Shown one piece after another: positions 1 through 64,000 of a stretch of DNA of 64,000 nucleotides. The position numbers and the translations under genes are program-made. Positions within the stretch are counted from its first letter, which is position 1; every line of letters starts with the position of its first letter. Source of the stretch: Symbiodinium sp. CCMP2592 (taxonomy: Eukaryota; Sar; Dinophyceae; Suessiales; Symbiodiniaceae); assembly GCA_905221615.1 (NCBI GenBank), contig CAJNDT010005724.1, positions 201,001 to 265,000 of the forward strand, written 5' to 3'. The notes below the pieces were generated by a model. The model searched no databases. It had not been told where the DNA came from and was given only the letters and a program-made list of their open reading frames with translations.

Positions 1-15
1 TTTAAAGGCTGCCAA

Positions 16-245
16 CCCGGACCCCCCCGCGCCCACACCGGCCCCACCGCCCCCACCGCCCCCACCGCCCACACCGCCCACACCGCCCCCACCGCCCCCA
101 CCGCCCACACCGCCCAACCGCCCACACCGCCCCCACCGCCCCCACCGCCCACACCGCCCGCCACACCGCCCCCACCGCCTACGCCCACACCGCCCCCACC
201 ACCCCGATCGCCCCCACCGCCAACACCGCCCCCACCGCCCTCACT
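16..245. repeat. CCCACCGCC/CCCACACCG minisatellite
   Basis: An imperfect tandem array of 6-9 nt C-rich units (CCCACCGCC, CCCACACCG) with almost no G except in CCG. The array is strongly strand-asymmetric, C-rich on the plus strand. Open frames across it give only simple-sequence peptides (Val/Gly/Ala on minus) and are not genes. Confidence 0.9.
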
Positions 246-620
246 ACCTTTATTGTCCTCACTGCCCGCCCCGGCTTTGCGATGCGCCGCCGCGCGCGCG
301 ACTTTTTTTTGTCGTACCATCCCATGGCCACAACTGCACTGGTTCCGTATCTTAAGCATATCGAATACAGCCCTCCTGCTAAACTCGGTTTTGTGCGGAT
401 GCCTTTTGCCTCTGAGTCACAAGGTTGCTGAAACATGAGCACACAATGTCCGAGAGCTGAGCACTGCGTCAGTCCGAATACTTCGCCGCATCAGTCATGT
501 GCTCATGCTACTCGTGCCAGTTACAAGACTTGCAGTGGCTGCTTTCAACACCTGCTGCGTTCCTTGGATAGTCACCTCTCTTCTTTTGGGGTCGGCGGCA
601 GTGGCGGCAGCCCATAAATC

Positions 621-689
621 GGGCAGCGCTTCGCTGCCCTGTATGGACTGAGCTATGGCTCAGACGAATGGGCTTCGTCTGCGAAGCAG
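621..689. repeat. String of four abutting perfect hairpins
   Basis: Four perfect inverted repeats follow one another with almost no spacer. They are GGGCAGCG-ctt-CGCTGCCC (621-639), CTGAGC-tatg-GCTCAG (648-663), AGACGAA-tgggc-TTCGTCT (662-680) and CTGC-gaa-GCAG (679-689). Neighbouring stems share one or two bases, so they cannot all be fully extruded at once. I do not recognise an RNA family. It could be a structured RNA, a small foldback element or chance. The DNA following it (690-940) is CpG-rich and holds nothing I can name. Confidence 0.7.
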
Positions 690-1140
690 AAAGCCACGAC
701 CGCCTGTGCCGCCGACCCGCCCCGGACCCCGCATCATCGGACCCTCGTTTCTCCCTCGGGCCGCGCGGGGCCGGGCCCGGAGGCGTCTCGGAACGCGCAC
801 GCGCTTCGCAGCCATTCCCCGCGGTGTGGCGGGTTTCGGGGCCGCCGCGGAAGATCCCAGGAGGCGAGCCGGCGAGCATCATGAGCCCTCGGGCGCCCGC
901 AACCGGCGCCGGCGGCGCGACGTGGGCGCGAAGTCGTAACTCCCAAGTTCTTGAGTGGGTTGCGGAAGCCCCCTAAGGGCGCGCATCATCAGCATCAGCG
1001 GGGTCCGGCGGACGGGGGGTGCGGGCTTCATGGAGGGCCGACGAAGGCTGAAAGGGTAAGAGGAGGGGCAAACAGAAGCCGAACCCAAACTCTCACTTCG
1101 GGCTGCTCTCTGCGCTGCCCGCCCGTGGGCGCAGCCCCTA

Positions 1141-1350
1141 GAATAATATACTGAACCACACTGTAAATTGACTATAATATAGTATGATAGGCTACAGTAC
1201 ACTACAATATACCAGAATTTAAATACCATGATACACTGTAATCTACTACTACATGTGCATAATATGCTATAACCTACTGCAATATCCTATACACATATAT
1301 ACAACTGTATCTAAAATGCGCTATAGTATACTACAACATACTGTGCTTGA
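1141..1350. repeat. AT-rich degenerate ACTATAnTATAC patch
   Basis: About 200 bp of AT-rich DNA in which short words such as ctacaatata, ctatagtata and ctacaacata recur every 15-25 bp. The GC content drops abruptly against the GC-rich sequence before it. No gene is visible between 1350 and 3160; the open frames there are short and of random composition. Confidence 0.55.
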
Positions 1351-3503
1351 AGAGCTGACATGTTCGCTGTCCTTGGCCATGGCCTGGCATCGGGGCTTTG
1401 CATTAAGAGCATGAAGACAATACATCAATCGCAGCTTGCGACTGGCCTTGGGCAATGTGAACACCCGGAAGGCAGCGTCTTCCGAGACTTTCTCGGCGAC
1501 AAGCTTCTCAAATCTTAGTTCCGCAACTCAACAGCGGCCTCCCTGATTCAACATAAATAAAGTCGTCTTCAGCCTTCTAATTCCAGGCCCGCCGCTTTGT
1601 TCGCTGTGGCTTCGATGGAAAGGTTTCCACCGAGTTCAGCGTAAGTCGACCCGAGAGGTCGTTGCAGGGCTTCACAGCTTCCTGGGATTCCAGGATCTCG
1701 AACCGGCAAATCATTTAAAGTGGCCGTTCAATACAACATGCCCAACACAACATGCCGCAGTTTGCACCGGAAAGTGTGCGACAAGGCACCGTGGTGAGGG
1801 CCAGCGGAATCTCCAGAGCTCTTGCGGCGGCGCCCTGAGGTGCTGAACTTTCGGGAGGTTCCAGGCAAAGTCTGCGGCAAGCGCAACTGGTTATGCACAA
1901 GTTGCGTGCATGTGCAACTCAACCATTTTTCGGGCGCCTTGATCACCGCCAGCGCGGCAGCGAAGAAGGGGCTTTCTCTGGTCTCTGCACAAGGCCCTGG
2001 ACTCGGCTCGCGCAGCACCGGCGCAGGGCTGCTTCCCCGCGCGGCCGCACCACCTACGCAGGCAGAAACTCGACTCACATCGAAACGTTTGCCCAGTGCA
2101 CTGCACGCGGCCTCCCGGCGAAGCACCGTCGGCGCACATGACACTGGACCGAGGCTGCCCTACAACCAGGTTTCTATACTAGGCTGGCACCTTGTGACCT
2201 TCGAAGGTTCATGTGCCTTTTTGCTCTGAGGCTTTGCAGCTGCAACCGCACCGAGAAGGCTTGCTCAGCTCAGTCGCAGATACATTCGATGTGCAGTTTC
2301 ACGGTTTCACGGAATGACTGGGCATGGCTGAGTCCTCCACCGACACGCCGAGTGCTCTCCTGCTGCTACTACCATCCACCCGGTACAGAAACTCCATGCT
2401 ACTTTCAGTTGGTACGCCCAGTGCACAACGAACAGATTCGGATCGATGACGAAAACTGATCCACCGCGCTGCCGACTCTAGCACCCATTCAACCCCCTTC
2501 CCCATACTCGCAATCCCACACCAGATGGGAAAAAAGGGCTGAATGTGTCCCTGCCTCTGGCAGCATGAAGCTGTCGTTGCGTTTCGCAAGCGTCTCCTCC
2601 AAATGCATGGCAAATTCAAAGGTGTTCCAACACTAAAATGACTTCGAGCTTGCGGTGCACCTGCAACATGGCCAAGAAGCGCGGCAGTCCTGCAGAATGA
2701 AGGGCATCTGTTCCTGCATTTATATATTGTCCAGACAGAAGAGGCAATCCTGGTGAAAAGCCAGCATGCTGCAAGGCACCGCCACCTGGTCATCTTGCAC
2801 ATAGTTTCACAAGCATCAGCACGGAGTCGCGCACTGTCCGAGCTCCTCACTGAAAGTGCGTTGCGTGACATCTCCTGTGCGCGACTTCCGATTGAGAGTC
2901 TGGTCTAGCTGCGACCTTCATGTAATGTCGAAGCATCTACTGGGATGGGCTTTGGCAGCCCTGAAAATTATTTATGGATCCGGGCTGTTTTTGTGCATCC
3001 ATGTGAATGCAACACCAAGCAGCAATCACTCACTCTTTTTCTCCCGCGATCATGTGGAATGTCAGCAGTGGTAACAAGAAAAACGCGACAATCAGCAGCC
3101 ACTGACACTGGCAGCTCAGACGATGGTGGCCTGCAAGAGCAGGCAGAAACCAAAATCTGTCTTGACACCCTGACAATGGAAGCATTTGACACTCATTCTG
3201 TGTGGCAAGTGCAATAACACACCCAATGCGCACCCCTCCATGCCTGCTCAAAGTTGACACTGATTTCCAGCTGGTAGGCCTGACATAATGGAAACACGTG
3301 ACACTCATTCTGTGTGGCCAGTGCAATAACGCACCCAAGACGCACCCCTCCATGCCTGCTCCAAGTTGACACTGACCTCCAAGACGAAGGCCTGCCATAG
3401 TGGATGCATTTGACACTCATTCTGTGTGGCCAGTACAATAACGCACCCAATACGCACCCCTGCCTGCCTTGTCACAGTTGACACTGATCTCCAGCTGGTA
3501 GGT

Positions 3504-3580
3504 GTGTCAACTTTGAGCACGCATGGAGGGGGCCTATTGGGTCCCAACACACACCCTCCATGCCTGCTCAACGTTGACAC
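3504..3580. repeat. Inverted satellite fragment (foldback)
   Basis: The stretch 3504-3531 (gtgtcaactttgagcacgca followed by tggagggg) is a near reverse complement of the normal satellite segment at 3553-3580 (ccctccatgcctgctcaacg followed by ttgacac). The two are separated by about 21 nt, so a piece of the satellite unit was inverted and the region can fold back on itself. An almost identical structure sits at 4631-4707. Confidence 0.85.
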
Positions 3581-3832
3581 TGATGTCCAGCTGGTAAGCC
3601 TGACATTAAGGAGCAATTGACTCTCATTCTGTGTGGCCAGTACAATAACGCACCCAATACGCAAACCTGCGTGCCTTCTCCAAGTTCACACTGATGTCCA
3701 GGAGGAAGACCTGACTTTAATGGATTGACATTCATCGACATCCACTGCACCGTAACTGCTTGTCGACATGGTGACACTTGGCAGAGGAATCATCAACCAA
3801 AAGAGAGTCATAGCACCAACCAGGCGGCGAGC

Positions 3833-3907
3833 GGCTCATTCAGACCTTGCATGTTGGAACAGTTTTTCTCCGAAAAACTGTTCCAACAGGCAAGGTCTGA
3901 GCGAGCC
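3833..3907. repeat. Large hairpin, copy 1
   Basis: Arms 3841-3868 and 3872-3899 are complementary over 28 nt with one mismatch and a 3-nt loop, extended outward by GGCTCATT/AGCGAGCC with two mismatches. The outer stem CAGACCTTG/CAAGGTCTG is shared with copies 2-4. The inner stem (TTGGAACAGTTTTTC) is unrelated to theirs. Confidence 0.9.
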
Positions 3908-4143
3908 AGCTGACACTTCATTCCATGACAAAGCAGACGGTAAGCCTGACATCACTTGACACTCGTTCTGTGTGGCCAGTACACTAACGCACCGAACACG
4001 CACCCCTCCATCCATGCCTTCTCTAAGTTGACACTGATGCCCAGGAGGAAGACCTGACTTTAGTGAATTGTCGTCGACATGGTGACACTTGGCAGAGGAA
4101 TCATCAACCAAAGCAGAGTCATAGCACCAGCCATGCGGCGAGC

Positions 4144-4220
4144 GGCTCAGTCAGACCTTGACCACTCGAGCAGCTGGACGGTCTGTCCAACTGCTCGACG
4201 AGGCAAGGTCTGAGCGAGCC
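4144..4220. repeat. Large hairpin, copy 2
   Basis: The outer stem GGCTCAGTCAGACCTTG pairs with CAAGGTCTGAGCGAGCC with two mismatches. The inner stem contains TCGAGCAG/CTGCTCGA with a few mismatches. The 17-nt loop itself contains a small GGAC/GTCC stem. Confidence 0.85.
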
Positions 4221-4630
4221 AGCTGACACTTCATTCCATGACAAAGCGAATGGTAAGCCTGACATAATGGAAACATGTGACAATCATTCTGTGTGGCCAG
4301 TACAATACCGCACCCAATTCGCACCCCTCCATGCCTGCTCAAAGTTGACACTGAATGATTGACCATGTGACTCGGTAGGCACCCAATGACATGAAGTACA
4401 CTGATTTCCAAGGCACATAATGTGTGACACTCATTCTGTGTGGCCAGTACAATAACGCACCCAAGACGCCACCCCTCCATGCCTGCTCCAAGTTGACACT
4501 GATCTCCAAGACGAAGGCCTGCCATAGTGGATGCATTTGACACTCATTCTGTGTGGCCAGTACAATAACGCACCCAATACGCACCCCTGCCTGCCTTGTC
4601 ACAGTTGACACTGATCTCCAGCTGGTAGGT

Positions 4631-4707
4631 GTGTCAACTTTGAGCACGCATGGAGGGGGCCTATTGGGTCCCAACACACACCCTCCATGCCTGCTCAAAG
4701 TTGACAC
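4631..4707. repeat. Second copy of the inverted satellite fragment
   Basis: Same arrangement as at 3504-3580, displaced by 1127 bp. It belongs to the duplicated 1.13-kb block, and the right arm here keeps the usual caaagttgacac sequence. Confidence 0.85.
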
Positions 4708-4944
4708 TGATGTCCAGCTGGTAAGCCTGACATTAAGGAGCAATTGACCGGCCAGGACAATAACGCACCCAATACGCAAACCTGCCTGCCTTCTCCAAGT
4801 TGACACTGATGTCCAGGAGGAGGACCTGACTTTAATGGATTGACACTCATCGACATCCACTGCACCGTAACTGCTTGTCGACATGGTGACACTTGGCAGA
4901 GGAATCATCAACCAAAACAGAGTAGCACCAGCCAGGCGGCGAGC

Positions 4945-5021
4945 GGCTCATTCAGACCTTGACAGCTCGAGCAGCTTGACGGTCTGTCAAACTGCTCGAG
5001 GAGTCAAGGTCTGAGAGAGCC
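4945..5021. repeat. Large hairpin, copy 3
   Basis: The outer stem is the same as in the other copies. The inner stem GACAGCTCGAGCAG pairs with CTGCTCGAGGAGTC with two mismatches. The loop contains TTGAC/GTCAA. By position in the duplicated block it corresponds to copy 1, but its inner stem matches copies 2 and 4 instead. Confidence 0.85.
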
Positions 5022-5270
5022 AGCTGACACTTCATTCCATGACAAAGCAGACGGTAAGCCTGACATAACGGAATCACTTGACACTCGTTCTGTGTGGCCA
5101 GTACACTAACGCACCGAACACGCACCCCTCCATCCGTGCCTTCTCTAAGTTGACACTGATGCCCAGGAGGAAGACCTGACTTTAGTGAACTGTCGTCGAC
5201 ATGGTGACACTTGGCAAACTTAAAGGTATCATCAACCAAACAGAGTCATAGCACCAGCCAAGCGGCGAGC

Positions 5271-5347
5271 GGCTCATTCAGACCTTGACAGCTCGAGCAG
5301 CTTAACGGTCTGTCAAACTGCTCGAGCTGTCAAGGTCTGAGCGAGCC
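5271..5347. repeat. Large hairpin, copy 4
   Basis: The most regular copy: CAGACCTTGACAGCTCGAGCAG pairs perfectly with its complement over 22 nt around a 17-nt loop, and the pairing extends outward with two mismatches to GGCTC/GAGCC. As in the other copies the right flank runs into CAGCTGACACTTCA, a segment shared by all four. Confidence 0.9.
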
Positions 5348-8300
5348 AGCTGACACTTCAGCCATGACAAAGCGAATGGTAAGCCTGACATAATGGAAAC
5401 ATGTGACACTCATTCTGTGTGGCCAGTACAATAACGCACCCAATTCGCACCCCTCCATGCCTGCTCCAAGTTGACACTGATTTCCACCTGATAGGCCTGA
5501 CATAATGGAAGCATGTGACACTCGTCATTCTGTGTGGCCAGTACAATAACGCACCCAATTCGCACCCCTCCATGCCTGCTCCAAGTTGACACTGATTTCC
5601 AGCTGGTAGGCCTGACATAATGGAAGCATGTGACACTCATTCTGTGTGGCCAGTACAATAACGCACCCAATTCGCACCCCTCCATGCCTGCTCCAAGTTG
5701 ACACTGATTTCCAGCTGGTAGGCCTGACATAATGGAAGCATGTGACACTCATTCTGTGTGGCCAGTACAATAACGCACCCAATTCGCACCCCTCCATGCC
5801 TGCTCCAAGTTGACACTGATTTCCGCTGGTAGGCCTGACAAAATGGAAGCATGTGACACTCATTCTGTGTGGCCAGTACAATAACGCACCCAAGACGCAC
5901 CCCTCCATGCCTGCTTCAAGTTGACACTGATTTCCACCTGATAGGCCTGACATAATAGAAGCATGTGACACTCATTCTGTGTGGCCAGTACAATAACGCA
6001 CCCAATTCGCACCCCTCCATGCCTGCTCCAAGTTGACACCGATTTCCAGCTGGTAGGCCTGACATAGTGGACGCATGTGACACTCATTCTGTGTGGCCAG
6101 TACAATAACGCACCCAATTCGCACCCCTCCATGCCTGCTCCAAGTTGACACTGATCTCCAGCTGGTAGGCCTGACAGAATGGAAGCATGTGACACTCATT
6201 CTGTGTGGCCAGTACAATAACGCACCCAATTCGCACCCCTCCATGCCTGCTCCAAGTTGACACTGATTTCCAGCTGGTAGGACTGACATAATGGAAGCAT
6301 GTGACACTCATTCTGTGTGGCCAGTACAATAACGCACCCAATTCGCACCCCTCCATGCCTGCTCCAAGTTGACACTGATTTCCCGCTGGTAGGCTTGACA
6401 GAATGGAAGCATGTGACACTCATTCTGTGTGGCCAGTACAATAACGCACCCAATTCGCACCCCTCCATGCCTGCTCCAAGTAGACACTGATTTCCAGCTG
6501 GTAGGCCTGACAGAATGGAAGCATGTGACACTCATTCTGTGTGGCCAGTACAATAACGCACCCAATTCACACCCCTCCATGCCTGCTCCAAGTTGACACT
6601 GATTTCCAGCTGGTAGGCCTGACATAATGGAAGCATGTGACACTCATTCTGTGTGGCCAGTACAATAACGCACCCGAGTCGCACCCCTCCATGCCTGCTC
6701 CAAGTTGACACTGATTTCCACCTGATAGGCCTGACATAATGGAAGCATGTGACACTCATTCTGTGTGGCCAGTACAGTAACGCCCCCAAGACGCACCCCT
6801 CCATGCCTGCTCAAAGTTGACACTGATTTCCAGCTGGTAGGCCTGACATAATGGAAGCATGTGACACTCATTCTGTGTGGCCAGTACAATAACGCACCCG
6901 ATTCGCACCCCTCCATGCCTGCTCCAAGTTGACACTGATTTCCACCTGATAGGCCTGACATAATGGAAGCATGTGACAATCATTCTGTGTGGCCAGTACA
7001 ATAACGCACCCAATTCGCACCCCTCCATGCCTGCTCCAAGTTGACACTGATTTCCAGCTGGTAGGCCTGACATAATGGAAGCATGTGACATTCATTCTGT
7101 GTGGCCAGTACAATAACGCACCCAATTCGCACCCCTCCATGCCTGCTCCAAGTTGACACTGATTTCCAGCTGGTAGGCCTGACAGAATGGAAGCATGTGA
7201 CACTCATTCTGTGTGGCCAGTACAATAACGCACCCAAGACGCACCCCTCCATGCCTGCTTCAAGTTGACACTGATTTCCACCTGATAGGCCTGACATAAT
7301 AGAAGCATGTGACACTCATTCTGTGTGGCCAGTACAATAATGCACCCAATTCGCACCCCTCCATGCCTGCTCCAAGTTGACACTGATTTCCAGCTGGTAG
7401 GCCCGACATAGTGGAAGCATGTGACACTCATTCTGTGTGGCCAGTACAATAACGCATCCAATTCGCATCCCTCCATGCCTGCTCCAAGTTGACACTGATT
7501 TCCAGCTGGTAGGCCTGACATAATGGAAGCATGTGACACTCATTCTGTGTGGCCAGTACAATAACGCACCCAAGTCGCACCCCTCCATGCCTGCTCCAAG
7601 TTGACACTGATTTCCAGCTGATAGGCCTGACATAATGGAAGCATGTGACACTCATTCTGTGTGGCCAGTACAATAACGCACCCAATTCGCACCCCTCCAT
7701 GCCTGCTCCAAGTTGACACTGATTTCCGGCTGGTAGGCTTGACAGAATGGAAGCATGTGACACTCATTCTGTGTGGCCAGTACAATAACGCACCCAAGAC
7801 GCACCCCTCCATGCCTGCTCAAAGTTGACACTGATTTCCAGCTGGTGGGCCTGACATAATTTAATGGAAGCGTGTGACACTCATTCTGTGTGGCCAGTAC
7901 AATAACGCACCCAATTCGCACCCCTCCATGCCTGCTCCAAGTTGACACTGATTTCCAGCTGGTAGGCCTGACATAGTGGAAACATTTGACACTCATTCTG
8001 TGTGGCCAGTACAATAACGCACCCAAGACGCACCCCTCCATCCCTGCTCAAAGTTGACACTGATTTCCACCTGATAGGCCTGACATAATGGAAGCATGTG
8101 ACACTCATTCTGTGTGGCCAGTACAATAACGCACCCAAGACGCACCCCTCCATGCCTGCTCCAAGTTGACACTGATTTCCAGCTGGTAGGTCTGACACAA
8201 TGGAAGCGTTTGACACTCATTCTGTGTGGCCAGTACCATAACGCACCCAATGCAAACCCCGTCCAAGCCTGCTTCAAGTTGACACTGATCTCCAAAAGGT

Positions 8301-8929
8301 GGGCCTGAGAAGGGCAGGCAATGACAGACAGTTAAAAACAAAAGCACATGGCGGAAGCAGGCACTGACACCTGCAGTTTCTTTTCAATTGCCGAATGACG
8401 CTGCCTTTGACGGCAAGCTGATTGACTCTGGCGTTTTGCAAAGAATAGCGGACCCCGTTTGACACTGAATCATACTATTCGACAATGTCAATGACGATGT
8501 GACACTGGGTACTGCCCTGCTGGTACCTGAAACAAAATTCCAGCACGTGACTCTAAAATCGACACGATGACACTGACTGACACTCACTGGTCTTCACCAG
8601 ACGCAATGACAGCTGTGTCTTCCATGTCAGAAGCAAAAAGCGTGGCCGGGGGAGTCTTTGCCTCTCCGACCCTATCCTTGGTGCTGACAGTGACACTGAT
8701 TTCCTTGGCAAGATCTGGGTCCGTCTTTGCGAGCGATCGTTTGACCACTGACTGGGTCTCCATGACCAGCGCTCGCTTCCTGCCCAGGATGAGGGCAGAA
8801 AGATGTTAGGATGTTCAAAATAAAACAGACATAAACACGACTGCAAGGTGCAATTTGACCTATCATGTTATACAAAGACAACCGAATGCAACTGAATGTA
8901 AACGACCTCATTGAAAACCACGAACTGAC

Positions 8930-8947
8930 ATATATATATATATATAC
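8930..8947. repeat. (TA)n microsatellite
   Basis: A run of TATATATATATATATAC inside an AT-rich patch (8810-9130) that separates the last word-rich satellite-like DNA from the open stretch ending at 9201. Confidence 0.95.
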
Positions 8948-9200
8948 AATATTGTAAACATTGTGATAATTATTGTAAAACTTAAAAGTTGGCATGTTAA
9001 ATCCTGATAAGTGTTGCTTATTCATAATAAATAAGACTATATTGTACTCAATATTATGTTTGACAAAAGTACTTTAAAAAATATGTAATAATATATGACA
9101 ATTCAATGTCTAGAATATTTATTATGGCCAGTTATTGTTCTTAGCCGACTTGTTTGCTGCTAGCAAAAAACGACTATTACTGTTCACCATCTTTACTAAA

Positions 9201-9780
9201 CTAGACCCTCGTGGACTTAATAGTAATTATGATACCTGGCCTGTTTTCCTGACTCTTCGACAGGATGGGGCGGAGATCCAAGAATTCCTCGGACGTGAGC
9301 CTGACCCTCACAAACTGTGACTTGACCTCCGTGGCATGGTCGAGGAGAGCATTCACAGCTTGACGCTGGCCCGTGAGGACAGAATAGCCCACAAAGCATG
9401 ACGTCTGCGGAACCACATCCAGGCTCAGCTGACGACTGGAGTGGTGGAGCAAGACTTCGGATGGCCATGACAACTTTGCAATACAACGATTGCAACCGAG
9501 AACACCTTTGGTCTGGAGTCGCCAGGCCATGCCAGCATCTGACACTGATTCGAACAAGACGATGTTGTCATGACCCTCCACACAGTAGGTCTGTTCGTGA
9601 CTCTTGGTGTTTGTCTTCATGAAGTTGAACATTGTAAAAAAGTCTGACGACTGTGGAGGCCATTTTTGACACTCCTTTATCATCACACAGTAGTAGGTGA
9701 AGGAAACGTCGTTCTTGTCCATGACACTTTGCCTGATGGAGTGCTCCGACACCACTTGACATGCTCCTGTGACGTTCCTT
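9201..9780 (-). CDS. Possible exon, unidentified protein
   Basis: A stop-free stretch of about 190 codons on the minus strand with an ordinary mixed amino-acid composition (Cys, Trp and charged residues spread evenly). It contains pieces such as SVMDKNDVSFTYYCVMIKEC and DGVLF-like hydrophobic segments. I do not recognise a family. It is the longest non-repetitive frame in this word-rich region and has the same orientation as the other candidate exons at 9.9-13.9 kb. A caution: the abundant TGAC word becomes GTCA on this strand, which creates no stops in any frame, so long open frames are favoured by composition alone. Confidence 0.4.
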
Positions 9781-9889
9781 GCAAACTTGACGCTGGAGAA
9801 GATACCTCAGGGTGTCACTCAGAGATGACACTGAGGATGAATGGTACAGGAATGTTGTTGATTGGTAAGTCAGGTCCAGTATAAACTAC

Positions 9890-10330
9890 AGTCTTTCAAA
9901 AAGAGACATGTTTAGAAACTTCTCGAGGATGACACTGCTGCAGTAGCAGCACATCGAACTGAACACAAATGGAACACTCCCAAACCGAGTCAAGTGACAG
10001 CTCATGACACTGAGCTTCGTCTGCTGCTCCGGGCCCCCCGCAAGAACGGTCAGGGCACGGTTGCAAGTGACGCTGGCACCCCCCGATGGAGTCAAGATGC
10101 CATCACAGAAAGCCCTCTGGGCCTCCACCCCCAGTGTGATGGACAACATGACTCTGGAATCGCGAAATGTCTGCAGAGCACGGGGGGTTACTGACTCTAA
10201 GGTTGGCTCGTGACACATCGACGTTGAGAATCCCAAGCGTCTCGCTGACACTGACAGGCTGTCCTCCGGGTTTGATATTTTCGGAAGGTTGAGGAAGTTA
10301 CTACCTTCTGTTTGGTGAAGTTGACTCTGA
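9890..10330 (-). CDS. Possible exon, unidentified protein
   Basis: An open stretch of about 145 codons on the minus strand. It would follow the candidate donor at 10478-10486 and a stretch containing plausible AG acceptors near 10330. It contains PTLESVTPRALQTFRDSRV, and a Gly/Ala/Thr-rich segment follows. No family is recognised. If real it belongs to the same transcript as 10487-10669. Confidence 0.35.
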
Positions 10331-10486
10331 TTTATAGTATTGCTTTTTTGTGCATACACAAATAACAACAGTAACAACAATTAGCTACTATGGTAGCTAT
10401 TATTTTGAATTATTACACTGGTTTTAGTTTCAGCGAGTTGCCTTCTGACAACTCCTAAGTTGAACCTGAAGTACTTACCTGTGTGT

Positions 10487-10669
10487 CTGTCGTTGCTGCA
10501 GGATGCTCAAGACATTTAACCCTGCTGATAGCAAACACTGTAAACTCTGACAGGGCACGTAGAAAGCAGCCAGCTCACTCTGGTGGAAAACCGTCCCTTT
10601 CTTGACACTGAAGTCCGCCGCAGTGGGGACAAAGTCTCTTTTGGAAAGACAGGCGTAGAAGGTCGCCAT
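10487..10669 (-). CDS. Possible exon ending at a canonical splice donor
   Basis: A minus-strand frame of about 60 codons (MATFYACLSKRDFVPTAADF at its start) runs into CACACAG|GTAAGTAC, a textbook GT donor, at 10486/10478. The coding-like frame and the donor coincide, which is the best single sign of a spliced gene in this region. Product unknown. Confidence 0.4.
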
Positions 10670-11076
10670 GACTCTGCAACTGACAACAAGGGATCAGAAA
10701 GGGACACGGACGGCAATGACACTGACAGACTGGAGCCAAGAAGCCGCAGTGACCACTGGCATTTCATCTTGACAGACCAACAAATGACAACTGCTTTAGC
10801 AACCACCTCAACTGCTGAGCCTCGGACAGCAATGGCAATGATCGGACCATGGAAACCTGGCAACTGACAGCTGCACAGTCAGTGCTTGGCAGTGTTCTGA
10901 CTCATCTTTTTTGAATGGCGCTGCAGCTCTTGACGCTCAGCAGCATGCATCCGTGTCTAGTGACACTGAACGCACGGGCATTCTTATTAATTAAAGTTGG
11001 ATTGACACTGCCACTGCCACACAGGTTCCACATCCCCGGTGGATCCCAAAAGCAGCTCGGGCTCCAAGTGACACGA

Positions 11077-11424
11077 CTAACACTGGATGATGAAGGCGTT
11101 CTTTCGTTCAAGGAACCCTGCGACCTTCTGACTCTGAATCTGTGAAACAGAGCAGGACACCTCGACATCACTCTGAGTCTGACTCTGAGTCTGCGAGTCC
11201 GAGCATGACATCTGCACATCGCCAGACTGTGGGCGAGGTGTCGTCATAATAATATCATCGTGACCCTCGGCCTTCGCCTCCGACACTGAACCTTCACCAG
11301 AACACTGGGCCTGCTTCTTTGACTCTGCAGCCATTCTCGCATCATACCTGTCGGCACATTCGATGACCCTGGTGAGGCGGTCTTCCAACAGCTTGGCATT
11401 CGCCCACACCTCGGATGATGTCAA
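11077..11424 (-). CDS. Possible exon, Ser/Gln-rich unidentified protein
   Basis: A minus-strand frame beginning SSEVWANAKLLEDRLTRVIE, a helical-looking stretch, followed by a Ser/Gln-rich tail with repeated SQTQSQ. A possible donor (CAG|GTATGATG) lies inside it near 11350, so only the first part may be coding. No family recognised. Part of the Ser/Gln repetition is caused by the TGACTCT word, which is read AGAGTCA on this strand. Confidence 0.3.
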   Translation of the reverse strand: MTSSEVWANAKLLEDRLTRVIECADRYDARMAAESKKQAQCSGEGSVSEAKAEGHDDIIMTTPRPQSGDVQMSCSDSQTQSQTQSDVEVSCSVSQIQSQKVAGFLERKNAFIIQC

Positions 11425-11750
11425 CTAGCTAGTGTTGTTTATTAACTGTTGCAGAGTAATATCACAACAGTCAGTCATTACGACCATCAGCTGTAGCTGC
11501 TGCTGCAGTTATAACGACGACAAGAACTGTCAGACTAATAATAAAATAATCAGAACAACATATTCGAGAAATCATACTCATTCGTCATTGATAGACAGTG
11601 AATGACACCTGCTGTTTCACATCGTAAGTACAGACAGACTCTACTATCTTCCCATCACAATCAATAAAGCCGGGCACAAATCACATCCACAGTGACAAGC
11701 AGATTAGGTCTAAGTCTAAACTCAATAAATATGACTACTGTTAAACGTTA

Positions 11751-12023
11751 CTATCCAGTGCAAGGAGCTGACACTCGCAACTCGTCACGTCTTCGCCTCA
11801 GCCTTTCCACCGAGTATCGCCCTTCGTCCACCCAGTTCGTGATGACTCTCCATCCTTGACGCTTCTTATGACTCTGGGCTGGCTCTGACATCCTGCAGAC
11901 CATCTTGGACTCTAAAAGGGCGGTGACACTGTAACTCTGAGAGGCCGAAACAGCAACATTATTGTTGTGCACACTGCGACACTGCTGTCGTAAATGACGC
12001 AATTCAACCAAGGATTCTGACAC
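11751..12023 (-). CDS. Possible exon, unidentified protein
   Basis: An 80-90 codon minus-strand frame with a mixed composition, including a basic helix-like end (YSVERLRRRRDELRVSAP). Unassigned. Grouped with the other minus-strand frames at 12.2-13.9 kb only because of shared strand and absence of stops. Confidence 0.3.
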   Translation of the reverse strand: MSESLVELRHLRQQCRSVHNNNVAVSASQSYSVTALLESKMVCRMSEPAQSHKKRQGWRVITNWVDEGRYSVERLRRRRDELRVSAPCTG

Positions 12024-13674
12024 TGCCTGACACTGTCCAAATCATGCCAGGTAAGCCACGAAGCAATGGAGCTTTGACCCTGGCACGGTTAGCGTTCGTG
12101 CGGGGTTCGGCAGGGTTTGTTACATGCTCTGTGCCTGTTGCTGCAAATGAATGACTCTGACAATGAATCACAGGTGCACTATGTCATGAAGCAGCAGTTC
12201 AAACCAAGGACAAAACCCCAGGGATTCCTGCTGAATCTAACATGACACCTGTTGCCTGCCACATGGGGAAAGACAGAACAGGCCTCGCAACTTCCCCATC
12301 GTCTGACACTGACCTCACAGAGAAAGGAGATATAATTGGTGCTGCGTTGTGACACTTTCACCCTGAATCATGTCGTCGAAAAGTTAACACCTTCAGCATA
12401 TTCAGGCTGTGTTCCCAAAGCCGTGCATCAGACACTGAATCTGCATCAGAATGCCGTCTCACAACATGACTGACTGAGAAAACTGTTAAACAGAGTGTGC
12501 CAGTAACACTGTACTCTTGCATTGGATGCTCCAAGCATACAGGCAATGTTGCTCGACCACGATGGACCCATCATGTGACATACCCACAAGAGCAAAGGAG
12601 CAACTGTTCGAACGTCTGAGGCTGACACATGCTATTGCTTGCCGGCTTTGGCTGCTTTGCAGCTTCATCGCCTGCAGTGACTGATGCTCTGAGATACCAC
12701 TCCGAATGTCCCAGCACACAGGACTGACTCAGCGACAAAGTCAGTGTCATTGTTCGTTAAATACTGTTTAACTGTGACTAGTGAATTAAATATTCAGATC
12801 CCAGCTCCCTTCTGCAGTTGCGACATGACACTCAGCCCCAGGAAACATGGCAAGCACTTCCAAGCTGTTTGAGGTCACACTCACCCTCTGGAAGCTGAGC
12901 CTTCTGCAAGGCCGAGCAATTGGACCATGACACTGACCTGGATCGGACACAGTTGGTGTATGTGTGAGACAATGATTACGACCAATAGTGTCATAGCAAT
13001 AAATTATACTATTATTGTCTGACACTTCACACGTGCCACAACCATTCAACCGGCATGGCCTCGCCCAAGGTAGGTCGGTGTTCCAGCTGCTCCTTGGTCT
13101 GACAGCTTAGAGGCTTAGAGAGACATGGAACGACTCCACATTGAGGAATCTTGGCTGAAACTATTAATAAGTGTCCATAACCCTCCCATGTGTCAAAGAC
13201 CAGTCTCCTTTCACATAAGAGCCATCAACATAAGCAGCAAAAGACAGTCAGTGCCTCAATGACACAGTGTGCAGCCTCAGAAAATAGTGGCATGCCAATA
13301 CGAAGGCCCAGGACTCTGAGACTGCTGCTTTGCCCAGCAAACGTAGCAGCACTTCGGAGCCGCAGTATGACACTGACACCTCGGAGATACATGGTCAGGA
13401 GGCAGTGCTGTGATCTGAGTGTGCAAGGTGACACTACTGGGCAAAATCTCTCCCGAAGCACGCACGACAACCACGGTTTAACAATGCCCCTGCACACTCA
13501 AAATAAGCAGGTGTCCTTTTTTCCACAATGACACCTGCCATCTCATGTGGGAAGACCACAACGTGACGTCTTCACGTGACACACCCACACTGGCAAAGTC
13601 GGCAATGACTCACTGCAGTCGAGCTGTGACACTAAGCCTTCAAGTCAGCAGTGTGACCACTGACCCTGACATCG

Positions 13675-13957
13675 CTAATCGACATCAAAAGCACGGTGCA
13701 GTGCATAACGCTTGCCCCAACCAGACGTTGATCGCCGAAGCTTCGTCCGAGACCGTGACGCTTCATGCCTAGCAGACTTTCTTGACTTCTTGCCGAGCTT
13801 CTTCTTGGTCTTCTTCGCAAGCACCCTCCTGACTCTCTTTCTTGAACCCTTCTGATTCGGTAGCGACTGTGACTCTGCAAAGAGTGGTAGAAGCAAAGCC
13901 TTGTCGAAGTTGTCTGGTAACACTGGCCGTCCATTGTTTCGCATGTCCTTGACTCTG
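13675..13957 (-). CDS. Lys/Arg-rich exon truncated by the assembly gap
   Basis: A minus-strand frame enters from the N gap and runs to a stop at 13675. It reads NNGRPVLPDNFDKALLLPLF and then a strongly basic tract (KKTKKKLGKKSRKSARH). The basic tail would suit a nucleic-acid-binding or nuclear protein, but this is inference from composition only. The N-terminal side is missing because of the gap. Confidence 0.35.
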
Positions 13958-14057
13958 NNNNNNNNNNNNNNNNNNNNNNNNNNNNNNNNNNNNNNNNNNN
14001 NNNNNNNNNNNNNNNNNNNNNNNNNNNNNNNNNNNNNNNNNNNNNNNNNNNNNNNNN
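13958..14057. other. Assembly gap (100 N)
   Basis: Exactly 100 Ns, the conventional placeholder for a scaffold join of unknown length. Sequence character changes across it: the TGACNCT-rich DNA stops and a different tandem repeat begins, so adjacency of the two sides is not proven by this sequence. Confidence 0.99.
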
Positions 14058-14335
14058 CGAAGTGGCGAAAACGTTGGCGTGGCCGATGTTTCGTGCACGT
14101 GCATGCCATTTGTATTGGTTTTACAGCATTTTACAGCACATCCTGGACGTTGGACATAAACGCGCGAAGACCGACATGCCGTTTGTATTGGCTTTTACAG
14201 CACATCGTGGACGTCTGACGTGAACGCACGAAGACCGACATGCCGTTTGCATTGGTTTTTGGTTTGTGCAGCACATGCTGCACTCGAAGTGGCGAAAACG
14301 TCGGTGTCGCCGATGTTTCGTGCGTGCGTGGGGGT
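14058..14335. repeat. 65-73-bp tandem repeat inside a 228-bp duplication
   Basis: The unit catgccgtttgtattgg ... gcacgaagaccgac recurs at 14102, 14175 and 14240. An outer segment cgaagtggcgaaaacgt ... gccgatgtttcgtgc is present at 14058 and again near 14286. The array runs into the N gap, so its full length is unknown. Confidence 0.85.
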
Positions 14336-14636
14336 CGGGGGTGGCTTGGAGGAGGGGGATGTTTTCCTGATGTAATCGCTAGCTTTCGTGATTGTGCATG
14401 TCTATGCGGTCCCCAGCGTCAGCATTCTGTCGCATTACAGTATGTTACGGTCTTCCAGAGGGGGGGGCGGGTCCAAATGTGTGCCGCATCCGACAGGTCC
14501 CAAACGTGCGCCGCATCCGACAGAGCCCTCAGCTTGAATAACAAAACAGGAAGAAAAATTTGATAAGTTCAATATCAAACATCACCAGATTTACTTAATT
14601 ACGAAGAAGACGAGAAGAGATCAGGCATGGGCACTT

Positions 14637-14820
14637 TTGTTGGAGGGTTGGAATTTCAGCTGGGGGGCTGCATGCCTGGACGGTTGTAAGTCTGGACGAC
14701 TGGAGGAGCTGGAGGGCTGGAAGATGGAGAGGGAGGGCTGGAGGACGGGAGGGCGGGAGGCTTCAGGGCTCGAGGGGCTGGATTGTATGGGGAAAGGCCA
14801 GGAGGATTGGGGGTGTTTGG
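14637..14820. repeat. Purine-rich CTGGAGG minisatellite
   Basis: Degenerate repetition of CTGGAGG/GGAGGGCTGGA on the plus strand, G-rich and poor in C. The frame across it (about 100 codons rich in Gly, Trp, Glu and Lys) is simple sequence, not a gene. From 14820 to 16400 I see no gene. Confidence 0.75.
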
Positions 14821-16432
14821 CTGGAAGCCGTCAGGATGGCATAAGGAGTCCCGCCACAGCCCATATCAGGGTTTGGGCTCGAATCCCCACATCCACAGCG
14901 AACCACACCGATACCAAGCAATACTGCCAATACCCCATCGCTTAATTATCGGTACAAGTCGGTAGATTACATTTGTAGATGGGGGGATAGTGGCGGAAGA
15001 CAAAAATAAAAGAGTGTTGGCAAATAATCCAGAACCCATGTGTGAGAATATGATGAAGTATCGCCCTTTACGTTTCGAAGATTTGAATCAAAGATCAGGG
15101 GCAGTAATATTGTTCTATTTGCCAGGTGAGTGAAGCAAAAACATCTGGCTTATTTCAGAAGTATCGAGATTCTCAGTTTGGCCGGCCGTCGATTTGTCAA
15201 TTCCGTTGCTCTGGCTCTACCTTGGAGCCGTCATTTCTGCATCCGTCATCTGGTTCAGGACGGCCTCTGAACATGCCAGTGCTTTGAGGGACATGCTGCC
15301 GAATCGCCTTCTGACTTCAGCTTGCTGCATGAGTCAGTTTGATATTGTGTCTGCGGTAGTGCGATGACGACCACTGGTAACTGCTTCAACATCAATCTGT
15401 GACGTTTTATTGGAATCGTGCAAGGATTCTTTCGTGCTCCGGGACACAAGACTGGCAGCTAGATAATTGTGAAGTTCAAAACCTTCGATTACCAGTTGCT
15501 TGTCTCGGACATCGTCTATCTGGCAACTGGCAACAGCACTTGGCCACCTGCGGCAACAAAGCACCAACGGCGCCAGCAAGCGCGAAGGTCAGTCCGGGGT
15601 TTCCGCCTGAACGTATCCACATGCTCAGCTTCTGCTACACTTGTAGATGAACTGATTGCAAAAGCCTCGTTTCTCGGCTGCCGCGTAAACCTTTCGTCAG
15701 CATGCAAAGGTACGGTTTCTTGAAGAGAAAACTCAATCATCCATTGCGAGCCTGTCCATATAGCACAGGCGCGACAGATCCTGCAAGTGCCCGCAAATTG
15801 TTCACCTGAGAGTCGGCACAGTCAGTGTCGTTGGCGCACAACCAGAATGAGGCTTTGGGGCAAGCCGCCCAAGCGGAGAACTCGCCTTTGCCGAAGCCCT
15901 GAGTGGATGAGATGAACAGTGTTCCTCCGTACACTTCATACACATACAAAATATACACATAAATACCCAAAGCGCATGCCTGGCTGGTCGCGATATCCTG
16001 TGCCACTGCTTTCAGCGCCGTGGCACTAGCACCATTAACACCAGGCAGCATTGGTACCTCAGTCTGAAACAAAGCCCTGGGAAGATTGGTGCGCTTTGAC
16101 TTGTTAATGAGTTGGATTCATGAACAGTTATTTTGGGATTTTGGGGGATGAAGCCAAGAGGTTGAATTAGGTCCGTTAAAGCCAGCATTCATTGGCACAG
16201 TCCGAACTGGTTATTGTCGATCGTCAACCTTCGAAAGCAAACCTAACCTGATGCTCGACGACGCTAAGCTCTTGAAACCCCGAGATCCTGGGCAACAGAA
16301 ACCAATTGCCTGAATCCTAACACCAAATACACGAACTTCCACAAAACATTAGCACCGGGGACGACACAAAAAATTCAGACCTCCGACATCTCACCCAGTG
16401 ATTATTGCCAACACCAGAGTTAGTTTGGTGCA

Positions 16433-16800
16433 GTGTCACCAGCTCTACTACGAAAACTGCTGCTTGTAGCAACAACCACAACAGCAACAGCCGCAGCAAC
16501 AATAACACTTGCTAGCACCGCCAGCACGACGACGACTACTACTTCTACTTGTACTCCTACTCCTACACCCACACCTGCTCCCACTGCTACTCCTACTCCT
16601 ACTCCTCCTACTACTACTAACAATAACAACAATACTGACAGCGATTACTCATTACTGCGACGGCTACAGATAATGCTACTGGTATTACGACGACGACTAC
16701 TACCACTGCTACTGCTGCTGCTGCTGCTACTACTACTACTACCACTTGTTTTTTACTACTACTACCACTACTACCACGACCACCACCACTACCAGGCTAG
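16433..16800. repeat. Trinucleotide-rich tract (ACA, CTA, TAC, CAC)
   Basis: Interrupted runs of ACAGCAACA, CTACTACT, CCTACTCCTAC and CTGCTGCTG. Frames give poly-Thr, poly-Leu or poly-Val peptides depending on phase, and all are simple sequence. Confidence 0.9.
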
Positions 16801-16858
16801 GATCGTGTATCTGGCGCTGCGCTTTGTCTTACTTTGAGGCCGTAAACTGTGGTTTTTA

Positions 16859-16948
16859 CTGCATTTTCGGGCTTCCAGGTGGAGCAATCACGAGCGTAGC
16901 AATAATTCGATGGTGTTGGAGTTTTGGCAGATGAATGCAATGTTGTCA
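16859..16948 (+). repeat. Dispersed repeat, direct copy A
   Basis: Begins gcattttcgggcttccaggt, continues ggagcaatcacg, and ends ttttggcagatgaatgcaatg. It is closely similar to copy B at 17057-17137, about 198 bp downstream. Function unknown. Confidence 0.8.
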
Positions 16949-17056
16949 TCATGATGACGGTTTTTTATGGTTCAAACAACCATGGGTCTGATGATGATGA
17001 TGATTCTGTCGTTGTATGTTTCGTGTCTCTTAGGAAGGATTTTCATCGGTGGTTAA

Positions 17057-17137
17057 GGCATTTTCGGGCTTCCAGGTGGAGCAATCACGTGGGTAGCCAT
17101 TCGAGGGTGTCGGGGGTTTGGCAAATGAGTGCAATGA
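17057..17137 (+). repeat. Dispersed repeat, direct copy B
   Basis: Second direct copy (gcattttcgggcttccaggt ... tttggcaaatgagtgcaatg). The preceding sequence, a gattttcatcggtggttaag segment, also resembles the flank of the inverted copy near 17510. Confidence 0.8.
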
Positions 17138-17429
17138 TTTTATCATAGTTGTACGTGCATCATCATCCCCGCTCCCCCCCGACCCTCCACCCCACCCTCT
17201 AACGAACAACCAGCTTAGAGACTTGGTCGTGCAATCTGCTAAAAACACAAAAGTAAGATAAAGTAAGCTCGAGTTTCGCTTGTAAACCCTGAAAACCGAT
17301 GAAAACCCTTCTCAAGAGCCACCACACATAAAACGTCATACAACTACAGAGTCATTGTCATCAGACGCATGGTTGCTTGAACCACGACATCGTCACCATG
17401 ATGAATACAGTGCATGCATCTGTATTACT

Positions 17430-17525
17430 GTAATGCCTCCGAAACCTTCAAACAAGTGCACTCGTCATTGCTCTACCTGGAAGCCCCAAAACGTCGTAAA
17501 TGCCAATGAAGACCCTTCCCAAGAG
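17430..17525 (-). repeat. Dispersed repeat, inverted copy C
   Basis: Read on the minus strand it gives ggcatttacgacgttttggggcttccaggtagagcaatgacg, a diverged relative of copies A and B in opposite orientation. Copies B and C could form a long imperfect stem. It is followed directly by the trinucleotide expansion. Confidence 0.65.
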
Positions 17526-17574
17526 TCACGAAAAACGTGGCGTCAGGCAAACCATCCGCGCGCATCCGCGTGCA

Positions 17575-17752
17575 CTACTACGACGACTACGTCTGCGACA
17601 ACGACGACGACCACTACCACTCCACTTCTACTATTTAGTTCTACTGGTCCTACTCGTACGACGGCGATAACAGCTACTACTACTGCTGCAGCTACTACTA
17701 CTAATTATTGGTACTAAAATACTATTGTTATTATTACTACTACTACTACGAG

Positions 17753-17810
<58 letters not shown>

Positions 17811-17829
17811 GCTACTTCTACTACTAATT

Positions 17830-17860
<31 letters not shown>

Positions 17861-18226
17861 AACTGCTACTACAACTGCTACTAGTACTACTACTACTACT
17901 ACTACGTCCTGCTGGTCCTACTCGTACGACGACGACTGCTACTTCTACTGCTACTCATACTACTACTCGGCGCCAGCCTGCTCCTGTGAACCCCTCTATT
18001 TCACCTTTGGCGGCTAGTACTGCTCTTACTACTACGACCACGGCTACGTCTACTCACTACTGTACGACTGCTTCAGCAACTGCTGCTTCAACTCCTTCTG
18101 CTCCTACTACCGCTGCTCCTACTCCTCCTCCTCCTCCTACTTTTGGCACTAGGCCTCGTTGTCCAGCTGCCCGGTCAAGCCAAACACACACTCCCCGAAC
18201 CTGCAGCAAGGAGAGCATGCGAACTC

Positions 18227-18257
<31 letters not shown>

Positions 18258-18349
18258 GACTACTACTACTACTACTCCTCCTGCCGCTGCTTCTGCTGCT
18301 GTTGCTGCTCCTGGTGCTACTGCTACTGCGGCTCCTAGTGCTACTACTG

Positions 18350-18406
<57 letters not shown>

Positions 18407-18480
18407 GCACTCCTAGTTGCACTCCTACTGCTGCTACTCCTACTTCTATTCCTACTCAGTCCTACTCCTAGTCCAGCGTA
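17575..18480. repeat. Large TAC/CTA trinucleotide expansion
   Basis: About 900 bp dominated by (TAC/CTA/ACT)n. Nearly pure runs lie around 17725-17930, 18225-18280 and 18340-18405, interrupted by GCTACT, CCTACT and TCTACT variants. Plus-strand frames read poly-Leu, poly-Thr/Ala or poly-Tyr depending on phase, and the minus strand reads poly-Val/Ser. The frames of 248-299 codons here end in non-repetitive sequence of random character and are not called as genes. From 18480 to 21290 there is nothing I can name. Confidence 0.95.
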
Positions 18481-19489
18481 CTCAAACTTGGATTCGTGCT
18501 CCTCCTCCTCGTCCTGCTCCACCAACCGCTGCTGTGACTGTGACTGCCTGCTGCCGCCGCGCCATTTATTCCCACCACCCCTGTTGGGCATTCTGCGGGA
18601 ATTGACAGGGAAGGGAAAGGAAGTTATTGAGGGACCCAAGATCGCCACAATACATGCCTCATCTCGGGCTCGTACCATCATGGTCAGAAATAGCAATGAG
18701 CTTGGAGCCAGTCCGCGCAAGCCAAACGCAGCCGCGTTCAGCATGTTCGTCGCTGTCGTGAATCCTGCTACGAAACTGGCGCCAGTTGGAGGGGCGAAGC
18801 ACGAGCCGGGCGCTCAAAATTACCATCTGCAACACGCCCACCCCACGGAGACTGCCAAGTCAGTTTCACCCGACAAGCGGGTTTTGGGTGTTCAGTTTGG
18901 CGACGACGGATTCATGCTAAAGGGTATTCGGAAATACCGTCGAAGGGTGGCAACAACGACAGACCGGCTGCATCCTGGCTTTCCAAGCTTCCCAACGAGT
19001 GCTCTTGGCTATTACACACCTCTGCTTTACAACCGCTCGTGACGCCGCGTGCAGACCCGTTCGGCAAGCCAAGAAGCAAGAAGTGAAGACCCAAGACGGT
19101 CGTATACATATGGATCCCAACACTACCCGGTCGTGCCGAAGAGCCACTCGAGGGCCTCAGAACATCTGTTTGCTGGCTGCTGGGCTCCGACAGAACCGTC
19201 TCGAGCCACAGTAGCAAGACCCAACATTTGTCGACAACGCAGATCTGGCCGGCTGTCCTCTGGCGCTTAGATTCTTCAGCATCCAGGGTGTGGCAGATGC
19301 ACCAGTGGCCCTTGGAAAGGCAGTCGTGACAATAGGCGGGGAAATTCGGACTCATGCTGACTCATGAATATCAGGATTGAGCTGCTGGCGTGCACAGTAA
19401 GCCGTACCTGATCCACATGCAGGTAGATCGACAGGATTCAACAGGTTTAGTGGCACAGCGGACACCAAGGCCGTAAGCTGCCAGCCCAA

Positions 19490-19830
19490 CTATGAAGTTT
19501 CGCACCTCACATAATACTGGCAAAGTTTGCGTAACCCTTCCGAGCATTCATCGAAGGTTCGTACAGCTACTTGGCCAAAACAGCTGAAGTGGCCTGCATT
19601 ACGGACCATTTGAGATGGTCCCGAATCCAAGTCTGCACGGAAGATGAATGCAGATTCCATGACTGCACCCAAACGAAGCCCGCTCGTGCGAGGGGCCTGG
19701 ATGACATCGCTGAGATTCTTGCCCTCAAGGAACCTCTCAGAAAGCGTTGCAGTCGAAAGTATCAAAAAGCGACGTGCGCGATATTCTGTGGCATAATTCC
19801 TTTCTGCCGCGGCAGAGGGCCTACTTTGCT
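19490..19830 (-). CDS. Weak coding-like stretch
   Basis: A minus-strand frame with ordinary composition (SERFLEGKNLSDVIQAPRTS, then AVMESAFIFRADLDSGPS) of about 110 codons. It lies isolated between repeats. It could be a relict exon or a retropseudogene piece, but no family is recognised. Confidence 0.2.
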
Positions 19831-20612
19831 CATCAGCATCGAACGCACCGACGGAAAATCAAGCCAACTGATTCTTCCGACAGGTTTGCAGCTGGTGAAA
19901 GTTGGTCCCATGTACCATCCAGGGTGCCGAAATCATTGAAGCGTGGCCGACACTTGTCTTTCGAGCAACGTTGAAGACCCTCTTGTAGAGTCGCGGCGCT
20001 CATGCTCGATCTTTCCCGAAGAGGCCGCAGCTTGGCAGAGAAGCATGTGCATGCTGTTGTAGTCCGGCTCATTGTGGCCCTTTCGTGCGACCACACTGGT
20101 ACTTCGTTTAACGCTTCTTGGTCAGCCGATGTCAGCCCAAACGTCCTCTCTGCAGAAGCAGCTTAGACCTGCTGGAACAGGTATAATTTTGACAAGCTGC
20201 GGGTCGTGTCTTGAGGGAACGGAACAGTTTCAGAAAAAACGTGTATTGGCCCTGGCGTCACTTTTCACTGGAAGTTACAGGGATGAAAGGCGAGTCATGG
20301 CGAGTTGGGCAGTGTGAGAACACGTGAGGGCAGGCGAACCTGCATACACGAATTAGCCTTTGTCATCATGAGCGCCGACCGCTCTTGGGGTCAAGTCCGG
20401 GTAATGCCGGGTACCGGGCACCGTTCTTTCCCCTCCACCCAACATGATGAATGCGGTGATACGCGGTGCGGAGCTTGCAATCTGTGCTTTAGCTTCCCAA
20501 AGCCCTGCCATCGGGCTTGGGGCTGCTCCTGGCTACTGCGTGTGCGCTGCCCCTAGAAAAAGAATTTTAATCAGCAGCATCAGCATCATCACTGCCATGA
20601 CTTTCAATCTTA

Positions 20613-20634
20613 CTTCCTTCCTTCCTTCCTTGCT
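20613..20634. repeat. (CTTC)n microsatellite
   Basis: Five to six units of CTTC. Confidence 0.9.
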
Positions 20635-21299
20635 TCCGCTGGAGATAGGTCCAACGATTTGGCCCGTGCCTTCCTTCCTTCCATCGGGGTATATCGGGGT
20701 CAGGTCCGCAAGTGGACCCTGTCCAAGGCCCCCGCCATTCCCCAACAACAGTGGAATATGGCTTGGGGGTCAGAGGACGGGTCAGAGCCCTTTGGTCGGT
20801 TTAGCGAAACCCCCGACCCTGTACGTTAGCGGCCTCGTCTCTGCGCCCAGGATGGCTAGTTCCTTAGACCCTCGACGGACGCATCTCCCTCGTAAAGCCT
20901 ACCTTTGGCAGCTTCCCCTTCTCAACAACTAGGACAACTACTAAGAGCACAGCCAGTTGACGTCTAACTGCAGGACCGTGCAGATCACCAAGACGAACAT
21001 GCCATTACTCATGGGGCTGCTATGGGCTGCTGCTTGGTTTCCCCACGCTTCGGAAAACAACACGTGGCAACACCGAAACATGCTGATCCCACTTGTGGGT
21101 TTCCCATCCTAGTGGCAAGTAAAAAGCCTAAAGACCCCCGCTGCCCTGTGTTTCCTCAAAGCAACACAATGTTCACGCAATTTCACGCAAGAACACTGGA
21201 AGGAAAGCTAGGCTGTTAGGAGTGTCCGCTTGCCAAAGTCATTACGAATTGGTGGCAAAAACCTTGCGAGTCGCGGGCCGCGGGCCACAGGGTGGTCCC

Positions 21300-22190
21300 A
21301 AAACCCAAAAGCAGCGCGAAACCCTGAACCCTAGAAGAAGTGGGTGGCTGCGAAGCCCCAAACCCGTGCGAAACCCTGAACCCTAAAACGAGTGAGTGGC
21401 TGCGAAACCCCAAACCCTAAAAGGAGTGCATGGGTGGGTGAGAAACCCTCAACCCCAAAAGGGGACCGCAAAAGGAGTGGGTGGGTGCGAAACCCTGAAC
21501 CCTAAAAGGAGCAGGTGGGTGCGAAACCTTGAACCCAAAAAAAGGAAGGAGTGAGTGGCTACGACACCCTCATACTCCCAAAACCCTACTGTAAGCCCTA
21601 AGAGGAGTAGGTGGGTGCGAACTCCACGCTCCAAAAGGAGTGGGTGGGTGCGAAACCCCAAACAAAAGGAGTGCGTGGGTGCGAAACCCTGCAACCCTAA
21701 AAGGAGTGGGTGGGTGCGAAACCCTGAAGCCTAAAAGGAGTGGGTGGCTGCGAAGCTCCAAACCCGTGCGAAACCCTGAACCCTAAAGCGAGTGAGTGGC
21801 TGCGAAATCCCATACCCTAAAAGGAGTGCATGGGTGGGCGAGAAACCCTCAACCCCAAAAGGAGACCCCAAAAGGAGTGGGTGGGTGCGAAATCCTGAAC
21901 CCTCAAAGGAGCAGGTGGGTGCGAAACCTTGAACCCAAAAGAAGGAAGGAGTGAGTGGCTACCAAGCCCTCATACTCTAAAAGGAGTGGGTGCCTGCGAA
22001 ACCCCAAAACCCTAACAGGAGTAGGTGGGTGCGCACTCCACGCCCCAAAAGGAGTGGGTGGGTGCGAAACCCCAAATAAAAGGAGTGCGTGGGTGCGAAA
22101 CCCTGCAACCCTAAAAGGAGTGGGTGGGTGCGCAACCCTGAAGCCTAAAAGGAGTGGGTGGCTGCGAAGCCCCAAACCCGTGCGAAACCC
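21300..22190. repeat. Telomere-like satellite, left block
   Basis: Tandem short units of the form gtgggtgggtgcgaaaccc(t)gaaccctaaaaggag, built from CCCTAAA-like and GGGTGGGTG words. A longer period of about 400-414 bp is visible: tgggtggctgcgaag followed by ccccaaacccgtgcg begins at 21341, 21741 and 22155. The third copy is cut after gcgaaaccc at 22190 by the poly-T end of the retrotransposon. Short frames here (such as PPTPF repeats on the minus strand) are repeat by-products. Confidence 0.9.
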
Positions 22191-22269
22191 TTTTTTTTTC
22201 CACAGGCTTGATTAGTGCTCGCCCGGCCAGGATCCCCAAGCACACCGCACTCGTGGCGAGATGCTGAGG

Positions 22270-25200
22270 CTAAGTACGCACAATACGCATTATCTTACGA
22301 GCTACACTGTCGGATACGCTGTTGAACGAGCTGACGAACTGATGATCCTGATAGAGGGAATTATGGAGACAAAGGAAGGCATCGCCTTGACTCTGCAGTA
22401 GATCCTCATGCATGTAAAAGTCCAGCAGAACTCCGAAGAACTCCAACTGTATCCAGGTGACCCACGTCGCTACAACCTCTGCAAGAGTGCCAGCCCTGCA
22501 AAACGTTTGAAAACCCTCAGCCACATGCAACCAATGGATACTGCAGGAGTCGCTGTGGCATTGCACAAATAAGCCCAGCCGCCACGGGACTTCGAGTCGG
22601 AAGATGTCTCTCCAGCGCTCTGTAGAGATAGGGTGCAATATGGGATGCAAGTGTTCGTAGATATGTTGGTGCCGATCGTACTCCGTATGCCAAGCTTGCC
22701 TATCTTGGGCTAAGGCCTCAAGGGCTACGGGGCCTCGGTCACTGGTGTTGCAACCCCACTGCAGAATATGGTGGAATGGTCCAGGTCGTGCTTGTTTGAG
22801 ATGGCCAAGCGATAAAACCTCTTGTTGGACTAAAGCCGTCGCACCCATACGCAGCACGTGTCCTAAATACATCCATCGCCTTCTACACCAGATTGAAACC
22901 CATTGTGAGCGAGGACAGTGGTTCAGGACGAGTAGTACCGTGCGCCGGCGAAGGCGATGCAGGAAAAGGGCTGCTTGCTCGTCGAGGTCGTTCGGTATGA
23001 ACAAACCAAAAAGCATCGTCAAGAACGTAACCTGCTGAGACCGAACCCTGGAGATGTACTTCGAGAGTGGTTCCATCAGAGGACTATACCAGTACCACGT
23101 ACCACCGATGTAGGTGTTGCACAGACGGACGGTGCTGGACAAGTCCGACCAATGACCTCTGCGCATGCATCGTTGCAAGGACTCGAAGGCTGCGTGCGTA
23201 GCCCTGCCAAGCGCATCGAGAAGAACTGCTGTGGTGTCCGCAAAGCCACCCTTGCCTCCCACTTCATAATGAGTGATCGTCTTCTTGAGATAACTGCAGG
23301 ACGTACCCCACTTGATTTGTACAAGAATTGATTCCGGAGGAAAGCTAACCGAAGCACCTTGGAGTAATACCGACTGGTGGGACATTAAGGTGGTCTTCTT
23401 GAGATTCAGTCGCAACCCCAAACTCTTCAGGACTTGTCGCAGTTCTTCGGTCAGCGCGATGGCCTGTTGCCAGCTATCGAAGGCCAGCAAGAGATCGTCC
23501 ATGAACAGAAGAATGATGGAGGAGTGGCGTGTGCTTTCGCCTCTCTCTCGCCATGCGAGCTCAAGCTTTTGGCATGCAAGGCCTAAGACATAAGAGAATA
23601 TGATAGCACTGTGGCTGCCACCCTGCTGAACTCCAGTGCCCTGTCTAAGCTTGAAAGAGAATCCCTTCCACTCGAAAGAAAGCGAAGGCATCGTCAGAAG
23701 TCTGAGCATCTGAAGCGCCTCACTGCCGTGCTGAACCCCACACTCATCCAGGAGGAACTGTGCTACAACAGCGTGGTCTAATGCATCGAAAGCCGTCTGG
23801 ATGTCGCATGACAAATAAAGACTGTATTGGACCTCCTTGGAATCTCTAGTGGTTCTGCACTGTGCTGTCATGAGCGCATCGCATACTTGCGAGCCCTTGA
23901 TGCCTCCCAGCTGCACTGACGGGGCATGCCAAGTGGCTGTGAGGCGGGTGGTTAGAAGCCAGCAAAAAACCTTGTTGAGGCACTCGAGCAGATTAATCGG
24001 GCGATAATCACTTGGCCCAGTGATAGAAATGACTTTGGGTATCAAGGTCACCTGGGCCTCGCAAAGTGCAGACGGGAGGTCGTCTGTGCGGAGCAAGCGG
24101 TTGAGGAAATCGCACAGCAGCTGTTGTCCATCGTCAAGCTCCCAGAGGCTAAGCAGGTATTCGTTGGACATGCCTGACGGGCCTGAGGTTTTGCAGGGCC
24201 GTAATCTATCGATGCAAGGTTTGATCTCCTCAATAGTGAAGTCCGGGCTGGGGGCTGTACGAGAACGTTCCGAAAACACTCTGGTAGCTTCACGAATAAC
24301 GGCTTGTTGGCTTGCAGCGGCGGGTTGTTGAAACAAGTGCTCGTAATGGTTCTTCAAGGCATCAGCTGCATGGGAGAGGCTACCTGCGCTGGCGACAAAC
24401 TCATCGATGTTGCCCTTGTGTTGCGAGTAGCGTTGCTTGAGGTATTTGATGGCTTGGGCGTCGCCTTCCCTGCTCCTCTGATGCAGATTCTGAAGCCAGC
24501 AAGTCTTCTCGACATGACGGAGTGAAATGATATGTCTCGTAAGCGTAGCTCTCTCCGCAGGGTCAGCGGACATGCGTCTGTTAAGGCATAGTGATTTAAG
24601 GGCGGGGCTGTCAACATATTTCATGGTACCGCTGGGCACCGAAACATGCTGAGCTGATGACGCCAATACCTCCCACTGGCCCTGGATGTCAGGCGCCGTC
24701 GCATATCTCGTGCAAACATCACTGATGCTGCTGCGGAGCCTCTCGGCATCCACCTTCCATCTCTTGCACTTGCCCCGACGATATCTTTTGTTGTGTCTGC
24801 TGCCGTCGTCCTTCTGGGAAGCCAGTGACGGGTCATGAAGGGCAACAAGGAGTGAGATACAACAGTGATCGCTACCCAACTCGTTTCGTGTTTGAGGGTG
24901 TGGGCTAACCTCAAGGCTTTCATGGTCTGGCAAGGCAATGTCGAGAAGCGCCCTGTTACAGCAGAAGTAATCCAGCTCTGACTGGGAGTTTCTGCCCCAC
25001 CGAGTAGTCTCACAGGTCCGCAACACTCTGCCGCCTCTGAGCTGAACACACGAGAAAAATTCAATGGCTCTTTCACTACCTGGATCGCAATTAAAGTCAC
25101 CAAGGAGAATGATTGGTAGATGTTTGTACTGTACCATGAGCTGTACCAATTCCCTTAAGGACTCTTGATAAAGCTCGTCCGAATTGTCACTGTGAGGGAG

Positions 25201-25620
25201 GTGGCACGACGCAAAAATACATGGCTGCTTCATAGTAACCAGTTGCACTTCCACTGCCAAGAATATATCACCACGCCAGGCTGAGCACACATGTTGCACA
25301 CTCTCGCTCTGAAGTAAGATCACTTGTCCAAGGTGGGAATTGCAGCTAGTTGTGCCGACTGCCACGTAGTCACGAATTGAATCGAAGTCTCTGAGAAGAT
25401 ACTGGTGAACGTCCGGTGCGAAATCTTTAATTATGGAAAGAGAACCGAGCTGACCAACTTCTTGTAACCCAACAACGTCATAGAAGTCCCCAACCTCGTC
25501 ATACCAGTGATCGAAATGATGTAAGGCTTTACCTTGGACATTCCAAGAAGCAAACCTGTGAAAATGCACATCGGTGTTCCGGTATCTTCGCTTCTCATGC
25601 ACAGAGGGTCTGTCGGGCCT
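22270..25620 (-). CDS. LINE ORF2: endonuclease-reverse transcriptase
   Basis: About 1,116 codons follow directly in frame after the ORF1 stop. Residue numbers count from the GTG at 25602. The N-terminus is an exonuclease-endonuclease-phosphatase domain with N21 (SWNVQG), E48 (LQEV), H134, D169 and N171 (LLGDFN), D211 (SELDYF) and S244-D245-H246, a complete catalytic set for nicking target DNA. The reverse transcriptase spans about 510-760, with D600 in CDIQTAFD, VQQGGSHSAIIFSYVL as motif B and F700-M-D-D as the active box. The C-terminal 350 residues contain WCRRRWMYLGHVLRM, a pattern common in LINE tails. I see no RNase H and no CCHC knuckle. There is no ATG before residue 124, downstream of several catalytic residues, so translation probably depends on ORF1 (readthrough or reinitiation), or the TGA is a recent mutation. 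Confidence 0.95.
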   Translation of the reverse strand, partial: RPDRPSVHEKRRYRNTDVHFHRFASWNVQGKALHHFDHWYDEVGDFYDVVGLQEVGQLGSLSIIKDFAPDVHQYLLRDFDSIRDYVAVGTTSCNSHLGQVILLQSESVQHVCSAWRGDIFLAVEVQLVTMKQPCIFASCHLPHSDNSDELYQESLRELVQLMVQYKHLPIILLGDFNCDPGSERAIEFFSCVQLRGGRVLRTCETTRWGRNSQSELDYFCCNRALLDIALPDHESLEVSPHPQTRNELGSDHCCISLLVALHDPSLASQKDDGSRHNKRYRRGKCKRWKVDAERLRSSISDVCTRYATAPDIQGQWEVLASSAQHVSVPSGTMKYVDSPALKSLCLNRRMSADPAERATLTRHIISLRHVEKTCWLQNLHQRSREGDAQAIKYLKQRYSQHKGNIDEFVASAGSLSHAADALKNHYEHLFQQPAAASQQAVIREATRVFSERSRTAPSPDFTIEEIKPCIDRLRPCKTSGPSGMSNEYLLSLWELDDGQQLLCDFLNRLLRTDDLPSALCEAQVTLIPKVISITGPSDYRPINLLECLNKVFCWLLTTRLTATWHAPSVQLGGIKGSQVCDALMTAQCRTTRDSKEVQYSLYLSCDIQTAFDALDHAVVAQFLLDECGVQHGSEALQMLRLLTMPSLSFEWKGFSFKLRQGTGVQQGGSHSAIIFSYVLGLACQKLELAWRERGESTRHSSIILLFMDDLLLAFDSWQQAIALTEELRQVLKSLGLRLNLKKTTLMSHQSVLLQGASVSFPPESILVQIKWGTSCSYLKKTITHYEVGGKGGFADTTAVLLDALGRATHAAFESLQRCMRRGHWSDLSSTVRLCNTYIGGTWYWYSPLMEPLSKYISRVRSQQVTFLTMLFGLFIPNDLDEQAALFLHRLRRRTVLLVLNHCPRSQWVSIWCRRRWMYLGHVLRMGATALVQQEVLSLGHLKQARPGPFHHILQWGCNTSDRGPVALEALAQDRQAWHTEYDRHQHIYEHLHPILHPISTERWRDIFRLEVPWRLGLFVQCHSDSCSIHWLHVAEGFQTFCRAGTLAEVVATWVTWIQLEFFGVLLDFYMHEDLLQSQGDAFLCLHNSLYQDHQFVSSFNSVSDSVARKIMRIVRT

Positions 25621-26748
25621 TCAGGGGGAAGCGAGCTGTCTCTCGACCTCAGCCTCGGGCTTCCCGGCAGCACTGGCGAGCGCGGTAAGATTGACATGGA
25701 AAGGCGTATGCTCACCATACTCGTCTCGCACTTGGCGTATCATCAAACGATTGTCTCTTGCAGCCATTAAGGCGGGAGCCGTCACAGCAGCCACTCTCGT
25801 TTTACCACACCAAATGATTTGTCTGCTCCAGTCAACATCATCCGTCTGATGTGGACTACCAGTGATGTCAGCGATGAGGCGGCCGATCTCGCGTGTAGCC
25901 CTATTCTTCTTCCGGACCTCGGGTGGCTTGCTCGGCGAGAAGTAACTTGTGCCCGTATTGGTCTTAACTCTGCTTCCGTGTTTTTCTTGGATGGCGTAGA
26001 AACGAGCACGAGCCTGGTCCGGAGGGAGGCTTTGTAAGAAGACATGGCCAGTCCGAGCCCTTTGATTGTAGACCACGATCTTCGAAACGGCCGCCTTCTC
26101 TGCCTGATCCCAGTGGGCTAGGTTTTCGGTGATCGCATCCTGAATGTGCTTCTTCGGGGTATCGTTCTCCCAACCTCCTACCACGATATGGTTGTAATCG
26201 GTGGCGTCGTTGGCATCGGGCTTGGGAGCTGACGGGTGTGAAAGGGAAAGGTCTTGGTGCCGCGCAGTCGGGGCCTGCCCCGCGCTTGTCCCCAATGCCG
26301 CCCGCTGCTCACGGTAGCGCATCCAAGGGTCTGTGGTCGGCACGTCGTTGGAAACAACAAAGGCTCCAGGCATGGGAGATGGAGGGGGAACGGCGTTGAA
26401 ACCGTGATCGGCCCTTGACCCCTTTGAGACTGCATCGATCCTATCATTCAGCTCGTCGAGCCGCTTGTGCACCTCAGAGATATCTTGTTTGCGATCTTCG
26501 CGTTCTCTTTGGAGCTGGTCTCCCATGGCAGAGACGGAGTTGCTTATGTCTCTCACTTCCGAACGTAACACCATCTGAAACTGCTCCTGGAAATGTTGCA
26601 TCCATGCAGGCATTGCCTCGGCACTGCGCGAAACTGCAAGGGTTACTTCTTCCGCTGGTTGCTTTCGCTTCAGCTGACCTCCAGGAACTTCCATGGGCTC
26701 GTCTTCACTCGGGCATGGGAGCTCTGCAGCTTCTTCTTCAGCGGCCAT
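25621..26748 (-). CDS. LINE ORF1 protein
   Basis: 375 codons from ATG 26748 (MAAEEEAAELP). An acidic N-terminus is followed by a probable coiled coil at about residues 45-105 (EVRDISNSVSAMGDQLQRER, then a heptad-like LDELNDRIDAV). A Pro-rich linker follows, then a domain at about 180-330 that starts NHIVVGGWENDTPKKHIQDA and has alternating beta/alpha character resembling an RNA-recognition fold. This layout, coiled coil plus RNA-binding module, is that of LINE ORF1 chaperone proteins that coat the element RNA. The frame closes with TGA (CCC TGA AGG) and the endonuclease continues in the same frame. The family is inferred from position and layout, not from a decisive motif. Confidence 0.8.
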   Translation of the reverse strand: MAAEEEAAELPCPSEDEPMEVPGGQLKRKQPAEEVTLAVSRSAEAMPAWMQHFQEQFQMVLRSEVRDISNSVSAMGDQLQREREDRKQDISEVHKRLDELNDRIDAVSKGSRADHGFNAVPPPSPMPGAFVVSNDVPTTDPWMRYREQRAALGTSAGQAPTARHQDLSLSHPSAPKPDANDATDYNHIVVGGWENDTPKKHIQDAITENLAHWDQAEKAAVSKIVVYNQRARTGHVFLQSLPPDQARARFYAIQEKHGSRVKTNTGTSYFSPSKPPEVRKKNRATREIGRLIADITGSPHQTDDVDWSRQIIWCGKTRVAAVTAPALMAARDNRLMIRQVRDEYGEHTPFHVNLTALASAAGKPEAEVERQLASP

Positions 26749-26802
26749 GATCACTCGAATACCCTAAGTCCTCGACCTGAAACCTCGAGCCCAAACTTGA
26801 GC

Positions 26803-27200
26803 ACCCTAAAACGAGTGAGTGGCTGCGAAACCCCAAACCCTGAAAGGAGTGCATGGGTGGGTGAGAAACCCTCAACCCCCAAAGGGGACCCCAAAAGGAG
26901 TGGGTGGGTGCGAGACCTTGAACCCAAAAGAAGGAAGGAGTGAGTGGCTACGAAACCCTCATACTCCAAAAGGAGTGGGTGGGCCTGCGAAACCCCAAAA
27001 GCTTAAGAGGAGTAGGTGGGCGCGACCTCCAAGCCCCAAAACGAGTGGGCGGGTGCGAAACCCCAAATAAAAGGAGTGTGTGGGTGTGAAGCCATGAACC
27101 GGTGCGAAACTCCAAACCCTGAAAGCAGTGGGTGGGTGCGAAACCCTGAACCCTTTTTAGAAGGAGTGCGTGGCTGCGAAACCCCAAACCCATGTGGCCG
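26803..27200. repeat. Telomere-like satellite, right block
   Basis: The same satellite as at 21300-22190, resuming in phase (accctaaaacgagtgagtgg) after the retrotransposon and ending at a GC-rich stretch (ggccgcgtggccgcgtcgcc) near 27190-27240. The left block is bordered by a comparable ccgcgggcc-rich stretch near 21275. From 27240 to 31870 I see no gene I can name. Confidence 0.9.
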
Positions 27201-27826
27201 CGTGGCCGCGTCGCCGCGGGCTGCGGGGCGCATGGCCGCATAATACTATTACGCAGAATTAGGCTTGACATTGCAAGCGGGAACTGGGGGACTCTCTGGG
27301 AAGGTAGACGTAGGAGCTGTATAAGAACAGCCAGCAGGAAACACGACAACTGGACCTAGTTCACGGGTCCCGTTGGCTCCTCTGCTGTCGGCTGGTCCCG
27401 TCGGTCTCCCCCGCGAGCTGGGTAGCGTCACCCCCGTCAGGGCCACCGGCTTGGCTGTCGCTGTTCCCCCAATGCACTTCCGTTGCCAAGTCGTGCAGCT
27501 GGCTTCACTTGGCCCTGGCTTCTTGCGTCGTTCCCCTCTCCCTTTCTCCCCCTGACTGGGTACTAGCAGTTTGTCAAGTTCCCCCCCCAGCAAATAGTAT
27601 GCTCCGTCTCCCTACTGGCGGGCCACCCTCCAAGGAGGGGCCGCGGTCAGGTTTGGGATGAAGCGGCGAGCACAGGCGGCCTTCTCAAGCAAAGTGGCAG
27701 CGGGCGTGAAGCTCAAGCACCGCTAGGGAAAACGAGAAGGCACCCCTGAGTGAACTGCCCCAGGTCAACCTCTCGTCTCCCCCCGATGCAAGGGGCCTGC
27801 GCCGTCCCCAAGCAAATGTGCAGTAT

Positions 27827-27847
27827 TTGAGCCAAAAATGGCTCCCG
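27827..27847 (-). other. Possible degenerate dinoflagellate spliced-leader relict
   Basis: On the minus strand the sequence reads CGGGAGCCATTTTTGGCTCA. The dinoflagellate spliced leader is CCGTAGCCATTTTGGCTCAAG, so the core AGCCATTTT-GGCTCAA is kept with one extra T and a few changes at the 5' end. Relict leaders mark retroposed, once trans-spliced mRNAs. The core is also a perfect small palindrome (GAGCCA/TGGCTC), so chance is possible, and no coding sequence follows that I recognise. Confidence 0.35.
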
Positions 27848-30520
27848 TAGCTTCTCTCTCGCTCTCGGGTTGTAGCAGATGTCCCTGTTCCTAACTTTCC
27901 CTGTTCCTGTTCAACTCGGCTTTCGGAAGCTCTCGACTCGCCTCCCTGGCGTTCCCTGCGCGGCTACGCCTAACTCGAACCGGTTGCGACCCACTCGACA
28001 TCCGAAGTTACAGCTGAACCACGACGAGGATGGCACATTTGCAGGGTTGTAATGGCCACCAACTTCTGCAGGGCCTCCGGAGGGCTTCCATCGCTTAAGC
28101 CCAGCAATGTCACGTTTGCAGTCTCACACACAGCGCACACACACAAACATCAGAGATCCCAGCCTTCGTTCCTTCAGCAAAAAGTCGAACAAACCCAAAG
28201 GGGTTCATCCTCAGCAGCGGCAGTGCGAAATGTGCGCCATGCCTAATATGCAAAGAAATAGCGGTTGCTGCATTGCTGGAGGCACCGCCTACATACAAAG
28301 CTCATATGCCCTCTATAAAGAAAACCACTCGAACCCATCGTTCAGCAAACGATGGTCGCTGGCCAATCTGGCCAAGGGTCACGGACCACGTGAGTTTTGC
28401 TGTTGTCCTCTTTGTGGGATCGAGGGTTTCCTCGCGGCACTTCACAGGTCTGCTCAAGTCGAATCGCATCTGCGCTGTCTATGCCTTGGGAGAGTTTAAC
28501 CTTGATGCTCGCTTCAATAATCTTCGGCTTGAGGGATGACATTGCTTGGCAGCCATGCAGCATCTGAGGAGCGAAAACTACCGACCTACTCTGCTCTTGC
28601 GGTCCCAATAGTGGCCGAGCCGTCAACAACAACAACACATGTTCCCGTCCAATCTCATCATCAGAGTGTGAAGGTTAATGTCACCGTATTGTGCTCTTAC
28701 AGACATTTACAGACATTCAGGCCTTGCAAAGCTTTGCCGTGCTGGCTGAGCGCATGCTGTCTGCATATTGTGCTCTTACAACGAGCAAGAAGAGCTGCAG
28801 ACGCTATCGCATTGACGAACTATGTTGGTGGAAGGCAAGAAGCGCGGTCTCTTCGTTTTTTGATTATCAACGCATCAATTGCTATTTCACTCTGTGGTTT
28901 TTATTAGCCCATTTGTAGTTGGTGCCCTCTGTCTGTGTGTGTTCTGGTGTGTTCTGTATTGCGCCCTGCGTTTTCCATTTTTTCTATGTGCTTTCCTTCT
29001 TTCCTTCATCTAACCGTGAGCCGGTGGGCTTTACCCCAAAGCCAAACACGGACCAAGCTCGAGATATGAGAGGTCAGCACATTTGCGGAGATTCATGCGT
29101 TGTCAAGAAAGATTTTTTATCTGGCCGATCCGTCACCATTTCTACTATCCTTAGATCTGAGCTAGTCTTAGTCGTGTCTTGCGGTTTTGATTAGGCACAT
29201 CTCATCTTAAGGAATTAAGCTTGGTTTTGCAGCTGTCCTGTCGAAAAAGCCTGAAAAAGCGCCTGCATCAACAGGGCGCTTACTACCTGGCTTGCAGTTA
29301 TAACCTATGCCTATGCCCAAACCCTTGCTTGGTTTGGTCGTCAGGTGAAGCGACACTGCACGCCTTTTGGGGCCGGCCGTGCATGATGGTTGGTGCAGTT
29401 GGCCGTTGGCCTGCATCGCTGAGCCCAACTTCCCTTGCATCGCTTCAATCAAACTTCACTGTCACGCTTCTGCAGGTGACCAGGTTTCACTTTTACCGCT
29501 CGCAATGTGATACGAGTAGCCCCCGCTTCGCCACAACTAATTTGGACTTCGGAGAATGAGTGTTGCCGGGATGGTATGTCCTCCAGCTGAGTTGCCACGA
29601 ACACTGTGTGGATTGTTGCAATGGTAGCCATCGCCTGCATAAACGGAGTCCCGCCAGCGAACATGCAAAGAGAGCCCAGCCACGTAAGGTACATCTACAT
29701 GTTGGACGGATGGGGGGCTGCCCATACTGATCTCAGCTCGCTTTTGGACGGATTTGGCCAAGGAGCGGCATAAACATATCTGATGGCAGAGGGAGAACCT
29801 GGTGAAAACAATAAGATCCTTAGCCATCACACATCCAACGATTCTCAGTCAAGCCTGGTTTTCCCACCGTTCTGCAATATTCGTAGCCATGTGCCATGCC
29901 ACGTCTCAACATGCAACAAAGCACTGAAAAGCCATCAAAGCACTTGATGTGACCTTCCCAACAACTCACGTGAACAGACTCCAAGCTCGAGCGACCTAAA
30001 ATCTGCCTGAAGCCGAGGGGCCGCCCTTCAATAAATGGCGTCAGGAGCATTGCCAGGCCTGCTACTCGGGATCGCAATGCGTTCAAAGCGCTCTCAGATT
30101 CCCGTGCCAGCCTGGCCTGTTGCTGTTTGCACCCGAGACAACGCAAGAGCGAGCTCATTGCTGGAGCATACCTGGTGTCCATCCCGCACGGACACGAGGC
30201 TTCTCGCAAATCTGCTGAAAAGTTCATAGCAGTTTACACTTACACCGAAGCTGCATCTGCTAAGGCTGCATTGCACATAACCGTGTTCGAAAAGGTCGTC
30301 AAGATCCTGATCTTGGAGACTGCATAGGCACTGGCCGAACATGTCTTGGCCATGTGATCGCCGGTCAAGGCACAAGCGAAGGATTCGACAGACAGCAACC
30401 AACCATCGCTTCTTCGCGTTCTTGAAGACGCACCATCCAAGAAAGATGTTGCCTCGGAAGCCGGCGATCCACGATGAGTTCAGGCGCCCGCACCCCCGGC
30501 CCGAAGCATTGCCAAGCATC

Positions 30521-30904
30521 TCAGCGGTCCAAGCAGAAATCCAGGTTTGCGCCCTGGCACAAAAACGCGAGCGCACATGACCAATAGTTCGACGCGCGAA
30601 TACGAAACATCACATTGCTTGCGATTCCTCTGGGCGACAGCGGCTGCATCCGCATAACTAACGCATCTGATGTCATGTTCCAGTGAGCGGGCCGTTCGGG
30701 TTTGGATCGTAAGTTAAACGAATCCGCGACTTTCGTGATATTTCCGCGCTTGCAGGACATTCTCGGCTCCGTTTCAGTCAAACGGTAGTGCTTCGTGTCG
30801 AGCAGTTCACATGCTAAAGTGGCATGCAAGCCTTTTTGCAAGAAATCTTTCTGAAGCTCTTCCTTCAACTCTACACGGCCGAAAGCACCTGTAGCATGAG
30901 TCAC
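30521..30904 (-). CDS. Weak coding-like stretch
   Basis: A 120-codon minus-strand frame of ordinary composition (FGRVELKEELQKDFLQKGLH near its start) downstream of the dehydrogenase gene on the same strand. No family recognised and no clear splice sites. It may be chance or an exon of an unknown gene. Confidence 0.2.
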   Translation of the reverse strand: MTHATGAFGRVELKEELQKDFLQKGLHATLACELLDTKHYRLTETEPRMSCKRGNITKVADSFNLRSKPERPAHWNMTSDALVMRMQPLSPRGIASNVMFRIRASNYWSCALAFLCQGANLDFCLDR

Positions 30905-31874
30905 CCGAACTCTCTTATACTCTCTTGAATGCAGCGCCTATTCGATCCGAAAGCTTGCCGCCAGCTTGGTTGACCTCAGTAGCGGGTTGGTAGCAGCTTT
31001 TGCCCCGCAGAGATTCAGCCACGATATCATTACGGACCTGAGGAACAGGCAACCAGGCTCAGCAAACCCACAATGCCAGAGGTGTTGCCAAGAAGCCGCG
31101 TCGCTGCAGCTGCATCCTGCCAACTCGGAGGCTCTGAAGGCTTTCACGCGGCTCGCATCAAGTGAGTCGGTAGTTCCTGGTTGCACAGACTGAGGAAAAG
31201 CCGTGGCTCAGACTGTGCAAAGATGAAATGCTGAGAAACCTCGGCACCAAGCTTCCATCTCAGGAACCTCAAAACTCACGCTGGCCGGGTGGCACTGAAG
31301 AATGACGATACACATATCCTCAAAAGGCCCAAGGCTTGTGTCGGCTCGGCACAAGAGGCACAAGATCGGCAAGCAAACTCCCTGCCTTGTCACCAAGCGC
31401 TTTCGTCGACTCTCGGCCTTGCCCAGAAACTGAAGCATTGAACTGCACCAAGGGGTCATGCATTCCGCAAATCACTACACCCGAAGCCTCTTCATGCGCT
31501 TCTTGTTTCGGGGCCGTGCCCATTGCTGTTCTGCAACTCCGTTTGAGCAACCGCTCCGTGACACAACAGAAGTAGAGTTTATGGAGGTCGCAACTGGAGC
31601 CCCAAATGCCCCAAGATCTGCCCCAAAAAATGCGCATGATGGAACATGTCTGAGCATGTTATTCATTTGTCAACGCTAGCTTGGGCGAAGGCTGCGTGTC
31701 GTATATTCACTCGGGTTTGCATGGGCAGTAGACCGGCGATTTCTCGCTCTAGCGCAAAAGGGGTCGCATGCACGCAGCCAGGTATGCCTGGGGAACCTGC
31801 GGGAAAACACATTAATTAGCAGAATCGGCTCCTGCATGAGACCGGCTGTGCAAAACAACTGGGCCAACAATCCG

Positions 31875-34800
31875 TTACAAATATTCGGCCACTAATTTCT
31901 CAGAGATATTCCACAGCTTCTCTTCAAGCTCCTCTGTGGAAAATTTTGGAGGGTTGGCATGTATGGCCTGATTGCGGAAGTACCTCGGCAGCTGGGACAA
32001 AAGACACTGGAAATGGTTCGAGACAAATTGTGAACCTGAGGCCCCTGCTGTCCACGAATACCTTTCTCTTCAATGTCCGGCGAGCTTGCCAAGTAGAGCT
32101 GAGTTACGGCACCTGTCGACAAGTGTTAGTGATGCTATCGACAACTCCAACGCAAGGAGTCGTCATTTGCGACACGGATGCGTTCTGCTTTGCCAAGATG
32201 CCTCGCGGAGGTGCCAACATTACCAGCTGCATCAGTTCATCCATGTAGTATCTCCTTAACTTACTCGAACTGCACTGACTGATGAGCGACTTGGGAGTCG
32301 GACTAGATAGGAGGACTTCTCACGTCAGAGTCGCACAAAAGGAAGTGACAAAGTTCCCACCCGGCGAAAGGTACACGCAGCGCACGAGCCATCGGTCGGC
32401 TACGTGGCTTGGTGCAAAAAGCACCTGTCCGACGAGCGTCCAGCCCTTGCCCATACTGTCCTCTGTGGACTTCTGAACCTTCGGCACAGCGCTCGGCATG
32501 AGCTCACCATGTTGGGCTTCGCAAATGGTAAGCTTACACAAGGTTCCATGCGAACGCGCAAAAATTCAGGGACTTGCATCAGCTGTTCTGGTCGAGCGGC
32601 GTGCTTGGGAAGGTTTGTCATAATGCCGCCAGGATGGCAACTGTTTGCAAAAACATTCTTGTCTGAAAGTCGGCGGGCCAGAGCACGAGTGAAAAGGACG
32701 TTTGCCAGCTTGGATCGAGCGTATGCCTTGAACGGGTGATAGTCAGCCTCATCTGTGTGAGGCATGAACAGGAAAGTTTTGACGAAAAGAACCATGCACA
32801 GCAGCGACTACACCGCATGGGATGCCCTCATTGCTTCGCCAGCGGCTTCGTAGTCCTGGCCCAGCTTGTCAAAGTCCGCCGCAGGAGCCGCATCAAGCAA
32901 GCCAATCCTTGGCTTCCCGGCCGTGTCACCCATGCAGCTAGTGCCTGCTGTAGACCTACTGGACCGACTGGGTGGGCAAGTTGCTCCCTGCTCACACGCT
33001 TGCATCAGCTTGGAGCATCGAAAAGCCTGATATGTGTGCAATGGCTTCGGCATGTCCTCAAGACTCAGACATGTCAGGACGAACCTACCCAATCAACAGC
33101 CATACGCCCGACTTCCAGACACCTACACGTCCAGCCAGCCACATGCACACACACAGATGCCCAAATTCGTACCAACCTCCTCCCTCTTGAGAAACGCTTT
33201 TAGAACCGTGATGGCAGTATACAACAGGACACAGCGAAGACAACGTGGGCTATCACAAGCTGTTCCAGGTTGGGGTTTGTTGATGATTCTGCTGTCTTCG
33301 TTGGCAGCAGAACTAGCAAACATCCGCGCTGCCTCTTCACCTATATCGTGAAGGAATGGCTCGAATGGCCGAATACTGTCCCCCTGAAAAAACCAGCATC
33401 TCGCCATGCACCTATGCCTAAGTGCGGTTCGATCGGCTTCTAGCTGATTCTTCCATGTGGCATTTCCAACTTGGCCATCATTTCTGGAAAGTGGGCTGCG
33501 GCAGAGGTGACAGTCACGACACGCGATGGCGCGGATGCCTGCCACCGGCAAAGCTGAGAGCAAACCGCACCTACGATGGCCTGCAAACGCAACAATAATT
33601 GCGGGAGCATGACCTCCAGTTCTGGCAACAATAGTTTGGTTAGCAGAAAGTGCCCTAAATGATTTGTGGCGAACTGGCTCTCCAACTTGTCGACCGTCAG
33701 TGAGAATGGATTCGCCATTATCCCAGCGTTGTTCATGAGGATGTGCCTCAGGCATGTGTCAGCTTCGCCACCATGACTGCCGAATCAAGGATATCACGAC
33801 TGAAAACCGAAGTTGCGAACCTGTTTTTGCAAATGGACATCATCGCTTGATCTCATGCACAAACAAACTTGCCAGGTCGTTGGGGTGAAACGTGAGCTGA
33901 CATACAGACAAAAACAGGTACGGGCAACCAGTAGTTTTTTATGATGTGTTCATGTTCACAGAAGGCTCTGTGCGTGGGTGTGCGTGTTGCACGTGCTGCA
34001 TGTCCATAGGCTCAGTTTTGGACACAAGAGTGCTACAGACTTGCGTTGGCATTGTCGTTCTTCCATGCCGCTGTGGATACACGCACGCACAACCACGCAC
34101 CTGCCAAGATTTACACCGCTACCGGACTTTCTCTCGTCTTCTCTTGATGGCTATCGCTCCACATCTGAATGAGAAACGATGTGACAAGCTGCTTGGAGGT
34201 TCTCGTGGCTTTATGGGCCTATGGGCACAACGAAGCAAGCCCGGCCAGATCTTCAAGCCTGCCGACTGCGAAGAAGTCGAACAGCCAATGCCTACATAGT
34301 CTTGGTGCTGGGTGTCGTATAACGGCCGGGTTGGTCCTGTGCGGAAACCGATTATTCGCAGGAGGACTCAGCTTCACCACTCCATGCGGCATGCTGAGAT
34401 TTCTGTTCTCGCGGTTCTTACTTGCGAACCCTGCCGGGACATGCTAAGAAGAACCCAAGAAGGCTGCAAGACCATAATGGATTTCTGCCGTCGAGCTGCA
34501 AAGGCAAGCGCTTCTCCTTGAAATTCATCGCAAATTCTTTCACTTGCTTGAGGCTGCTCAGGTCTAGCTTCATGAAGTCGGCCTGACACGAAGCCATGCA
34601 TCCTCCGACTTTAGAATGACTCCATGCACAGAAGTTCGACAGAGGATACCTTTGTCAAGTGATGCACTCTTCTCTGAAGCCTTGGCATCGGGCACCCTCC
34701 GAAGCAGCTCCTTCAAGGCCTCTTGGCCCTTGCTCTCACTTCGTCCTGCCAGAATGACCTGGCAACGGAGCTGCCAGATGCAAGAAGGGCCAGGGCTTTG

Positions 34801-35285
34801 CAGAGCCCAGCCCCACCAAGGAGCGTCTTCCAGCACAAGAGTTTGAAAAGATCATATCCCCCTCTAGACTCTAGACTCTGCCTGCGCCCCTTTCCTGGAC
34901 ATCTCGACTGCAGACTCAAAGCCAATCCCATTGACCTTTCTTGCGTTTTGCTGCGTTAGGTCTGAGTCTGGCCCCGCCGTTCATGAGGTGACATCTGAAT
35001 CAGTTCAGTTGCTGTGGGCCCGGTCACGATTGCCACTTTGCCCGATAGATCTGGAATGTCAGTCACATCCCATGTAGTAAACAGGTCCCAGAACTTGCCG
35101 TCAACGGCAGCGCTCCTGTAAATCCGCAGCTGAGGGACAGGCCGGCTAAGCAGTACGTTCATGCAAGTGCGATCGACCTCTTGGCAAGGCCCTGTCCATG
35201 GATAAGGCCAGCCAAGAGTCAAGGCAATTGGGCCCAGTACCGCTATCACAGGGACCAGAACGGCACACAGCCGAAAGCATCCCAT
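31875..35285 (-). CDS. Short-chain dehydrogenase/reductase, multi-exon
   Basis: NAD(P)-dependent oxidoreductase resembling retinol-dehydrogenase/WWOX-type SDRs. The first exon (35285 to about 35025) starts [20 protein letters not shown], a hydrophobic segment that could anchor the protein in a membrane, and ends [14 protein letters not shown], the start of the cofactor motif. Further segments are [14 protein letters not shown] and [20 protein letters not shown] (34830-34660), [17 protein letters not shown] (34510-34590), [13 protein letters not shown] and [17 protein letters not shown] (33625-33740), [13 protein letters not shown] (33455-33530, the likely catalytic Ser) and [20 protein letters not shown] (32625-32740, the YxxxK pair) followed by [11 protein letters not shown]. 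The last exon (31875-31965) ends [23 protein letters not shown]. A 1-nt shift near 34770 breaks the frame between ALLASG and CQVILAGRS. Substrate cannot be told; exon joins are approximate. Confidence 0.85.
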
Positions 35286-35299
35286 GGCTCCAAAGCCCG

Positions 35300-38200
35300 C
35301 GAAGAAGCTCCAATTGCATAGGCCGTGACTGGATCCAAAAATCCAATGCGAAGAGACATCTTGCACCATCTTGCCAAAGGTGTTTCATTCATATTACGTG
35401 TATTCACTCTGCCTTCAGTGAGGAAGCATTGCTCCAGGATTCATGTCTTTTCTGCGCCATGCCGGCTGTCTCAAGATTTCTCACGGCGGTGAGTCGATGT
35501 TTGTCAGCAATGACCTGACATGGCATCGCACCCGGGAGCACAAGGCCGCAAGTGCAAAGTCCAGCCTCATGAACTTGGCGCGTGTCCTGTAGCTATGAAA
35601 GTCTGGACGCGCATGAAGGGACCTGAGAGTGCGACTGGGAGCTCAGAGAAACACAGGATGCTCACAGCTTCGCAGCTTAAGGAGTTCGCTCCCATCGTGG
35701 CTTCTTGGGATCGCTTGCTCGAATTGGCCTTGTAAGGTGTTCTGCGACAGCGAGCGATATCGACAAATTGAAATTCACTGAGGTTCCAACTTGAAATCCC
35801 CAATGCCGCCCCACAGCGCTAGCAGGGATCCAACAACGACTTCTACGAAAACCTCACGGCAAGAACTGCAACTGTAGGCCGACATGACAAAGATGCGCAA
35901 AGATTGCATGCAACGTTCGGCAACGTCCCGGAAGCATGACAGTTCATCTCGAGCCAGGCTCAAATCTCCCTCTGCACCCTGCACGTCTTTGTGAAACCTG
36001 CCGAGATTGAGTGTCCAGTGGGGAGTGCGCAGCTCTCCTTGACGATGCTGCATCCTGCTTTCTCGGGCCACTCCATTCGTGTTGATCTTCCCACTGTTTA
36101 GTTTCTTCATCCTTGCCAACGAATACTTGAGACGAGCTGTTCGAAGCATGTTGTGGCCTGTTCGCGAAAGTGAAGCAAAACCCGCCCTGCCCACCAGGAC
36201 ATCCTCTTTGACATTTTTGCTGAATGGAGGTCGGCAATCCAGAACACAAAGTCTCGCGTGCACCACGCATGCAAGGAACGTGCTCTACTCGGCCGATAGA
36301 GGAACGAGCAGCACAGAACCCCAATGCCGCTTTCCTGCCGTGACTTCGGGCCCTGTCCCCGCGCAGCAGTGTCCCTGCCAGTCCACCCTGCCCCAACTTC
36401 TTCATCCCCTTTCTCCTCTGCTTCCGCTGGCAGATCCAGCTTGAATCTTCAGATTCTGGGTCGTGGCGGGTTGGTGGAAGCGACATCAGCCCCAAGATCA
36501 CTCTGCAGTGGCCACGTTTTTTGGCAAACCGGTGTCGTTCGCGCTGAACTACCAACCTACATTCCTTCGCAGAAATAACGCAGAGGACTGATCCCAACTG
36601 GTCGGACAATTCCATGTTGCTGCGTGCCTGGAATGTGACTCCTGTCACATCTTCATGGAATCCTTCAGCCTCTTCCATGGCTGCATGCTTTTCTGCCTGC
36701 AACATATCACCATCTGCCAGTCCACGTTTCCCCTTATGCGCGATCGCTCACTCAGCTTCCAGCCGTGATCATATTGCCAGCATGGATCACGATGGCGGTG
36801 CCGACCTTGCACAGGTGAGAAGATTGTTACTGTTACTGTTCCCAGCAACCTGTAGAAAAACTGTGCCGAAGTGGATGGTGCTTGCATCAGTCAGCTGCCC
36901 CCCTTCCGCGGCCCCTGCAACGACCATCCAGAGTTTGACCGCCATGACACCGTGCGCGTTAGACACGCATGCTTGGGCCACTCATGCTTAGGCAGAAGCA
37001 CATTCGGTGGCAATCTTACATCAGAGTGACAGAGAGAGAAAGCCAGCATCCAGAGCAAGCAAATGTGCTAGTGCAATGCGTGTGCAACCACAGCTTTGGT
37101 CCACGTTGATGTTCGTCATTAGACACACTTGCTGTTAAAGACCTTGTGTGAAACTCACCTGGATTGAAACAGAAGTTTAGCGGGTCAGCGATGGAAGTGC
37201 AGCAACATCTGAAGCCGATGCAACGGAATGACATTGACGTCTTATCCAGGGATCCACATCCTCTGCGCTCTCTAGAATCACTATCAAGTGTCCGAAGTGC
37301 ACATCATCGCAGATGTTCAGAGTGCTCGCCGGAACCTTTCTAATCAGTTCGACCCACGCATCAGACTTCGCACTTATGGAGGCTCTGGCAGAAGTTTGCC
37401 GAGGATGTACTGCTGGCTTGAATAATTATCATGACGTCTGGTGCGCGTGCCTTGCGTGAGACTGGCTGCAGAACACCCAATGCACAGCGCCACATAGTGC
37501 GAGCAATAGGACATGTGTATCTTCTGCAAAGAAAATTGGCTAGACTGCCTGCAAGCGCCACGTGTATTGGGGCTGATGGTCGCGACTGGCATGGCTTGCT
37601 GCATGCCTCCGCGGCTTCAGTGAATGGATCCGGGAAGGGCTCCACATGACCACATGGTGCCTGGCGCCTGGCATCGAGACAAAAGTGTTTTAGGAGCCAA
37701 CTCCAGTCTGCAACGAAGCGAAGCCATGCGAAGCGGCTACCAGCTGTGGCCGTGGCATATGCTGGCTTGTTGCGGGCACTATTTACAGCTGCCTGCTTGC
37801 GCTACGATGCGACACAGCTTCGGTAGACTAAGGGACAAATGCAAGCTGTGTCAAAAGGGAAGCAGCTCTGTAGCCAAGGTGCCGCACGTGCTAGAAAGCG
37901 GGAATGGTCCTGCGGACATTAGTTGAGTTTCGACTTTGGGAGCCCCTTCAAGACAGAAATGGGCTTTGTGGGCACAGACAAGCCTTCGATTAGCAGCATA
38001 GAGGCAGGAAGGCAAGCTGGCAATTTCATAAGCTCTGAGCTTTTCGTCGCCAGAATTAGGTTGCAAGCGTTGATCGTCTGCAAGTGCAGCTCCAGCTGCT
38101 TCCCTTGCATGAATATCATCCCAGCAAGCATCATCTGGCCGCTGAATCTCTGCAGTTTCGCGACGAAGAAACTGCAAGGCCTGAACTTCAGTGGCTGTAC

Positions 38201-38400
38201 GTGTAGCCGTGTGGCACATACCCTCCAGTCACGTCGGCATGGCACCACCTCTCCCTCTTTCCCTCTCGGAATGGTTCCTGGCACAAGCACCGCTACCTGT
38301 CCTGCACTCACTCCGGCAATTATGCCTCTCGTCGAAACTAGTATGCAACAAGTTATAGCGGTCAGCTCGCCCAGCGGCAATCCATCGCATGTTTCAACTC
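35300..38400. other. Intergenic or intronic stretch
   Basis: Lies between the dehydrogenase start and the aminopeptidase end, both on the minus strand. Several minus-strand frames of 80-250 codons exist, for example 35944-36705 with a Lys/Arg-rich run RERHRFAKKRGHCR. None has a recognisable domain, and opposite-strand frames are as long. I call no gene here. Confidence 0.5.
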
Positions 38401-38406
38401 TTCAAC

Positions 38407-41400
38407 TCACACAGCCTCTGTATCGCCAAGCTCGGACAGGATCGGGAACAGTTCGTCTGCGACTCGTTCGTGATATGCCTTAAGCATGAAGTATAGGTCC
38501 CTGACTGTTTGACTGAAGGTGAACCCTTTAGCGGAATTCTCTAGTCTGACGGATGCTATCATGTTGGGCAAAGCGCGTTGAGGTAGGAGAGTTCTGCGTT
38601 CGAGAGCAAAGATGCGTCGACGAGGCTTCTCCTCAGCTGAAAACGGCACGAAATGCAACCAATGTGGTCATCCACAGCCCTGTCCTTGACACGACGCAAA
38701 TGAGTTCCACGCATCAGATGCCGCTGTGCACATGCAATTATCGTGCATGTACAACACGGCAATTTCTGAGGTTCGTATGAGCTCTGCCGTTTGTAGGGCC
38801 TTTCAAGCCCACTTTACTCCAAGGCCCTGCCACGTCTGGAGGTGCTGTCGTACCAGAGAAACACTGTCTTCGGCCCAAAACCCTGTGGAGCTCTCGCAGT
38901 AGTTGAAGTTGTAATGGTAGATTGGAACACTTTTCCCACTGCTGCTAGTGCTTTTGGAAATTGTCGTGAGGCAAGCAACCTGAAACAGAAACAGCTCACA
39001 CAAGAAAGAAAGGCTAGCGAAAATCCTGCTTTCTGTCACGGGCTTCTGAATCGGCACCAAGGTAATCGGACGGAGGCCCAAGTAGCTTCTGCCATCTTTG
39101 CCAACAGCCTGCAGCAAGAACATGTCAATGTGGAAGAGTGAGAGAAGTCTGGCTTGGCCCGGCCTTTCGAACCACAAGCATAAGATTTTCGATTCGGATT
39201 CCAAGGCATCCCTCGAGATATAGCCCGGGCTCATTGCTGACCTGACTCGACTCGTACCCGTTGCTCTGCACGACTCCCTGCGCACATCAAATCCCGAATG
39301 CCAGCCGACACCAAGCGGCAATCATTCCAGCCTCACACACATTTCCGCGCTTCCAGAGAACATCAGCTTTCCATGTTGCTCTGCACAAACTGCAACTGTC
39401 AAGTGTAGTCGCCTGCCTTCAACGGGTCACGGTTTTCCTGAGACACCGTCTTGTGCACACTCGAGCAAAGCGTGGCTACTGCTAAGACTTCCGACGAAGA
39501 CCCCACAGCCCCCAGAAGGCAACAGTTGTTTTGTTTCACGGAGGTGGTGCCTTGTTCTTCGCTGCCTGCCTTGATTGCTTTTGCTGCGCTTTCGGGGCGG
39601 GGCGGCTGCTTTGTCTATTTGCTGTTGTTGTCTGTCGGCGGCGCATTTGTACATTGTCCTTGTCTCGGCAAGCGGCAAGCCGTGCAGCGCTTCTGACTTG
39701 CTTGGTCCCTATCCTTACTCCCCGCAGCAGGCAGCTGTTGACTTACAAAGAACAATGTCTTGCAGCATGCTAGTGGGGAAGTCTAACTTGCGGGTTCCAT
39801 TCCTGTCTTGCGGCCAGCTAGTGGAGAAGTCTAATTTGCAGGATGCTGTTCCGGGAAAGCTATTTTGGCAGCACAATGACTCTTTGGGGAATTCCAATTT
39901 GCTGGTCAGCTGCTGTAGCGTGCCCCTCGGCCTATACTGCACACTGCACCAGCAAGTTATCCTCACTGTGGTTCCGGACTCCAGGGAAGAGATGCTTGTG
40001 CAAAATCAAGCTTCAAAGCGTTGGCCAATGTAAGGAGGAATCTCGTGCACGGCTAGTGCCGCTCCCACCCCATGCCCGGTGCCATGGCGGTAATCAGCTG
40101 CCACCTGCAGACCGTGGTGAAATGTCGATGCTGTGCGAAGTCGCAGCGAAGCTGACACAAGCCTCCCACAAAGGGCGACGGGCCTTGGCAGCTGGACAGC
40201 TTGCGTGTTAGCACGAGTGCAGCTTCTGATCGATCCAGGGCAGTCGCATAAGCATCCAGTACAAAGCACGGAACGTCAGCAGGGAATGTCGCCGTTGCAA
40301 GGCCTTGCAGCCGACCGACACACAGAGCCGCAGCCCCCGCGAGTTGCCAAGATCTGTTTCTGAAAGCATGCAGGCTTGTAGTCTTTGTAAGTGCCTGACC
40401 AATGTGAGCTTTGAGAACGCGGGTGAACAACTCGCCTGAAGCCGGCCATGCACGAGCGAACTTGCACTTTGCTTCGAGTGCCTCTACAACAGTTGGTCAC
40501 ACATCCTCTTCTCGTTAACATTGCAGGAGCGAATTTCGGATCGAAATGCCACCAGCTCGCGTTCTCGGCTGGTCGGAATGCCAAATTTCAAAGTTCCTGA
40601 GCCCGTACCAGCTGTGATGTGCTGGGTGCTGCAGCATCCCTCCTGAGTCTAGGTTCGAGTTATATCCGTCGTACCGTCGTGGTACTGTGCACCAGAGTCC
40701 AGCAATAACATGGAGTCAGTACCTGAGCTACCGGATGTTATCGGTCTTCTGGCTTCTGTTGCAGACCTCGAATTGAAAACGAGGGAGATCTGAGCTTGCG
40801 GCCGACAGTTGCGGCAGAGTCTGCCTGGTTCAGCAAGACCATTCTGCTGCATGCTTCGAAGATGCTTTCGCACCCGGCCTGCGCCACATAATGGATGATT
40901 GCAGCATTGGGCCCATAGCCGGCAATGGTGTCGAAGGATCTATCCAGGTATCCTCGACAAGCCGAGAGTCGCGGGACGGGGGCTTCGTCTTCCGAGCCCC
41001 GCACCCAGCGCTGCAGCACGCGAAGCAGTCACAACTCTGTCAACATCAATCTCCGTCCTCGGCTACGAGCTCTTAGCCGGAGCTTTCCACAGTGCTAATC
41101 CCCGGCGGAACAGCACTTTGAGCCAAGCGGCACAACTTCCCCACGCTTCACCATAGCTTCAAGTTGCGCGAAGCCACGACACAGTGCAGCGCCGTCACGA
41201 CGATGGGCGTCCACCATGCCTTTAATCTCCGCTTGATTCTTGCATGCCTCACCAAGGCGTTAGAGCAGAGTTGGAAAGTTGGACTGGCTTTCGCCAAGGT
41301 ACTGCCTCATGCTGAGCGTCGCGCTTGAATTTCAGCAACAGGCGATCTCCTCGTCACCTGGATGACCGGTTCGGTCTGGAGCCTAAAGAGTCTAAGCGAT

Positions 41401-42735
41401 GGAGGATTGCCAGATAAGCTGGGCCAGGCTGCTGCAGGTCCTTCCTGTCCACTTGCCAAGAACAGCGAATAGTTGGAGCCTGAGCAGCTCGACAGGATTT
41501 GGACATACGTTTACATGTCTGACCCGCATGCATTGCAAAGGCGAGGGTCGCTTGGTGTCCATCCACACCTCATCTTGGGGATGGCTTCGACGTGCAAGCC
41601 CATGAGAGGAAAGCCTATGCGAAAAGCCCCCAAGATCGGCCAGAAGTCTCGCTGCCCGGATTGCACTCTTTCAGTCACAGCCCGGCTGTAGGATGCATAG
41701 GGATAGACTTCGACTTGCAAGTCTTGCAAATACTTTCGAACCTGGGGGAAGGCGTTCCGTGTTGGCCTGCTGCCTACGAAGACAGTCTTGCATGAATGGG
41801 TGGCCAAGACTCCCGGCCTCTGTTGTCACCTTGCCGTCATCAATGAATATAGAAGCCCCCTCCATGTCAACAAGGGCAAACGCCAAAACAACCTTAGCAT
41901 CAAAAGTGTGGCTCTGATGCTGCGTGTACTGTGCCGCACTTGGCCTTATGCCACTAGGCAGCCGGAGTGTGGCGAACATCGCCTCCTCGAATGTTGAACA
42001 AATACCTGAACTTGAGCACAACATGGGGCGATGAATTCCAGATCTAGTAAGTAAGACCCTTTAACCCTAAGCTAACCCTAAGCCCTAAACCCAACACGAA
42101 AGTGGACACGGCGACCGGCTTGCAAACCCAGCAGCGCTACCTCATCCAATGCCGTCACGAGAACTACATCCGCCCCGTGCTCGGCCATCTTTGCCCTGAC
42201 GCCCTTCAGTTTCTCCGATACAGAGGCGCCTGCTAAAGCCTGAGGGTGCAATCTTACTGGGCTGCTGGGCCAACTTCTGCCGCTTTTCCAAATCTGATCC
42301 ACGAGGTTCGCCTCGACGCACCGCAGATGTATTCCGGCTTTCTGCAGCTTGCTCTGCAGCTCCACAGTCGGCAGAGCAGCATGCACGGATGGATCAATCC
42401 CCACCACGTCTCCTTTTCGCAGGTTCTGAGAGAGCCAGTCGCCCAAGTCAGGGGTACCTTCCATCCCAGATTTCATCAGGTTCCATGAGCTGCTGAGCTC
42501 CATTTTGGCTTGTATGAAATATCTCCCGTCTGTCCAAAGCATGGCTTCCGTTGGCGTCACAAGCGCAGTTCCCGCAGAGCCTGAGAAGCCCGTCAGAAAT
42601 CTTCTTCGAGCAAAACAGTCAGGTGGAACTTCCGACATGTGCGCATCATCCGTCGGAATGATGTAAGCTTGCAGGTTTGATTGAGTCAACGTCTCCCGGA
42701 ATTGCGACAGGCGATTCTCGAGCTCGTCCCTGCAC
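38407..42735 (-). CDS. Xaa-Pro aminopeptidase (M24B, aminopeptidase P)
   Basis: Metallopeptidase that removes an N-terminal residue preceding proline. Segments run in the expected order. The creatinase N-domain lies at 42735-42120 (LQAYIIPTDDAHMSE, GFSGSAGTALVT, LWTDGRYFIQAK, then VVLVTALDEVALL). Next come TFDAKVVLAFALVDMEG (about 41905-41820), EVYPYASYSRAV (41672-41750), DEVWMDTKR (about 41580), IKGMVDAHRRDGAALCRGFA (41170-41260), IAGYGPNAAIIHY (40891-40960), LLLDSGAQYHDGTTDITRT (40655-40730), VLKAHIGQAL (about 40410), HGTGHGVGAALAVHE (40020-40100), EPGLYLEGCLGIRIEN (39165-39232), LRPITLVPIQK (39040-39108) and AYHERVADELFPIL near the stop at 38407. All five metal ligands (D, D, H, E, E) are present. 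The intron 39109-39163 is 55 nt with GC-AG ends. The first exon and start codon are not certain. Confidence 0.93.
39109..39163 (-). other. 55-nt GC-AG intron
   Basis: Splicing CGAAAG|GCCGGG ... CTGCAG|GCTGTT restores the aminopeptidase reading (VVRK-AVGKDGRS). A GC donor and very short length match the non-canonical introns known in dinoflagellates. Confidence 0.75.
42057..42092. repeat. Interstitial telomere-type repeat
   Basis: ccctttaaccctaagctaac followed by cctaagccctaaaccc: several degenerate CCCTAAA units in the intron between the first two recognised aminopeptidase exons. Confidence 0.85.
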
Positions 42736-43292
42736 GAGCTACGACAGGCGGCCGATGCCGAGCAGATGCGACTCTTTGTTTGCTTGCTGCTCTGAAGGAT
42801 CCTGTGCGCCGACGAGATCGCTTGAACACAGAAACACGCCCGGATGCAGGACCCTGCGGATCCTTTGGTTTGAGAGGTGCTGCGTCCCAGGATTCGAGCC
42901 GGGCTGTCACGGAGAGCTGCAGCAACTGGAGCAAAGGGTCTTCCACGTCTTAGGCCGCGCATTTCAGCATCTGCCAGAGAAAGCAGCCGACCATTCTCGA
43001 ACATCACTCGCACTCGCGCATAAATGCTACTGCAGTATAAGCTTTCAAGTGCATAAGGGGTGCTTAAACATGCTGCAGTCTGCACTGGAACAAAAAGTTC
43101 CTGAGCCAGCTGAAAACAACAGAGCTGCAACACCCAGACCTCCTCGCATTCAGAACAGAGAGACGCTCTAGCAAGCGTCCTCCGGCTTGTGGCATCAGCC
43201 CATCAAGGGAGGTGGCGCATGCATCTTCTGAATTTCCTGGCAGGGTTGCATTGCGGCTTACTGCACTGACAAAGCTGGTAAGCATACCTGAT

Positions 43293-43590
43293 CACACTGC
43301 CTGCATTCTTGCACGTCGCTCTAGCTGACGCTGCTCTTTAAGTGCCTCAGAAAATTGTTTGGGCAGACCCGATTTGGAGAACAAAACGCCTAAGGCTCGC
43401 ACCATGCGAGTTCTTCTTGCATCTAGCTCGGCCTGTCTCTTGACCTGCGCATGTGTAGCTTCCTTTGAAAGGTGTCTCAAACGCCGCTCTGCAGTTTTGC
43501 ACGTGCTTCCGTGGTGGCGCACCGTCTCATGCTTTACGAGCTCCACGCAACCCAGGATGACGCACTTCATGCCTGAGCAAAGATAAAGGT
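43293..43590 (-). CDS. Coding-like exon, basic helical protein
   Basis: A minus-strand frame containing MKCVILGCVELVKHETVRHH and then a highly charged helical run (SKEATHAQVKRQAELDARRT, EALKEQRQLERRARMQAV). It lies upstream of the aminopeptidase on the same strand and could be an exon of an unidentified gene with coiled-coil character. No family recognised. Confidence 0.35.
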
Positions 43591-44676
43591 CTGTCCGAAT
43601 GCGTGATCCGCAGGTCAAGGCATGAAATCTGGACAAGATCACAGCTTCTGGGCGTCCTGCTCTCCAAGATCCCAAAATTAAGCAAACAACCGCAGAACGT
43701 GGCCGCATACGTTGCCCAGATCTGCCACAAATGGAGCCAGCAGCAACATACAAGCCCACGCTCAAAGAGTCATACGCTGGTGCAGATTGCAGCCAAGGAT
43801 GGCACATGTCTGTTTGACATGTACACTCCGTACAAGGCAATGATAGCGACGCTGTGGACGAAAATCCAGAACCTCGGTACAGGAGAGCAGGGCTCAGCAA
43901 GCAAAGTTCAAAGGTCAAAAAAACACGAGCATCAGACACAAACACGTAGACAATCCAAACGCTGACCTGGCCACAAATCATCACAAATCCGCATGAACTT
44001 GTGCTCAAGCTTTGCAACCAATCCAAAGGTCGAAGGCCTTCACCACCACCTCCGGTACTGGCTTTGGGCCTTGCTCAGGTGGAACATACTCCTTTGCCAC
44101 GTTCGGCAAGGCCTTGGCCAACTACAGTAGTTCCGAGCAAAAAAATCGCAAAGGCCGGCTTCAAGAGATATCTAGCACCAAGTCAAAAAAACATGTGCAG
44201 GTGTAAAATATGAACCAGAAAGTTAGCCTCAAAGAGTCATGCTTCTGTTTCTGGCATGTTTGGGAAACCTTCTTCATATTTCTCTCTCCTCTGGCAAGCC
44301 AATCTTGCCGGATTTTATTGGGCCTGAGAGTCTCCAACAGCTCGTTGCAATTGCAACATGGCACATAAACGGACTGCAGCGAACATGTGATAGTTCGGAG
44401 GCCGTGCTGGCTGAGACCGTTGCAGCAAATGCCAAACTTTCGCTCGCAGGCGGCGCCTGCGTCGGTCGCATTTATCCAATCTGCACTTCGTCCTGCTGTA
44501 CTGTCCAACGACCGTATGCTGCGAATCAGTGGTGGCCTTCGGTGGCAACGGCTCCAACGCAGAAGCCTTCCAAGTCAGAGGGTCCCAGATTTCCCGAAGC
44601 CGAAACACCCTGGCCTTGGGTGACTTGCCCCTCGCGTCGGCAATCGACTGTAGTGCCTGTGCGGGCGAAAGATTTT

Positions 44677-45030
44677 CTACAAGTGCAGGCGAACTGTTCG
44701 CGGAGCTGCATGCCTGCGATGGCACCCTGTAGACAAAGGAGGGCAGCGGCTCAGATGGAGGGTGCACCTGCAAAGGCAACGTGCCAGGCCCCCTTCTGCC
44801 GGATGGCAAAACTGTGACGGCTGGAGATCCGGCCAGCGGTGCAGGAGGCTTTGCCTTCGAGACCACTGCCTTCGGTCCGAATTAGGGAAGAGCCGTAAAC
44901 ATATGGCCATGGCTGCGGGGCCATAAATCTCGGCCTGCAAGTCGACGTTGCCACTGGCAAAATCCTTCAGCGGCTGTTCTGTACGCATCTCAAATCTCAT
45001 CGAAGCAACACGTGCGGGCAATGTCGGGTC
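44677..45030 (-). CDS. Coding-like exon, unidentified
   Basis: The minus-strand frame contains RFEMRTEQPLKDFASGNVDL and QAEIYGPAAMAICLRLFP, compositionally plausible coding. A second frame just downstream (44866-44315) contains VFRLREIWDPLTWKASALEP. The two may be successive exons of one gene, but I cannot name it and cannot fix splice sites. Confidence 0.3.
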   Translation of the reverse strand, partial: DPTLPARVASMRFEMRTEQPLKDFASGNVDLQAEIYGPAAMAICLRLFPNSDRRQWSRRQSLLHRWPDLQPSQFCHPAEGGLARCLCRCTLHLSRCPPLSTGCHRRHAAPRTVRLHL

Positions 45031-46269
45031 CTGTGGCCTTCCCTTTGCCAAAACAATCGCATGCGCTGGCGGCGGGCCTCCAAGCAACCACAAGCAAAAC
45101 TGCAGATTTGCAGAGCAGCATTATGCATACACGCAGTTGCTGCGAGGGCTGGTGGGGGCGAGCGGGTCCCGGCCAAGGCCTGCAGGCGGAGTTGGCAACC
45201 TGGTGCGGCGTGCCGGACATGTCTTCTCCAGGTTTGGCGTGACGGCCACTTTGCTTCTGCTTCAGCTTATAAACGGTACACTCAGGAGTTGGCAATGTGG
45301 CTTTGCCCGGCATGTTTGGCGGCGGCTTTGGTGTTCGCCTTTCCGTCGGAGCAGTCGAAACTTCTCAACAATTAAAGGCGCGAAAGCTTCCGGCGAGCTG
45401 GTCGAAACTTGCCCTGGGCGAACTTTGTTCAGTTTTCGCACCTTGGGGAGCCCGCACAGGGATTCATGATTCAGGCTGCAAGTTCTACGTTCAGCGCGGC
45501 AGTACCCTCAGAACAGCGCCGCCACTAAGGGCTCACCAGCCTCTGGCGGAATAGGTGCCATGTCAGCCCTGAGAGCAGAGGGACAGTGATTGAACAAACC
45601 GTGTAAATAAAGCAGCGGGAAGGGTTCAGGACGATGCCCATGCCGCTTTGGCCCAGTGGGTGGCGGAACTAAAGGTGGAGGTGGTGGAGGAACCGACGAA
45701 CCTTCCACGAGCCGGCAAGACGACAGATTGCGACAGAACTCATTCTGGACTGAGCTCTCCACTGCTGGAATGCTTCTGCACCTGCGGCACCTGAATCTCT
45801 CGAATCTGCAGCAAGTCTGGTCTACATCTTCTGGCCGAAAGCTACAAGCAGTATTATATGTAACATACAGACTCTTGCGGAGTAGCGGAGTGCCACAAAG
45901 TCTTGACCCTACGCAGGCTTCGGAGTAACTACTACCCGGTCTTAACATTACAATACATTGTACTTCCGGAGGAGGCCCCAGGGCTCACTTTGTCAGGAGT
46001 CGAAGAGGAAGAGGAGCAAGGCTTTTCCAGCATGTTCCAGCTAGTGGGTCGAACTATCGGCCCGGCACAGCATGTCACATCTTATCTGATAGCATCTTGC
46101 CGCTAGCCGCTCGTGGTTGAACGTAAGCGAGTGTGCGTGGCGGGAAGCGTGTTGTTCCTTCCCATGACCAGGTCTGTTCTACTCGGCCTCTGTAGCCCAC
46201 CACACAATTCTACAATGCACGAGCTAAGATCTCATGCGTACTCGACCGACATGTGCAAGAAAGGCTTGC

Positions 46270-46445
46270 GGCCGACTGCGGGTAGACTTCGGTTTAGCTT
46301 TCCACAAGCTGCCGCCAGGGGCAGACGGCAGAATGCCGCCCGTGATTGCGTCTGTGAGTTGCTTTTTTGCAAGAATCCCAAAGAATCCCTTGGACGCCAG
46401 CTGCAGCTCTCCAGCGACAAGGAATAGAGCTTCCAGCAGCTGTCC
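46270..46445 (-). CDS. Coding-like exon, unidentified
   Basis: The minus-strand frame reads LLEALFLVAGELQLASKGFF, then GILAKKQLTDAITGGILP. Its amphipathic helical look and lack of stops suggest an exon. It follows the exon at 46490-46781 on the same strand, so they may form one protein. No family recognised. Confidence 0.35.
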
Positions 46446-46489
46446 ACATCTTGTTTCATCAAATCAAGCATTCATCCAAAAACCGCCGA

Positions 46490-46781
46490 GCACCCGCATG
46501 AAATCCCAGAGGCCCAAGATTCGCTCGGGCTTCACATGCTTTTCGGAGCTTTCAAGCCAGGCCAAAGTAGGATTGGTACATAGCCGCTCTTCTACTGAGC
46601 CAGGCACTCGCAAAAGGACGGAGGAAGGTACGTCCAGCGGGGCCTGCTTTGGCACATCCAACCTGCGCAGGTATTTGAAATATGGAGCTGTTCGCGTCAT
46701 TGGTAGCATTAGGTGCCTCAAGCTTCCGGCAAAACGAAGCGGAGAGGTGTCTAAAGCCTGGGAAAGCAAATCCTCAATCAC
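46490..46781 (-). CDS. Coding-like exon, unidentified
   Basis: A 95-codon minus-strand frame: IEDLLSQALDTSPLRFAGSL, RHLMLPMTRTAPYFKYLRRL and so on to LWDFMRVLGGF. It has Leu-rich helices similar in texture to organelle RNA-binding helical-repeat proteins, which are common in dinoflagellates, but that is a guess from composition. Probable coding, unknown function. Confidence 0.4.
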
Positions 46782-48080
46782 GGAGGTCGAGGGGCAGTCT
46801 GAACATAATCACAAAACCGCTTGCTTGAGGCGGTGGCTGGCGGCAAGTTTATGGACTGTGACAAGCTCATCGGCCTCGAGTGGAGGCGGAAAACGGTAGA
46901 TCAGTTGCCCCATCCTGTTGGAAGGTCATCTTGTTTGAGGCCAGCACATTGGAAACCTTGGCACAGACAAGGCCTGAGATCAGGTCAGAGTTGTGTTCTC
47001 ATGTCGTGGCTGTCTGCTGGGCCAGGTCGTGCATGTCTAACACGCTACCAGAAGCTGCCAAGCACCGGGCATCAGCTTGCGGTGGGGCCCTCATGCTGCC
47101 GGGGAGAGACAGCCTTGCTGCCAGGATGGCTTGAAAATGAGGCTCATTACTGCTGCTCTCAGCTGCTGCGTGCTGTTGAGAAGGGCAGAAAGCCGTCTGA
47201 GAATATGGGTTGAGAAATTTAAAAGTGTTACAAGTCCAGTCCTGAGTTTCTAGCGGCATCTGGGATTGTGTTTTTGGCATCGGTGACGGTGTGTGAGGCC
47301 TGAAATCGAAACAACATACACAGAGCATCAGACAGGTTGGGGGTTGGGTCGCTGGCAGGTCCGTGTCACCAGTTGTTGTGGGCGAAGACCTTGGAGCTAG
47401 CCACAGCGCACTTTTCCTCGCTTGCTTAATTAGTGTACACACCCGAAAGTACCTTCTCAAGAATGTGAAACTAGAATACGCCCTGCACAGCAGCACTTGC
47501 TCAGCACTGGCCACTGCGATACCCTTCTAAGCGAAGTGCGCGATCACAGGTCGGCGCCGTCGACTTGGGCTAGGGGAGGAGGATGCCTCACAGGCATGCA
47601 ATTCAAAGGCAGAGTTACGACGAGCTGGCAAGCAAACGGCCTCCCTCTGGGTCTCACGTGGTGCCTCATGTTGCCGCTGTCATGCCCACCGTTGCGTTCC
47701 GAGCTACGCTGGAGATACACAGCCCACACATGCACGATGCGAACTCTGGTTGAACATAATTGGCGATGTGCTCTTGTGTGTCGCATCGCTGTGATTCGGC
47801 TTTCGGTTTGGCCAACTGCTGGTGCCAAATAGCGGGACCCAACCTCCCTGCATCCACCACCGTGTAAGGCTGTGTAAGGCAAACGCCGGCATGGTGTGTT
47901 CAGGATCCCGCACCTGCAGACAGAAACGCATGAATTACTCCTGATACTGCTGATGCGATGCTTTGACTCAGCTTGAAGTGGAAGCTGCTTTACATCACTG
48001 GGGTCCCGTCCAAGTTCGCTGATCTACCAGGCACTTCAACCTCGTCCAAGCAACACTCCACGACGTTCAACCGGTCGCGT

Positions 48081-48347
48081 TCATCCGTCGGCACTGAAAG
48101 TCTGAAAGTGCTCAGGACAACGCATCTTCAGGAGGTGTAGGCTGAACGACCTGCCGTACATGCCAGGACCCAGTTCCACCATCCGGACTTTCAGCTCGTT
48201 CGCATGCGCGGCATGCGGCGCCTCGGGCAGCTCCCTTTCCAGTCCAACAGTGCCAGGCCTCAGCGCTTGCATGCGCTTGTGCATGATGCTCTTCGCGCTG
48301 TCTTTTGAGAAATTATGAGACATCCTGGCGCAAGCATAAGGCAGCAC
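48081..48347 (-). CDS. Weak coding-like stretch
   Basis: The minus-strand frame contains LKVRMVELGPGMYG, which recalls the VxLGPGM segment of DnaJ-type co-chaperones. The cysteine-rich zinc motifs that should surround it are absent in this frame, so the match is not accepted as an identification. Confidence 0.15.
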   Translation of the reverse strand: MLPYACARMSHNFSKDSAKSIMHKRMQALRPGTVGLERELPEAPHAAHANELKVRMVELGPGMYGRSFSLHLLKMRCPEHFQTFSADG

Positions 48348-49499
48348 TAAGGTTCGGGGCAGTATGCCGCTGATAAGCTCGCTTCGTGCTGATGGATTAC
48401 CCTGCGCAACAGCATTTAAGAACCTCGGGGGTTCCCCACGCTTCCTTCCATGACCGGCCTGTGGCGTTGGAGGTGCTGCAGGGAAAGCATCTGCTAGCGA
48501 GATGCCTCGCCACCAGGGTGCATCCTTTGGAGTAGCTCACGCTCAGGCAACCACCTGCGCTTTTTGCCAATGACCGAATCGGCGGCACCTTATGGCAGGT
48601 GGCAAGTCAGCCTTGTCTAGGCGAAGGAGGTCTTGATCAAAAGTTGGAAACTGCCAGCACGAGTGGCACATTTGAGTTTACCTCGCGCGAGCTCGCTCGC
48701 GGAAAACGCGGGCTTCGAGGAACTTGGCCGGGGAATGGATGTCGCGACATGTTCTCTGAAATATCCGCGACACGCAGGATCCAAGATACAAACAGTAGAG
48801 CTTTCACAACAAGTCCTGAGTGGTTTATTTCAGATGGAAACCGAAAGACCAAGGCTGCGAGTACTGCCGCTGGTCTTTATGCAAAACGGGCACTGGCGGC
48901 GGCGGAGGCGGAGGCTGGAGTCGTGCTGAGTCTCCGCCTCAAGGTCCACAAGAAATCGCAAGGCGCAAAGCAAGGCCGCAATCTGTCCGCATGGCTTCTG
49001 CCCCCATGGCTTCTCGGATCCAGGCCTGACCTTACCGTACTGAGCTGGGCTGTGTGCCTGCAGAATCAGAATACCTTGATGCAAAAAAGTCGTGCGACAA
49101 GTGGTGCAATGCCGCACCTCACTGGCGGCAGCTTTGGAAGTGGTGGGTGTGTCCTGGAGATCTTTGCTGCAGCCTTTCTGTGTTGCTTTCCACTCTCCAC
49201 CAGTTTCATCACCAGGCGAACCTGCCACCCGTCCATCCATGCACATGCATCCAGCTCAAACATCCACCCTCCTCGCCACGTGCAGACATCATCTTTCATC
49301 CAGTGGGAGACTGAGAGTTTGGCGTGAAACAAGTAATCCAGCAGTTCAAGGGCAAGAGCAAAAGATGCAGCGGCATGCAGGGGACAAGAAGCCTCGGCTG
49401 TGAACTGGGCAACGCTGGCACTGGTGGCACTGCCATCTGCACGCCTTTGGGAGTCACCTTGCAATTCAAGCGCTGACGCGGAGGTCACTACTGATTACC

Positions 49500-52400
49500 A
49501 CGACCTATCCGACTATCCTGAGTAACAACTTGCCACACGGTTGGCTCCAAGTTGGGGCCGCACAAAAAACATTTTGTTCATCGGTGGAGGCGTCTTGGGA
49601 GGCCTGCATGGCAGGATGTGCGTGAATTAAATTCAAGACAACTCAGCCTGTCCGAAGCATGGCAACCAGCACATGCAAGAGAAGATTAACCTCGCCTTGG
49701 CCCTGCAGCGCCCTTCGGCGGTGGTGCAGGCATTGGCATCCCGTCGGCGAGGGCCTGTCACTTACTTGGTGAAACAACACTAGCACCAAGGCCGTCGGGA
49801 AGACATGCAACAACACAACATCCCATACTCCCTGCAAATGACAGGCAGTACAGTACCACCCTACGTGATATCTTTGCTTTGTCTATATCCAGGCTATTCG
49901 ACCGATTGGTGGTGACCTGCAAAGGTTGCTGGAAGCCCCGTGTTCTGTTGGAGCTTGTGCATGCCACAGCCTTTGCAGGCTTTTTGGTTTTATCCATGGA
50001 GCCACCCGCATGTACTCCAAATTTGCCTGTTCCAACGGTCAGAACCGCAGGCTTTAACACCCTGGGCGACTGCTATGAAAGTATCGTCGCGCGCGGTACT
50101 TGTGCGTCTTATCTTCCCCCGAACTTCCCCCGTCCGAGTCAGAAGTCCACACAGCTTGCAAGCTCAAAAGCATCCACGCAGCTCGCGCCTTGAGATTGCC
50201 CTGTGGCAGGGGTGGTAACTCCGGAAGGGTTAAGCCAAACGGCCCAATCCTTGGAATGGCACATCAGTTGCTGTGTCTCTCTGCCGTGCCATCCTCAAGG
50301 GCGATGGAACGCAGCTGATGTCTGGCTTTACATTACCCTTGTGCACTCGCAGATTTAAGTCCCGAACGTTCCGGGTAGCTGCCGAGAAAGCTCCGAAAAG
50401 CCTGCCGATGTAGTGCAGTGCGAGACGATTGAGTCTCTTTTGTGCACTCGGCCTGAGCCTGTCAAGGCAGGCTCGGGCTCTGCATTTTTGCTCCTCGCAA
50501 TCAGATGGCCGGCTGGCGGGGGCTCCTGACCGACAACTGTGGCCCTGAGGCAGTTTCTGATTTAGATCATGTCGCCCACAGCTGCCAATCATTAGCCTCG
50601 CAGCTCTCCTGCGGAGGACGGGGCAGCTGTCCGGGAGGTCGAGCTGGTGGTTGAGGCCGGCTCTTCAAGGACTGCCTCGAAAAGTATGAAAACTAATTAC
50701 AAACATAAGTGGACAACTATGGCACCGTGGAAAACACCTGAGAAACACCAAAATCATAAGAACATGTATCTTTTTCCTAGAGATCTGTTGTATTCCTGAT
50801 TTCTGCCAGCCGCGAAGGGGCATGCCCACAAGTGCGCGGAATCAGAAAATTTGGGGAACTCCAGGAACAATACAAAAAACTTGTAAATGGTGTGGGAAAT
50901 ATGAAATTTATGTGGAAAACAGCGATGCTTTTCTCATATTACCCGCTGCTGTTTCTTGTGCTGGCAATTTCCTTTTTATGTTGGACCTGGTGTTTTTTAT
51001 GCTAGGGTGGGGGCGAGAAGGGGGCTGGCTCTTTGCCTATGCTGCAAGGGAAGTGATTGCTTTGGCGAGGCTGCCGACCGTCCTCCCCGACACGTTGTCA
51101 ATATGCACATCTCAGGGTCTGCAATGCGCATTTTCCCCGCTGTTTTTCTTTCTCCGAAAGCCGTGGCGAAGGCTTTTTCAGCGGAGGTACTTGGGATGAC
51201 ATAACGTGACGATATTCCGGTTTCCCTGCCTTTCGGTGATACTGTTTTAGCTTACTCTAAGCCCCTTCCTGACGCACTGGGCCTGGCTAGCGGGAGTTGT
51301 TGCTCTTCATTTAGGGCCAGCACGATCCAATCAAATTGCAGTACACCACCGTCCGCGTGCTGACAATGACCACCCTCTCGCTGCTTGGTGCGATCGCGAT
51401 CCATTGCAAATTCCAACTCCGCTCGAACATTTGGTTCGCGCGGCGAAGGTTTTCACCGCTCCGTGCTCGCCGGCATTCCAAGCGATCCATTGTAAATAAC
51501 AATACAAGTGCGACGCGCCGTCAGTTATCCCGATTTGAAAGCCCTCTTGGTGTCGGCGTGATCCGTTGTAAATTCCGATACATGCCCCGCGCATCGCTCT
51601 CGAATTGACAACCTCCTTCTGTTTGCGGCGTCCCCGGGCGGTGCCGTTGCGAAATGGGGCTGCGAGTTTGGTGACTTCGGCCTGCAATGTCTGAATCACA
51701 CCAGTACTTGGCACTTGGTAAAAAGGATTTTGGACGCACAACAGTTTCGTTCTCCCACATGCTCGATCCTTTGTCGTCCAACAGATGGGCCGGAAAGTGA
51801 CAACCCTCACGATGGATGCGGCAAGTCGGGAGCGCGGGCGTGATGATATCGTTCCACGAGCTGCACCACCAAAAGGGGTGCCTCAGGAGGATGATGGGGG
51901 GAATCAGCGGAACATAGCGAAACTGCTTCTTAATTATTCCTGGGGCCCCGGGGGAGGGCCGCATAAAACAAAGGCAGGTTCGCATTAAAATCAACAGAAA
52001 CAAAGTCGGGCACAGCTAGATGGGGCCCATGCCCCCACCCCCTGCCCCTTGGCCTATGGAGCATAAAAAGGAGAGTGGGCAGCATAAAACAAAAGTCAGA
52101 CTAGCACAAAAGCATAAACACGCAGCACAAGAAAGGGCATGCCAGCATAAAACGAAAACCATAAGCACAAGAGAATCCGTGGGCATCAGAAGATGAAGCT
52201 GCCGCCAACGGGATAAAGACATGGAGGCCGCTGGAGACGTGGAGGTGGGCTGCATGACAATCAAGCCCTGAGCAGACAAAATGCACTGTCCTGAGAAGAG
52301 AAAGTAGGAAAATAAAAATAAAACTGTAGGGAATACGGTGGACACCCAAACCCACCGAAATCACAATCGCTAAACACATTTCATTTCATATGGTTGAACC

Positions 52401-54890
52401 TTAACCATATTTAATTAACTTCATACTTCATACTTTTCTGACAGTTTATTAGTCTGGGGGGTAGGGGCGTGTAAGAATGGTGGTTACTAAACTAGATCCT
52501 ACGCAGACACGGATGAGCATTGAGGAAATCTTCCTGTCTCAGGCGTTCAGCCCCTCCCAGAACTCGAGGCTCGTGCCCGGTAGCTTTGCTGAGTTGTAAC
52601 AGTGGCATGACCTCCACGACACGAATATCACTCACAGAAGAGCATCTACTCAAGGCTCAAATTTGTAGACTGGGGCTCTGGCCGGAAGTTGTAAGCTTTG
52701 CTCTACCCGTGGAAGTGCTTTCGGCTGCGGCGGACGAACTTTGCCGACTGCAGGCCTGTTGAACAATTCTTGCTGCATCTGACTCTCGGACATGCTGTCG
52801 CAACCCGCAAAGCAGCCTACACCGCGGCAGGACTGCTCCAATCCTCCAAGGTTCCCGCCTTTTGGGAAACTTGCACACTTTTGGCTGCGCCTGGCAGGGC
52901 GTCGTCTTCAGATAAACGGTAGGCCCTGCCAAGGATTGACGTCAAGCAGAGCGCCTGCTCTTTGAGAGGTATTGGCTTGGCTGGTGCTGATCGTGGAGGT
53001 GGTCTGGAAAGCACCCTGCAAAACTTCTGACTCGTCCAAGGCTGCTTGCAACGGAATGGTTCAGGTCATTAGCATCGCACAGCAGCATCAGGCTTGAGAG
53101 ACCTAAACGCGAACCTTGACTGTGGGAGCCATTCGAAGCAGAACTCCAGGAACTGGACCTCGGCATTCGATCTGCTTCGTTCTCCAACCAAGCAACTCCA
53201 AGCCGTGCTGTACCGCTGAGCAAAGCTGCAGCATGTGGGTGCAACTTCTTTTCTCTGGAGCACGGCGTGCGTCCTCGGAAAACTGCTTCACAGCAGCTGC
53301 GAGGGAGTGCCTCGATGCAGGCGACCCAAAGCAGATGGAAGAGCTACTGAGAAGTGCTTCCGCCTTCGGTGGACGAAGGCTACATCGAACCAGCATATCT
53401 GGCCAACACCAGCATAGCCTGAACAACACATCTGCTGGGCGCGCGGAAGCATGGGAATCTGATGGAAAGAACTCTCGTAGACCTGCAGCCTCGGAACAAA
53501 TACGATGAGGTGCCAGACAGATGTCGTAAACCTCATGTGGCTCAATTCCTCATAACTAATGCCCCAGATCGACAGACTCGGATACAGCAGCGGCGCACAC
53601 ACGGCCAAACCACTGCGGCCACCTACAGCTGAGCTCGCAGCAGCGTGCCAATATGCCTGCTCCCAGGCGTAAGAATCGGCCAACAGCGATTGCAAAACCC
53701 AAAAATGGTAGCACGGAACTATGCAAAGTCTAGCAACTCCAGTGATAGGCACGGCAGTCTTTGAGCCGACGAAGTAGCCTTCCTGAAGTCTAACAAACAC
53801 GATCGATGCAGCTAAGGACCAAACGTTAAACGTGTTTACCGGGCAAAACTGTCCGACAGCTAGGCCGTCTGCAGAACGGCAAGCTCAACTACCTAGGTTC
53901 CAAAGCCGCATTCGCGATTTTTTGTGAAGGTTCCGAAATCGAGCCTGCCGAAGCTGTCGCACGTCAGGTGCCGAAAGGCAATCTTGTCCCAACAGGCGAA
54001 TAAATGCGAAAGCGTGCAGCGCTCCTTCAAACATCTATACCACAAATATGCGTCGGTCCGCAAGCAAAGTGGGGGCTTGCCTTGCCTGGCGAATTGAGGA
54101 GCTCTAGATACAATATGCCTTAGCAAGCGACAGAAAAGTCTTCATCTTATTTCTTACGGGGAGATTGCGGACCTCTGTAAGCTCTTTGTAGGAGCTTCCT
54201 TATGCTTCTGTTCCAAAAAGAACTGCTCGAGCGCTGCTTCTCTGCTGAAATTATTATGAAGCAGCCCCTGCTATCTCCTATATCTCTTATCAGGGGATAG
54301 ACTGCCACTTACTGGAGCGTTCTGGCTCTTCGGAGCCATCAATTGCTACTGCCGGCTTTGCAACGAAACAAGAGGCAGACAAGCGGCATATTCCATGGAT
54401 TCCATGAAGCGCATCACGAGATCCCTGCGTCTGCAGGGTTGGGTCACGAGCCGATGCTCGGGTCTTCTTGAGCCATCCCGATCCCCGTACTTTTTGGCTC
54501 AGCTGTGATTTCTTGTGGGCTTCTGGGTCCTGCTCATACTACGACTCAGCAACCCAAAACTTGTCATATATCTTATTACATCGTAGCTCTATCTCTTTGA
54601 CAAACCATTCTACCAAGCCGTACGCCCATGCGTGAGACAACTAACTGTCCATCTTCGAAGTGTCAGAGAGAGAGAGTGAGAGTGAGAGAGAGACACTTCA
54701 AAAGAAGCAAAGTTACGGACGCATGACGCATTGGCGGTGCCCAAGTACTTGTAGCTAATGCACTCAAGCTGAAATGCTGCCGAGGCGCAGTGTTGGCTCA
54801 GCAGCACTGGCTTGCGGTGCCTTGGCTCCCTACTTTAGAATCTCAATGTTCTGGACTGCCGTCACGCACTATGTGATTCCCGGTGGCACC
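49500..54890. other. Long stretch without an identifiable gene
   Basis: Frames on both strands stay short and of mixed quality. Candidates noted but not assigned are 50230-50592 minus (QKRLNRLALHYIGRLFGAFS), 53104-53508 plus (ARECLDAGDPKQMEELLRSA) and 53893-54126 minus. The part 50700-52450 is AT-richer and looks non-coding. The stretch probably holds introns and intergenic DNA of minus-strand genes. Confidence 0.45.
54665..54693. repeat. (GA)n microsatellite
   Basis: agagagagagagtgagagtg followed by agagagaga. Confidence 0.9.
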
Positions 54891-55093
54891 ATGATGCTTT
54901 GACATGTACTCCCGGGCCGCCTGGAAACGGTGAGTGTCTGGTTGCAGGCGCATACATACAAGGAGCACCAGTCATTCGGAGCCCATTTCAATGCCACACA
55001 TGTCACGCGTCGGCAATGTCGTCCTTTGATGTGTCGTCCGACCACTTGTCACCGTACTCCACTATCACAAGGCCAATCCTTCATGCCAGCCGG

Positions 55094-55228
55094 CTACTGT
55101 TTAAAAGAATCCGACCATGCGCCTCTAAAGTTGCTGTCTCTGAACATATCGAAGCACTCTGGCCTCGCGGTTGAAAGTGCCAACTTGGCACCTTGCAGAA
55201 CCTGCCACTCGTGACCCTCCACATCAAC
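55094..55228 (-). CDS. FkbM methyltransferase, C-terminal exon
   Basis: The minus strand reads VDVEGHEWQVLQGAKLALST followed by ARPECFDMFRD and a stop (TAG at 55094). DVEGHEWxVLxGA is the hallmark second motif of FkbM-family SAM-dependent methyltransferases, which methylate small molecules or glycans. The exon starts at an AG acceptor right before GTTGATGTG. The preceding minus-strand stretch (55240-55340, LLGDATLDILKASS) could be the previous exon. It most likely completes the FkbM domain begun at 57737-58822, about 2.5 kb upstream on the same strand. Confidence 0.75.
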   Translation of the reverse strand, partial: VDVEGHEWQVLQGAKLALSTARPECFDMFRDSNFRGAWSDSFKQ

Positions 55229-56535
55229 CTCGCGCAGTCATTGTCTGAAGCATCTCTGACATTGAAAATTGGAACAATACGGGAACTGGCCTTCAGAATA
55301 TCCAGGGTGGCATCTCCCAGCAGCTTGTCCACCTTAAGACTTATGTAGGTTTCCCGTAGCGACTGCTCGTCCTTTGGCCGCTCGCTCTGTCAGTAGTTCT
55401 TTCAAGGCTGAATCCGCGCACCGCCCGCAATCCATGCCGTGTGCACCCGCCATAGCCGTCAACCGACTTTATCAACCCGCCAAAACCGCCCTGCACTATC
55501 CGCTAATTGTTGTGACACAGCTGTGACATGGCGACTCCCCAACCATACACACCCGCTCTCGCGGCATTACCCCACCGTCTGCTCTTTGATGCTCCGCTCT
55601 ATCAGGCAAACCCAAATCACGACACCAGCATTGTATTATAGTGTATTGCGGTTGGTTTGGGGTGGGTTGCCTCTCGACTTCTCGCAAGGTCCTCATGTTG
55701 TTGGGCTCGAAGTCCCGCTCCGCTCAGGCCGCTCAGGCTCCACTTCGCGGGGGGCCCCCCCTCCTCTCGCTTCTCTCAGGACTCGCTTGCGAGAATGCCT
55801 TGGTGGCACTTCCTTCCATCTCGATGGCATCGGTGCGGTTTCACGAACTTTCGCGCCGTCAAATCATGGTTCGAGGGCTGGTCATCCAGCTCGAACGGTG
55901 ACGTATAGCCCAGACGGGTTCTACAGGCTTTCTCCCGATCCTCGGTGAGCTCCTGTGGACGTCCGTGTTCGGCTTGAGCCAAAATCGCCACTCTTCTTCT
56001 GAACTCTCCACCCCTCAGCTTTCGTTTGCATGCGTCCAAGCTGCCGTCGTGACATGTACATGCTCCCAAGTGCCTGGGTCCTTGTGATAAAAAGGACCGG
56101 AATTCAGCACCTTCTGATGAATTTCCGGGTCCTGGCACTCGTCTGTGCTCACCCACTGCCCGCCTTAGATTGAGGCTGACGCAACGCAGACAAACCGAGC
56201 GCTGCCCGCCTGATCCAACACCTAACTCGGAGGCTGCATGCTGAGCTCTTGTCTTTGGCGGTCACCTCTTTTTTACACATCGCTGCGATGCACGTCCAAT
56301 ATCCATTCCTTTCCACTGCCAGCGGCAGCTCTTCGGCTAGCAGCATCCAGAATTTTCCTTGCGAGGTGGGCCCGTTTGAAACGGGTTCGATGTCTCAAAT
56401 GAGTCGGCGCTACCATATCGGTCCTGACCAACAGCGGCATTGGACAATTCGGAATTCGGGTGAGCACAGCTCTGCAGTCGGCACGGTCCTGGTACTGGCG
56501 TTGCGCGAATCTTTCCGCTTGTCCACCGGCTGCAC

Positions 56536-57567
56536 TTATGTTTTTGAAGAGGGGGTTCGACTCCGGGTCGTAGTCATCAAACGTCCTGTTGGTGCGGACT
56601 CTGAGAAGAGACTGGGCGACATTGGAAAAGAGGCAGTCCTGCCGAGTGGGTCGATACTGGAGATCGGCTCCATGCCGTGAGAAAACTGGTACTCCCGGTA
56701 CAAGTGCCATGCAAACAGTGCTCCAAGAACTTCTGTGCAGGGCGTGCCGATACCTCGAAGCATGATTTTTGGATGAAGGCATGGGAGAAGGTCTGCTTAC
56801 AGCGGGCCTCGCTTTCCTGCTACTGGTAGGTCCTTCCAGGCAAGTTGCGCACGATGGCTGACAGGAGCTCCAACTTGATCAAGCCAGTAGCTACCGGGAT
56901 GATGAAGCCCAGTGTATCCAACAGGGTGTTCAGAGCACAAGCTAGGCCCCAAAGTGAAATGTAAGTTATGTTCATCTCCTCAGGGCCGCAGAGCACAGAT
57001 CAGGGAATGCTGACGAACTGGACTCGCACCTGGACCTTTGAGCCAAGGGTCGTGGTACCAGGCATACCAGCCAAGCGCGCAGATCAATGCCATCCAGAAG
57101 CAGCCCAGGAGATCAAACAAGACAACCCCTCGAAGGATGCAGGCAGCAGCCTGGACAGCTGCAGCGACGGACCATAAGAAACACAAGATGTTCCACGAAA
57201 GAGCAAGGTCCTGGAGGATGAGGATCAAGTGCATCCAATGGCTGTGGTTCATGGCCTTACCGGATGCGAGGCGGCGAGAGTGCCAACAAACGAGGGTCGA
57301 GGAATGCAGAGCAAGGTGCATACTTCGTTGGCGGGCCGATTTGCTGCGGAATGAAGGAGGGGAATGCTCCTCAGTTGTGTCGGCAACCAACCGTACAGCC
57401 TCGCATGACTGACTAACCTTGGAATGGGAATGCTGATGAGATGCGAAACATGTCGACACACCCTGAGCATCTCTGAGCTTCCAGCGTGCTTCGCTCTTCG
57501 CAAGGCCCTGCGCAACGCCAGCAGCAATGACTCCCTCCATGCTCTGCTGGGACGTCTTGTTTCCCAT
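56536..57567 (-). CDS. Polytopic membrane protein, possibly N-myristoylated
   Basis: The minus strand reads MGNKTSQQSMEGVIAAGVAQ from ATG 57567, an N-terminus of the MGxxxS type recognised for N-myristoylation. Further segments downstream are ILQDLALSWNILCFLWSVAA with LRGVVLFDLLGCFWMALICA (about 57235-57080), ITYISLWGLACALNTLLDTL with GFIIPVATGLIKLELLSAIV (56985-56829) and VLGALFAWHLYREYQF (about 56735-56685). Together they suggest at least four membrane segments. I do not recognise a named family. The gene lies between two FkbM segments on the same strand; exon joins and the stop are not resolved. Confidence 0.5.
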
Positions 57568-57736
57568 CGAGCCGGGCTTCAGTGGGCGGGAAAGCAGGTT
57601 CCCGGGGCTGGGATCTGGCCTTGAGCCACCTGTTGCGGCCGTGACTGTGAGCAACGCTCGCCTGCCTGCACCCTCAAATTGACGTGCAGAAGAACTCTAT
57701 CCCGAACGCAGGATGCACAGAAGAAGCTGAGACAAG

Positions 57737-58822
57737 TCAGTATGATGCCAAGTTGCAGCCACGCTCGCCGAGAGATCCCGTAACCTGCCCGCCGCGGTTG
57801 AAGCCACTTTGGCCTGTTGTGTTGGACAAGGCCAGCTGATGCAGCCTTACCGGCGGGTTCAGTTCATATGCAGTGGCTTGCAGCCGGTCGAAGCCAATCT
57901 GGGATGGTTCGAAAGCTTCCGTCTGAAGACCGGAGCTTCTGCAAATCTCCCACACATCGCGGTCGCGGCGATTTGACTCGTCCGGCCATGGTGCCGCGCC
58001 AACATCCCAACACCTCATGTCTGAAAGAGTATGGCCGGGAAACCAAGCCAAAATTCCCCGGAAGAATGAATCCATTGATCCAGAGAATCCAGCAAACTCG
58101 TCATGAAGGTTGTGCAAGAAATACAAGATCACTGGCTCGGCCTTTGCGTGCACTGGCCCGAGCTGGAGGGCAGTACGGAAAATGTGTTCTTCAGTGTACG
58201 AGGAGAGCCTGGACCAGAATGCGATCGAACCATCTTGAACAAAGGTCTCCATCAAATTGCTTGTGGACTTGAGAATCGTTCTTGCTTTCTCCACATCAGA
58301 ATCTGACAGGACTGGTTCCCACAGCATCTGCTGCCAAATGTTATCAGTTGCAGATACGATCTTCGTAAAGTTCGAGAACTCCTGCTTGGCAAGACGGGCC
58401 AGAAGTCCAAAGATCGGCCATCCAGACTGCACAATTCTTTGCCAGGGTGTGTCTAGAACCTCGTGCAGCAGCACTTTCATCCAAAGGGCAACGACATCTT
58501 CATCATCATGGCGGGAGAAGAAATCCGGAATTATGTCCAAAAGAAACAAACGACACGCCAATACTCCCAGTGGGCACTTGTGGGCTGTGTTTGGCGATTC
58601 CAAAGCCATCGCCGATTGCATCAACAAGTTTGGATGCATTGATACAATCCTGGCTGCACGAACACGATCCCACATTCCCTTCTTCATAATTTGCCAAGTC
58701 GACAAGCGATCCTCATCTGAGTCATCTGCAACATTGCAGCTCCAACTTGCATGCTCTTGATCTCCGCGGCATTGCGCCAACAACAAGCCGGCGAGCACGC
58801 CACGAAAGAATCCAGGCGTCAT
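57737..58822 (-). CDS. FkbM methyltransferase, N-terminal part with leader
   Basis: A 361-codon frame from ATG 58822. MTPGFFRGVLAGLLLAQCRG looks like a signal peptide or anchor. Residues about 25-255 are an unassigned helical region (for example LFLLDIIPDFFSRHDDEDVV). From about residue 275 there is a SAM-methyltransferase start: CWDVGAAPW, then LQTEAFEPSQIGFDRLQATA, then VRLHQLALSNTTGQSGF, matching the DVGA ... FEP ... AL order of FkbM proteins. The usual glycine after DVGAN is replaced by PW, which may be real or a mis-read splice. The frame ends before the DVEGHE motif, found at 55094-55228. Product location is probably secretory. Confidence 0.75.
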   Translation of the reverse strand: MTPGFFRGVLAGLLLAQCRGDQEHASWSCNVADDSDEDRLSTWQIMKKGMWDRVRAARIVSMHPNLLMQSAMALESPNTAHKCPLGVLACRLFLLDIIPDFFSRHDDEDVVALWMKVLLHEVLDTPWQRIVQSGWPIFGLLARLAKQEFSNFTKIVSATDNIWQQMLWEPVLSDSDVEKARTILKSTSNLMETFVQDGSIAFWSRLSSYTEEHIFRTALQLGPVHAKAEPVILYFLHNLHDEFAGFSGSMDSFFRGILAWFPGHTLSDMRCWDVGAAPWPDESNRRDRDVWEICRSSGLQTEAFEPSQIGFDRLQATAYELNPPVRLHQLALSNTTGQSGFNRGGQVTGSLGERGCNLASY

Positions 58823-59679
58823 TGCCAACAAGGCTTACACTGCACATGGCCAACAAAAACGTGGACGTCGCATCATCGTGACATGTCTGGTTGGCGAACA
58901 AGAGCTGTTGCTGGCAGTCCAAATCTGGTACCCTTGCTACCTATGCAAGTGAAGAAATGATGCGGAATCGTCAATACTCATTTAAGCTATGTCCTGCATG
59001 ATGCAGTGCCGGGGTTGGAGCCAAATGCAACGACTAGAAGCGGCTTTGAAGCGTGGAGGCGATTGCAGAAGCTGCGAGCTGCGAGAGCCACACCAATGGA
59101 AAAACCAGCACAGCAGCAACGAGTCCGCTGGCTCCCCAAGCGGACTCTGCCTACGAGAGCCGCACAGGTCGACAGCGATTGCACGGCACAGACTACGCAG
59201 TGACTATGACTACGCAGTCCTTGAAGGCCAAGAGAGAGTGCTGGAGAACTGCCAGCGCCTGACTGCACACGAGACATGAAGTAACATGCGATGCGACTGA
59301 AAGTTGGAAAGCACCGTGCTGTCGTGCGATGAACGGTCAACATCAAGCCCTGCAGATGCTGCTAGAGGAAAAGGCCTTCAGCCCAGGTCGAACAACTACG
59401 CAGTCTTCAGCGATGGGCTCAGTGAGTCAAGTCTATCGAAATACTTGAAAAAACGCTGTAACATCCGACAACTTCTGTTTCGTGGCCTCTGTCGCGAAAA
59501 CCGCCACGACGAAGATCCCCGCCTCACAACGCTCAAAAGGTGGCTGGCTCACTCCGTTTGGCATTTAAGGACCAGGCCCTGCGGACCCGTGTGAGTTTCA
59601 GGTGAAAATAGTTCCAGCCGATGACCAAGTGATTTCGCCTGCTGAAGCACTTCTCAAGACGAGACGGAAGTTGTTTCCG

Positions 59680-59844
59680 CCATGAAAGACGGCTTCCACA
59701 TCTGCGGCACCTCATCGCTTGGAAGATGGTTCCCAAAACCTTCTCCTTCGGATCCTCCCGATCCTGCCGGTCACATCTCTCAGGGTCTGCGATAATCCGC
59801 TGGACAATAAAAGCCAGCCAGTCGACATGTTCATGGGACTGCAC
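59680..59844 (-). CDS. Coding-like exon, unidentified
   Basis: The minus-strand frame reads SHEHVDWLAFIVQRIIADPE and RCDRQDREDPKEKVLGTIFQ, a plausible exon without recognised domain. It lies upstream of the FkbM gene on the same strand. Confidence 0.35.
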
Positions 59845-59935
59845 TGGGGCTCAAGCAATAACTTGCGTTCTCAAGCTGTCTAGCGGAGTCACCTCCACCA
59901 AACGAGTTGAACGATGCAACCCCCGGAGCAGATGT

Positions 59936-60085
59936 TAAGCAAAAGCGTCCGCAGCAGCGGCAGCTGCTGCAGCAGCAACGAGAACATGAACCAGATGCAG
60001 GAATAGGAACAGGAACAACAACGGTTTCACCGCATCGGCAACAAGAGGAACAAGAACAATAACAAGGACAAGAACAATACGGTGT
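59936..60085. repeat. CAG/CAA/AAC-rich low-complexity tract
   Basis: Interrupted CAGCAG, CAACAA, AGGAACAGGAACAA and AACAAGAACAA words on the plus strand. A Gln-rich frame is possible, but no gene context supports it. Confidence 0.75.
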
Positions 60086-60550
60086 CCGAATCCCTACTAA
60101 CATTGCAAGAGTGAACATGATGCAGAATTATTCGGTGAGAACTCCTTTCTCATGCCTGCCCCTTCCCAAAGGGGCCACAGTAGAACTGCAGGCTGCATGA
60201 ACTACAGAAAGCAAGGACTGTTGATGGCTGTGAAGAGAACAAAAAATAGAAAGCGGGAATGCAAAGTGTAATACAATAACATTTGACTAATTAAAACGTG
60301 ATGTGCACCATGTTGCAACCAGAGCTTAAGTCATCATTGCCCTCTTGGTGCCCTCTGGGCAGGGACTGTCTGGACAACTGGCAGAGGAATTACAGGAGCT
60401 ACGAGCATCGGGTGCTGTCCTTCAGAGAAAGCCGAAGCCGCCCGACTCTTCAGGCCAATGCCCAGTCCCGGGAATGAGATAACTACGACTACTTCTCCAA
60501 TGACGAAGGAAGCCCGGCTAGAGTTCGAGCTTTAGGAAAGCGTTTCCTCT

Positions 60551-60665
60551 CTCTAAACCCTAAGCCCTAAACTTTTTTGCAGCAGGCTTGCACGCAAGGA
60601 CGCCTGGTAGTTTTCCGCTTTTCCGGCCCCTAAACCCTAAACCCTAGGCCTTAAACCCTGTTTAG
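60551..60665. repeat. Two interstitial telomere-type blocks
   Basis: ctctaaaccctaagccctaa at 60551-60572 and cccctaaaccctaaacccta at 60627-60646, continuing to about 60665 with ggccttaaaccctgttta. They are separated by about 55 bp of unrelated sequence. Both blocks are CCCTAAA on the plus strand. Confidence 0.85.
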
Positions 60666-60807
60666 GAATATGGGGCCTAGGGCTAGGGCCTTCGGGGATC
60701 ATCTCAGGGCGGTTCCTTGCAGACTTTGCGGCTTTAAGATACATTGTCGAAATGCGCGGCTTCTGGATTCAAAGGTCAGCGTGCAAGACTGCAAGATGCT
60801 GATTTCA

Positions 60808-60960
60808 ATTTGATAAAGGGCGGGGGTTTAAGACTGCTCGTGCCGCATAGGCAGCAGTTGCATGCTTTGGCAACTCATCCGCCTCTAAGAATTTAAGCAC
60901 CTTCACTAGATTCTGACAGCAGGTGTCATGCTGCCCACAATCACAGTAAGCCCTGAGCTT
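60808..60960 (-). CDS. Coding-like exon, unidentified
   Basis: The minus-strand frame contains KLRAYCDCGQHDTCCQNLVK and VLKFLEADELPKHATAAYAA. Cys-rich at its start, then helical. No family assigned. Confidence 0.3.
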
Positions 60961-60999
60961 TGTTGGAGGCGTCATGTTCGTCCACATACACGGACACCA

Positions 61000-63900
61000 T
61001 GACCTCACCGGTGACACGCTGGCAAGATTAGCTGCTAGACATGGAATCGACATACTCCGACTGTTCCAAGCTCGGCGCGAATCCAGCACAAGCCACAAGG
61101 ACAAGAGTCTGGGGCATGAGTTCTACTTTGCCAACACTCGCCAAAGAGGGGCGAAACATTCGCATTAACTGTCTCTGGAACGATACGAAACTGCCACTTC
61201 AAACATGCAAGCCCCACCGCCGAGACTACATTCGCTGTGGTCGTGAAGTCATCTTCATACTGACCTCAAGATGAGCTCTCCATGCCCCGTCTCAAGTGCA
61301 TTTTAAAGCAGAATACGTTTATCCAGCACCTACATGTCGGCTCGCGTCCGCTGGACAAGAAGTTGCTCTGCTGGACGGCAAGTGGAGATAAACGGCTTCA
61401 CTATTCCACATCCCTGCTGTGGCTGCAACGACAGCCACATGTGTGGCACAGCGCCCGAGTCCATTGCTCAGCAACTCTCCCGGCGACTGTTGCTGGACGA
61501 CATCTAGCCTCAATTGCCAGTCTCTTGCAACAAGAACATCCTCCGACACCTACTTCCAGAGGGCCGGTCTGCGCGGCCAAGTCGTCCGCCAGAACGATGA
61601 AGTTTTCCATATGCATGGTGATGCAGGAATCCTCCCGTAGGCTTTCGCTTGAAGGTGAGCCACTGACCGTGGCCGTGCACCATGACATGACGACCTGCCT
61701 CGCTAAAAACGGAGCCCCGGGCATCAAACGCAGCTTCGCTGAAGTTGCCATTCCCCAGGTCGACCCAGTAGCACGTGGACGGATTCCTGCCAAGTTTACA
61801 ACAGTGACACAGAACCTGCAGAGCTTCAGGCATCTACATCCAAACTTGCTGAGTTTTGTGCTCCACATTGCCGAAACTGGAAGTATCGTACCTGTACAGT
61901 TCGCAGCGCATCCGGCTCTGGGGCTCGATGGGAACATCCCAAGATAGGCGCAAAGGTCACGCGGCAATCTTTGGCAGCATAGAGTATGAGACATTCTCGA
62001 TGGACCTGCATGGCACATGCTCGTAGACTAAGCAAGAGTCGAATGGGACATCAATATCTGCCGCGCCTTTCGAGTAGGTTGCTTTCTCCAGCCTTCGAGG
62101 TTTTGACTTTCCTTTGCCCCTAGGAAACTCTGATCCGAGCCTCGTCTGTAATGATGAGAGACATGGCGTGCCAAAGCCTACCAGGCTTGTCATCTGCGGA
62201 GCATGGGCTCATGATATCAGGCTGTGCGTGGCCCGTGGCCTCTCACTTGGGCTGATATTCTGGGGCGGCCTTGCCAACCGCAGCTCGCGGCGCGTAGTAC
62301 TCGTAGCTCAATCTTGTTGCTGTTTTTGCTGGGATGCCGGCACCAGACTTTGCACTTCGGGTCTGCTTTCGTTTGCCGGAGCAGGAGCTTCCCTTTGGGG
62401 AAAGCAGTGCAGAACGACAAAGGGTGCAAGCAGAGCGACGAGTGAAGAGGGGGAATGGTTTTCTCGGCTGCTCACAAGCTGCGGTTGCCAGGCATGACCA
62501 GGAAGTCGTATGGAAACTTCCTCAGCACTGCAAAGAATGAAACATCCTCCGTCCCCTCACTTCACAAAACCAGTCCATTGAGACCATGAGGTGTTGGCTT
62601 GAACTGCACGTACCTGTAGTTGAAAGAGCTCGGCAGCCCTGAGCGCTCAAGGCCTCGACGTGCCCGCAGTGCTGTGGCAGAGGTTGGGGTTTCTTCAAAG
62701 AGACGTCATTAGTGCGGCTTGGAGACTTGGCAGGTCGAACCTCAGCTCATGGCACACAAGCCGGACTTGCGCCAGCATCAACATTTGCCGTCGAGCTGTC
62801 GAAGCCTGGCAGATCCACTCTGAGATGCAGCTGGGTGGCAGAGTGGTGACCCGTGCGTAATTTTGTGACTCGTCGTCTGCATCACTGAAGTCTTTACCTT
62901 CGAAATTGGGACCGTTAGAAACTCCTGCGGAGGGGAGGTCTTGGAAGCTTGGGAGCGGGCCCATGAAGATGTCTTGGCCAGGCAGTGCGAAGCTGATCGG
63001 AACCTGCCACAAACGCTGCGGACTCCGGCCCGGGCTGGGCATTGGGACACAGAGCGTCTCCCGAACCCCGTCGCCTCACCAGGATATATCTGTGCGTGGA
63101 TAACCTGAAGAAGGCAACCAGCAAGCGATTCCAGCTGCTGAGTTGAAGGGGCGTAAGGTGGTCTTTCCTTCGAGCTGTCACGGCATTGCTGGTCTATCCT
63201 GGGCTGCTCACATCCGTAAGCTGCTTGGTCATTGCTGTTGACAGCAAAAACTGTCGATACCTGGAGCATGGGGGGGCAGTGTTTGGCATGCCTTGGTCCC
63301 TTTTCGTTTAGCGAGGCCCAAAGCCCGGCAAAGGCCCGTACATTGTCTCCCCGTCTCGCGTCTCTGAGGTCTGCAGACTTCGACTCCATTGCCAGGGAAC
63401 CTAAATGGGCGCATGGCCGGGTCTGGCCTTCAGCTTTCCTTTCACACCCACACCCGGTCTGTCGAGCTAAGCATCACACCTTGCCACCCATGCCACGGCC
63501 ACCTTTTAAGCGTCTCGCAGTGGCCTCTTCGTAAGATGGGACCTGGAATCGACATCCCATCGGCTTCCGTGACATGGCCAGTACTTTCGTAGGGCTGCAG
63601 CGACGCCCGGGATAATGGCATCGAGAGCATACAACCTCCAAACAGGGTCTTTCGAGGCCACAGTGCCTATCCAACGCTTCCAGAAAGTATCTGGGAAGTG
63701 AGCAGGCCCAAGGTGACATCCACAAGATCCTCAGATCGGACAGCAGGAAATTCATTTGAAACAAACGCGCCGCAATCTTTCCCACATCTTAGCAGTCTTA
63801 GCATAGCACCGTCGACCCCAGAGATGCATCTGCTGCGATGTACCCGAGATCGACAGACCTTCAAGAAAGCAGTCTCGAGCTCTTGGGCTCAAGCTCGACT

Positions 63901-64000
63901 CAGAAAAGATCTTGGTATGAGGCAGATTCACCATGGTCCCCACGAAATCCACGACCTTCAGTAACCAAACAGACTGGCAAACTCTATCCCTCAGCATGCC
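61000..64000. other. Right end without an identifiable gene
   Basis: Several overlapping frames on both strands (61282-61947 plus, 61401-62018 minus, 62778-63389 minus) have similar length and composition, so I cannot pick a coding strand from sequence alone. Minus-strand pieces such as CITMHMENFIVLADDLAA (about 61640-61570) look coding-like. It may be exons of a minus-strand gene that continues beyond the window. Confidence 0.35.

Follow-up and report, generated by a model that had tools for sequence, protein, structure and literature searches.

How the sequence of a long, perfect stem can change while the stem stays paired is an old question in the study of RNA evolution. It is raised here by four large hairpins in the dinoflagellate Symbiodinium sp. 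CCMP2592, one of which differs from the others in its inner stem on both arms. We analysed the 64,000-nt stretch of DNA that holds them (the window; GenBank assembly GCA_905221615.1, contig CAJNDT010005724.1, positions 201,001-265,000), together with copies of the locus elsewhere in the genome; coordinates are those of the window unless another locus is named. Dozens of near-identical copies make this locus a natural experiment in which one hairpin position has undergone a two-armed swap, one has changed on one arm, and two have hardly changed. What do the hairpins belong to, and what could exchange a stem while leaving it paired?

Four hairpins with a common outer stem

The four hairpins lie where a preliminary description of this DNA had placed them, at 3833-3907, 4144-4220, 4945-5021 and 5271-5347 (75, 77, 77 and 77 nt; none assigned to a strand). 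All are near-perfect, with arms of 36 nt, and their outer stem is identical in all four; the pattern CAGACCTTG-N(41-43)-CAAGGTCTG occurs four times in the window, against a mean of 0.00 in 100 shuffles. Folded as DNA (95-97 nt), hairpins 1-4 had z scores of -9.6, -6.1, -7.9 and -7.0, and for each of them none of 200 shuffles folded as well. RNA folds likewise beat their shuffles, with z scores from -6.9 to -12.7 across 12 folds on both strands, two of which belong to a right-end hairpin described below. Hairpins 1 and 3 occupy equivalent sites of a 1.11-1.13 kb duplication, also as first described. Rfam families gave no match to the 64-kb window at the gathering threshold.

Genome-wide, the palindrome was found at 213 places compared with 2 in a reversed control, and together with its flanks at 198 compared with 0; at least one of the places listed (on contig C646) is a chance match. 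A 47-base match of the form CAGACCTTGC...CAAGGTCTG at G000:C4778:132478-132524 has another length and may be another type of hairpin or a chance match.

The left end of a giant dispersed element

The isolated satellite setting given in the preliminary description did not hold up. The hairpins belong to the left end of a dispersed element and lie 0.9-2.4 kb from its exact left end at window position 2940. From a search of the genome (1.098 Gb, 5,383 contigs) with hairpin 1, we fetched 20 copies out of the best 40 of the 213 candidates, a sample in which elements with the window's own hairpin 1 stem (A-type, see below) are over-represented. Homology starts at window 2934-2940 in 19 of the 20, with different host DNA before it, and the remaining copy (L021) is shorter. 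All four slices that were long enough match the window as far as 13957, two shorter slices match to their own ends, and the copies stay alike past the gap in the window. The copy on C990 departs from the others, its slices at least 24 kb right of window 12000 having no match and at most one copy each of the motif described below; this copy is shorter or rearranged.

We located the right end by comparing two copies, and a genome search gave 100% identity in 40 of 40 scored right ends, out of 60 candidates. The 11 copies read at both ends are 24.4-43.1 kb long, start with CTGGG and end with CCCAG. Ten of these 11 have an exact 4-bp target duplication, the one without it being the copy on C3402; four of the ten duplications sit in repetitive flanks (TA, T and A runs, TTTAGGG-like DNA) and six are clear. 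From the 213 palindrome places, at about four per element, and the 60 right-end candidates, a copy number of about 50-60 is inferred.

Within the window, the left part of the element covers 2940-13957 (no strand assigned). It opens with the left terminus CTGGGAT and a small terminal inverted repeat, GGGCT-TTGGC-AGCCC at 2947-2961 (together 2940-2961, plus strand); the right terminus ends in ..CCCAG. The host bases adjoining the left end, TCTA (2936-2939, plus strand), are probably the left copy of a 4-bp target-site duplication whose right copy is made unreadable in the window by the assembly gap. A 112-bp tandem repeat of 2.9 copies (3175-3502, plus strand) is followed by a separate long hairpin of repeat-unit sequence (3504-3580, 38-nt arms, 84%), and a second copy of this hairpin lies at 4631-4707 (38-nt arms, 87%), neither being assigned to a strand. 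Beyond hairpin 4, a 112-bp tandem array of 26 copies (5377-8308, plus strand) holds TGACACT twice in its consensus unit. The element is then cut by a 100-base assembly gap of N (13958-14057, no strand), to the right of which motif counts are host-like.

The sequence right of this gap is not element, and the scaffold join may hide the remainder of the element or be wrong. It includes a LINE-like element at 22270-26754 on the minus strand, with a 1,110-aa ORF for reverse transcriptase and endonuclease (22270-25602) and, upstream of that, a 377-aa ORF without a Pfam match.

Inverted repeats with arms of at least 25 numbered 11 or more in the element pieces searched, and the 50 kb of the window from 14058 to 64000 contained none with such arms and a spacer of up to 90. 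A near-perfect hairpin of 63 bp (L074:3917-3979, 31-nt arms, 94%) lies about 140 bp from the right end, within the stretch common to all 40 scored right ends and close to a tandem array (330 bp, 9.9 copies). More long hairpins were seen inside the element, at L055:6054-6161 and at L056:3335-3403, 3588-3646 and 8544-8600.

Replacement of the stem of hairpin 1

Hairpin 1 carries one of two inner stems, the window's stem A (TGTTGGAACAGTTTTTC) in 14 of the 20 fetched loci and a second stem, B1, in the other 6. One A-type element (L011) also has B1, at its hairpin 3, and for this reason we take B1 to be probably the older state. An assembly error is excluded for hairpin 1 because the inner-arm 17-mer TGTTGGAACAGTTTTTC recurs in 16 contigs: all of its 31 occurrences in the genome (16 forward, 15 reverse) are in this hairpin, and the window's own contig is among the 16. 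The window's element does stop at an assembly gap, which might point to a local misassembly or a polymerase fold-back product, but with stem A so widespread, and with no two flanks alike among the 13 A-type left ends that were read, the chance of such an artefact is negligible.

Stem A had been called wholly unrelated to the stem of the other copies. In register with B1, it matches at 11 of 19 positions of the left arm and 12 of 19 of the right (23/38), an agreement with P = 0.0005 against pair-preserving shuffles and P = 0.0006 against random perfect palindromes, and the two stems align gap-free outside the loop. From their sequences, A and B1 look like diverged homologues within one transposon family, and the idea of a foldback element with variable cargo was not borne out. 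The earlier interpretation stood in its other part, that both arms changed together with pairing kept: A and B1 differ by six double changes, all from one Watson-Crick pair to another, and by three one-sided changes, two of Watson-Crick/wobble type and one between a mismatch and a pair. The preliminary description was thus right about the hairpins, their shared outer stem, their place in the duplication and the two-armed difference, and wrong about the unrelated stem and the satellite.

The replacement is confined to a short tract. When A-type left ends (the window and 13 loci) were compared with B-type left ends (5 loci, L024 left out), 84 of 1,337 columns differed. Eighteen of these lie in the inner part of hairpin 1, as 16 substitutions (39% of 41 bases) and a 2-base loop gap, and the rest amounts to about 26 substitutions over some 1,290 flanking columns (2%) and five indels. 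In body slices, the B-type element on C1276 was 99.5-100% identical to three A-type elements, and two A-type copies showed up to 1.0% difference between them. Because the inner bases differ by 39%, compared with 2% in the flanks and 0-0.5% in the body slices, we conclude that both arms changed together. Beyond the outer stems, the first differences met are those at 3819 and 3902; they are spaced no more closely than elsewhere, so the swapped tract need not exceed the inner stem. No intermediate between A and B1 was present among the 14 A and 6 B1 loci fetched; the A hairpin on C3671 has one uncompensated change, on one arm. That hairpin 1 was replaced locally and with its pairing preserved is well documented here.

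A donor of stem A was not found. Across the whole genome the exact 17-mer occurs only in the hairpins, and with up to two mismatches there were 495 matches compared with 217 in a reversed control, a count raised by arrays on C231 and C711 and by the hairpins' own sequence; none among the matches listed is a donor. The element pieces searched contained nothing similar. Eight places with one-mismatch variants were read and rejected, six being copies (of eight) of an unrelated non-hairpin repeat and two being singletons. As no donor came to light, a diverged, lost or foreign relative must be assumed.

Variation at hairpins 2-4 and conservation of pairing

Nineteen elements, the window's and those of 18 loci, have all four hairpins (L021 and L024 were dropped). 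The inner part of hairpin 2 is the same in 18 of the 19, the window copy having one base different, and that of hairpin 4 is the same in all 19. Hairpin 3 has seven inner haplotypes compared with two flank haplotypes. All five of its variable inner columns are in the left half and the right half is invariant; the left arm has small deletions, its one-armed forms leave mismatches, and their left arms resemble the left arms of hairpins 2 and 4. Inner arms that vary independently, which the preliminary description held to speak against its own reading, were therefore found at position 3, where the left half alone varies and mismatches are left, while elsewhere pairing is mostly kept.

The A and B alleles of position 1 and the two commonest alleles of position 3 occur in all four combinations among the 18 loci. 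Such combinations can arise by reassortment between elements or by recurrent conversion, and because they do not in themselves prove exchange between elements, our confidence in the explanation preferred below is lowered.

The inner forms of the window and 20 loci give 12 distinct hairpins (forms seen only in the genome palindrome listing were left out). Across these, 9 of 34 pairs have double changes, a number reached by none of 500 shuffles. Relatedness alone can beat shuffles. Slid controls, which retain relatedness, had 1-2 double-changed pairs for plus and 1-4 for minus, although a structure derived from the sequences themselves tends to exceed such controls, above all in the number of cells paired. 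Pairing is conserved at most positions and is not enforced everywhere, and much of the variation can be accounted for by ordinary exchange between hairpins of the element's copies.

As RNA, the hairpins pair better on the minus strand, with 96.5% of cells paired compared with 92.6% on the plus strand. Window hairpins 1-4 fold at -62.4, -64.7, -66.4 and -73.2 kcal/mol as minus-strand RNA and at -61.4, -57.2, -62.1 and -63.1 kcal/mol as plus-strand RNA. For B1 the two strands hardly differ (-61.7 on plus, -61.1 on minus), and for the right-end hairpin plus is the better-folding strand; the strand argument comes down to about three wobble events that favour minus and one that favours plus.

A one-strand heptamer and the element's ORFs

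The heptamer TGACNCT saturates the whole element on one strand at 10-15 per kb and stops at the element ends (window 2940-13957; L055, L056, L074, L075). The window's part (2940-13960) has 135 on the plus strand and 5 on the minus strand, some of them in the tandem repeats, and a 10-kb piece (L055) has 147 forward and 4 reverse where 10.4 are expected on both strands together. Counts in the host flanks (11 and 10 in 74 kb from 19 copies) and in the 50 kb of the window beyond the gap (6 and 11) are at chance level. Among 328 gaps between heptamers in three stretches outside the main arrays, 167 measured 30-64 bp (91 expected), 12 were under 20 bp (53.5 expected) and 54 were 100 bp or longer (92 expected). 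A spacing of 30-65 bp is thus preferred and not strict; strict regularity was rejected on a gap coefficient of variation of 1.00, which is due to some long gaps. We also rejected a codon-level cause. In 8 kb of minus-strand ORFs the three frames hold 54, 51 and 41 heptamers, which places the constraint at the level of DNA or RNA and not of protein. No eukaryotic mobile element is known to be filled with a heptamer in this way across coding and non-coding parts, and a strand-polar heptamer over 24-43 kb is a clear, testable feature.

The longest ORFs are on the minus strand in the two element pieces read. Pfam, PHROGs and homology searches of the ORFs scanned, from part of the element, gave no domain above cut-off, and no transposase was recognised in these ORFs when scanned singly, introns being likely. 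One ORF piece (L055:1094-1675, minus strand) had a weak likeness to C5 cytosine DNA methylases (E 0.18, below threshold). The searches found no homologue of a 494-aa ORF. For a 459-aa ORF they found two, one of which is in Symbiodinium sp. CCMP2592 (Symbiodiniaceae) with 28% identity over 81%; IMG/VR contained no relative of it, and the predicted structure of the ORF's relative has a mean pLDDT of 34.9, too low to be of use. A Volvox microRNA locus, considered as the identity of the sequence, was dropped after the Symbiodinium protein match. A relation to viruses was rejected as well: 18 IMG/VR stretches with the bare palindrome pattern are chance matches, their inner parts pairing at no more than 11 of 24 positions and their motif counts being low.

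How the stems could have been exchanged

The explanation we prefer, at roughly even odds of being correct, is that the hairpins are a subterminal non-coding module of a recently spread giant transposon, that their stems are exchanged among element copies, and that their pairing is that of a structured RNA of the minus strand. The transposon, 24-43 kb long with short inverted termini and 4-bp target duplications, would have spread through this dinoflagellate genome in recent times. With B1 as the older state at hairpin 1, A would have arrived as a unit from a diverged and unseen relative, brought in by ectopic recombination or by template switching, and the one-armed forms of hairpin 3 may derive, through exchange, from hairpins 2 and 4, whether of the same copy or of another. 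The outer stems would provide the homology for exchange, and this would account for the one-armed forms, the allele combinations and the whole-stem swap together. The conserved pairing would then reflect a structured RNA read near the 3' end of the element's coding strand, which is minus, and not a DNA cruciform. Fold-back template switching may help to keep the arms matched but would supply no new letters.

This last process could also be put forward as the whole cause. In fold-back template switching during replication, the nascent strand copies the opposite arm and several pairs are rewritten at once without selection, and the published mechanism predicts clustered, multi-base compensatory changes, and perfect stems, from one event (PMC8794818). 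Hairpin 3, with many more inner than flank haplotypes and with small left-arm deletions, would be a local hotspot of it. Template switching equalises arms, however, and cannot supply the letters of stem A, neither arm of which was found elsewhere, and the changes at hairpin 3 leave mismatches rather than repair them; we consider it unlikely to be the main process. Ordinary compensatory evolution in steps, driven by selection for a structured RNA and with no exchange, would likewise produce the excess of double-changed pairs over shuffles. It is improbable given an inner hairpin that has changed by 39% beside flanks and body slices that have hardly changed, the lack of intermediates among the fetched loci, and the near constancy of hairpins 2 and 4.

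Two further readings concern what the hairpins do. They may be precursors of siRNA-like or miRNA-like small RNAs within a transposon, in which by analogy with rice miR820 the outer stem would be a processing scaffold and the inner stem an exchangeable guide. Near-perfect hairpins of 75-77 nt with 36-nt arms, better paired in minus-strand RNA, are consistent with this. Symbiodinium microadriaticum is reported to have a single Dicer homologue, three Argonaute homologues and small-RNA precursors 80-90 nt long, perfectly paired siRNA hairpins among them (PMC3853145), and miR820 offers a precedent of a small RNA made inside a CACTA transposon and targeting a host methyltransferase (PMC3459959). We nevertheless think it a rather unlikely function, as the 17-nt sequence of stem A has no exact match outside the hairpins, its few distinct one-mismatch matches are about what chance would give by arithmetic (a control-free estimate), and broken pairs are tolerated at hairpin 3. 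A role in DNA, with hairpins or cruciforms as recognition sites in transposition or replication of the element, would suit the long hairpins near both ends (0.9-2.4 kb from the left, about 140 bp from the right) and the inverted repeats that abound in the element pieces and are missing from the 50 kb right of the gap. Hairpins also occur in mid-element, however (L055:6054-6161, L056:3335-3403), and most of the C x A mismatches of the plus strand pair, as G-U, only in minus-strand RNA, which leaves the DNA role doubtful as well.

If the inner stems do yield small RNAs, the element would be a transposon with exchangeable guides. Going beyond the preferred explanation of stems exchanged among transposon copies, the element could represent an undescribed class of giant dinoflagellate transposons, marked over their whole length, coding parts included, by a one-strand, quasi-regularly spaced recognition heptamer, and near their end by hairpin cassettes that swap inner stems as complementary units and serve as exchangeable small-RNA or structural-RNA modules; we offer this as a speculation with a small chance of being right.

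Comparison with known systems

The element is an unclassified giant transposon. Its fixed ends and target duplication of constant length are those of a TIR-type DNA transposon, and it is not named among the literature matches listed, a coverage outside which most subscription journals fall. CACTA/EnSpm elements have termini CACTA/CACTG, a 3-bp duplication, dense short subterminal motifs and tandem repeats near their ends. Our element is like them in its terminal repeats, its dense short motif and the tandem repeats near its ends. Unlike them, it ends in CTGGG/CCCAG, makes a 4-bp duplication and carries its motif over the whole length on one strand, and a CACTA transposase was not found in the scanned ORFs.

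Polintons/Mavericks make a duplication of about 6 bp and encode a protein-primed PolB, an integrase and capsid proteins. They share with the element a size of tens of kb, terminal repeats and many copies in protists; the element differs in its 4-bp duplication and very short terminal inverted repeats, and polymerase, integrase and capsid domains were absent from the ORFs scanned, which cover part of it. Helitrons make no target duplication and have a 3' hairpin and a CTRR end, and the 4-bp duplications set the element apart from them.

The heptamer recalls self-recognition by the VANDAL transposons of Arabidopsis, whose anti-silencing protein VANC is encoded by the element, binds the motif and removes silencing, and in which the motif is likewise element-specific, dense and of one orientation (here 147 and 4 in 10 kb, with 11 and 10 in 74 kb of host DNA). 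VANC motifs are mainly non-coding, whereas TGACNCT fills the coding parts too and has no frame preference, and the resemblance, drawn by analogy, is a likeness and not membership.

For the hairpins themselves, the closest comparisons are with RNA. As in the template-switch RNA hairpins described in PMC8794818, compensatory changes are clustered in a way that one mutation event could produce; unlike in those hairpins, the new stem letters here have no visible template in their own hairpin, and the variation spans dispersed copies. And like the rice CACTA element that contains pre-miR820 (PMC3459959), this transposon may carry a small-RNA precursor.
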